Below, piece by piece: positions 1-35,879 of a stretch of 35,879 nucleotides of DNA. The position numbers and the translations under genes were made by a program. Numbering within the stretch: position 1 is the stretch's first letter; every line of letters starts with the position of its first letter. The stretch lies in the IMG/VR virus record IMGVR_UViG_3300032308_000359, positions 1-35,879 of that record. One strand, given 5' to 3'. The notes under the pieces are model-generated. The model was given only the letters and a program-made list of their open reading frames with translations. It had not been told where the DNA came from and ran no database searches. Source of the stretch: a virus.

Positions 1-43
1 CCCAATCTTTCGTAAAAGGGGTTTACAAAGGGGGGTGTCTTAA

Positions 44-517
44 ATGAGTGCAAGAATACCAGCCGAAGTCCATTTAATTCATGGCACTAAAGGCGAAAAA
101 ATGGGAACGCTCCTTCCCGAATCAGTTAAGCGAAGAATTCCCGAATCCGAGTGGATGGACAATCCTGAAGCTTGGAGCAAAAAAAGATTTTACGATGAAA
201 CCTCTGAATATCTTTACGATGTTTATGGCATAGGCTCGGATCAAGAGCGTCATGTCTTAACCATGCTAACAGATCAGATTGACACCTATGTGGATTGCAA
301 CCGCCATATTGCAGTTGAAGGATTAGTAACAACCTTTAATGATGGAAAGACTATTGGTCCATCGCCTTATGTATCTATTCGCAAAGAAGCTCTTAAACAA
401 ATTATTCTTTTGATGAATGAGCTTGGACTTACTCCAAAATCTAGGCTTGCTAAAACTAGCTCAATACCAACTTCAACTTTAGGAAAACTAATGTTAGGAC
501 CACAGGTTAAGAGATGA
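44..517 (+). CDS. Terminase small subunit, P27-like
   Basis: This 157-residue protein most likely recognises phage DNA and starts packaging together with the large terminase, whose gene it overlaps by 4 bases (ATGA). The C-terminal half carries the pattern I associate with the P27 small-terminase family: a GPSPYVSIRKEA segment, then a helix ending in ELGLTPKSRLAK near residues 126-136. The length is normal for the family. The ATG is preceded by a G-rich stretch (AAGGGGGGTG) that can act as a ribosome binding site. The position immediately before the large terminase is the strongest support. The family call rests on pattern recognition, not on a search. Confidence 0.82.
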   Translation: MSARIPAEVHLIHGTKGEKMGTLLPESVKRRIPESEWMDNPEAWSKKRFYDETSEYLYDVYGIGSDQERHVLTMLTDQIDTYVDCNRHIAVEGLVTTFNDGKTIGPSPYVSIRKEALKQIILLMNELGLTPKSRLAKTSSIPTSTLGKLMLGPQVKR

Positions 518-2172
518 GTTTTTTAACAGGTGTTCAATATGCTCAAGATGTAGTTAAGGGCAATATTGAAGTTTGCAATAATATAAAATTAGCATGTCAG
601 CGTTTCCTAAATTTTATGGAAGACAAGCATTGGGAATATGAATTCTTTCCTGAATATGTTGAACATGTATTAGATTTTGTATCTGTTCTAAAACACACTA
701 AAGGTCCTGACGCTGGGCAACCAATAGTTCTTGAACCTTTTCAAGTTTTACTTCTTTGCGGTATTTATGGATTTCGTCACAAGAAAGACCATGAAAAAAG
801 AATGACAACTGATGTCATTGTTTTTATTCCTCGCAAAGCTGGCAAATCAACTCTTACTGCAATTATAGGTTTATATGAATTAGCATTTAATGAAGCTGGC
901 GCTGAAGTTTTTACTCTTGCGACTAACAGAGAACAAGCCACTATTGTTTTTGATGCAGCTCGCTCAATGGTTGAATCTATGCCCGATGAAATTAAAGAAT
1001 GGTATCGAGTAAGCAAATATGAAATTGGCAAAGCTAATGATAGTCAAACAATGTTTAGAGCTTTATCTCGCGACAATAAAAAATCAGGTGACGGAAAAAA
1101 TGCATCATGCGCTATTATAGATGAAGCGGCTCAAATTGCTGATCGCAATAGTATAGAAGTTATATTTTCAGGCATGGTTGCTCGAAAAAATCCATTAAGG
1201 ATTTATATTACTACCGCATCATTTACTAAAGACACAAAGTTTTTTGAAGATCTAACTGCTTTTGAAACAATACTCAATGGCGATGCGCCTGACAATCCAC
1301 ATTGGTTTGGTTTGCTATATGGACTTGATCCGCAAGATAATTGGAAAGATGAAACTACTTGGGCTAAAGCTAATCCAATGCATGGCATATCAGTTTATCA
1401 AGATGCAATTAAAGAGCGATGTGAACAAGCTAAATCAAAACCAGCCGCGTTAAATGAATTTCTTTGCAAAACTCTTAATGTTTATGTCAGCGCTAACACC
1501 GCTTGGATTGATCGCGACTATTGGGATAAATCTATAGGCGAAGATAATGGCGATCCTGAAGAAGTATTTATTGGATTTGACTTGGCGGCAACTCGCGACT
1601 TAAATGCAGTTTGCACTTTAAAACGATATGCTTCCGATTATTATTATGCCGATTTTAAATTCTTTTTGCCTGAAGAAGCGTTATCCTTGATTCCAACTCA
1701 TTATCGTGGTATATTTGACCAAGCCGTTCAATCTAAAATATTGCATATCACAGAAGGCAATGTTATGGATGATCGCGAGATTTCCGAATATATAAAGCAA
1801 CAAGCTAGTTTATATAATGTCAAAGAAGTAGGCTATGACGCTTACAATGCTGCATCTTTAGTTGCTCGACTACACGATAATAGTATTCCCGTTAAAAAAG
1901 TAGGACAGGGTATGGCAGTTTTAAATAACCCATCCAAGCATGTTGAAAAGCTCATCATGCAAAATGCTATTAAACACAATGGTAATCCATTTGTGGGTTG
2001 GCAATTAGGCAATTGTGAAGTTTACACCGATGTTAATGGCAATATTAAGATTCGAAAGAATGAAGCAGATAAGTCAGCAAAGGTAGATGGTATAATAGCA
2101 CTTATAATTGCGATGCACTGCTCATTAGATCATCCATTAGTTTCTACATCATTTGGATTTAGAAGCATATAA
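514..2172 (+). CDS. Terminase large subunit (HK97/lambda-like ATPase-nuclease)
   Basis: This is the 552-residue packaging motor, which translocates DNA into the prohead and cuts it. The Walker A-type motif RKAGKS is at residues 107-112 and the Walker B motif AIIDEA is at 200-205. A coupling segment (ITTASFTKD) follows. The RNase H-like nuclease half begins near residue 350 with FIGFDLAATRDLNAV, which supplies an acidic metal ligand, and ends near the C-terminus with KVDGIIALIIA. The Walker A form with R-x-A-G-K-S is typical of the Terminase_1 (HK97 type) family. The length is complete, with no sign of truncation or intein. It is followed after 9 bases by the portal gene. Confidence 0.95.
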   Translation: MSFLTGVQYAQDVVKGNIEVCNNIKLACQRFLNFMEDKHWEYEFFPEYVEHVLDFVSVLKHTKGPDAGQPIVLEPFQVLLLCGIYGFRHKKDHEKRMTTDVIVFIPRKAGKSTLTAIIGLYELAFNEAGAEVFTLATNREQATIVFDAARSMVESMPDEIKEWYRVSKYEIGKANDSQTMFRALSRDNKKSGDGKNASCAIIDEAAQIADRNSIEVIFSGMVARKNPLRIYITTASFTKDTKFFEDLTAFETILNGDAPDNPHWFGLLYGLDPQDNWKDETTWAKANPMHGISVYQDAIKERCEQAKSKPAALNEFLCKTLNVYVSANTAWIDRDYWDKSIGEDNGDPEEVFIGFDLAATRDLNAVCTLKRYASDYYYADFKFFLPEEALSLIPTHYRGIFDQAVQSKILHITEGNVMDDREISEYIKQQASLYNVKEVGYDAYNAASLVARLHDNSIPVKKVGQGMAVLNNPSKHVEKLIMQNAIKHNGNPFVGWQLGNCEVYTDVNGNIKIRKNEADKSAKVDGIIALIIAMHCSLDHPLVSTSFGFRSI

Positions 2173-2181
2173 AGGAAAAAC

Positions 2182-3591
2182 ATGGCTATACTAGATATAT
2201 TCAAAAGAAAAACCAATACAAACGCAAGCGAAAGCAATAGTCTTTTTGGTCAAACTGCTCTTGGTAATAACATTCTACGCAATGTTAAAGGACAAGGAAA
2301 TCAATCAAATAATCAATTATTATATGTAACAACAAGCTCTGTTAATGCCGCTGGTCGCGTAGTCGATATGTCTATGCTATCACGCAACTCAACTGTAATG
2401 GCTTGTGTAAATGCTAAAGCTAGAGCATTAGCTCAATTACCAATTAATATTATGGCTTATGATGAAAATGGTAAATTAGTTAATGCAGTTACCGATCCTA
2501 ATGTATCAACTAGAGATAAAGCAAAAGCAAAAGCAGTTTATTATTTATTAAACAATCCTAATAACTATCAATCCTCATACGAGTTTTGGTATCAATGGTC
2601 AATGTGGTATGACCTATCAGGTGAAACATTTACTGCTTTATGGCGTAAAGAGCAAACTAACTCAACGCTAACCCCAATGGAAATGTATCTTTTGGATTCA
2701 ACCTTAATAACCGCTCAAATAACACCGACTAGATATCCGACATATCGCTTATCTACATCGACATACGGATTTAATAAGGATGAACCACTAGATTATTTCC
2801 AAGTTATTCATGCTTCAGAAATGGCTTGGCAAGGTAGCGCTGGTTTCAATAAAGGTATTTTAGCAACTGAATTAGTATCACTAGATCAAGATATTGATTT
2901 ATATAGCAATTTTATTATGCTAAATGGTGCTAAACCTAGTGGCATGTTTGTTACAGATCAAGTTATTCCTGACGCTAAATTTAAAGAAATAGCAGCAAGA
3001 TTAAAAGAAGCATGGACTTCTCTTACAGGTTCTAAATCAACCGATTTATCAAAACCAGGTCAAGGTATGTTGTTAGATAACGGCATGAAATATATGCCAT
3101 TAAATATGTTAACACTGCAAGATGCTGACGCGCGAGCATTAAAAGAACAAACTATGAAGCGTATTTGTGGTCTATTTGGTGTTCCACCATCTATGCTTGG
3201 TATTGGTGAAAGTAAATATAACAATACTCAAACTATGCTTGATGAATTTTATAAATCAACAATGTATCCAATGATTGTTAATATTCAGCAAAAATTTAAA
3301 ACATCTTTATTGAATGGCTATCCTAATCTCTGTATTGAATTTCAAACTGAAAGTTTTTTAAAAGGCGCACCTCTTGATCAAATGAATTATGCCGTAGCAG
3401 GTGTAAATAATGGTATAATTACGCCGAATGAAGCGCGAGAATATCTTGGCAAAGAAAACTTTGACGGCGCAGACGAATTAAAAGATACATCAAAACAATC
3501 TAGGTTTATTAGTGGCACTTCACCGCAAGATACAGGTGGCGGCGGCAATACTTCTAGCGTTGGCAAAACAGGTCAGGCAGGTAAAGCCTAA
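2182..3591 (+). CDS. Portal protein, HK97 family
   Basis: The 469-residue protein forms the dodecameric portal at the capsid vertex. Recognisable HK97-family features are the early MSRNSTVMACVNAKARALAQLP helix, the LLNNPNNYQSSYEFW region near residue 120-135, and the central KRICGLFGVPPSMLGIG signature followed by NNTQTMLDEFYKSTMYP. The C-terminus is Gly/Ser/Thr rich (TGGGGNTSSVGKTG), as often seen in portals. The ATG follows AAAGGAAAAAC, a good ribosome binding site. The stop codon shares a base with the next small gene (TAATG). Placement between the large terminase and the protease is canonical. Confidence 0.94.
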   Translation: MAILDIFKRKTNTNASESNSLFGQTALGNNILRNVKGQGNQSNNQLLYVTTSSVNAAGRVVDMSMLSRNSTVMACVNAKARALAQLPINIMAYDENGKLVNAVTDPNVSTRDKAKAKAVYYLLNNPNNYQSSYEFWYQWSMWYDLSGETFTALWRKEQTNSTLTPMEMYLLDSTLITAQITPTRYPTYRLSTSTYGFNKDEPLDYFQVIHASEMAWQGSAGFNKGILATELVSLDQDIDLYSNFIMLNGAKPSGMFVTDQVIPDAKFKEIAARLKEAWTSLTGSKSTDLSKPGQGMLLDNGMKYMPLNMLTLQDADARALKEQTMKRICGLFGVPPSMLGIGESKYNNTQTMLDEFYKSTMYPMIVNIQQKFKTSLLNGYPNLCIEFQTESFLKGAPLDQMNYAVAGVNNGIITPNEAREYLGKENFDGADELKDTSKQSRFISGTSPQDTGGGGNTSSVGKTGQAGKA

Positions 3592-3701
3592 TGACATTAA
3601 AAGAGTTACTCGATAAATTAACCCAACAGGCTAAAAAGAGAAAACCTCAACCTGTTGAAACTAACGGAATGAAAAAAAAGGGAGTTCCAATCAATGATTA
3701 A
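3591..3701 (+). CDS. Small basic protein between portal and protease
   Basis: This 36-codon frame starts inside the portal stop (TAATG) and overlaps the first bases of the protease gene. It begins MTLKELLDKLTQQAKKRKPQ and ends GVPIND, so it is an amphipathic helix followed by a basic tail. I do not recognise a family. Support comes from the exact stop/start overlap, which suggests translational coupling, and from the absence of any other gene in the interval. It also carries the GGGAG ribosome binding site of the protease within its last codons. It could be a head-assembly accessory peptide or merely a translated leader that couples portal to protease. Confidence 0.5.
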   Translation: MTLKELLDKLTQQAKKRKPQPVETNGMKKKGVPIND

Positions 3702-4506
3702 TAAGCTAAATTTTGAAAAGTATTTTTTCGAATCAAAAGTTGCATTAGGTATTAAAACCGATGAAGCTTCAGATTATAGTGGTGTAATTGAAGCGACAGT
3801 AACAACTTTTGGACCAAGAGAAGGCGCTGATGGTCGTAAATTCAATTATAAATCTGAAGGATTTGCTGATTGGATGGATGAATTTATGAAATCAGAAAAA
3901 CCTTTGCCAATGTATTTTCAACATAATGATATGTCAATGCCTGTAGGTGAATGGTATGAATTTATGATGGATGATGAAGGAATGCACGCAAAAGGTAAGA
4001 TGTTTGTTAATACCAGCATGGGTAAGGACTTATATACAATTATGAAGGAAAGCCCAAATCTTGTTGGCGGTGTTTCTGTAGGTGCTTATGCAGACGAATA
4101 CTGCATGACAGATAAAGAAGGCAATGTTTTAGCAGACGATGACGATATGGATGAAGCTTATTTCCAAATTACTAAAGGCGGATTAAGAGAAGTGTCAATC
4201 GTTATGCAACCAAATAATTTAGATGCTGAAATCTCGAAATTAGAGTGCTTTAGAGCCGATGGTTCTTTAGACTTAAAACTTATCGAGAAAGCATTGCGTG
4301 ATGCAAAACTTTCAAGAAAAGATGCGACCACCGCATCTTCAATTTTCAAACAAATTTTAGAAACTCGTGATGAGCCTAAAGTTAAAGTTGAAAATACACC
4401 TATTCAGAGTGAATCCGATGCGGTGGTAAATGAGGAAGATCAATTACTCAAAGCTTTTGAGGAAAGAGAACTCCTTAAAAATCTTAACAATCGTTTAAAA
4501 GGATAA
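3694..4506 (+). CDS. Prohead maturation protease (HK97 family, S78-like)
   Basis: This 270-residue serine protease is expected to cut the N-terminal scaffold domain from the capsid protein during prohead maturation. The candidate catalytic histidine is in MYFQHNDMSMPVGEW (about residue 78). The serine is in NLVGGVSVGAYA (about residue 128), followed by the conserved GGLREVSIVMQPNN block. The C-terminal part is charged and helical, as is usual for this family. The start is supported by GGGAG 9 bases upstream. It sits directly before the major capsid gene with 3 bases between them, matching the HK97 head order. Confidence 0.9.
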   Translation: MINKLNFEKYFFESKVALGIKTDEASDYSGVIEATVTTFGPREGADGRKFNYKSEGFADWMDEFMKSEKPLPMYFQHNDMSMPVGEWYEFMMDDEGMHAKGKMFVNTSMGKDLYTIMKESPNLVGGVSVGAYADEYCMTDKEGNVLADDDDMDEAYFQITKGGLREVSIVMQPNNLDAEISKLECFRADGSLDLKLIEKALRDAKLSRKDATTASSIFKQILETRDEPKVKVENTPIQSESDAVVNEEDQLLKAFEERELLKNLNNRLKG

Positions 4507-4509
4507 ATC

Positions 4510-5847
4510 ATGTCAGAAAAAATTATTGAAAAATTAGATGCTATAGAAGCGGCTAATTTAGCAAAGGTAGAAGAAGTAACTGCTACTGTTGATGCTAAAC
4601 TTGCTGAAACAGTAGCTTCTTTTGATGAAAAAGTAGCGGCACTTGAAGCTAAAGTTGCTTCAATTAACACTGCTCCAATCATTAAAACATACAAATCAAT
4701 TTCGCAAGAAGTTAATCGTATGGTTAAAGGACAATTAGCTGAATTTGTAAAAGGCAATGGTCGCGTAGAAAAAGAAATTAAAATGTTTGAAGATGCTGGT
4801 CAATATGATGCATACATTAAAGAAGCTTCAACTCTAACAGGTTCAGGCGCAGGTATTGGTGGTAGAACTGCTTATGATCCAGTATTTGCGGCATTGCGTT
4901 TAGAAAATCCTATGCGCGGTGTATCTCGTTCAGTTGCTACTGATGGTTCTACATATCAATTTAGAGCTAAAACAGGTAATGCAGGTGTAGGTTGGGGTTA
5001 TGGTGTTGTAGATAATACTGCAGCAACAACTCAAGCAACTGCAATTTGGCAATTAAATCTTAAAGATTTAAATGTTCAATTTCCAATCAGAACTGCGGCT
5101 TTAGATGACATCGATGGTTTAGAATCTAATGTAGTTTCAGATATGTTAGCTGAATTTAGCCAACGCGAAGCTCAATCTATGATTACAAACAACGATCAAG
5201 GTGCGGCTACTGTAACTGCTGGTGGCGGTTCTGACGGCTTACGCTCTCTTAATCAATATCCAGGTGCTAATGCTACTTACACAGGTGGCACTACATCAGA
5301 ATCATCTTTTGGTTCATCAGGAACGGCATCAAGCGATGGTTTGCATAATTTAGCAACATACGATCAAATTACAACAAACGGAAATGCATTAGCAAATAAT
5401 GTTGTTTACAAAGACATTGTTAATTTTGTTTATGCGCTTCCACAAGCATATTGGACACCTAATGCTAAATTCCTTATTAATCCTGTTATGCTTTCAGCAA
5501 TTCGTGGATTAGTGGATGATCAAAAGCGCCCAATTTATGTTGATGGTTTATCTCGCGATGATGGTATTGTTGGTAAATTACTAGGTTTTGATGTTGTAGT
5601 TAATACTTATGTAAATGCACCTTCTAAATACTCTGCATCTGCTGGAACTGATCCATTGTATCCAATGTATTTTGGTGATTTTACTAGAGGTCATACTATT
5701 GTTGATCGTTTAAACATGGTATTACGCCGCTACGATCAAACATTGCCAGGTTCTATTACATTCTATGGTGAAAAGAGATTAGCAACATCTATCGTTGATC
5801 CTTTTGCTTTAGTGCGTTATAGATCAACAAAAACTGCTAGTTTATAG
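4510..5847 (+). CDS. Major capsid protein, HK97 fold with delta domain
   Basis: This 445-residue protein forms the icosahedral shell. The first ~75 residues are rich in Ala, Glu, Lys and Val and look like a coiled coil; this is the delta (scaffold) domain removed by the protease. The mature part starts around EASTLTGSGAGIGGRTAYDP (about residue 105) and carries PIRTAALDDIDGL and EFSQREAQSMITNNDQ. The C-terminal YDQTLPGSITFYGEKR strand is typical of HK97-type capsid proteins. A strong hairpin terminator lies just downstream. A clear paralogue of the mature part is encoded next to it at 5915-6976. Confidence 0.93.
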   Translation: MSEKIIEKLDAIEAANLAKVEEVTATVDAKLAETVASFDEKVAALEAKVASINTAPIIKTYKSISQEVNRMVKGQLAEFVKGNGRVEKEIKMFEDAGQYDAYIKEASTLTGSGAGIGGRTAYDPVFAALRLENPMRGVSRSVATDGSTYQFRAKTGNAGVGWGYGVVDNTAATTQATAIWQLNLKDLNVQFPIRTAALDDIDGLESNVVSDMLAEFSQREAQSMITNNDQGAATVTAGGGSDGLRSLNQYPGANATYTGGTTSESSFGSSGTASSDGLHNLATYDQITTNGNALANNVVYKDIVNFVYALPQAYWTPNAKFLINPVMLSAIRGLVDDQKRPIYVDGLSRDDGIVGKLLGFDVVVNTYVNAPSKYSASAGTDPLYPMYFGDFTRGHTIVDRLNMVLRRYDQTLPGSITFYGEKRLATSIVDPFALVRYRSTKTASL

Positions 5848-5864
5848 CATATTGTAATATGGGG

Positions 5865-5893
5865 AAAAGGCGGTTTTATCGCCGCCTTTTTTT
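5865..5893 (+). terminator. Rho-independent terminator after major capsid gene
   Basis: A 9-bp perfect stem (AAAAGGCGG paired with CCGCCTTTT) encloses an 8-base loop and runs into further T residues. It stands between the major capsid gene and its paralogue, so it should lower transcription of everything downstream relative to the capsid gene unless antiterminated or read through. Confidence 0.85.
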
Positions 5894-5914
5894 CTTAACT
5901 AATTAGGAATACAA

Positions 5915-6976
5915 ATGAATACATCTGAAAAAATTTTAAATGGCATTAAACAGGCATTAACTGAAGGCAAAGCCACAGTTAATTTTACTGATAAGAATAA
6001 GACCAAAGATGTAGAAGAAGCATCAACGCTAACAGGATCAGGTTTAAATATTGGTGGTCGAGTTTATTTTGATGACGCTTTTGCCGCTTTAAGATATGCA
6101 AACCCATTTAGAATGGGAAGCCGTCAAGTTACATACACAGGATCAGCCGCTCAATTTGTAGCAAAAACAGGTAATGCCGCAAACTCAACAAATCCTTGGT
6201 TATATGTTGTTACTCCAAATGCAGGTTCACCAAATATTGCTACAACTACTTGGCAAATGCCAACACGAGTTATTACTGCTCAATTACCAATTAGAACTGC
6301 CGTTATGGATGACATCAATGCTATTGATTCAGCTCTTGTTAATGATTTAATGTTGGAATTTAGTCAATTAGAGGCGCAATCAATGGCAACTAATAATGAC
6401 CAAGCAGGTTCAACAACAAATACAACAGGCGGAACAAGTGGATTAAGAGGTTTAACTACATACTTAACAAGCGCTTCTACTCCAGCTTATGGAAGTAGTG
6501 GAACTGCAATAACAAATGGTATTCATACAATATTAAAAACTGAATTTACTAACACTCAAATAACTTATGATCAAATTGTAGAAGCAGTTAAAGCGTTACC
6601 TTCACAATATATGAATGTTCCAGGAACGGCGTGGCATTTACATCCATCTTTAATTCTTCAATTAAGAAAATTAAAAGGATCAACTGGTGGCGCTCCAATG
6701 TTTGTAGAAACAGGAACGGAAGATGGTGGATCATTAGTTTATTTATTTGGATTCCCTGTTATACCTAATCCATATTTAACAACTCCAGGTTCAGGTTCTT
6801 TATCAGGCGTATTAGCTTGTTGGGAACATTTTTATACTATTGCGGATGCTGAAGAAATGACACTTCAACGCTTTGACCAAACTGCTCCAGGTTTTGTAAC
6901 GCTCTATGCTGAAAAGCGTTTAGCATCAACAATTCGTGATCCTTTTGCTGGAGTATTTTTAATAGGTTCTGCATAA
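5915..6976 (+). CDS. Second capsid-type protein, paralogue of the major capsid protein
   Basis: The 353-residue product aligns with the mature part of the neighbouring capsid protein along its length. Both share EASTLTGSG-x-x-IGGR, FAALR-x-x-NP, AKTGNA, the PIRTA-x-x-DDI block, EFSQ-x-EAQSM-x-TNNDQ, and a C-terminal DQT-x-PG-x-x-T-x-Y-x-EKRLA. It lacks the long coiled-coil delta domain, having only about 35 N-terminal residues before the shared start. It may be a minor capsid subunit (for example at vertices), a decoration-like variant, or an evolving duplicate. The frame is intact and starts behind AGGAATACAA. It overlaps the next gene by one base (TAATG). Confidence 0.85.
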   Translation: MNTSEKILNGIKQALTEGKATVNFTDKNKTKDVEEASTLTGSGLNIGGRVYFDDAFAALRYANPFRMGSRQVTYTGSAAQFVAKTGNAANSTNPWLYVVTPNAGSPNIATTTWQMPTRVITAQLPIRTAVMDDINAIDSALVNDLMLEFSQLEAQSMATNNDQAGSTTNTTGGTSGLRGLTTYLTSASTPAYGSSGTAITNGIHTILKTEFTNTQITYDQIVEAVKALPSQYMNVPGTAWHLHPSLILQLRKLKGSTGGAPMFVETGTEDGGSLVYLFGFPVIPNPYLTTPGSGSLSGVLACWEHFYTIADAEEMTLQRFDQTAPGFVTLYAEKRLASTIRDPFAGVFLIGSA

Positions 6977-7641
6977 TGACTGATACATTAGGACAAGTGC
7001 CGTATGGAACTACTCGCAATCCGTTTAACTATGATAAGTTTGAACAGATTAGTCGCGACTTAACTACAAACTGGCTATCAATAGACGAAATAGCGCAACA
7101 ATTAAATTTAGGAACTGATGAATCGCAAGATGCGTATTTAGAAAGTTTAGAATTAGCCGTTCGCATGCATATTGAAGATTATCTTGGTATGTCAATCTTC
7201 CCTACATCATATAGGGTTTATTATGGCTTATCAGCTAATTTTTCAACGCCTGTTTATTTAGATTTGCCAGTTACAAGTTATGTTGATAAGTTTAATAGTG
7301 GTAATTTAAGCATTACAAAAGTTGCTTATTATAATGGAAGCACACCAAGCGTTTTAACAACGATTGCTTCAAGTAATTATTATTATGATTCGACAGGAAA
7401 TAAAGTTGTATTAAATAGCGGTATTCCATCGGATGTAAGCACTTTTAGAACAAGTCCTGTCATTGTTGAATATACACAAAATGCAAACTTTACACAGGCT
7501 TATCCTGTAATTAAGCAAGCTGGATTATTATTATTTACGCATCTTTATAATAATAGATCAGAATCAGTAACGGATGGTTTGCAAAAGATTCCTTATGGAG
7601 TGGATTGTTTATTAAGACCTTATAAACCATTGGTAATGTAA
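6976..7641 (+). CDS. Head-tail connector (gp6-like adaptor)
   Basis: This 221-residue protein lies where HK97-type phages encode the adaptor that docks under the portal. It has an N-terminal helical part (SIDEIAQQLNLGTDE, then AYLESLELAVRMHIEDYLGMSI), a pattern typical of gp6/gp8-like connectors, and a beta-rich middle. The C-terminal helical segment contains PVIKQAGLLLFTHLYNNRSE, also characteristic. It begins in the stop codon of the capsid paralogue. The call is based on motif pattern plus position. Confidence 0.75.
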   Translation: MTDTLGQVPYGTTRNPFNYDKFEQISRDLTTNWLSIDEIAQQLNLGTDESQDAYLESLELAVRMHIEDYLGMSIFPTSYRVYYGLSANFSTPVYLDLPVTSYVDKFNSGNLSITKVAYYNGSTPSVLTTIASSNYYYDSTGNKVVLNSGIPSDVSTFRTSPVIVEYTQNANFTQAYPVIKQAGLLLFTHLYNNRSESVTDGLQKIPYGVDCLLRPYKPLVM

Positions 7642-7986
7642 ATGGCAATAACAAAATTTGAAACAGTAGCAGTTAATGATTTGTCTTTTACTACAAGCAG
7701 TTATGGTGAAACACAAACAACTAAAACTCTAAAATTTACAAGCAGACCATTGATATCTGAAGTAAGAGCTAATGTAGCTTCTTCAGAAAAATTTAGAATA
7801 TATAGTGATTTGGTGCAAATGAAATTTAATTACACACCATATACTAGAGATGTAGTAGATAACGATAATTTATATTCCATAACTTATCAAAATGTTGATT
7901 GGCGAATAGCTGATTCTAGTATATCTAATGATAGAATGAGTGTAACTTTAATATGTTACTTTAATAAACCAAGTGTAGATGTATAG
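7642..7986 (+). CDS. Head-closure / head-tail joining protein
   Basis: A 114-residue, mostly beta protein that starts directly after the stop of the adaptor gene (TAAATG). Its size, beta content and the SITYQNVDWRIADSS segment fit small head-closure proteins, which typically have a strand ending in a W-x-I core. The position between adaptor and tail-completion genes supports this. There is no catalytic motif. The exact family is not certain from sequence alone. Confidence 0.58.
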   Translation: MAITKFETVAVNDLSFTTSSYGETQTTKTLKFTSRPLISEVRANVASSEKFRIYSDLVQMKFNYTPYTRDVVDNDNLYSITYQNVDWRIADSSISNDRMSVTLICYFNKPSVDV

Positions 7987-8406
7987 ATGGCAACTCAACA
8001 AGATGTTAGGGAATATGCACAGGCAATACAGGCACAATTATCTAGTATAGTTACGCCTATACCTGTATATGCTAATTTTAATAGAAATTATGCAACGCAA
8101 CCTAAATTTTTAACTTGGCAATTAAGAGATGTGCATCAACCAGTATATACTGGTAATGTTCAAAGTATTAAAGGTATAGATACACCTGTTTTTCAGATTA
8201 GTGTATTTACGCAAGATATGGCAGATGGTTTTAATACTGCTAATACTATTTTGCAATCACTACATGGCTATAGTGGAACTTTTGGTGGCGGCGGTCATAG
8301 TTTTAATGTTTCAAAGGCAGATGTAGTGTGGTTATATCATGGATACGACAATGAGATTGGGCTTCATAATATATTTATGGATTGCACCTTATACATACCA
8401 ACATAA
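7987..8406 (+). CDS. Tail completion / tail terminator-like protein (DUF3168-like)
   Basis: This 139-residue protein begins directly after the previous stop (TAGATG). It has an N-terminal helix, then beta strands containing PVFQISVFTQDMADGFNTANTIL and a C-terminal VWLYHGYDNEIGLHNIFMDCTLYI, which resembles the tail-terminator fold where a strand-helix-strand pair precedes the last strand. It lies just upstream of the major tail protein, as is normal for this role. Assignment is by position and secondary-structure pattern. Confidence 0.6.
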   Translation: MATQQDVREYAQAIQAQLSSIVTPIPVYANFNRNYATQPKFLTWQLRDVHQPVYTGNVQSIKGIDTPVFQISVFTQDMADGFNTANTILQSLHGYSGTFGGGGHSFNVSKADVVWLYHGYDNEIGLHNIFMDCTLYIPT

Positions 8407-8441
8407 GAACTTTTTAATTTTTTAATGTGAGGAAATAAATT

Positions 8442-8936
8442 ATGGCACTTCCAAATAAAGTTTTACCAGGTTTTAGCGCAAGTCTTTATTGCCAAGCTTC
8501 AGCAACACCAACACCTTTAACAGTAGCTAACCTTTCTGTATATGCAAGCGTTTCAGCTTTAGCAATTTCAGCAAATTTATTGCCTGTAGAAGCTATTCCA
8601 GCTTTTGGTCAAGATGATGCGGTTGCAAACTTTAATGTGGCTGGTTCTCGTCAATCTGACAAGATTCCTACACAAGCCGCTCCAACATCAATGACAATTA
8701 CTGCCGCTTGGAATCCAAGTGACGCAAACCTTTTATTAATGCGTGGCGATGCATACAACGGCACAATCGACAGAACATTTATTATTTCTGCAACTGATGG
8801 AACAAACATTGTAAATTATGCTTTTAATGGCAGAGTAGGTCAATTCACAGTTGATCCTAACCCTACTGCTGAATCTAAATGCACATTTACAATTCATCCG
8901 CGTGGCAATCAATATGGTTGGTCAAACAACGCTTAA
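8442..8936 (+). CDS. Major tail protein
   Basis: The 164-residue product is predicted to form the tail tube. It is Ala/Thr/Asn rich, all-beta in character, and shows an immunoglobulin-like alternating pattern with TAAWNPSDANLLLMRGDAYNGT in the middle and FNGRVGQFTVDPNPTAESKCTFTI at the end, the typical tube-protein C-terminal strand. A strong ribosome binding site (GTGAGGAAATAA) precedes it, fitting high expression. The position after tail completion and before the chaperones and tape measure is canonical. Confidence 0.75.
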   Translation: MALPNKVLPGFSASLYCQASATPTPLTVANLSVYASVSALAISANLLPVEAIPAFGQDDAVANFNVAGSRQSDKIPTQAAPTSMTITAAWNPSDANLLLMRGDAYNGTIDRTFIISATDGTNIVNYAFNGRVGQFTVDPNPTAESKCTFTIHPRGNQYGWSNNA

Positions 8937-8948
8937 TAAGGATTAAAT

Positions 8949-9170
8949 ATGAAATTATTAGAAGCGATTGAAATACTAACAAGCACTTATCAAAGCCTTG
9001 ATACAGTAGCTTTAGGTTTACCTGTTGATGCTAAAGAGGTTGCTGAAGCTTTAAATAAAGCTGATCCTGATAGCGCAGAATATGTTGCTTTACAAGCTTT
9101 AGCTAAAGTTAATCCTTACGAAAACACAAAAAAAGAAAAGGTAATACACAATGACGACACAAATAAATAA
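8949..9170 (+). CDS. Small tail-region protein of unknown function
   Basis: A 73-residue, mostly helical acidic protein (MKLLEAIEILTSTYQSLD at the start). It is preceded by AAGGATTAAAT, a good ribosome binding site. It overlaps the following gene by 20 bases, with a second start inside its tail. I do not recognise a family. Its place between major tail protein and the gp10-like gene suggests a tail-assembly helper, but the sequence gives no direct evidence of that. Confidence 0.65.
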   Translation: MKLLEAIEILTSTYQSLDTVALGLPVDAKEVAEALNKADPDSAEYVALQALAKVNPYENTKKEKVIHNDDTNK

Positions 9171-9378
9171 TAGCGATGACTTATTAAGTTATTTGGTATC
9201 CCAAGCTAATTCAGGTCAAAAGAATTGGTTTGGGTTTGCCCAACAACGCTTAACAGGTATTAATTTAGCCCATGAGATTGCTAAAAATCATGCGGATAAA
9301 CTTACACCTGAAGAATGTGTCGATTATGCTATTAAACTTAATAATGCGGTTTATCATAAAATAATTAAGGCAGATTAA
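9151..9378 (+). CDS. Small tail-region protein of unknown function
   Basis: A 75-residue helical protein (contains NWFGFAQQRLTGINLAHEIA and LTPEECVDYAIKLNNAVYHK). Its ATG lies inside the end of the preceding gene behind AAAAGGTAATACACA. Its stop overlaps the next start (TAATG). No family is recognised. It is probably translated as part of the tail operon. Confidence 0.65.
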   Translation: MTTQINNSDDLLSYLVSQANSGQKNWFGFAQQRLTGINLAHEIAKNHADKLTPEECVDYAIKLNNAVYHKIIKAD

Positions 9379-9941
9379 TGAGTGTTAAATTTGCAGTCAA
9401 TGGTTTAAAAGAAACTCTTGATGCATTTAAAGAATTTCAAGAGCAGTTTGGCGACAAAGATTCAAAGAGCAAAGTATTAATACCAGCAGTTAGAGAAGCC
9501 ATGAAGCCTGTATTGGCTATGGCAAAAGCATTATCACCTAAAGACACAGGCGCATTGGATCGTTCTTTGTATATCACCGCAAGGCGACCTACTAGAAAAG
9601 ATATGAAGTCAAGATATGTAACACCAAAAGATTCTGTTATATCTCTCGTTTCATCTCGACCAATTCCTAAAAAAGTAAAACAACAATTTCAATCTCAATA
9701 TGGTGATTTAAAAGGTAAAGAATACAAAAAGGCTAGAAGGAAATTTTATACTGAAGCAGGCGTTATGTTTGATGCAAGAGCTATTGCAAACGAATTTGGC
9801 ACAGGCAAAATGTCTGCAAAACCATTTATGCGAGTATCATTAGAATCACAAGCGCAAATGGTAGCAACAAAATTAGGAATGATTATTAAACAAAAAATGG
9901 ATGCTTACAAAGCTAAAAATTTAACAACACAAGGGAAATAA
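9378..9941 (+). CDS. HK97 gp10-like tail component
   Basis: This 187-residue protein matches the HK97-gp10 family pattern: an N-terminal helix (GLKETLDAFKEF), a segment VLAMAKALSPKDTGALDRSL where P-x-DTG-x-L is the hallmark, and a C-terminal FGTGKMSAKPFMRVSLESQ, where the A-x-PF-x-R pattern is also conserved. The middle is unusually basic. The family belongs to the neck or tail-completion machinery of siphoviruses. Here it lies after the major tail protein rather than before it, a modest rearrangement relative to HK97. Confidence 0.82.
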   Translation: MSVKFAVNGLKETLDAFKEFQEQFGDKDSKSKVLIPAVREAMKPVLAMAKALSPKDTGALDRSLYITARRPTRKDMKSRYVTPKDSVISLVSSRPIPKKVKQQFQSQYGDLKGKEYKKARRKFYTEAGVMFDARAIANEFGTGKMSAKPFMRVSLESQAQMVATKLGMIIKQKMDAYKAKNLTTQGK

Positions 9942-9944
9942 GAC

Positions 9945-10415
9945 ATGAGTAAATTAGGATCAGCTCTCGGTAAAAAATACGAGGAAAATAGATTATCGGT
10001 ATTAACTAGGTCGTTTGAATTAGGCGATCATACATTTAAAGTAAGAGTGCCAAGCGTTCAAGAAATTGAAGCTATTTATAATTACTTTAAAAATCCTAAC
10101 GAAGAAAAGATTGAAGCAGAATATCAATTAATGATAAAAGCCTTTGAGAATCTTAAAGATCAAGAAGGTGTAGAAGTTAAAGATAATGACTTTATTATTG
10201 ATGGCAGATCAATTAGAGAAACTGCTAAAAATAAACATATATTGCAACACAGAATAGTTCAATATATTAAATTTCTAATACCTGAAACAGGATCATTAGA
10301 AGATATAACTTATGAAGATGTAGAAACTGAATTTCCATTAACAGTTCAAATGACTTTAGTGGAAAAAATTAACGAGGTTATTAGCCCTGACTATAAAGAC
10401 ATAAAGTCAAAGTAG
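9945..10415 (+). CDS. Tail assembly chaperone, first frame (lambda gpG-like role)
   Basis: This 156-residue protein lies directly upstream of a second frame and the tape measure gene, the position of the gpG/gpGT chaperones that coat the tape measure during tail assembly. It is helical and charged, with an N-terminal strand pair (LGDHTFKVRVPSVQEIEAIYNYF) similar to tail-chaperone N-termini. It ends with codons TCA AAG TAG. A -1 shift on AAG would continue into the next frame and give a fusion of about 270 residues. The function follows from position more than from sequence. Confidence 0.68.
   Translation: MSKLGSALGKKYEENRLSVLTRSFELGDHTFKVRVPSVQEIEAIYNYFKNPNEEKIEAEYQLMIKAFENLKDQEGVEVKDNDFIIDGRSIRETAKNKHILQHRIVQYIKFLIPETGSLEDITYEDVETEFPLTVQMTLVEKINEVISPDYKDIKSK
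10407..10415 (+). other. Candidate -1 ribosomal frameshift site (A-AAG then TAG)
   Basis: The last sense codon of the first chaperone frame is AAG, preceded by A, so a lysyl-tRNA can re-pair on AAA after moving back one base. The next codon in the original frame is the stop TAG, which would favour a pause. The -1 frame is open only from 10397, so any shift must fall in a window of about 15 bases, and this is the best slippery element in it. Confidence 0.5.
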
Positions 10416-10447
10416 TAGGCTCGTTAAGAACCCAAGTTCGCGCGTCT

Positions 10448-10756
10448 ATGGTTTTTAACGGGCATACAATACAAGATATAGATGCGCTTGATGAAGCAAC
10501 CATGAATGAAATAACAGTCATGTATGCGGATGGGTTAGTTGGAAATAGAAGCTTATTAAGTATGCAAGGAACTCTAATAGCTGGAGTTTTTAATTATTTA
10601 AGAGCAAGCAATAGCCAACCTTACACTCTTAAAAGCGTTTTAGGTAGTGCTTATGAATATTTTTATGGTATAGAAAAAGCTGATCCTAGCGAATCCTTAC
10701 TAACATTTATGTCGCAAGCACCTGACTTTAAAATGGACAGATTTCAAGGTAAATAA
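10448..10756 (+). CDS. Tail assembly chaperone, second frame (gpT-like extension)
   Basis: This frame encodes 102 residues from its only ATG (10448), but it is open upstream to 10397 and overlaps the end of the previous gene. No ribosome binding site is visible before the ATG (CAAGTTCGCGCGTCT). I therefore favour translation by a -1 shift, adding 12 residues (VVGSLRTQVRAS) before the Met. The product is helical (FNYLRASNSQPYTLKSVLGS) and acidic. It sits immediately before the tape measure gene, as the T part of lambda-like GT does. Independent initiation at 10448 by coupling is the alternative. Confidence 0.62.
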   Translation: MVFNGHTIQDIDALDEATMNEITVMYADGLVGNRSLLSMQGTLIAGVFNYLRASNSQPYTLKSVLGSAYEYFYGIEKADPSESLLTFMSQAPDFKMDRFQGK

Positions 10757-10758
10757 CA

Positions 10759-12555
10759 ATGGCAATTATTTCAAGATTAGCGGTTTTACTTGGGCTTGAT
10801 GCAGGCGAGTTTAATGCCAATCTAGGTAAGGCTAAAGACAAAGTAGAAGGTTTTAGTGCAGGCGCAAAACTATCATTAGGTGCGGTTGCAGTAGCTTTTA
10901 CGGCTTCCGCTCGTGAAGCAATTAACTTTGCCGACAAAATAAACGATGTCGCTAAAGCTAATGAGATGTCCGTTCAATCTGTATTGCGTATGTCGCAAGC
11001 CTTATCAACCAATGGTGGTAATGCTGATGATGCTGGCAAGCTTATGGCATCATTCGCTAATAAAGTGGATGAAGCTGCTCAAGGCGGAGCTAAAGCACAA
11101 AAAGCTTTTACATCCATTGGTGTATCCCTCAAAGATTTAAGAACACTTACTCCCGAACAATTATTTGAAAAAACTGCTAAATCATTAGCCGAAGTTGAAG
11201 ATACTACTAAACGAAATGCTATGGCTATGGATATATTTGGTCGAGCTATTCGTGGCACAGATATTAAAGGTTTTGCAGATGAGTTAGAAAAAACTAAAAA
11301 TAAATTTGCAGGATCAGATGAAACATTTAAAAGCATAGGAAATTCAGTTGATAGATTAGATAGATTCTTTTTAAATTTAAAAGTAACTCTTGCAGATAAG
11401 TTAGCTCCAGCTTTTGAATATGTAACAGTTTCTATGGAAAATTGGCAAAAAAGATCACAAGGTATAGTTGATCGATTTGCAGAGATTAGAAAAGAAGCAG
11501 GTTGGTGGGCGGCTTGGAAAGATAAAGAAGGTTTCCAAAAATATGAATTTGCAGAAAGAGGTTCTGTTCAAGGTGCAAATATTCCAAGCATTATGTCGGG
11601 TATTGGTGGTGTAGCTGGACCTAAAAAAGATGTTAGAGATGTTATAAAAGCAAAAGATGCGGAAGCGGATGCTGAAGCAAAAAAAGCTAAAGAAGCTTTA
11701 AAAAGGCAACAAGAATTTTACGAAAAAGAAATGTTAGTTAGTCAAGCTAAAGGCGAGAGATTAAGAAAAGAAAATGAATTAGCTTTTGTTTTTGAAAATG
11801 AAAGAAAATTACAATTAGAGTTATTTGATATTGAAGAAAAGCGTAAGCAATTAACTTTAGGCGATCAATATGGTCGTAAGATGTCAGATAAACAAGCTAA
11901 TGCTTGGGCGGAAGCAGAAAAGGCTCGCGCGCAAGAAACTTACGCAATGGCGGAACAACAAAGAACATTTGAATTTGGTTGGAAAAAAGCTTTTGCTAGT
12001 TATGCTGATAGCGCTGCTAATGCTGCTAAATTAGGTGAGCAAGCATTTGTATCTGTTACTCAAAACCTTGAACAAGCATTAGATAACTTTGTTCAAACAG
12101 GAAAATTAAGTTTTAGTGATTTAGCTGGTAGCATTATTCGTGATCTTATTAAAATTCAATTAAAAGCACAAGCTACTTCAATATTTCAAAGCTCGGGTAT
12201 TGGTAATTTTTTTAGTAGTATATTTAGTGGTTTTGGTGGTGGTGGTGGCAGAGGTGATTTTACAGGCGGAATTAAATTATTTGCTGATGGCGGTGAGCCA
12301 CCTGTAGGAATGCCATCTATTGTAGGTGAACGAGGACCTGAATTGTTTGTCCCTAAAACGGCAGGAACAGTTATTCCTAATAACAAATTAGGCTCTATGG
12401 GCGGTGGACCGCAAGTAGTGTATAATGGACCTTACATTGCAAGCATGAGTGCTATTGATACGCAATCTGCTACACAATTTTTAGCTAAAAATAAAAATGC
12501 AGTATTCGCAGCCAATCAATCTGCTACAAGATCATTACCACAATCAAGGACATAA
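10759..12555 (+). CDS. Tail tape measure protein
   Basis: The 598-residue product sets tail length. The N-terminus (LAVLLGLDAGEFNANLGKAKDKVEGF) is the standard start of lambda-type tape measures. It is followed by FADKINDVAKANEMSVQSVLRMSQAL, a long Ala/Lys/Glu helical stretch around residues 290-400, and a C-terminal domain with LEQALDNFVQTGKLSFSDLAGSIIRDLIKIQLKAQ, then a Gly-rich linker and GERGPELFVPKTAGTVIPN, both classic. At about 0.15 nm per residue the tail would be near 90 nm, which is short for a siphovirus. Confidence 0.93.
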   Translation: MAIISRLAVLLGLDAGEFNANLGKAKDKVEGFSAGAKLSLGAVAVAFTASAREAINFADKINDVAKANEMSVQSVLRMSQALSTNGGNADDAGKLMASFANKVDEAAQGGAKAQKAFTSIGVSLKDLRTLTPEQLFEKTAKSLAEVEDTTKRNAMAMDIFGRAIRGTDIKGFADELEKTKNKFAGSDETFKSIGNSVDRLDRFFLNLKVTLADKLAPAFEYVTVSMENWQKRSQGIVDRFAEIRKEAGWWAAWKDKEGFQKYEFAERGSVQGANIPSIMSGIGGVAGPKKDVRDVIKAKDAEADAEAKKAKEALKRQQEFYEKEMLVSQAKGERLRKENELAFVFENERKLQLELFDIEEKRKQLTLGDQYGRKMSDKQANAWAEAEKARAQETYAMAEQQRTFEFGWKKAFASYADSAANAAKLGEQAFVSVTQNLEQALDNFVQTGKLSFSDLAGSIIRDLIKIQLKAQATSIFQSSGIGNFFSSIFSGFGGGGGRGDFTGGIKLFADGGEPPVGMPSIVGERGPELFVPKTAGTVIPNNKLGSMGGGPQVVYNGPYIASMSAIDTQSATQFLAKNKNAVFAANQSATRSLPQSRT

Positions 12556-12558
12556 ATT

Positions 12559-13239
12559 ATGTCATTAAATACAATATTATCTGTTTGTGAATCTATTGCC
12601 ATTAACGATCAAAAGCTTGTAGGTCAAGTTTTAAGTCGTAATCAACGCATCTCTACTTCCGAATTACTTACTGTTCAACCTTTTGAATTTACTATGAAGC
12701 CAATGAATTATTTGCTTTATAGTCAAAATAGAAGTTTACTATCAACCTTACGAACTAACGATAAAGCTACAGAACAATTTTTAAATTTTGGTTCTACAGG
12801 TTGGCTTAATTATATTGCTTATCAAGGCGATATGACTTCAGGTCAAATTGGTGCTTGTGCTTGGCAAACTTCCTCCGCAAATAAAACTTTAGTATTAGGT
12901 TCTTTGCCTTCTATTTCTTCTACTGCTTACATTGTAAAAACAGGTGATTTTTGTCAAGTAGGTCGATATGCTTATATAGCAACTGCGGATGTATTAAGAG
13001 GATCAGGATCAACAGTTAATATTCCTGTTCACAGAAACCTTATAACTACATTAACCTCTACTGTTCAATGCGTTATAGGACAATACGGAACAACTATAGC
13101 TCTTGGTGGCGGAACTTATACAGGCACTACATTTCCTGTAATTTTAAGAGAGTATCCAACTTATACATTAGTGCCTATGACCAATGATTCTTTTATATCT
13201 TGGAATGCTTCTTTTGTAGCAATTGAAGATGTCCTATGA
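12559..13239 (+). CDS. Distal tail / minor tail protein
   Basis: The 226-residue, beta-rich protein comes directly after the tape measure, where lambda-like phages encode gpM/gpL-type distal tail proteins. It contains MTSGQIGACAWQTSS and a C-terminal PVILREYPTYTLVPMTNDSFISWNASFVAIEDVL, which reads like the end of a tail-ring protein. No cysteine-rich metal site as in gpL is evident. Its stop overlaps the start of the next gene (ATGA). The precise family is not recognised. Confidence 0.6.
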   Translation: MSLNTILSVCESIAINDQKLVGQVLSRNQRISTSELLTVQPFEFTMKPMNYLLYSQNRSLLSTLRTNDKATEQFLNFGSTGWLNYIAYQGDMTSGQIGACAWQTSSANKTLVLGSLPSISSTAYIVKTGDFCQVGRYAYIATADVLRGSGSTVNIPVHRNLITTLTSTVQCVIGQYGTTIALGGGTYTGTTFPVILREYPTYTLVPMTNDSFISWNASFVAIEDVL

Positions 13240-13991
13240 ATGTAATAGCGCCAGTAGATAATACTAACAATATAAGAATGGCAGACTTTGTTCGCGTAAC
13301 AACGCGAGTAACAGTTAATGCTACTGCTATGGTTAATGGCGTTCAATATACAATTAAAGCATCAGGCACTACAGATTTTACTTTATATGGTGCTACATCA
13401 AATGCTATAGGAACTGTATTTACCGCAGTTATAACAACACCAGCTACAGGAACGGGAACAGTTTATCAAACTGTTTATTATCGTTTTGCTACAACTCCAA
13501 GCGCACTTACTATTGCCGCAGTCGATTCAGAACCATTTAGCGCATTAGGATCATTAGTTAAAATTAATGATGTTCAACGCGATATTAAATCAACCGCCAA
13601 TGAAACTTCAATTACTTTAGTGGGTATTGATACTGCATTATTAGGATGGGTATTAGGCAATGAAATTAAAGGCTCATTAATTGAAATGTGGCATGGGTTT
13701 TTTGATACCAATGGCGCATTAATAACCGCTGGTGGATCGAGCGGTCTTTACAAATTTTTTACAGGTTATATTAATTCATTTGGCATAACAGAGCAATGGA
13801 TGGAAAATGAAAGAATGTATGTGGGCATTATAAGTGCTTCAGCTTCTAGCATTCAAATCATTTTACAAAATAGAACTGCTGGTCGTTATACCAATAACAA
13901 TGCGTGGACTTATTTTAATCCTACAGATACTTCAATGGAGCGAGTAGGTTTTATTGAAACAATTAATTATTCATTTGGAAAAGATGTGTGA
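13236..13991 (+). CDS. Minor tail protein, DUF2163-like, with inserted tail-surface domain
   Basis: This 251-residue protein has the general pattern of the second distal-tail component (DUF2163/gpL-like). After an N-terminal strand, residues of about 30-85 form a GTTDFTLYGATSNAIGTVFTA unit followed by a GTGTVYQ turn, a small module I recognise from many aquatic phage tail proteins. The remainder, with VQRDIKSTANETSITLVGID and SGLYKFFTGYINSF, is the structural core, and FNPTDTSMERVGFIETINYSFGK near the end resembles DUF2163-type termini. It overlaps genes on both sides by 4 bases, so it is tightly coupled. Confidence 0.6.
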   Translation: MNVIAPVDNTNNIRMADFVRVTTRVTVNATAMVNGVQYTIKASGTTDFTLYGATSNAIGTVFTAVITTPATGTGTVYQTVYYRFATTPSALTIAAVDSEPFSALGSLVKINDVQRDIKSTANETSITLVGIDTALLGWVLGNEIKGSLIEMWHGFFDTNGALITAGGSSGLYKFFTGYINSFGITEQWMENERMYVGIISASASSIQIILQNRTAGRYTNNNAWTYFNPTDTSMERVGFIETINYSFGKDV

Positions 13992-14422
13992 TAAGACAAG
14001 CTACAAAATACGATAAAATACAATTACAAGAAATGATTAGAATGTTTAGGGATGAAAGCCCTATTCAACAATATAAGGATATAGATAATCCTGAATATTT
14101 TGATTCTCTTGTTGATAGTATTATTGCAGGTCGCGGTGTTATTTTTATAGAAGATAATGTTGGGTTTATTATGGGATTAATAAGTCCTGTAATATGGTGC
14201 GATAAAACTTTAGCTATGTATGAATTAGCATGGTATGTAAAGCCTGAATATAGAATGGGAATAGTAGGAGTAAGACTTTTAAAATCTTATCTTAATTATG
14301 CCAAACAATTAAAAGAGCAAGGCAGAATTAAATTATTTACAATAACAAAAATGGTAACTAGCCCTGATTTTGATTATTCAAAACTAGGTTTTAAAAAAAT
14401 AGAAGAAAATTGGATGCAATGA
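13988..14422 (+). CDS. GNAT-type N-acetyltransferase in tail operon
   Basis: The 144-residue protein starts at GTG inside the previous stop (GTGA). It shows the GNAT fold order: an N-terminal MIRQATKYDKIQLQEMI strand-helix, IFIEDNVGFIMGLISP, then ELAWYVKPEYRMGIVGVRLL. In the last segment the R-x-G-I-V-G-x-x-L part is a version of the acetyl-CoA binding loop (usually R/Q-x-x-G-x-G/A). It ends with YSKLGFKKIEENWMQ, a common GNAT terminus. It occupies the slot between DUF2163-like and tip genes where lambda encodes gpK (NlpC/P60) and gpI. The substrate is unknown; modification of a tail or host surface component is possible. Confidence 0.75.
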   Translation: MIRQATKYDKIQLQEMIRMFRDESPIQQYKDIDNPEYFDSLVDSIIAGRGVIFIEDNVGFIMGLISPVIWCDKTLAMYELAWYVKPEYRMGIVGVRLLKSYLNYAKQLKEQGRIKLFTITKMVTSPDFDYSKLGFKKIEENWMQ

Positions 14423-17400
14423 CCGCTTTTATAATTAACTTTTTTATATTCTTTTTATTTTGCTCTGATGCTTTTGGCGCAGGCTCTATTATTGCGGGCG
14501 CAATATTAGCCGCAGGAACTTCTTCATTTGTTGTTGCTGCCGTTGGCTTTGCAATTAACATGGTTATATCTTCTGTTATATCTTCAATATTTGCACCTAA
14601 ACCACCAAGCGCTGGTAACTTTGAACAAGCGCAACAACCTAATCCTGGCAGTCGCCAACAACTTCCGCCAGCAGGCGATAACAAAATACCTGTAGTTTAT
14701 GGTCAAGCTTTTGTGGGCGGCATTATTACTGATATGTCTATCTCTAACGACAATCAAGATATCTATTGGGTAATTTCATTATGTGAAGTAACTAATACAG
14801 AAACAGGCGGAGTGCCTGACACTATTACTTTTGGAAATGTATATTGGGGTGGTAAACGAGTTATATTTGGCGGAAATGGTTATTCAGTAACAGGTCTTCT
14901 TGACGAATCAACAAATGAAACTCAAGATATTACTGGCTATATGGATATTTATTTATATAGAAATGGATCATTTAATCCAACTAACAGCTCAATAAACGCA
15001 GTTACAGTAATGAGCGAATCTAATCTTATTTACAAATGGAATCTTTTTAAAGAGATGACCAATTGTGCTTTTGCTATTGTGCATCTTAAATACAATCAAG
15101 ATAGAGCTTTAACATCTTTACAAAACACTCGTTTTCAAGTTACTAATTCAAGAAAAGCGCCTGGTGATTGTTTCTTGGATTATTTTACAAGCACGAGATA
15201 TGGTGCAGCAATTAACACTTCTTTAATTGATTTTTCATCTTTAAACGCATTAAATGTTTATTCTAATGAAGCGTTTACATATACAAATTATTCAGGTGGC
15301 ACATCAACTCAACCTCGTTTTGAATTTAATGGCACTTTAGATACCAATTTAAAAATAATGCAAAACATTCAATCAATGTCAGATTGTTGCGATTGTTTAG
15401 TTAAATATAATGAAATAACAGGGCTTTGGGGCGTGATCGTTCAAACACCTACTTATTCAGTAGCCATGAATTTAAACGATTCTAATATTATTTCACCAAT
15501 ACAAATTACACCAATTGATGTATCAAATTCATTTAATGTTATTGAAGTTAAATATCCTAACAAATCAGAAAAAGATACATTTAATTCTGTAACATTTAAT
15601 TTGGCTACTATTGCTCCAACATTATTATTTCCTAATGAGCCTGTTAATAAACAATCAGTAAATCTTTATTTAACTAACAATGATGTAACCGCTCAATATC
15701 TTGCTAACAGAATGTTGGAAACTGCTAGAGAAGATTTGAATATAGTTTTAGAAATTGGATATGTTGGTATTCAATTAGAAGCTGGCGATGTTGTTACATT
15801 GACTAATGCTAATTATGGCTTTGTAGATAAATTATTTAGAATTACTAAAGTTATAGAAAAGATAGCAGATTCAGGTGAGATAACTGCTGAATTAACTATT
15901 GCTGAATATAATCCACAAGTTTATGATGATCGCAATATAACTCAATTTACTCCAGCCACTAATACTGGTATTGGGTCACCTATTACTTTTGGAACTGTTC
16001 CAGCTCCTGTTATAGTTAATTCTTTGCCATATATTACTAACCCAGCATTTAGTGTTCAAGTAACAACATCTAGTGCTGGCATAACACAATATGCAGAAGT
16101 ATGGTATTCAGCTTATCAATACCCTACTGCTAGTCAATTAATATTTGCTGGAACAACAGAAATACAATCAAACGGAAATCCATATACAATAAATTTTATA
16201 ATGCCTGATGTTCAATTAGCTAACATTCCATCAGGTGATTGGTATTTCTTTAGTCGCATGGTTAATTCTCTTGCTACTAGCAATTACTCTTTGGCTTCAT
16301 CTAAATTTGTATGGCGACCAACGACTTATCAATTTACAAATAAATATTTAGCTGTAGCATACGCTGACAATATAAATGGCTCTACAAATTTTAGCTTTAC
16401 GCCAACCAATAGACTTTATTATGGTTTGGCAAATCAAGATTCAAGAACACCGCCTACAACCGCATCTAGTTATAAATGGTATTTAGCAGACCCATCTTTT
16501 TCAGTAGATAAATTTTTAGCTTATAGCAATAGAGCAGGAAGAAAGTTTAGTTTTGCTACAGATACTGCTGCTTACGCGGCAGGATCAGCATCTTTCATTC
16601 CTACATCATCAGATTTATATGATCCTAGTGTTTGGTCAGCATTGCCTAGCGGATTAAATATTATTGATTTAGATACAAGAACTGGTCAATTAATTGGAAC
16701 TGGAACAACAACAACGGCTACAGGTGAAATTTCTATCCTTAACACACAAAATGGTCAAGTGGTAGCTTCTTTAGCTAAATTCCTAGACTTTGGTGGTCCT
16801 AGCACATTTACTGGTTCTGCTACTACTTTAACTATTGATGTTTATGGTCGCGTTGTAGGATTTAGCGCTGCGGATAGTTTCTATATGACAATTTCTAATT
16901 TTGTAGCTACGAGCGGTCAAACTGTATTTAATGTAACTAGAGCCGCAGGATACATTGTAGGTCAATCTTTAGTTTATGAAAATGGTATTTTATTAAGTGA
17001 ATCTGATTATACAGACGCTTCAGCAAGTGTTACTTTATCTACAGGGGCTACTACAGGACACAATATAACCATTATATCTATGAGGGCTACATCTACTAGC
17101 ATTTATTACGCTTTAATGAGTATGTCAGTATTAAGCGTAGCATCTAATGTTGTTAATTGGAATCCTATTACTGCTCCTTTTGATGCAATTAATATTGGTG
17201 ATAAAGTAACATTTAGCAATACTGGAACTCCAACACAATATACAGTCACAGGCGTTGATTATGTAAATTCAACCATAACATTTAGCGCTCCAGTTGTAGG
17301 AGTTTCTGCTGGCGATAGAATTTATTTTTATAGAGGAGCTGGATCAAGTTACCCTGTGTTCACTAGATATAAGGCTAATTTATCCAATGCTTCTGATTAT

Positions 17401-17793
17401 AGCCCTACTTTGTGGAATTTTAATTCAGGATTTGAGCTTCCATTTGTTAATGGGGTGGCTATGACCGCTTTAGATTATAACCTATCCTCAAATATTTATT
17501 ATTCTGTTCCTAACATTTTTAGTGGTGATTTGGATATAATACAATTTACATCAAATAATTTAACAACACCTACTGGAAGCATCGTAAATATGATATCATA
17601 TACAGCAATTGGGCAAGTAGGCTATTCATTTGCTTCAATACCGAACGCTTTAAATGTTTATATGAATGGTGCTTTATTAATTGGAGGTGTTGATTACACC
17701 TCAACAACAACAAATTATACTTTAACTGTTGCTCCATCAAACAATACTAGCATTATGGGACAACAAACATTCGCTCGATATGGGGCGGCATAA
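14419..17793 (+). CDS. Tail-tip / host-specificity protein (gpJ-like)
   Basis: This protein of about 1124 residues forms the central tail tip. I choose the ATG at 14419, which overlaps the GNAT stop (ATGA), over a TTG 9 bases upstream. The first ~60 residues are very hydrophobic (TAFIINFFIFFLFCSDAFG, then a second stretch through AAVGFAINMVISSVISS) and recall the gpI-like segment. NKIPVVYGQAFVGG, a typical tip-protein element, follows. The middle resembles the phage-tail_3 region (FEFNGTLDTNLKIMQNIQSM; LNIVLEIGYVGIQLEAGDVV). The C-terminal 400 residues hold beta modules, including copies of an FVATSGQTVFNV-type domain that recurs in the collagen-like fibre. Confidence 0.85.
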   Translation: MTAFIINFFIFFLFCSDAFGAGSIIAGAILAAGTSSFVVAAVGFAINMVISSVISSIFAPKPPSAGNFEQAQQPNPGSRQQLPPAGDNKIPVVYGQAFVGGIITDMSISNDNQDIYWVISLCEVTNTETGGVPDTITFGNVYWGGKRVIFGGNGYSVTGLLDESTNETQDITGYMDIYLYRNGSFNPTNSSINAVTVMSESNLIYKWNLFKEMTNCAFAIVHLKYNQDRALTSLQNTRFQVTNSRKAPGDCFLDYFTSTRYGAAINTSLIDFSSLNALNVYSNEAFTYTNYSGGTSTQPRFEFNGTLDTNLKIMQNIQSMSDCCDCLVKYNEITGLWGVIVQTPTYSVAMNLNDSNIISPIQITPIDVSNSFNVIEVKYPNKSEKDTFNSVTFNLATIAPTLLFPNEPVNKQSVNLYLTNNDVTAQYLANRMLETAREDLNIVLEIGYVGIQLEAGDVVTLTNANYGFVDKLFRITKVIEKIADSGEITAELTIAEYNPQVYDDRNITQFTPATNTGIGSPITFGTVPAPVIVNSLPYITNPAFSVQVTTSSAGITQYAEVWYSAYQYPTASQLIFAGTTEIQSNGNPYTINFIMPDVQLANIPSGDWYFFSRMVNSLATSNYSLASSKFVWRPTTYQFTNKYLAVAYADNINGSTNFSFTPTNRLYYGLANQDSRTPPTTASSYKWYLADPSFSVDKFLAYSNRAGRKFSFATDTAAYAAGSASFIPTSSDLYDPSVWSALPSGLNIIDLDTRTGQLIGTGTTTTATGEISILNTQNGQVVASLAKFLDFGGPSTFTGSATTLTIDVYGRVVGFSAADSFYMTISNFVATSGQTVFNVTRAAGYIVGQSLVYENGILLSESDYTDASASVTLSTGATTGHNITIISMRATSTSIYYALMSMSVLSVASNVVNWNPITAPFDAINIGDKVTFSNTGTPTQYTVTGVDYVNSTITFSAPVVGVSAGDRIYFYRGAGSSYPVFTRYKANLSNASDYSPTLWNFNSGFELPFVNGVAMTALDYNLSSNIYYSVPNIFSGDLDIIQFTSNNLTTPTGSIVNMISYTAIGQVGYSFASIPNALNVYMNGALLIGGVDYTSTTTNYTLTVAPSNNTSIMGQQTFARYGAA

Positions 17794-17802
17794 GGGGAAA
17801 AA

Positions 17803-19491
17803 ATGTCAAACGCTTTTAACTTATCTCAATTAGCAAATGGTGTTAATTCATCAGGTCAAGTTTCTTTAACGACTGCTGTAACAGGAACATTGCCTACCGC
17901 TAATGGAGGAACAAATTTATCTAGTTACACTACTGGCGATTTACCTTACGCAAGCGCAACCAATACATTAAGCAAGTTAGGTGTTGGAACAACAGGGCAA
18001 GTATTGACTGTAGCTGGTGGCGTTCCTACATGGGCTACTTCAGCTTCAGGTGGAGCTACACAAATAGTTAATAGCTTTCCATTACAAACTGGAACATCAG
18101 TTGTAGCTGGCAAAGTATTATCACTTAATTTAAGTGGTGAAGTTGGTGGAGTGCCTGTTACAAACACTCTTGGAACACAAGTTACAGCAGCCAATGTAGG
18201 CACTGGTATTTTATCTACAGACGGCTCTAGAATGTTGCAATTTACTGTATCAAATAATGGTTTTAGTATTGATGGTTTTTATAGGGGTTCTGCTGTTAAT
18301 CAAACTACAGGCGCTCAAACTGTAGGAGCAACTACAATAACAACTTCAGTTACATCATCCTATACATATAACTTGGGCGGGACTACCCAAGCGTATGCAA
18401 TATCATCTACTCAATTTCTTTGTGTCTTGCGTTATTCTCAAAACTTTAGTGATGATTGTGGCGAGCGATATGTATATGGATTTAAATTTTTTGTAATTAC
18501 TGTAGATGCTTCAGGTAATTGCACAAAATCAGCAGATCAATTTAGCAATAGTGGAAATCAATACAATAGTGCTTCTTATTTTGCTCTTGGTCAAATAACT
18601 ACTAATATATATGCGATTGGATATGGCTTTAACAGCGGTATAACTTACGCAACAATATCAGTAGCTGGAACTACAATAACAGGAACAACTGATGCGGAAG
18701 CAGTTAATTTTATTGGTTGTTCCCTTCGAAATACTTTATTAACTTCTAGCAATGTTATTGTTGCTGGTGTTGGATCAACTGCTGTTAGAACCGCATCTTA
18801 TACTACTGGCAATATAGGAGCAACTACTAGCACAACATATATTACTGATAATACTTCAGCAGTAACTTGGTGGAAAGTTGGAACTACAAGAATGATAGCT
18901 CAATATACAGCTACAACAGGTATATTTACAATGAAATCCTATACTGTTAATCAAACTACAGGAGCTTTAACACTTGTTGGCACTTTAAGCCCAGCAGCTT
19001 TTAGTATGACTAACCCAGCATTTAAAAATGATACTTCGGGAGTATTTTCATTTTCTAGCACTGGAACGCGTGCAAACAGTATATCTTTAGAAGCTAGTGG
19101 AGATTTTAGTTTACCAACATTTAATACTGGTGGAGTAGGAGTAGCTTCGCAAATTATTAGTGGAAATGATCCAACATATACAACTGGAGATACTTTCTTA
19201 ATTTTAAATCCTGGTAATGCTGGTATTGCTCCTAACATAACTCCATATACAGTTAATGCTTATGCTACAAACGCATTTAATTATTCAGGAATATGTAAAA
19301 CAAGCACAAGCTCTAGCCCAGTATCTGTAGTTACCTCGGGAGTTGCTGATGGATTTACTAGCTTAATTCGTGGGTCTTTATATTATACAACCTTACCTTT
19401 TGATGGCACTGTAACAACCAATCCTTCATCAGGAGTAATAATTGGCAAAGCTATAACAACAACTGAAATTTTATTAGGAAGAACACAATGA
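17803..19491 (+). CDS. Tail fibre / putative receptor-binding protein
   Basis: The 562-residue protein starts after AAGGGGAAAAA. Its N-terminal part contains TAVTGTLPTANGGTNLSSYT followed by GDLPYASATNTLSKLGVGTTG and a GQVLTV-x-x-G-x-P-x-W turn. This is a well-known tail-fibre shaft or attachment motif in aquatic phages. The remaining ~480 residues are Thr/Ser/Gly-rich beta repeats with no enzymatic motif, fitting an elongated or propeller-like receptor-binding region. It is followed with a 4-base overlap by a chaperone-like gene, the usual partner for a fibre. Confidence 0.8.
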   Translation: MSNAFNLSQLANGVNSSGQVSLTTAVTGTLPTANGGTNLSSYTTGDLPYASATNTLSKLGVGTTGQVLTVAGGVPTWATSASGGATQIVNSFPLQTGTSVVAGKVLSLNLSGEVGGVPVTNTLGTQVTAANVGTGILSTDGSRMLQFTVSNNGFSIDGFYRGSAVNQTTGAQTVGATTITTSVTSSYTYNLGGTTQAYAISSTQFLCVLRYSQNFSDDCGERYVYGFKFFVITVDASGNCTKSADQFSNSGNQYNSASYFALGQITTNIYAIGYGFNSGITYATISVAGTTITGTTDAEAVNFIGCSLRNTLLTSSNVIVAGVGSTAVRTASYTTGNIGATTSTTYITDNTSAVTWWKVGTTRMIAQYTATTGIFTMKSYTVNQTTGALTLVGTLSPAAFSMTNPAFKNDTSGVFSFSSTGTRANSISLEASGDFSLPTFNTGGVGVASQIISGNDPTYTTGDTFLILNPGNAGIAPNITPYTVNAYATNAFNYSGICKTSTSSSPVSVVTSGVADGFTSLIRGSLYYTTLPFDGTVTTNPSSGVIIGKAITTTEILLGRTQ

Positions 19492-19745
19492 TAAATTTTA
19501 ATAATGCTGATGATTTGAAACAATACATTTTAGATCAATTAAAAGCAACAGACTATGCTATGTTAAGCGATGTTAATATTTCTAATAAAGATGAGTTTAT
19601 TGGGTATAGATCATTTTTAAGACAAGCTTTAAAAGACCTTTATTTATCAACTTATTTTCCTGAAGAACCGCAACCAATATGGTCCACTTTAACTAAAATT
19701 ACAAATAAAGCTTCAGCAGAAACAACTAACACAACTACAATATGA
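19488..19745 (+). CDS. Tail fibre assembly chaperone-like protein
   Basis: This 85-residue protein overlaps the fibre gene by 4 bases (ATGA). It carries the compact pattern ATDYAMLSDVNISNKDEF followed by YRSFLRQALKDLYLSTYFP, which corresponds to the 'D-W/Y-x-x-L-x-D ... YR-x-x-LR' signature of phage tail assembly chaperones (Phage_tail_APC type). The C-terminus is a Thr/Asn-rich tail. It is probably needed to fold or trimerise the upstream fibre. The family assignment is by motif, not search. Confidence 0.65.
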   Translation: MINFNNADDLKQYILDQLKATDYAMLSDVNISNKDEFIGYRSFLRQALKDLYLSTYFPEEPQPIWSTLTKITNKASAETTNTTTI

Positions 19746-20023
19746 CAATACGCATAGACCCTAAACACAAGTTTAGTTTTAATGGGGTTTCATTTGCTGT
19801 GTATAATGTAAATAAAGGTGAGGGTTTGCCAAAACATGAGCATTCTTTTAATCACCTTACTGTTTGTCATGGTGGCTCTATTGTAATTCGTAAAGAAAAT
19901 AAAGAAGTAGTAGCTAATAAAGATAGTGGTGCTTTTAATTTAGTTGAAAATGAATGGCATGAAATTGAAGCATTGGAAGATAATACTGTATTTGTAAATA
20001 TCTCTACTCAAGCTTACATATAA
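19742..20023 (+). CDS. Small cupin-like protein
   Basis: The 93-residue protein overlaps the chaperone gene by 4 bases. It shows a small cupin barrel: a GEGLPKHEHSFNHLTVCHGG segment with His32, His34 and His38 as likely metal ligands, and a second motif NLVENEWHEIEAL with His73. One-domain cupins of this size bind a metal and can be enzymes or sugar or ligand binders. Between fibre genes it could modify or stabilise a fibre, or act on a host metabolite. The substrate cannot be read from the sequence. Confidence 0.72.
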   Translation: MTIRIDPKHKFSFNGVSFAVYNVNKGEGLPKHEHSFNHLTVCHGGSIVIRKENKEVVANKDSGAFNLVENEWHEIEALEDNTVFVNISTQAYI

Positions 20024-20089
20024 CATAAAACATAATTTCCGCCTTGCGTCAGAAAGATGCTGGCGTCATTTACCTAGTTAGGAAAAATT

Positions 20090-20572
20090 ATGGCAATATT
20101 TAATAAGAATACGCTTACACAAGTAAGTGGATTCAGTAATCAAATTATAGCTGGCGAATTGGTATATAACCAATCAACTTATTGGAATTTATCCCTAGAA
20201 AATATTTTAGGATCGCCAACTACATTAACGGGCGCAACAATAAACGCTCAAATTATTCGCAGACAATTATCTAATGTTCGAGATAGTCGCTATGGGCTTA
20301 CCTTTGATATAGCCGATTACACTCCACCTCCTGCCGCAATACCTTTAACTATTACAAACCGAGATGATGCACAAGGTTTATTTACACTTGTCATTGATGA
20401 CAATGCTTGGGGCTTGATTGCAAGCGATCCTCAATTAGACATTAACGCAGAGAATTGTGTTGGGTTTAGTGGTAGAATCAAGATTTCATATCCTGCAAGC
20501 GGATCAACGCCTGCAAACGATTTAATTATTTTTCTTTTATTTTTAGTCAGATCAGACGGGGTGGTAAATTAA
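20090..20572 (+). CDS. Baseplate/fibre-attachment protein (BppU-like, tentative)
   Basis: A 160-residue protein directly before the collagen-like fibre, with only one base between the genes. It has a beta-sandwich look: an N-terminal [18 protein letters not shown] strand pair, [30 protein letters not shown], and a hydrophobic end [15 protein letters not shown]. This resembles the N-terminal domain of baseplate upper proteins, which describe a 'range of motion' ligand domain. It may link the collagen-like fibre to the tail. TTAGGAAAAATT gives a good ribosome binding site. Confidence 0.5.
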
Positions 20573-20573
20573 T

Positions 20574-22628
20574 ATGGCTTCCGAAATTACATTAGTTGTC
20601 GATAAAGGCATTATTGGACCAACAGGTCCTGCGGGTGGCGGTCCTACTGGACCAACAGGAAGTCCTGGTTATGTCGGAACTGACGGACCGACTGGTCCTA
20701 CAGGCGCGATAGGTCCTACAGGGGCTTTTGGCGGTCCTACTGGTCCTACTGGCGCAGCATCTTCGGTTGCTGGTCCTACAGGTCCTACAGGATTATCTAT
20801 CACAGGTCCAACGGGATCAACAGGTCCTACGGGTTCTGCTTCATCAGTTGCAGGTCCTACAGGTCCAACTGGGGTTGGGGCTACAGGTCCTACGGGAGCA
20901 GCTTCTAGCGTTCAAGGTCCGACTGGTCCAACAGGTGCAGTAGGCACTTCAATTACAGGTCCAACAGGTCCAACGGGATCAACTGGAGCTGCGTCAAGTG
21001 TAGCTGGTCCTACAGGTCCAACGGGCGCACAGGGTGATATTGGTAATATAGGTCCTACAGGCGCACAAGGAATACAAGGCATACAAGGAATACAAGGAAT
21101 CGTTGGTCCGACTGGACCTACAGGAACTACAGGGGCAGCATCAACTGTGGCAGGTCCTACTGGTCCGACAGGTTCTACAGGTGCGGCATCAACAGTCGCA
21201 GGACCTACTGGTCCTACGGGAAATACTGGCACATCTATTACAGGACCTACTGGTCCAACGGGTAGCACAGGTGCAGCTTCTACTGTAGCTGGTCCAACAG
21301 GACCTACGGGTAGCGTTGGAAGCACAGGCGGACTTGGACCTACTGGACCGCAAGGAATTCAGGGCATACAAGGCGAGGTCGGACCGACAGGACCACAAGG
21401 CAATCTTGGAAATCTTGGACCTACAGGACCTACGGGTTCTGCAAGCAATGTAGCTGGACCGACAGGATCGGTTGGAGCTACAGGACCTACAGGCGCTCAA
21501 GGTGCTGATGGCGTATCATCAAGCTATTATCAATATCAAGCTGATACAAGTCAAACAAGCGGAACACCTGCGGCTGGCGATGTTTATTGGAATAATGCAA
21601 CTCAAACATCCGCAACAAGTCTTACATTTAGTCATTTAACATCTAATGATATTGATGTTGATGTATTTTTAGGTATCTTAAAAACAAATGATATTCTTAT
21701 ATTGCAAGATGCAAACAATTCTGCAAATTATCAAAAATGGTTAGTAACTGCAACTCCAACAGTTATACCTAATACTTCTATTACTGTTCCCGTATCTTTA
21801 ACAACTTCTGAAGGAACAGGCTCAACTGGCTTTGCAAACAATCATCAATTAATTGCTATTGTTCAATCAGTAGGTGTAACAGGTCCTACAGGACCACAGG
21901 GCGCGGTTGGACCTACAGGAAGCACAGGTGGAATCGGAAATACAGGACCGACAGGAAGTCAAGGCAATGTTGGACCTACTGGACCGACAGGAAGTGTTGG
22001 AAGTGTTGGACCTACAGGACCTCAAGGGATACAAGGGATACAAGGGGTTCAGGGTGATATTGGACCTACAGGTCCTACGGGCGCAAACGGAATCGTTGGA
22101 GCTGGTGGACCTACAGGACCGACTGGAGCTAACTCTACAGTAGCAGGACCAACTGGACCGACTGGTGCTGATTCAATTGTTGCAGGACCGACTGGACCGA
22201 CAGGGACTACAGGGGCTGGCGGACCGACAGGACCAAACGGAGTGGTTGGACCTACAGGACCACAGGGGGTTATTGGTGATACGGGAGCGGTTGGACCGAC
22301 AGGACCACAAGGGATACAAGGGATACAGGGCATACAAGGGATTGTAGGACCGACAGGACCAACAGGAAATAATGGAAGTAACGGACCAACAGGACCGACA
22401 GGCACTAGCGGATCAACTTTATTTACTTACGATCAATTTACTGCAACTGCCGCACAAACAACATTTACAACATCTCAAACTTATGTTTCAGGTAAGATAA
22501 GTGTATATTTGCAAGGTGTTAAAATGATAAACGGAACGGATGTAACTGTATCAAGCGGAACATCTATTGTGTTTGCAACAGCATTAGCTGAAGGGCAGTT
22601 GGTGGATGCAAATTATCCAAAAATATAA
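20574..22628 (+). CDS. Collagen-like tail fibre
   Basis: The 684-residue protein has two collagen-like Gly-X-Y blocks, about residues 15-314 and 434-613, dominated by GPT and by GIQGIQ and GAQG variants. Non-collagen spacers (for example AASSVA, AASTVA) interrupt the first block at intervals. A globular ~120-residue domain separates the blocks ([21 protein letters not shown] to the [11 protein letters not shown] region). The last ~70 residues form a knob with [20 protein letters not shown], likely the trimerisation or receptor-binding head. Gly-X-Y triple helices are known in phage side fibres. Bacteria lack proline hydroxylation, and the high Thr in the Y position may compensate for stability. 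Confidence 0.88.
20616..21515 (+). repeat. Collagen-type coding repeat, first block
   Basis: Repeated 9-base units read GGT/GGA-CCT-ACA and variants, encoding Gly-Pro-Thr triplets. They form larger units separated by short Ala-Ser-Ser-Val-Ala spacers. The repetition makes recombination and copy-number change likely, and it produces long false frames on the other strand. Confidence 0.85.
21873..22412 (+). repeat. Collagen-type coding repeat, second block
   Basis: A second run of Gly-X-Y codons follows the internal globular domain. It contains two GIQGIQG elements and several spacers such as NSTVA and DSIVA. It is near-identical in unit sequence to the first block, which suggests internal duplication. 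Confidence 0.85.
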
Positions 22629-22648
22629 TTAACAATAAAGGATAAGAT

Positions 22649-23695
22649 ATGAAAATAGCGGTATATGCGATAAGCAAAAATGAAGAACAGTTTGTTAAAA
22701 GATTCTGTGAATCGGCTAAAAATGCAGATTTAATTTTGATAGCCGACACAGGATCAACAGATAATACTGTTCAGTTATCTAAAGATTGTGGCGCTACTGT
22801 TTATGATATAGCAATCACACCTTGGCGATTTGATAAAGCTCGCGATGCGGCATTAGCATTAATACCTAAAGACTTTGATGTTTGTATAAGCCTTGATCTT
22901 GATGAGGAATTACAAGAAGGCTGGCGCGAAGAAATAGAACGAGTATGGAAAGATGATACAACTCGATTAAGATATAAGTTTGATTGGGGTCAGGGTATCG
23001 CTTTCTATTACGAGAAGATTCATGCTAGACATGGTTATCATTGGCATCATCCATGCCATGAGTATCCTGTTCCTGATGCAAGAATTAAAGAGGTATGGGC
23101 GCAAACAGATATGTTGTTAGTGATCCACAAGCCTGATCCTACTAAATCAAGAGGACAGTATTTAGATTTATTATTGCTTGCGGTAACTGAAGACCCTAGA
23201 TGTCCTAGAAACGCATTTTATTATGCAAGAGAATTAACCTTTTATCATAGATGGCTTGATGCGGTTGTCGCATTAAACAAATATTTAGATATGCCCGAAG
23301 CTACATGGCAAAATGAAAGATGTTATGCTATGCGCTTACTGGGTAAATGCTATGATGAATTAAATCATAATGGCGTTGAGTGGTTTAAAAAAGCTTGTAA
23401 TGAAGCACCTAACACTCGCGAACCTTGGGTTGAATTATCAGAATCATATTACAAAAAATTAATGTGGCAAGAATCTTTAGATGCGGGATTAAGAGCATTA
23501 GAAATTAAAAACAAAGAACTTGTATATACAATGAATCCAGCAGTATGGGGCGCATTACCACATGATTATATTGCTATAGCTGCACACAATTTAGGACTTA
23601 AAGATTTAGCTATTCAGCATGGTGAAATTGCATTAGAATTAGAGCCTGAAAATGAAAGGTTGAAAGTTAATCTTGAATTCTACAGAAACAATTGA
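22649..23695 (+). CDS. Family 2 glycosyltransferase with TPR-like C-terminus
   Basis: This 348-residue protein starts with the GT-A fold of family 2: KIAVYAISKNEEQFVKRF, then LILIADTGSTDNTVQ, and a metal-binding DLD at residues 83-85 (CISLDLDEEL). The part from about residue 175 is helical with paired-helix repeats (NAFYYARELTFYHRWLDAVV; EPWVELSESYYKKLMWQESL; DYIAIAAHNLGLKDLAIQHG) that look like TPR units. This domain pairing is common in phage and bacterial glycosyltransferases. Downstream of the fibres, it may glycosylate tail protein or host surface glycans. Start: AAAGGATAAGAT before ATG. Confidence 0.85.
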   Translation: MKIAVYAISKNEEQFVKRFCESAKNADLILIADTGSTDNTVQLSKDCGATVYDIAITPWRFDKARDAALALIPKDFDVCISLDLDEELQEGWREEIERVWKDDTTRLRYKFDWGQGIAFYYEKIHARHGYHWHHPCHEYPVPDARIKEVWAQTDMLLVIHKPDPTKSRGQYLDLLLLAVTEDPRCPRNAFYYARELTFYHRWLDAVVALNKYLDMPEATWQNERCYAMRLLGKCYDELNHNGVEWFKKACNEAPNTREPWVELSESYYKKLMWQESLDAGLRALEIKNKELVYTMNPAVWGALPHDYIAIAAHNLGLKDLAIQHGEIALELEPENERLKVNLEFYRNN

Positions 23696-23858
23696 TGATA
23701 TATTCAATTTTCTACAAAATAAAACAATCAAAGATATTGGCTCTGATTACTACGATGATAAAAATTATTTGGTTATTTTATTATCTGATGGTTCTCTCTG
23801 TTATATATCTTCTAGCGACAGTTTGTTTATGGCTATCGAGCGCCATCTCATTAATTAG
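23673..23858 (+). CDS. Small protein of unknown function
   Basis: This 61-residue frame begins at TTG within the end of the glycosyltransferase gene and reads NSTETIDDIFNFLQNKTIKD then LVILLSDGSLCYISS. The pattern is a helix followed by a beta hairpin. Start evidence is weak (AAAGGTTGAAAGTTAATC upstream). No family is recognised. Its coding character and the otherwise empty interval support it. Confidence 0.55.
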   Translation: MNSTETIDDIFNFLQNKTIKDIGSDYYDDKNYLVILLSDGSLCYISSSDSLFMAIERHLIN

Positions 23859-23872
23859 TAGAAAGAAATAGA

Positions 23873-24106
23873 ATGGATATGAATTTAATCATTAACATCG
23901 TATTAGGTGTTGCCTTGTCAGTAGGTGGTTGGTTTGTTAGGCAAATGTGGGATGCGGTTCAAAATCTTAAAGAAGATATCCAAAGAATTGAAGTAGAACT
24001 TCCAACAAGTTATGTTCGCAAAGCTGATCTTGATGCAAGGTTAGATAAAATTGACGATACACTTGAAAAAATATTTGACAGGCTAAACTCTAAAGCCGAT
24101 AAGTAA
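23873..24106 (+). CDS. Membrane-anchored coiled-coil protein
   Basis: A 77-residue protein with one N-terminal transmembrane segment (LIINIVLGVALSVGGWFV) followed by a charged coiled coil (MWDAVQNLKEDIQRIEVEL, then ADLDARLDKIDDTLEKIFDRL). This architecture recalls XhlA/haemolysin-type or i-spanin-like phage proteins, which act at the cytoplasmic membrane. It ends right before the next ATG (TAAATG). A lysis-related or tail-anchoring role is possible, but the holin and M15 endolysin are encoded far away at 34625-35448. Confidence 0.7.
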   Translation: MDMNLIINIVLGVALSVGGWFVRQMWDAVQNLKEDIQRIEVELPTSYVRKADLDARLDKIDDTLEKIFDRLNSKADK

Positions 24107-24484
24107 ATGTCAAAAGACAAGATAAAACATCAAGCTTATTGTCAAAAATACCGAGAAAACAATCGAGAACAAGTCCTTTATGGACAAGCTAGATATAGAG
24201 CTAAAAGAAAAGGCATTGAATTTAATTTAGAAGTTTCCGATATAGTTATTCCTAAATTATGTCCTGTATTAAAAATCCCATTAGTAAGAAATAGTAGTCA
24301 AGGTGGACCAAGAGCTTCCTCACCATCATTAGATCGTATTGATAACAATAAAGGTTACATTAAGGGTAATGTTCAAATTATTAGTCATAAAGCTAATACA
24401 ATGAAACATTGCGCCGATAACAATGAATTGATATTATTTGCTAATTGGATTAAACGAACTTATAGAAAGGTTATAAATGAGTAA
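24107..24484 (+). CDS. HNH / endonuclease VII-like nuclease
   Basis: The 125-residue protein has an Arg/Lys-rich N-terminus (YCQKYRENNREQVLYGQARY) and a nuclease core: KLCPVLKIPL, then SPSLDRIDNNKGYIKGNVQI followed by ISHKANTMK. This 'SLDRID ... GY-x-KGNV' sequence is typical of small phage HNH or endonuclease VII-like proteins. The Asp/Asn of the core would hold the metal. It could be a free-standing homing enzyme or take part in DNA processing. Its gene abuts the previous one and overlaps the next by 8 bases. Confidence 0.72.
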   Translation: MSKDKIKHQAYCQKYRENNREQVLYGQARYRAKRKGIEFNLEVSDIVIPKLCPVLKIPLVRNSSQGGPRASSPSLDRIDNNKGYIKGNVQIISHKANTMKHCADNNELILFANWIKRTYRKVINE

Positions 24485-24689
24485 ACATAGTGAAGCTGGA
24501 AAAGGATCAACGCCAAAACTTAAACAAAAAACTTTATATGACGAGAATTACGAGAAGATTTGGGGCAATAAAAAGAATAAGCTTTATGAAGAACGCTATT
24601 ATGATTCCGATGAAACTACTTCATGGAATGAAGATAAGGCGGATATGATTGGTCTTAATAACAACACAGGTGATCATTACATTAAATAA
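24477..24689 (+). CDS. Small charged protein of unknown function
   Basis: A 70-residue, strongly polar protein beginning MSKHSEAGKGSTPK and containing YDENYEKIWGNKK. Similar short starts occur in many phages without a known role. It is the last rightward gene before the convergent terminator; its stop lies at the foot of that hairpin. The start is supported by AGAAAGGTTATAA within the end of the nuclease gene. Confidence 0.65.
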   Translation: MSKHSEAGKGSTPKLKQKTLYDENYEKIWGNKKNKLYEERYYDSDETTSWNEDKADMIGLNNNTGDHYIK

Positions 24690-24712
24690 AAAAAGGGGCA
24701 ATTAAGCCCCTT
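24688..24712. terminator. Terminator between converging gene blocks
   Basis: A perfect 7-bp stem AAGGGGC / GCCCCTT with a 6-base loop. On the minus strand the stem is followed by a T run (from the A run at 24688-24694), making a textbook terminator for the leftward block ending with pqqA. On the plus strand the tail is only TTAATTTAAT, so it may also stop the rightward block, less efficiently. Confidence 0.85.
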
Positions 24713-24741
24713 AATTTAATAGCAATCTGTAACAATAACCA

Positions 24742-24813
24742 TTACTTATTCATTACATACATTGTTACTTCAAAGCCAAATCTCATTTCTGTTGCTGATG
24801 GTTTAGTCCACAT
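24742..24813 (-). CDS. pqqA: PqqA, precursor peptide of pyrroloquinoline quinone
   Basis: This 23-codon gene encodes a PqqA peptide: it begins MWTKP and continues with the core RFGFEVTMY, followed by a short end VMNK. Glu15 and Tyr19 are spaced E-x-x-x-Y, exactly the two residues that are cross-linked and become PQQ, and length and position match bacterial PqqA (23-24 residues). A strong ribosome site AGGAG lies 7 bases before the ATG. It is the last gene of the leftward block, 84 bases after the SSB-like gene and just before a terminator. Known biology: PqqE (radical SAM) with PqqD joins Glu to Tyr, and PqqF/G, B and C finish the cofactor. None of those genes is in the window, so the host must supply them. 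Confidence 0.9.
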   Translation of the reverse strand: MWTKPSATEMRFGFEVTMYVMNK

Positions 24814-24857
24814 AATAAGCTCCTAAAGTTATATAGAATTTTCATTCTACAAACTCA

Positions 24858-24881
24858 TTGTTTCATATTGAGTGAAAACAA
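24858..24881. promoter_or_regulatory. Inverted repeat upstream of pqqA
   Basis: On the minus strand TTGTTTTCA and TGAAACAA pair across a 7-base spacer, an 8-bp dyad with one bulged base. It lies between the SSB-like gene and pqqA and has no following T run, so it is not an obvious terminator. It could be an operator or an RNA structure separating pqqA from the upstream message. A TATATA element at 24830-24835 might be a weak -10, but no good -35 is seen. Confidence 0.4.
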
Positions 24882-24896
24882 ACCTCAAGAAAATCA

Positions 24897-25127
24897 TTAA
24901 AATGGCATTGCTGAATCAGTTGCATTTGAACTTGCACCATCTTTAGGTTGAGGTTCTCTCATTGTTACCCAACCATCAAAATTGACAGGAATAGATTCAA
25001 TAAGAAGTGAAGTGCCACCTTGTTTATTAGACATAGCAACGCCTACTTTTTGCCATCTAGCTTTTGTTTCGCCATTAGCGTTTGTATATTCGCCTGTTTT
25101 AGCGATTAAATCATGGGTGATAGCCAT
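24897..25127 (-). CDS. SSB-like single-stranded DNA-binding protein (tentative)
   Basis: The 76-residue protein is short and beta-rich: an initial THDLIAKTGEYTNANGETKA, a strand WQKVGVAMSN, and SIPVNFDGWVTMREPQP. It ends in DSAMPF, which resembles the acidic-aromatic tip (ending in PF) that bacterial SSBs use to recruit partners. It lies directly downstream of exonuclease and ERF genes, a typical recombination neighbourhood. I infer a ssDNA-binding OB-like role; the fold is not proven from sequence. A good ribosome site (AAAGGAAATATAAA) precedes the start. Confidence 0.55.
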   Translation of the reverse strand: MAITHDLIAKTGEYTNANGETKARWQKVGVAMSNKQGGTSLLIESIPVNFDGWVTMREPQPKDGASSNATDSAMPF

Positions 25128-25128
25128 T

Positions 25129-25767
25129 TTATATTTCCTTTAAGTTATTAACAATAGTTTCTATTTCCTGTAAGAACAAAGTCACTTTGTCTTCCATGTT
25201 TTTAATATATTCATCATCTCGATAAATACGCTTTACATACCCCCTCAAATGATCAGGCATTTCGGGATCAAATGATACAAGGTCGCAAAATTCTTTTTCA
25301 GGCATGCAAGCAAGTTGCCACATAACCTGGTCATAATACTGTTCTAATTGTTTACCATCGGTCAAAATATTGTCCAAATGGTTTTCGGGATTGGGTATTT
25401 TAATTTCAATCAATGAATTGGTAGCTTCAACTATGCCATCCGGGCTACATTGACCACCTATAACTGTAGGGTGCAAAACAATGGCTACTTGATCCACAAA
25501 TGTATTATAGTGAACCTCATACCAAGCCCTAGCCATTGGCTCTAAATCAATTCCTCGTTGCATTGCAGGCGTTTTGTAGGTATCTAATTTGCGCCCAGTA
25601 AGCCTTTCCCTAATTAATTCATTTTTATATTTTCTACGAGTTAAAGATTCAGCACCGCTACGACCTTCAGTTAAAAGATCAGCAACACGAGAGCCGCCTA
25701 TTTTACCGACCCGAAGTGCCATCCATTCAGGACTGCCTTGCACAATATCTCTTATTATTCTTTCCAT
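25129..25767 (-). CDS. YqaJ-type recombination exonuclease (lambda Exo-like)
   Basis: A 212-residue nuclease expected to resect double-stranded ends 5' to 3' for ERF-mediated annealing. All main motifs are present: QGSPEWMALRVGKIGGS at residues 10-26, RGIDLEP at 71-77 (Glu76), SPDG with Asp110, the EIK catalytic signature at Glu121-Lys123, and QYYDQVMWQ at 143-151, which matches the conserved Q-Y-x-x-Q pattern. It pairs with the ERF gene just upstream, separated only by a 57-codon gene. Length is normal for the family. A terminating SSB-like gene follows almost directly. Confidence 0.93.
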   Translation of the reverse strand: MERIIRDIVQGSPEWMALRVGKIGGSRVADLLTEGRSGAESLTRRKYKNELIRERLTGRKLDTYKTPAMQRGIDLEPMARAWYEVHYNTFVDQVAIVLHPTVIGGQCSPDGIVEATNSLIEIKIPNPENHLDNILTDGKQLEQYYDQVMWQLACMPEKEFCDLVSFDPEMPDHLRGYVKRIYRDDEYIKNMEDKVTLFLQEIETIVNNLKEI

Positions 25768-25775
25768 TTAAGTTC

Positions 25776-25949
25776 CTATTTAATTGGTTTATCTAGTTTC
25801 TTGGTTAAAGGTGCTAACAAATATTTATCACCTAAAAATCTTTTTAAAGCTTCAACTTTAGTTCGCCTTGCTTCAGCTTGCATAAGTTCTTTAGAGGTTG
25901 TTTCAATGGGATAGCCATAAACATTACGAATTATAGGATCATCAATCAT
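25776..25949 (-). CDS. Small protein between ERF and exonuclease
   Basis: A 57-codon frame on the minus strand whose ATG overlaps the ERF stop (ATGA) and which ends 8 bases before the exonuclease start. It reads MIDDPIIRNVYGYP and later EALKRFLGDKYLLAPL: an acidic start with a Lys-rich helical end. Both overlaps and spacing argue that it is translated as part of the recombination operon. No family is recognised. Being encoded between annealase and exonuclease, it may be an accessory factor. Confidence 0.65.
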   Translation of the reverse strand: MIDDPIIRNVYGYPIETTSKELMQAEARRTKVEALKRFLGDKYLLAPLTKKLDKPIK

Positions 25950-26488
25950 AGCTCCGCCTTTCTTTTATCTTTAGCATCAATGACCATTTTAGAAAGGGTG
26001 CGATCATTTTTAACTTCACCCATAACAAAATTATAATTAACTTGTAGTTCTTCTAAAGTTTGTGAGTGTTGAATTTTTTGAAGATAATCTGCTGCATTTA
26101 GTGCGGCTGATTGACCATCGTCATCATCGGCATATAAAGCACACATACTTGAAATAGAGTATCTGCGAATGTAACTAATAGCGCTGCCAAGTCCTTGCGG
26201 GTCTTGTTTTTGAATAGGGCAGACGGCAGTATCCTCAATCCATTCACCCGAACTATGGAGTAAACGAGTGGTTAGATGGAGTTTATTATCATCTGAAGGG
26301 CTTAATGATTGAAGGATAGCAATATTATTATTATTAAGAGGAGCTTTAACCGCTTCAATAACTGAATTAATATTTGCGTATTTAGATTTAAAGTGAGGAT
26401 TGGTAGAATCTTTAGTTGCAAATTTAATTTCTTTTTGCGCAAATACTAAAGCTTCAGCAATATGCTTGATGCTTTCAGAGGTTTTCAT
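25946..26488 (-). CDS. ERF-superfamily single-strand annealing protein
   Basis: This 180-residue protein is a phage recombinase that anneals complementary single strands. It carries the ERF signature NPHFKSKYANINSVIEAVKA (about residues 30-50), then LTTRLLHSSGEWIEDTAVCP and the Gly-rich DPQGLGSAISYIRRY followed by SISSMCALYADDDDG. The length fits ERF proteins. It starts behind AAAAAGGACAAGATAAG, close to a copy of the ACGAAACTTTT leader motif. With YqaJ and the SSB-like protein it forms a complete two-component recombination set, which suggests recombination-dependent genome processing. Confidence 0.93.
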   Translation of the reverse strand: MKTSESIKHIAEALVFAQKEIKFATKDSTNPHFKSKYANINSVIEAVKAPLNNNNIAILQSLSPSDDNKLHLTTRLLHSSGEWIEDTAVCPIQKQDPQGLGSAISYIRRYSISSMCALYADDDDGQSAALNAADYLQKIQHSQTLEELQVNYNFVMGEVKNDRTLSKMVIDAKDKRKAEL

Positions 26489-26504
26489 CTTATCTTGTCC
26501 TTTT

Positions 26505-26519
26505 TAAAAGTTTCGTTAA
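26505..26519 (-). repeat. Leader motif copy 1 (TTAACGAAACTTTTA)
   Basis: A 15-base sequence just upstream of the ERF gene that recurs at 27615-27629 and 28267-28279, all on the minus strand, 15-40 bases before a start codon. It overlaps the stop of the preceding gene. Its role is unknown; an RNA element or protein site shared by this block is likely. Confidence 0.6.
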
Positions 26520-26920
26520 ATTACATGCGATATTGTATCTTCATAAGCCCATTTAGCAAAGCTATTTGTTTCATAGTTTTCAGCTATAAACTTTGCAATT
26601 CTTTTAATTTCCGCATCGTATAAATCTTTAATGCGACCAATCTTATCATCTTTGCCATCATAGAGAATATTTTTTACTTGATTCTGAAGTTGAATCTCAT
26701 CGTAAAAATCAGAAAAGACTTCAGCGTTAAAAGTAATATGATGCTCAATAAGCTCTTGTAAAGAGATATGAGGTTCTAAATCTAAAAAATCAGGATCAGG
26801 ATTCATCATAGTTCGAATATGAATCTTGTGTTGCATCTCTCGTTGCTGGTCACTCATGGAAGCTCCCGTAACTTGTTGATTTGTAGCTATTTTATCCTTA
26901 TCTTCTTGATTAGGCAACAT
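26516..26920 (-). CDS. Acidic protein of unknown function, early block
   Basis: A 134-residue acidic, helical protein (LEPHISLQELIEHHITFNAE; GRIKDLYDAEIKRIAKFIAE). The ATG at 26920 directly follows the stop of the upstream membrane peptide (TAAATG), favouring coupled translation. A second ATG at 26857 has a better ribosome site (GGGAGCTTCC) and would shorten it by 21 residues. No domain is recognised. It sits immediately upstream of ERF and could be a recombination or regulatory partner. Confidence 0.68.
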   Translation of the reverse strand: MLPNQEDKDKIATNQQVTGASMSDQQREMQHKIHIRTMMNPDPDFLDLEPHISLQELIEHHITFNAEVFSDFYDEIQLQNQVKNILYDGKDDKIGRIKDLYDAEIKRIAKFIAENYETNSFAKWAYEDTISHVI

Positions 26921-27031
26921 TTATTTACCCAACCATTCGAACACCATTGGAGTTAAGACATAAAGGCAGATAGCAAACCAAGCCCAAAATGCCGTTGCGA
27001 AGATACATCCGAGAATTAAGTCTTTTTTCAT
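26921..27031 (-). CDS. Small membrane protein (36 residues)
   Basis: A short frame encoding MKKDLILGCIFATAFWAWFA followed by a second hydrophobic run (ICLYVLTPMVFEWLG) and a Lys end: one long or two short transmembrane segments. AAAGGATAAGACAAA before the ATG is a proper ribosome site. The next gene begins right at its stop. Candidate roles are superinfection exclusion, membrane modulation or an antiholin-like effect; none is shown by the sequence. Confidence 0.65.
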   Translation of the reverse strand: MKKDLILGCIFATAFWAWFAICLYVLTPMVFEWLGK

Positions 27032-27047
27032 TTTGTCTTATCCTTTC

Positions 27048-27302
27048 TTATTCAATTTCTGATTTATAGGGATCAATCTGTGTTTGCACATACTCATAAT
27101 TACCACTTTGCGAATTATGCTTGAGTTTTGAATTAGGTGCAACAAATTCGTATTTGTCGGCAGTCCAATTATATTTAAGCTTGGCATCTTTGGGTGCGTA
27201 GTTATATTTATTTTCAACCCAATTATAACGAAGCTTTGGTGATTCACCCCCGATTGCCATGATCGGGAGTGCGATTAATAGTGCGGTTAATAGTGTTTTC
27301 AT
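27048..27302 (-). CDS. Exported repeat protein (signal peptide plus ~18-residue repeats)
   Basis: This 84-residue protein starts with a signal peptide (MKTLLTALLIALPIMAIGG), after which three related units follow: KLRYNWVENKYNYAPKD, KLKYNWTADKYEFVAPNS and KLKHNSQSGNYEYVQ. The units share K-L-x-Y/H-N and a Y-x-Y/F ending. It probably acts in the periplasm or outer surface. No family is recognised. It overlaps the preceding gene by one base (TAATG). An exported early phage product suggests interference with envelope functions or superinfection, which is inference. Confidence 0.75.
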   Translation of the reverse strand: MKTLLTALLIALPIMAIGGESPKLRYNWVENKYNYAPKDAKLKYNWTADKYEFVAPNSKLKHNSQSGNYEYVQTQIDPYKSEIE

Positions 27303-27604
27303 TATGCCACCACCACTTCATCATCGTAGCCTAATGAATCCCAAAATTCATCATAATTTTTAATATTAGCTTTTTTAGCTAAATCATGTTCATCAGAATC
27401 AAAGCTTTTCCAAATATAATCAATTTCAGCGTCATTAAGACCACCAAGAATTTCAAATTGCATAAATGGTTCATCACCAATTAATTCTTGGATTCTGTAA
27501 AAAAGAACTTCTTTATATGGGCTTGTTACAACGATATCCTTAACAAATTGAGTTGAACTAATTGTTAAAGTGTTGTTTTCGATTTTGATAGTTGCTTTAG
27601 TCAT
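27302..27604 (-). CDS. Acidic early protein of unknown function
   Basis: A 100-residue acidic protein with a beta-rich first half (ATIKIENNTLTISSTQFVKD) and an acidic helical second half (NDAEIDYIWKSFDSDEHDLA, ending DEVVVA). It is the first gene after the promoter at 27652-27679 and begins behind TTTAAGGAAACTAAA. Small acidic early proteins often bind host proteins or mimic DNA, but no family is recognised here. Confidence 0.68.
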   Translation of the reverse strand: MTKATIKIENNTLTISSTQFVKDIVVTSPYKEVLFYRIQELIGDEPFMQFEILGGLNDAEIDYIWKSFDSDEHDLAKKANIKNYDEFWDSLGYDDEVVVA

Positions 27605-27614
27605 TTTAGTTTCC

Positions 27615-27629
27615 TTAAAGTTTCGTTAA
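27615..27629 (-). repeat. Leader motif copy 2 (TTAACGAAACTTTAA)
   Basis: Second copy of the leader motif, in the 5' untranslated region between the promoter at 27652-27679 and the gene starting at 27604. It is followed directly by the ribosome site. Confidence 0.6.
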
Positions 27630-27651
27630 TAAAAGTGTGTTGCTAGAAATA

Positions 27652-27679
27652 ACTATACCTAATTTAATATTATTTTCAA
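27652..27679 (-). promoter_or_regulatory. Leftward sigma70-type promoter
   Basis: On the minus strand TTGAAA and TATAGT are separated by 16 bases (five of six matches to consensus in each box). The predicted start of transcription lies about 40 bases before the next coding start. It follows a terminator and precedes the block leading to ERF, YqaJ, SSB-like and pqqA. Confidence 0.75.
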
Positions 27680-27738
27680 CTATTTTTAACTTTTTTTTAA
27701 TGTTTTTTATTAAAGTTGGCATGGTTATTGCTTTAATT

Positions 27739-27761
27739 AAAAAGGGGGCGGTTAAGCCCCC
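27739..27761 (-). terminator. Rho-independent terminator, leftward
   Basis: GGGGGC and GCCCCC form a 6-bp GC stem around a 6-base loop; on the minus strand it is followed by five T. It ends the transcript of the gene at 27768-28244 and isolates it from the promoter downstream. Confidence 0.85.
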
Positions 27762-27767
27762 AAACCC

Positions 27768-28244
27768 TTATTTTACCTTAATTAAAGTGCGTAGGTGAAA
27801 ACATTGAATGTTGTAACCACCCGCCATTATCGTTCTAATGTCGATTGATTTTTTACCTGTTGAAGTGTTTAAAGCAAACAAACCATGAAAGCCATCGTTT
27901 GTGTAAATGATATTGCCTGAATCAACTGATGTGTTTTCATCACCTGATTTAATTATTTTGTGAGCAATTCTTTCGTTTCTTGATTTGATAGTGCGGTCAC
28001 AATGTTTTTCAAAGTCATTTGCATACATTGAAAAATAAGTTTTGCCACCTGAAATTTCCCACATTTTTTTGTAATAACCCCAAAGGCTTGCTTTGCGATC
28101 TGCTTTACCCTCTTCAGAATCTTGATAGTTTTTTAAAGCTTGTTTGCGTTCTGCAAACCAAGCTACTTGACCTTCTTTCCATTTAGCATCGAATGTTGCT
28201 AGGGCGGTTTGTATTTCTGTTGCTAGAGTATTTAATGTTTTCAT
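27768..28244 (-). CDS. First leftward early protein, unknown function
   Basis: A 158-residue protein driven by the best promoter in the window and closed by its own terminator, so it is a single-gene transcription unit likely made early and strongly. The N-terminal half is helical and rich in Lys, Trp and Gln (FDAKWKEGQVAWFAERKQAL). The C-terminal half is more beta-like (NIIYTNDGFHGLFALNTSTG) and ends basic. I recognise no family. A host-takeover or DNA-binding role is plausible from expression logic alone. Confidence 0.75.
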   Translation of the reverse strand: MKTLNTLATEIQTALATFDAKWKEGQVAWFAERKQALKNYQDSEEGKADRKASLWGYYKKMWEISGGKTYFSMYANDFEKHCDRTIKSRNERIAHKIIKSGDENTSVDSGNIIYTNDGFHGLFALNTSTGKKSIDIRTIMAGGYNIQCFHLRTLIKVK

Positions 28245-28266
28245 TTGATTTCCTTATAGTTTCTTG

Positions 28267-28279
28267 TTAAAAGTTTCGT
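28267..28279 (-). repeat. Leader motif copy 3 (ACGAAACTTTTAA)
   Basis: Third copy of the motif, in the leader between the promoter at 28292-28319 and the gene starting at 28244. Confidence 0.6.
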
Positions 28280-28291
28280 CTTACAAGTGTT

Positions 28292-28319
28292 AATATATAC
28301 CTTTAAATATCTATGTCAA
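28292..28319 (-). promoter_or_regulatory. Strong leftward sigma70-type promoter
   Basis: On the minus strand a perfect -35 (TTGACA) is followed 16 bases later by TATATT. It shares the AAA-GGTATA context with the second leftward promoter. It lies in the divergent intergenic region before the rightward VRR-NUC gene, the switch point of the genome. Confidence 0.8.
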
Positions 28320-28338
28320 ACATTTTTTAAAATATTTT

Positions 28339-28695
28339 ATGCGTAATCAAGAACACTTGGCACAGTCTTTGCTTATAAAATGGTTTAGACTTCAATACCC
28401 ATTAATGGCAAAATGTTTGTTTGCAATACCTAATGGTGGGGCTAGGCACATAGGAACTGCTATTAAATTAAAGCAAGAGGGGGTTACTGCGGGCGTTTCA
28501 GACCTATTTTTAATGATCCCATCCAATGGCAAACATGGATTATTTTTAGAAATGAAGAAGGATAAAAGTGCAAAAATACAACAAAATCAAGAAGACTTCT
28601 TAAATCTAGCAGAATCAATGGGTTATGGTGCGGAAGTCGCCTTTGGATTTGAAGATGGGATAGAAAAGATTAAAAAATACTTGCACGAACCCTAA
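28339..28695 (+). CDS. VRR-NUC domain nuclease
   Basis: This 118-residue protein consists of a single VRR-NUC domain of the PD-(D/E)XK nuclease superfamily. Visible elements: Glu5 in the first helix, AIPNGGARHIGTAIKLKQEG at 29-48, GVSDLF with Asp55, and LEMK with Glu71 and Lys73, followed by a Gln-rich helix (IQQNQEDFLN). Such phage enzymes are thought to resolve DNA junctions or nick branched DNA. The ATG has no ribosome site: TAAAAT ends 6 bases before it, so a leaderless transcript is possible. It is the first gene of the rightward block. Confidence 0.88.
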   Translation: MRNQEHLAQSLLIKWFRLQYPLMAKCLFAIPNGGARHIGTAIKLKQEGVTAGVSDLFLMIPSNGKHGLFLEMKKDKSAKIQQNQEDFLNLAESMGYGAEVAFGFEDGIEKIKKYLHEP

Positions 28696-28741
28696 AAATT
28701 AGTTAATAATAAAAAAGACAAGATAATAGAAAGGAAACTAA

Positions 28742-29392
28742 TTGCACTACTACCAACATAATATATCAGACTATAGAGCTGATACAGGGCATCTAACCTT
28801 GCTCGAACATGGTTGTTATCATCAACTATTAGATCAATATTATCTTAATGAAGACCCACTTCCACTAGATATAGACAAAATATTTCGATTACTTTCAGCG
28901 AGGACAGAAGATGAAAAGAATGCTATTAAAAATGTGCTTAAAGATTTCTTTGTGGAAACTGAAGGCGGTTTTATTCAAAGAAGGTGTGATGATGAGATTA
29001 AATTCTATCACGATAGGATAGATTTAGCTGCTAAAGCAGGTCGCAAGAGTGCCGAGAAACGGGCGAATTCCAACGGGCGTTCAACGCTCGTTCAACGGGC
29101 GTTCAACCAACTAATAACTAATAACCAAGAACCAATAACTAATAACAATATAGATATATCATCCGATTTTGATATATTTTGGCAAGAGTATCCAAAAAAA
29201 GTAGGTAAAGAAGCCGCAAGAAAATCTTGGTATAAGATAAGACCGAACTTACAAGATGTTCTCAAAACTTTAGCTTGGCAAAAAACTAGCAAGCAATGGT
29301 TTGAGAAGGGTGGACAGTTTATTCCAAATGCTAGCACTTATTTAAATCAGCATCGTTTCTTGGATGAGCCGTCTTTATCAGTAACATTTTAG
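28742..29392 (+). CDS. DUF1376-type replication protein
   Basis: This 216-residue protein starts at TTG behind AGAAAGGAAACTAA; no in-frame ATG fits the domain. Its N-terminus HYYQHNISDYRADTGHLTLL matches DUF1376 (phage replication proteins that act at the origin), with EHGCYHQLLDQYYLNEDPLP and a following winged-helix-like region. The last 70 residues (FWQEYPKKVGKEAARKSWYK; FIPNASTYLNQHRF) form a second small domain also common in phage initiator proteins. Direct repeats inside the gene (29058-29104) followed by an A-rich stretch recall the lambda O gene, where the origin lies inside the initiator gene. Confidence 0.8.
   Translation: MHYYQHNISDYRADTGHLTLLEHGCYHQLLDQYYLNEDPLPLDIDKIFRLLSARTEDEKNAIKNVLKDFFVETEGGFIQRRCDDEIKFYHDRIDLAAKAGRKSAEKRANSNGRSTLVQRAFNQLITNNQEPITNNNIDISSDFDIFWQEYPKKVGKEAARKSWYKIRPNLQDVLKTLAWQKTSKQWFEKGGQFIPNASTYLNQHRFLDEPSLSVTF
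29058..29160 (+). repeat. Iteron-like repeats and A-rich stretch, candidate replication origin
   Basis: Inside the replication gene there are four AACGGGCG/AACGCTCG units; three are exact tandem 11-mers (AACGGGCGTTC, AACGCTCGTTC, AACGGGCGTTC at 29072-29104) and one related unit starts at 29058. Directly after follow A-rich direct repeats (ACTAATAACTAATAACC and AATAACTAATAAC) and a TATAGATATATC tract, which would melt easily. Iterons next to an AT-rich element inside the initiator gene is the lambda-type origin layout. Confidence 0.55.
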
Positions 29393-29399
29393 GAAGGCT

Positions 29400-29753
29400 A
29401 TGATTAATGAACTCATCTGTTTGCAAGCTCTTATGTGGGGTGAAGCTAGGGGCGAAGGTAATTTGGGAATGGTTGCAACGGCTTATACTGCAATTAACAG
29501 AAAAGCCGATCCAAATTATCCGAAAACTATTTGTGAAATAATTAGACAACCCAAGCAATATCAATTTATTGATTATGGGATGCCTACAAAAACACAGATA
29601 GCTTATTTAGAACCGCTTGCAAAAGCGATTTTAGAGAAAAAGATAAGTGATCCAACCAAGGGCGCAAAATGGTTTCATACTAAAAATATAAAACCATATT
29701 GGGCTAAAGACAAAGTGGTTAAATTAGCACATAACAATCACATTTTTTATTAG
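29400..29753 (+). CDS. Cell-wall hydrolase, SleB/Hydrolase_2 type
   Basis: The 117-residue protein matches the SleB-type hydrolase domain: GEARGE at 14-19 (with the likely catalytic Glu), ATAYTAINRKADPNYPKTIC, QYQFIDYGMPT, and DPTKGAKWFHTKNIKPYWAK ending in HNHIFY. These enzymes cut peptidoglycan. No signal peptide is present, so it would need a holin or another export route. It lies among replication genes, away from holin and M15 endolysin, and may serve in lysis or in local wall remodelling. The start follows AGGAAGGCT. Confidence 0.85.
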   Translation: MINELICLQALMWGEARGEGNLGMVATAYTAINRKADPNYPKTICEIIRQPKQYQFIDYGMPTKTQIAYLEPLAKAILEKKISDPTKGAKWFHTKNIKPYWAKDKVVKLAHNNHIFY

Positions 29754-29771
29754 ATAAGAAAAGGACAATAT

Positions 29772-30041
29772 ATGACAACAGATAATACAATGGCTTCTCT
29801 TGAGCTTTGGGTGAAACAGTTACAAGGATCAGTCGATGTTCAAGAGATAGCTAAAACTAAACCAACACCGATTGAGGATGTAGTAGCTCCTTATTCGGTA
29901 TTTTTAAGACATTATGATAAAGTAGGTCTTTGCGCTGCTACAAATATAAGACGCGCTAGTCGATGCAATGTAGAATTTGTATTTGATGGTAATACTCGAA
30001 AACTTAAAGATGTGAGAATGATTAATCAAAATGAAGCATAA
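29772..30041 (+). CDS. Unknown protein in rightward early block
   Basis: An 89-residue protein with a helical N-terminus (MASLELWVKQLQGSVDVQE) and a beta-like C-terminus (NVEFVFDGNTRKLKDVRM). AAAAGGACAATAT precedes its ATG. It overlaps the next gene by 11 bases. No family is recognised. Confidence 0.68.
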   Translation: MTTDNTMASLELWVKQLQGSVDVQEIAKTKPTPIEDVVAPYSVFLRHYDKVGLCAATNIRRASRCNVEFVFDGNTRKLKDVRMINQNEA

Positions 30042-30249
30042 AGAACCTAATACCAAAGAATGGCTTTTAAAAGTCCACAGACAAACTCAAACTGATCTTG
30101 AGTATAGAAAAGCATTAGCTAGAGATGTTAATGAGCTTGTAGAAGCTTTAGATTGGATGGTAGAAGGTTTAACTCAAGGCGATCCAAGATATGACGCTAT
30201 ACCTTGTGTTAGAAATGCAAAGGTCATATTAGAAAAACTTAAAGGATAA
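30031..30249 (+). CDS. Small helical protein of unknown function
   Basis: A 72-residue, charged protein with paired helices (TKEWLLKVHRQTQTDLEYRK; ALARDVNELVEALDWMVEGL). It begins inside the end of the preceding gene and is followed three bases later by the next. Such short helical phage proteins may be regulators, but nothing more can be read here. Confidence 0.65.
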   Translation: MKHKEPNTKEWLLKVHRQTQTDLEYRKALARDVNELVEALDWMVEGLTQGDPRYDAIPCVRNAKVILEKLKG

Positions 30250-30252
30250 GAC

Positions 30253-30471
30253 ATGGAAACTATAGTATTGGGTTATTTGTTAGAAGAAAAAGATTATCAA
30301 GGCAATGTTGTTTGGAAGATTATGTCATGGACAGAACCTGATCTTGCGTGGCTTAACGATTTAAAAACACAAAAGCATAATTTAACTATAACTGAATTAA
30401 TTGCTGGTAAATCTAAAACTGTTAATGGAGTAAAAAAATATGATTCTAGCAAATTTGTGGTTGGTCTTTAA
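30253..30471 (+). CDS. Small protein of unknown function
   Basis: A 72-residue protein (starts METIVLGYLLEEKDYQGNV; contains a basic TVNGVKKYDSSKF end). It has a clear ribosome site AAAGGATAAGAC. Its last 32 bases overlap the start of a membrane peptide gene. No family is recognised. Confidence 0.65.
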   Translation: METIVLGYLLEEKDYQGNVVWKIMSWTEPDLAWLNDLKTQKHNLTITELIAGKSKTVNGVKKYDSSKFVVGL

Positions 30472-30556
30472 AATTGTTGGTTTTGCTTTGTGGGCGATTA
30501 TATTCTTGGTTATTTCATTCGTCTTATTTTTGTTATGGGAAGAATTTAATAACTAG
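30440..30556 (+). CDS. Small membrane protein (38 residues)
   Basis: The frame starts at an ATG inside the end of the previous gene behind GGAG and encodes MILANLWLVFKIVGF then ALWAIIFLVISFVLFLLWEE, a single long transmembrane helix with an acidic/Asn end. Its strong hydrophobicity and the ribosome site support translation. Possible pinholin-like, exclusion or signalling roles cannot be separated. Confidence 0.6.
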   Translation: MILANLWLVFKIVGFALWAIIFLVISFVLFLLWEEFNN

Positions 30557-30649
30557 AATTTTAGACTTTGCAATAAAAATATTAATTGTTAATGGATTTT
30601 TTGGGCTATTACTTGGAATATTTTTAATGTTAGAATTGTTATTTATAAG

Positions 30650-30841
30650 ATGAGAAACTTTATGGAAATTTTATTTCGTTATTTAGTCTTTGATGACTTT
30701 GGTGAACCACATAGACGCTTTAGAACAAAACATGAAGCTGAATGTTATGTGGCTAATAGACCTAATCATAAAATTAAAAGAATTCCACCTCTACCAAAAG
30801 AAAATGTATTTGGTTTAATCCCTGACGAGCCATTATTTTGA
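30650..30841 (+). CDS. Small protein of unknown function
   Basis: A 63-residue basic protein (FRYLVFDDFGEPHRRFRTKH, then AECYVANRPNHKIKRIPPLP). The compact strand-turn-helix pattern with an F-R-T-K-x-E-A element resembles small phage domains that feed into protein or DNA contacts. The start overlaps a preceding stop in another frame (ATGA); a second ATG lies 12 bases downstream. It overlaps the next small frame (TTGA). Confidence 0.58.
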   Translation: MRNFMEILFRYLVFDDFGEPHRRFRTKHEAECYVANRPNHKIKRIPPLPKENVFGLIPDEPLF

Positions 30842-30981
30842 GCCACATATTAATTATTATTACAGGCGCTATATATACTTATATTAGCGCTGAACAATTT
30901 TATATTGGCAATAATGGAATGGGTATTTGTTATTTTGGATATGCTTTAGGAAATGTTGGTTTGTATATGATGGCTAAATAA
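30838..30981 (+). CDS. Small hydrophobic protein (47 residues)
   Basis: Beginning at TTG inside the previous stop (TTGA), this frame reads MSHILIIITGAIYTYIS and ends FGYALGNVGLYMMAK, giving two moderately hydrophobic helices with a short polar loop. It fills an otherwise empty interval and ends just before the next ribosome site. The TTG start and weak GACGAG upstream keep confidence moderate. Confidence 0.5.
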   Translation: MSHILIIITGAIYTYISAEQFYIGNNGMGICYFGYALGNVGLYMMAK

Positions 30982-30993
30982 AAAGGATAATAA

Positions 30994-31425
30994 ATGACAC
31001 TAGACGATAAGATAAGCTTTAAATCTATGATGGATACGCTTGCATCAATCTATCAAAAACAACCACTAGATCAGGATGCATTAAGAGTTTGGTTTTATAA
31101 GCTTGAAAGATTTGAATTTAATCAAGTAACAAAAGCTTTTGATAAATGGGTTGATCAATCACGCTTTATGCCAACCCCTTCAGATATATTGCAATTGGTA
31201 AAAGAAAAACCAATTGAGTTTATGAAATTAGAAGCTCCAAAGCTTTCTCAAATAGAAAATAAAAAGCATGCAGATAAGCTTTTGGGAATGGTCAATGAAA
31301 GGTTACCACAAGAAGATAAGAAGATTAAAGATATGAGAGCTTGGGCGCATAGGATTATTGCCAATCCTAAAAATTATCCGCCTATATCTTTAGAATTTGC
31401 AAAGGAAGCTATCAATGCTAAATAA
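30994..31425 (+). CDS. Helicase-loader / replisome-organiser-like protein
   Basis: This 143-residue protein resembles phage helicase-loader proteins (G39P/gp59-like in role): an N-terminal helical bundle with YQKQPLDQDALRVWFYKLER, FNQVTKAFDKWVDQSRFMPT and the PTPSDIL motif, followed by a charged linker and a C-terminal helix. It is encoded with the DUF1376 initiator and the recombination genes, so a replication role fits. No helicase gene is recognised in the window, so it would load the host DnaB. AAAAGGATAATAA precedes the start. Confidence 0.65.
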   Translation: MTLDDKISFKSMMDTLASIYQKQPLDQDALRVWFYKLERFEFNQVTKAFDKWVDQSRFMPTPSDILQLVKEKPIEFMKLEAPKLSQIENKKHADKLLGMVNERLPQEDKKIKDMRAWAHRIIANPKNYPPISLEFAKEAINAK

Positions 31426-32614
31426 TACAATAGAAAATAAAGACCTTTTTGATGAGGATGTATCTCAATCAATTGAAAACAATACGGCTTACGATCATTG
31501 GATTGATATGCCCGAATACAATAATATTAATGAGCCTGAAGCAGAAATAACTGCTACTTTTAAATTTAGAAATATAAATGATTATGAGGAGTTTAAAGAA
31601 AAGGCAAAAAAATATATTTACGATGGCGACAAGTTATTTGATGGAAGCCAAACTAAAACAAAAAAACAAGCTTGGTATCCACTAAAAGAAAAAGCTAGTA
31701 AATATAGATATAGAGTTAAAAATTCCAAGAACCCTAGATTTCCTATTTACATAGTAAGTAAGGGAAGATTCAGAAAAAACCCTACAAGCGCAACATTAAT
31801 GAAAATGAATATTCCTTTCTACATAATTGTTGAGGAACAGGAATACAATGAATATTGTAATTTGGTTGGTAAAGATAAAGTTCTTATCCTTCCTGAAAAA
31901 TATAAGACTAAATATGATACTTTTTGGAAAGATGAAGACCCAAGAACAGGACCAGGACCTGCAAGAAATTTTGCATGGGATCATTCTATAGATAATGGAT
32001 TTGCTTGGCATTGGGTTATGGATGACAACATAGAAAGCTTTGAACGCTTTAATAAGAACATGAAAATAAATTGCAATGATGGCACTTATTTTTATGCGTG
32101 TGAAGATTTTATTTTAAGATATACAAACATTGCAATTGCAGGTCTTAATTATGCTAATTTTTGTCATTCACATGAAGCTAGACCACCATTTTTAACTAAC
32201 ACTAGAATTTATAGTTGTTTATTGATAAGAAACGATATTCCTTATAGATGGCGTGGTCGTTACAATGAAGACACCGATTTATCTTTAAGAGTATTAAAAG
32301 ATGGTTATTGCACAGTTCAATTTAATGCATTACTTCAGGGTAAGATGGCTACTCAAAAAATTAAAGGTGGAAACACTAAAGAGTTTTATGAGGGCGAAGG
32401 CACTATGAATAAATCTAAAATGCTACAAGATATGCACCCTGATGTTGCAAAAGTAGTATGGCGTTTTAATAGATGGCATCATCATGTTGATTACAAACCT
32501 TTTAAAAAAAATCAATTAATTTTAAAAGACAACATTATGATTCCGAATCGAATTAATAATTATGATATGGAGCTAATAAATGCAAGCGACACAAAACAAA
32601 TGGAAGAAGATTAG
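31415..32614 (+). CDS. TET-associated-type glycosyltransferase (TAGT), possible DNA modification enzyme
   Basis: I place the start at the ATG at 31415 because AAGGAAG lies 7 bases upstream; an earlier TTG lacks this. The ~399-residue protein has an N-terminal small domain (EITATFKFRNINDYEEFKEK ... WYPLKEKASK) and then a GT-A-like core: PIYIVSKGRF at about 110, IVEEQEYNEYC, GPGPARNFAWDHSI, and WVMDDNIESF with the metal-binding DDN at 203-205. RYNEDTDLSLRVLKDGYC follows. This pattern is that of the TAGT family, predicted to glycosylate modified bases. No TET/JBP dioxygenase or base hydroxylase is visible here, so the acceptor is unclear. Confidence 0.8.
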   Translation: MLNNTIENKDLFDEDVSQSIENNTAYDHWIDMPEYNNINEPEAEITATFKFRNINDYEEFKEKAKKYIYDGDKLFDGSQTKTKKQAWYPLKEKASKYRYRVKNSKNPRFPIYIVSKGRFRKNPTSATLMKMNIPFYIIVEEQEYNEYCNLVGKDKVLILPEKYKTKYDTFWKDEDPRTGPGPARNFAWDHSIDNGFAWHWVMDDNIESFERFNKNMKINCNDGTYFYACEDFILRYTNIAIAGLNYANFCHSHEARPPFLTNTRIYSCLLIRNDIPYRWRGRYNEDTDLSLRVLKDGYCTVQFNALLQGKMATQKIKGGNTKEFYEGEGTMNKSKMLQDMHPDVAKVVWRFNRWHHHVDYKPFKKNQLILKDNIMIPNRINNYDMELINASDTKQMEED

Positions 32615-32858
32615 TCAATATTGCATTGAGCGCAATAATTTTTATATTTCTCGTTATCTTCTTGCTGATGGCGCAAATAGATTTGTATTATGGGAAGGCA
32701 CAAAAATAATTAAAATACAAGATAATCCACAGGAGCTTAAACATGAAGCAGAAAGATTGGACAGTAAGCAAGGAAAACTTGCCGCAACTGACGATTTATT
32801 TGGAAGGCTTAATCAAAGAAGGCAAGATACCTCAAATTACGATCAAAGAAAAGGCTAG
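32580..32858 (+). CDS. Unknown protein, long overlap with NinB-like gene
   Basis: A 92-residue protein whose first half (WKKISQYCIERNNFYISRYL, FVLWEGTKIIKIQ) resembles common small phage proteins of unknown function. GGAG lies before the ATG. Its last 39 codons overlap the next gene in another frame over 116 bases, so one of the two C/N-termini may be dispensable. The first half is the more credible coding part. Confidence 0.6.
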   Translation: MQATQNKWKKISQYCIERNNFYISRYLLADGANRFVLWEGTKIIKIQDNPQELKHEAERLDSKQGKLAATDDLFGRLNQRRQDTSNYDQRKG

Positions 32859-33111
32859 AGGTCGTTCGATTGAAGCCAATAAATTCCTTTGGGGTAGGTT
32901 GTATAAAAGCATTTCAAACTTTACGGGATATCTTCCGATGGAAGTGCATTTGCTTTGCGGACATCTTTTCTTATCCGAACAGAAAACTATTGGCGAAGTT
33001 CAAGTTCCTTATGTTCGCTCAACAACTGATCTTACAGTCGAGGAATTTACATCTTATATACAGAATATTGAGAGTTATTTTGCCCAATTAGGTTGGTCAA
33101 ATGACGAATAG
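32743..33111 (+). CDS. NinB/Orf-like recombination mediator (tentative)
   Basis: The 122-residue protein begins behind AGGAGCTTAAAC, a strong ribosome site. Its core RSIEANKFLWGRLYKSISNF and later TDLTVEEFTSYIQNIESYFA, then QLGW, match the layout of NinB-like proteins, which in lambda (Orf) act as recombination mediators and work with SSB. The 'N-K/x-x-x-W' helix and the terminal helix-plus-W are the main reasons for the call. It lies with PD-(D/E)XK, Ref-like and HNH nucleases, a recombination cluster reminiscent of the lambda nin region. Confidence 0.55.
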   Translation: MKQKDWTVSKENLPQLTIYLEGLIKEGKIPQITIKEKARGRSIEANKFLWGRLYKSISNFTGYLPMEVHLLCGHLFLSEQKTIGEVQVPYVRSTTDLTVEEFTSYIQNIESYFAQLGWSNDE

Positions 33112-33535
33112 ACCTATATACGAAACTAAAGAAGATTTAAAAAAAGAAATAGTCATTCAATCTGTTTTGGAAGATAAATGGCATTGTAAACTTAAAAAAA
33201 TGCCTATTGCTTACCATATAGACTGGATTGCTTTAAGAAATAACGAGCCATTAGCTTTTGTTGAAATTAAACATAGGGAAAAATTAGAATTTGGTCGATT
33301 TCCCACTTATATGATTTCATTAAATAAATGGCTAAAAGCAAAAGAGCTTTCAAGGGAAGTAAATGTTCCTTTTATTCTTGTAGTAAAGTTTATGGATGGC
33401 ATTTACTATGGTAAATATACTAGCGATATGGTTTTAGATAACAAATATGGGTTTAATGGTCGTTATGATCGTGGCGACACTCAAGATGTCGAACCTATGG
33501 TTTATATTCCATTATCTATATTTAAAAAACTATGA
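33101..33535 (+). CDS. PD-(D/E)XK-type nuclease-like protein
   Basis: This 144-residue protein shows the core of the restriction-like fold: an early helix with Glu16 (KKEIVIQSVLE), Asp41 in YHIDWIALRN, and EIK at Glu55-Lys57 (LAFVEIKHREK), followed by a helix and a beta strand (FILVVKFMDGIYYGK). These residues can form a metal site. It could nick or resolve DNA intermediates. It starts inside the NinB-like stop region (overlap of 11 bases) and ends overlapping the next gene. The exact family is unknown. Confidence 0.65.
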   Translation: MTNRPIYETKEDLKKEIVIQSVLEDKWHCKLKKMPIAYHIDWIALRNNEPLAFVEIKHREKLEFGRFPTYMISLNKWLKAKELSREVNVPFILVVKFMDGIYYGKYTSDMVLDNKYGFNGRYDRGDTQDVEPMVYIPLSIFKKL

Positions 33536-33822
33536 CTAAAGACGAAAGAAAGCATTACGATAAACTGTCACAATTAGGATGTATAGTATGTTTAAGAGAA
33601 GGATGGGGTTATTCAGCACCTCATATTCATCACATTAGACATGGTGCTGGTATAGGTCAAAAAACCCATTTTAGCCTAGCAATACCTTTATGCCCAAACC
33701 ATCATCAAAATGGCGGTTATGGAATAGCTTTACATGCAGGACAAAAAGAATTTGAAAGAAAGTTTGGATCGGAAGTTGAGCTATTAGCAGAAACTTTAAA
33801 TTTGATTAAAGGAAATTTATGA
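33532..33822 (+). CDS. Ref-like HNH nuclease
   Basis: The 96-residue protein resembles the RecA-dependent Ref nuclease family: a zinc-type Cys pair (GCIVC), the HNH core APHIHHIRHGAGIGQK, then IPLCPNHHQNGG and GIALHAGQKEFERKFG. Ref of phage P1 cuts DNA at RecA-made D-loops. In this setting it may help process recombination intermediates. The start overlaps the previous stop (ATGA). Confidence 0.78.
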   Translation: MTKDERKHYDKLSQLGCIVCLREGWGYSAPHIHHIRHGAGIGQKTHFSLAIPLCPNHHQNGGYGIALHAGQKEFERKFGSEVELLAETLNLIKGNL

Positions 33823-33881
33823 TAGAATTATTGCTCGGCGTTATCATTATGATTATTGCCATTTATCTTATGAGTAGGTAA
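33819..33881 (+). CDS. 20-residue hydrophobic microprotein
   Basis: A very short frame with a clean ribosome site (AAAGGAAATTT) and an ATGA overlap with the Ref-like gene. It encodes MIELLLGVIIMIIAIYLMSR, one transmembrane helix with a basic end. It fills the gap before the HNH gene. At this size the coding claim rests on context and hydrophobicity only. Confidence 0.5.
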   Translation: MIELLLGVIIMIIAIYLMSR

Positions 33882-33885
33882 TTTA

Positions 33886-34317
33886 ATGCCAACTGCACCT
33901 CTTAACACCAAGTGTCGGGAATTAGGTTGCAAGAATGAAAAAACTAGCCGATCCACTTTTTGTTCTGATCATGGTGGGGGTGTAACAGAAAAAGGAAAAG
34001 AAAATAGTAAGCTTTATGCAACTGCCTTTTGGAAAAAGCAAAGAGTTATCCAATTAAGTAAGAAGCCATTATGTGAAGCATGTTTACTTGATGGCAGAGT
34101 GGTTCAAGCGCTTCATATAGACCATGTATTTCCTCACAGACAAGATCAGAATAAGTTTAGAAGTAATCTGTTTCAAAGTTTGTGTGCGCCGCATCACACA
34201 CTAAAAACACAAGAAGAAAACAAGGGCATTTATCTTTACTATTCACCCAATGGAATCATTCAATACAATGACACAGATTATGCCAAACAAATTGCTGACA
34301 AAACAGAATTTGCGTAA
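33886..34317 (+). CDS. HNH endonuclease, packaging-associated type
   Basis: The 143-residue protein has Cys pairs near the N-terminus (CRELGCKN; FCSDHGGG) and the HNH core: PLCEACLLDGRVVQALHIDH, VFPHRQDQNKF, LFQSLCAPHHTLKTQEE. This form is common in phage genes close to the terminase that help cut concatemers in cos-type packaging. If the genome is circular, it lies only about 1.6 kb upstream of the small terminase. Its end overlaps the next frame. Confidence 0.82.
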   Translation: MPTAPLNTKCRELGCKNEKTSRSTFCSDHGGGVTEKGKENSKLYATAFWKKQRVIQLSKKPLCEACLLDGRVVQALHIDHVFPHRQDQNKFRSNLFQSLCAPHHTLKTQEENKGIYLYYSPNGIIQYNDTDYAKQIADKTEFA

Positions 34318-34624
34318 GATTTATAGATTATGTGCATCGCTTCCTCCTTTTAATGAATTTCCTATGCCCCAGCCACATAAAATTTCATTCAGTGTAATAA
34401 ATACTAATGAAGTGTTTGGTTATTTTCATACAGAGCCGATGAGAATAGAGATTGATAAGATGTGTGATACTTGGGATCATATATTTCAAACCATGATGCA
34501 TGAGTGCATTCATGTTGCGTTGTATAAAAGTAATCACCATGACTTTGACCAGCATGAGCTAAAGTTTAATCGAATAGCTAAAAGAATTTGTGATATGTAT
34601 AAATTTGATATAAAGGAATTTTAA
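34250..34624 (+). CDS. SprT-like zinc metalloprotein
   Basis: The 124-residue product carries the HExxH zinc motif as MMHECIHVALY (His84, Glu85, His88) with a possible third ligand in QHELKFN, as in SprT-like proteins. The first 25 codons overlap the HNH gene in another frame and have no obvious ribosome site; inner ATGs at 34268 or 34280 are possible starts. SprT-like proteins are small proteases or chelators of uncertain role. It lies just before the holin gene and may join the lysis unit. Confidence 0.68.
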   Translation: MESFNTMTQIMPNKLLTKQNLRKIYRLCASLPPFNEFPMPQPHKISFSVINTNEVFGYFHTEPMRIEIDKMCDTWDHIFQTMMHECIHVALYKSNHHDFDQHELKFNRIAKRICDMYKFDIKEF

Positions 34625-35017
34625 ATGGCACTTTTAGATGCAGTTATAGGAACAATAGGAACAGTTTTAGATAGAGTTATACCCGATAAAAATAAAAGAG
34701 CTGAAGCCGAAGAACAATTACAAAACTTATTAACAACTCAAGATTTTCAAATAGCAGTTGAACAAATAAAGGTTAATGCAATTGAAGCACAATCAGAAAG
34801 TTTCTTTAAATCAGGTTGGCGACCAAGTGTTGGCTGGATATGTTCTATTGCCTTTGGATTACACTTTGTTATATTCCCAATCCTTAACTACTTTCTCATG
34901 TTATGCGGACAATCACCGATTCTTGTGCCATTTCAAATGGATACTCTTTTAACAGTATTGCTTGGATTGTTAGGCATGGGAACATTAAGAACAGTTGAGA
35001 AAATGAAGCTTAAATGA
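34625..35017 (+). CDS. Holin (3TM/GTA-holin-like)
   Basis: This 130-residue protein starts with a helical cytoplasmic region (DAVIGTIGTVLDRVIPDKNK, then EAEEQLQNLL) and continues with WRPSVGWICSIAFGLHFVIF and LLTVLLGLLGMGTLRTVEKM, the membrane segments. The order (N-terminal 'I-x-D-K-x-x-A-E-x-x' helix, W-R-P-S/x, two to three membrane spans) is that of the 3TM phage and GTA holins. It directly precedes the M15 endolysin with a 4-base overlap, forming a holin-endolysin pair. AAAGGAATTTTAA precedes its ATG. Confidence 0.85.
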   Translation: MALLDAVIGTIGTVLDRVIPDKNKRAEAEEQLQNLLTTQDFQIAVEQIKVNAIEAQSESFFKSGWRPSVGWICSIAFGLHFVIFPILNYFLMLCGQSPILVPFQMDTLLTVLLGLLGMGTLRTVEKMKLK

Positions 35018-35448
35018 AATTAACGCCACACTTTACATTAGAGGAATTAACTTATAGTGATCTTGCTCAAAGACATTCTTTGGATAACAATCCTGATAAA
35101 TATATTATTTCTAATCTCACTCGCCTTGCCGAATTACTTGAGGATGTTCGTGCTTTATTTAATAAACCTATCCGTATTAATAGTGCTTATCGTAGTGTTA
35201 CAGTCAATTCCTTATTAGGTAGTAAGCCAACATCTCAACATTGCATAGGATGTGCGGCTGATATTAGGATAGATGAATTAACTCCCGATCAGATTGTTAA
35301 AAAGATTGTAAAGAGTAATATACAATATGACCAAGTAATTAGAGAATTTGATAGTTGGGTGCATATATCTATACCTAAAGCTGAAGGATATGTAGCGCGT
35401 AAGCAAGCGCTAATTATAGATAAGTCAGGCACACGAGCATACGCATAG
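35014..35448 (+). CDS. Endolysin, M15-type D-Ala-D-Ala carboxypeptidase family
   Basis: The 144-residue protein is the lysis peptidase: INSAYRSVTVNSLLGSKPTS ends in the zinc motif SQHCIGCAADI with His76 and Asp83, and WVHIS provides His117. The N-terminal HFTLEELTYSDLAQRH is the usual start of this family. It would cut the peptide part of peptidoglycan after release by the holin. It overlaps the holin by 4 bases and its stop abuts a 35-codon membrane peptide. Its direct use of a second wall hydrolase (29400-29753) is unusual but not unique. Confidence 0.9.
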   Translation: MKLTPHFTLEELTYSDLAQRHSLDNNPDKYIISNLTRLAELLEDVRALFNKPIRINSAYRSVTVNSLLGSKPTSQHCIGCAADIRIDELTPDQIVKKIVKSNIQYDQVIREFDSWVHISIPKAEGYVARKQALIIDKSGTRAYA

Positions 35449-35556
35449 ATGGATGAGTATGTGCTATGTGATATACTATGTGCGCTAGATTATTTAAAGT
35501 GGTTAGTGTGTATAGTGTGTATTGTTTATATAATAAGAAAGGTTAGGCATGGATAA
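35449..35556 (+). CDS. Small membrane peptide after endolysin
   Basis: The 35-codon frame starts immediately after the endolysin stop (TAGATG). It reads MDEYVLCDILCALDY then LKWLVCIVCIVYIIRKV: a Cys-rich single transmembrane helix with a basic end. A lysis accessory (antiholin or holin partner) is possible from its place in the cassette. The ribosome site is weak. Its end overlaps the next gene by 8 bases. Confidence 0.5.
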   Translation: MDEYVLCDILCALDYLKWLVCIVCIVYIIRKVRHG

Positions 35557-35830
35557 GACAGAGATATTAAGAACTGCTAATGAATATATAAGCAAAGACA
35601 GACAGGCTACTCATGGACAAGCAGAGAACAACTTTGCTAACATTGCAAGATTATGGTCAGCTTATCTTAATCATCCAATCACACCTCAAGATGTTGCAAT
35701 ATTAATGACACTGCTAAAGATAGCTAGATATAAACACAGTCCATCTCATGTTGATAATGCAATTGATATGTGTGGCTACGCCGCATTAGCAGGCGAGTTA
35801 GGTCAGGGTGTTAATAATGAATCGAAGTAA
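35549..35830 (+). CDS. DUF6378-like protein
   Basis: A 93-residue, mainly helical protein: ILRTANEYISKDRQATHGQA, then ARLWSAYLNHPITPQDVAIL and LLKIARYKHSPSHVDNAIDM with the CGYAALAGE ending. The pattern 'R-x-x-x-H-G-x-x-x-x-N ... K-x-x-R ... D-x-x-I-D-x-x-G-Y' is common in phages and resembles a nucleotide-pyrophosphohydrolase-like helical fold (MazG-type), though this is only a resemblance. Function unknown. AGAAAGGTTAGGC gives a strong start. Confidence 0.75.
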   Translation: MDKTEILRTANEYISKDRQATHGQAENNFANIARLWSAYLNHPITPQDVAILMTLLKIARYKHSPSHVDNAIDMCGYAALAGELGQGVNNESK

Positions 35831-35879
35831 AACAGCTAACCTATTGAATAACTTAAACATTTTAGGGGTGCTAAACGAG

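Follow-up and report, generated by a model that had tools for sequence, protein, structure and literature searches.

Introduction

In most well-studied tailed phages one protein forms both the pentamers and the hexamers of the head, and T4 is the textbook exception. The T4 protein gp24, described as a probably duplicated gp23, forms eleven pentamers; the two proteins are about 20% identical, the propeptide of gp24 has 10 residues versus 65 in gp23, and the attachment of gp24 is thought to trigger the T4 protease (PMC9958956). In the T4 genome a strong UUCG hairpin with a T run was found directly behind gene 23, followed by the homing endonuclease gene segD on the other strand and then by gene 24. 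Another precedent is Ccm of the satellite SaPIbov5. According to PMC8569155, Ccm (delta 1–87) occupies the pentamers of the phi12 CP shell (delta 1–128) and is cleaved, redirects the head size by taking the pentamers, is 24% identical to CP, and is unable to form shells alone. The RcGTA particle is described as building both pentamers and hexamers from one capsid protein (PMC7296036), and the Family 2B two-component encapsulins (PDB 9bje/9bix) are listed as non-viral shells with two HK97-fold proteins each.

Head operon of the window

The window, i.e. the whole stretch of DNA that was analysed, belongs to a small freshwater-type phage and comprises an IMG/VR virus record 35,879 bases in length. 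Genes of a head operon occupy its left end, namely TerL, portal, S78 protease, MCP, MCP2 and connector, with a gap of three bases between protease and MCP and an overlap of one base between MCP2 and connector. The two capsid ORFs (445 and 353 aa) were found exactly as the earlier note had placed them. The features considered here are as follows.

2182–3591, plus strand: portal protein (PF04860, 3.9e-59)
3694–4506, plus strand: prohead protease, S78 (PF04586, 1.9e-11; TIGR01543, 2.8e-11, below the cut-off of that model)
4510–5847, plus strand: MCP, HK97-type major capsid protein precursor, 445 aa (PF05065, 1e-31; TIGR01554, 4e-29); residues 1 to about 105, delta domain (coiled coil), then the junction [LIMV]-x-E105-A-S-x-L-T-G-S-G, then the mature domain
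5845–5914, plus strand: spacer between the capsid genes, including the stop codon
5864–5891, plus strand: RNA hairpin, 11-bp stem, 6-nt loop and T run on the 3' side, terminator-like (fold z -3.5; terminator scan 5869–5883)
5915–6976, plus strand: MCP2, capsid paralogue, 353 aa, proposed minor (vertex) shell subunit (BLASTP to MCP, 1e-69; PF05065, 6e-18)
5915–6019, plus strand: N-terminal precursor peptide of MCP2, residues 1–35, helix 3–17 predicted, E35-A-S junction at its end, cleavage presumed
6976–7641, plus strand: head-tail connector, directly after MCP2 (phrog_442, 9.7e-12; PF05135, 6.5e-5)

The gap between portal and protease genes is filled by an ORF of 36 residues (3591–3701) which overlaps the portal stop and possibly encodes an unannotated small head-operon protein. 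Most relatives have a counterpart of similar sequence that is equal or almost equal in length; the ORF is divergent in L052 and L056, a longer ORF is inserted in L040, and the gap is closed in L113 and L189.

The arrangement is like that of T4 gp23/gp24 in having the paralogue downstream of the MCP gene, a hairpin right after the MCP gene and a shorter precursor part on the paralogue. It differs from T4, whose genome has 169 kb, whose head is prolate and whose core proteins are separate, in a genome of about 36–39 kb and an MCP with a fused delta domain; moreover, segD intervenes between genes 23 and 24, and gp23 and gp24 share about 20% identity versus 40% between MCP and MCP2. Like Ccm, MCP2 is an HK97-fold capsid homologue with a shorter N-terminal precursor part than MCP, in a delta-domain system without a separate scaffold. 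Unlike the satellite-borne Ccm, which resizes the head of its helper, MCP2 is encoded by the phage itself, in its head operon and flanked by MCP and connector, and this position rules out a satellite gene of the SaPI Ccm type.

The nearest isolate found was the Methylophilaceae phage P19250A (KX815270), with collinear head genes and MCP and MCP2 proteins 70 and 69% identical to those of the window. Its MCP2 is annotated as 'hypothetical protein', an annotation which can now be corrected to capsid paralogue. Literature related to P19250A does not mention a second capsid gene in its available portions (PMC8163748, PMC8024684, PMC12195039, PMC9004378), and no printed description of a tandem MCP/MCP2 pair was found in the titles and abstract beginnings covered by the search, most subscription papers lying outside it.

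Kinship and fold of the two capsid proteins

Direct BLASTP identified 135 identical residues in 336 positions between MCP and MCP2 (40%, E 1e-69, MCP residues 103–433), and the profile-profile comparison gave an E value of 2.2e-90 over 314 columns. Every sequence block quoted in the earlier note as a sign of capsid gene duplication and common descent is present in the alignment, and that claim stands. PF05065 (Phage_capsid) matched MCP with 110.8 and MCP2 with 65.7 bits (curated cut-off 24.2), and TIGR01554 (major_cap_HK97) with 101.8 and 62.8 bits, respectively (MCP2 3e-17; curated cut-off 27.5). Since both proteins match both families, their resemblance is not due to chance, and on these alignments MCP2 is a paralogue of MCP.

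No sequence kinship with T4 gp24 was detectable, the best BLASTP match of MCP2 having an E value of 0.16 over 29 aa. An orthologue of gp24 is thus ruled out by sequence, the nearest relative of MCP2 among those searched being its own MCP, and the T4 pair and the MCP/MCP2 pair are independent duplications.

Structure models built from 40 MCP and 52 MCP2 sequences were of moderate confidence (mean pLDDT 64 and 69, respectively). The best match of both models was the RcGTA capsid protein (MCP2: Z 23.3, 261 residues, rmsd 3.8; MCP: Z 19.5), and HK97 head structures were found further down both lists of fold matches. The RcGTA major capsid protein Rcc01687 was the closest solved relative also by profile (6e-8 for MCP2, 6e-10 for MCP); unlike RcGTA with its one capsid protein, the lineage of the window has two capsid genes. 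An HK97 fold is predicted for MCP2 by its model. T4 gp24 was absent among the best 50 fold matches listed for MCP2, to which no weight is attached.

The predicted helix 2–51 of MCP corresponds to the long helix of the coiled-coil delta domain. MCP2 lacks MCP residues 1–57 and 60–81, i.e. most of the delta domain with its coiled-coil part of about 80 residues, and also most of the MCP loops 252–259, 290–295 and 374–381 and the last residues. Altogether 54 columns were both at least 95% conserved and identical in the two families, among them E105/E35, S107/S37, T110/T40 and G113/G43 (MCP/MCP2), and only four columns were fixed but different: R152/V82, T173/P106, F321/W240 and F388/L300.

N-terminal peptide and junction

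The earlier note had described MCP2 as the mature region without the delta domain. This is correct for the coiled coil, which is present in MCP and absent from MCP2, but a short N-terminal peptide of about 35 residues has been kept together with the E-A-S junction. The peptide is conserved (consensus ..ILxGIKxALxEGxAxV..), with a predicted helix at residues 3–17, and is followed by E-A-S-x-L-T-G-S-G, the junction which in MCP divides the delta domain from the mature part. All 40 MCP sequences compared had E105, and E35 was invariant in 53 and in 52 sequences of MCP2.

As the N-terminal peptide ends at the same junction as the delta domain of MCP, also MCP2 is probably a cleaved precursor; MCP is the expected substrate of the S78 protease and MCP2 probably another. 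The proteases of T4, phiKZ, 201phi2-1 and SPN3US are reported to cleave after Glu in a short motif (PMC5694885), and a cut after the junction Glu would therefore be reasonable. For phi12, the residue before the cut is given as K or R (PMC8569155). In P19250A the same unusual change was present at both junctions (QAGLQGSG in one and AAGLQGSG in the other), which is suggestive of co-evolution, but identical 8-mers were found in only 25 of the 70 distinct MCP/MCP2 site pairs, a count that leaves out L189, L140, L194 and L145, in which the regular expression missed the MCP site (the motif is visible in three of these four MCP stretches), and that includes rows shifted by the same miss, four of MCP reading xIGNPAG and one of MCP2 reading ASVDLKEAATFNS.

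In four loci MCP2 has 440–441 residues, with a domain of about 100 residues ahead of the usual peptide:

L052, 2816–4138: extended MCP2
L056, 5691–7010: extended MCP2
L082, 5936–7258: extended MCP2
L167, 5931–7253: extended MCP2

The extra domain was assigned to phrog_2859 in L052 and L056, the scan having covered these two, and tblastn detected it in 87 phage records, including vibriophages, haloviruses and Pseudomonas phage PaBG. It also heads proteins of 816 and 836 residues in Roseobacter phage CRP-811 and Synechococcus phage S-CBS1, respectively, the later parts of which match S78 protease and capsid families (the Pfam protease match of S-CBS1 being below the cut-off). It is a recurring domain, and the presence of a domain of head precursors at the N-terminus of MCP2 agrees with entry of this protein into the prohead.

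Conservation, duplication and selection

Relatives were collected with MCP as the bait, so that the presence of MCP2 was not presupposed. Each scan covered the best 80 loci, and relatives were sampled down to about 60% MCP identity. The first set included at least 195 loci, with the window represented twice and some contigs retrieved in duplicate. MCP was present in 184 loci of this set and MCP2 also in 175, the remaining nine contigs ending at most 188 bases past MCP. A second scan, started from distant MCPs, gave at least 71 new locus identifiers (some on contigs already in the first set), of which 67 held both genes and four lay on contigs ending at most 190 bases past MCP. Both genes were also present in all five loci from the genome collection. 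No sampled locus of either set had MCP without MCP2 where the contig continued downstream. The pair is apparently old and obligatory in this lineage, which comprises P19250A and many IMG/VR contigs.

The gene had been described as intact in the window, and it proved to be both intact and conserved; decay in relatives was looked for and was met with only in L234, where MCP2 is split by a frame change. In L249 it is MCP that is split, and since also MCP can be broken in this way, the frame breaks in the two loci point to sequence errors.

The loci with the RHph_X2_25 capsid type, 78 in number, included exactly one capsid gene in 73 cases, none shown in four and a piece in one, and a second capsid gene was found in none of them. 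No single-copy relatives bridging the range between about 60 and 30% MCP identity were found among the best 80 loci of each scan.

The tree, constructed with a quick method from 45 MCPs, 45 MCP2s and three outgroup sequences, united all MCP2s into one clade (SH-aLRT 100), the stem of which measured 1.45 changes per column. Such a single clade fits one old duplication, and its depth rules out a recent one. In the tree MCP2 is nested within the MCPs, with starred support and a long-branch warning, and the outgroup branches measure 1.7–7.2 changes; because of these long branches and very long outgroups, no particular MCP branch is claimed to be the one that duplicated. A horizontal origin of MCP2 in some other type of phage is not favoured, as no sequence outside the lineage was found to be nearer to MCP2 than its own MCP, although a lost donor is conceivable.

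The first set yielded 110 distinct complete MCP/MCP2 protein pairs. The median dN/dS (NG86, pairs with dS 0.05–1) was 0.20 for MCP and 0.21 for MCP2 in the 71 pairs with five complete genes, values that indicate purifying selection on MCP2 like that on MCP. The family matches, the BLASTP and profile kinship and the dN/dS together rule out MCP2 as a chance ORF or a pseudogene.

The amino-acid distances of MCP2 were correlated with those of the connector (r 0.81) and the portal (r 0.80), and only weakly with those of MCP (r 0.58); special co-evolution of MCP and MCP2, looked for by this correlation, was not found, the two varying together no more closely than other gene pairs. Compared with the window, L016 has 99% identity in MCP and 83% in MCP2, and L004 97 and 99%, respectively. 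Among close relatives, recombination seems to separate the two capsid genes. The window also holds a RecE-like exonuclease (25129–25767) and an Erf-like annealing protein (25946–26488), both on the minus strand, a recombination pair in line with mosaic histories of neighbouring head genes.

Spacer hairpin and codon usage

The hairpin of the window has a stem of 11 bp (5864–5874/5881–5891) running into T's, with a fold z of -3.5 against shuffles. The spacer between MCP and MCP2 was 38–82 nt long in the 90 distinct spacers of relatives, and a hairpin (stem of at least 6 bp with at least four G-C pairs) was present in 89 of them, as compared with 632 of 4500 shuffles (14%) and with 2, 1 and 1 of 90 in neighbouring control stretches. 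The fold z was below -2 in 71 of the 90. Altogether 54 different 5' arms occurred among the spacers, and thus the structure has been kept while its sequence has turned over. A T-rich tail (at least five T in the eight bases next to the best stem) accompanied 56 of the 90, by a rule that fails stems whose A-U pairs consume the T run, which is the window's own type. A canonical intrinsic terminator throughout the family is not supported by this count, and the family element is therefore better called a hairpin. The terminator proposed earlier between the two genes holds as a real, terminator-like hairpin in the window. Either process, partial termination or protection of the 3' end of the MCP message, would lead to more MCP than MCP2.

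As a proxy of expression, the C-ending fraction among five two-fold codon pairs was calculated from the 59 of the 110 pairs with six complete genes, codon bias of this sort being a mark of high expression. The median was 0.386 for MCP and 0.250 for MCP2, with TerL, portal, protease, MCP2 and connector all between 0.241 and 0.281. MCP exceeded MCP2 in 53 of the 59 loci, which, being related, are not independent events; the overall GC3 of MCP was not raised. In the window the gap is small (MCP 0.187, MCP2 0.154), and TerL (0.182) is close to MCP. MCP thus appears to carry a high-expression codon signature which MCP2 does not, weakly so in the window itself. The high-to-low expression ratio suggested in the earlier note is supported indirectly, by the conserved hairpin and the bias over 59 loci, with MCP presumably made in larger amounts than MCP2; the codon bias of the window itself lends it little.

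Proposed role of MCP2

The homology, tandem order, conservation, selection, hairpin, junction sequence and codon-bias difference are observed directly. We propose, by analogy with gp24 and Ccm, that MCP2 is probably a minor HK97-fold shell subunit co-assembling with MCP, most likely as the pentamers at the eleven non-portal vertices; its cleavage, presence in the virion, low copy number and pentamer position are inferred. That MCP2 is built into the shell in one way or another, all co-assembly readings taken together, is considered highly probable. A vertex protein is not required a priori, because pentamers are described as built from MCP alone in most well-studied phages (PMC9958956). The vertex role, which the earlier note had given as an example of a minor subunit, is taken as the best explanation because MCP2 shares with gp24 and Ccm those traits that can be read from sequence: homology to MCP, a shorter precursor part and, with T4, adjacency and the hairpin.

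In the proposed assembly, MCP in excess would provide the hexamers and, through its delta domain, the scaffold function. MCP2 would be made in smaller amounts, the hairpin after the MCP gene partly ending transcription or protecting the upstream message, and would be drawn into the same prohead by capsid contacts and its short N-terminal peptide. Cleavage of both proteins by the S78 protease at the common [LIMV]-x-E|A-S junction would follow.

Non-specific co-assembly, in which MCP2 takes the place of some MCP subunits within hexamers, either randomly or following a set pattern, to give a two-component shell, is regarded as unlikely. The mature domains, 40% identical and with 54 common near-invariant columns, may have kept the hexamer contacts, and two-component HK97-fold shells are on record (9bje/9bix); however, one strongly conserved minor copy, the shorter propeptide and the order MCP, hairpin, paralogue fit the vertex precedents better.

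It seems distinctly unlikely that MCP2, as a resident counterpart of the Ccm size switch, controls assembly by setting the size or shape of the head, its nucleation or the timing of the protease, and is itself missing, in part or entirely, from mature virions. Such a function would agree with the redirection of head size by Ccm via pentamers and with the supposed triggering of the T4 protease by gp24, as these are described in the two sources cited above, but there is no need for a regulator to retain the complete mature domain at a dN/dS of 0.21, and this role also overlaps the vertex reading.

MCP2 might also surround or seat the portal vertex, or form a small ring between shell and connector, as its gene lies between MCP and connector and its rate of change follows those of connector and portal. 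This is thought very improbable: what MCP2 retains is the full HK97 fold, as modelled, with the junction motif of MCP, and not the features of a connector, and we know of no portal-ring protein of HK97 fold. Hardly any credence is given to MCP2 being redundant, a pseudogene in the course of being lost, or a different shell used under particular conditions, as the one split MCP2 in L234 might suggest: throughout the sampled lineage the gene is intact and next to MCP, it is under purifying selection, and its clade fits one old duplication.

The chances seem evenly balanced that a lineage of delta-domain phages of about 36–39 kb has reinvented the cassette 'hexamer gene, hairpin, penton gene' independently of T4, its MCP having ceded the vertices to a hairpin-dosed paralogue that has no scaffold coiled coil and is unable to assemble alone. 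No earlier case of an HK97-type (scaffold-fused) phage encoding a dedicated penton protein is known to us; if the proposal is true, MCP2 would be the first, and size switches of satellites, Ccm for example, could plausibly have arisen from a source of this kind. This small, widely sampled lineage would offer a second, simpler case for why a phage splits the penton and hexamer roles, bearing on how a subunit without a scaffold domain is recruited and dosed and on how penton proteins become satellite size switches. As the isolate P19250A exists, the role of MCP2 is testable.

Other genes of the window

Two glycosyltransferase-like genes were present in the window, one at 22649–23695 (phrog_13126, beta-1,4-glycosyltransferase) and the other at 31397–32614 (phrog_842, beta-glucosyl-HMC-alpha-glucosyltransferase), hinting at glycosylation of DNA or surface. 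A tail-fibre protein of 684 aa (20574–22628) matched many tail-fibre and collagen-like phage families.
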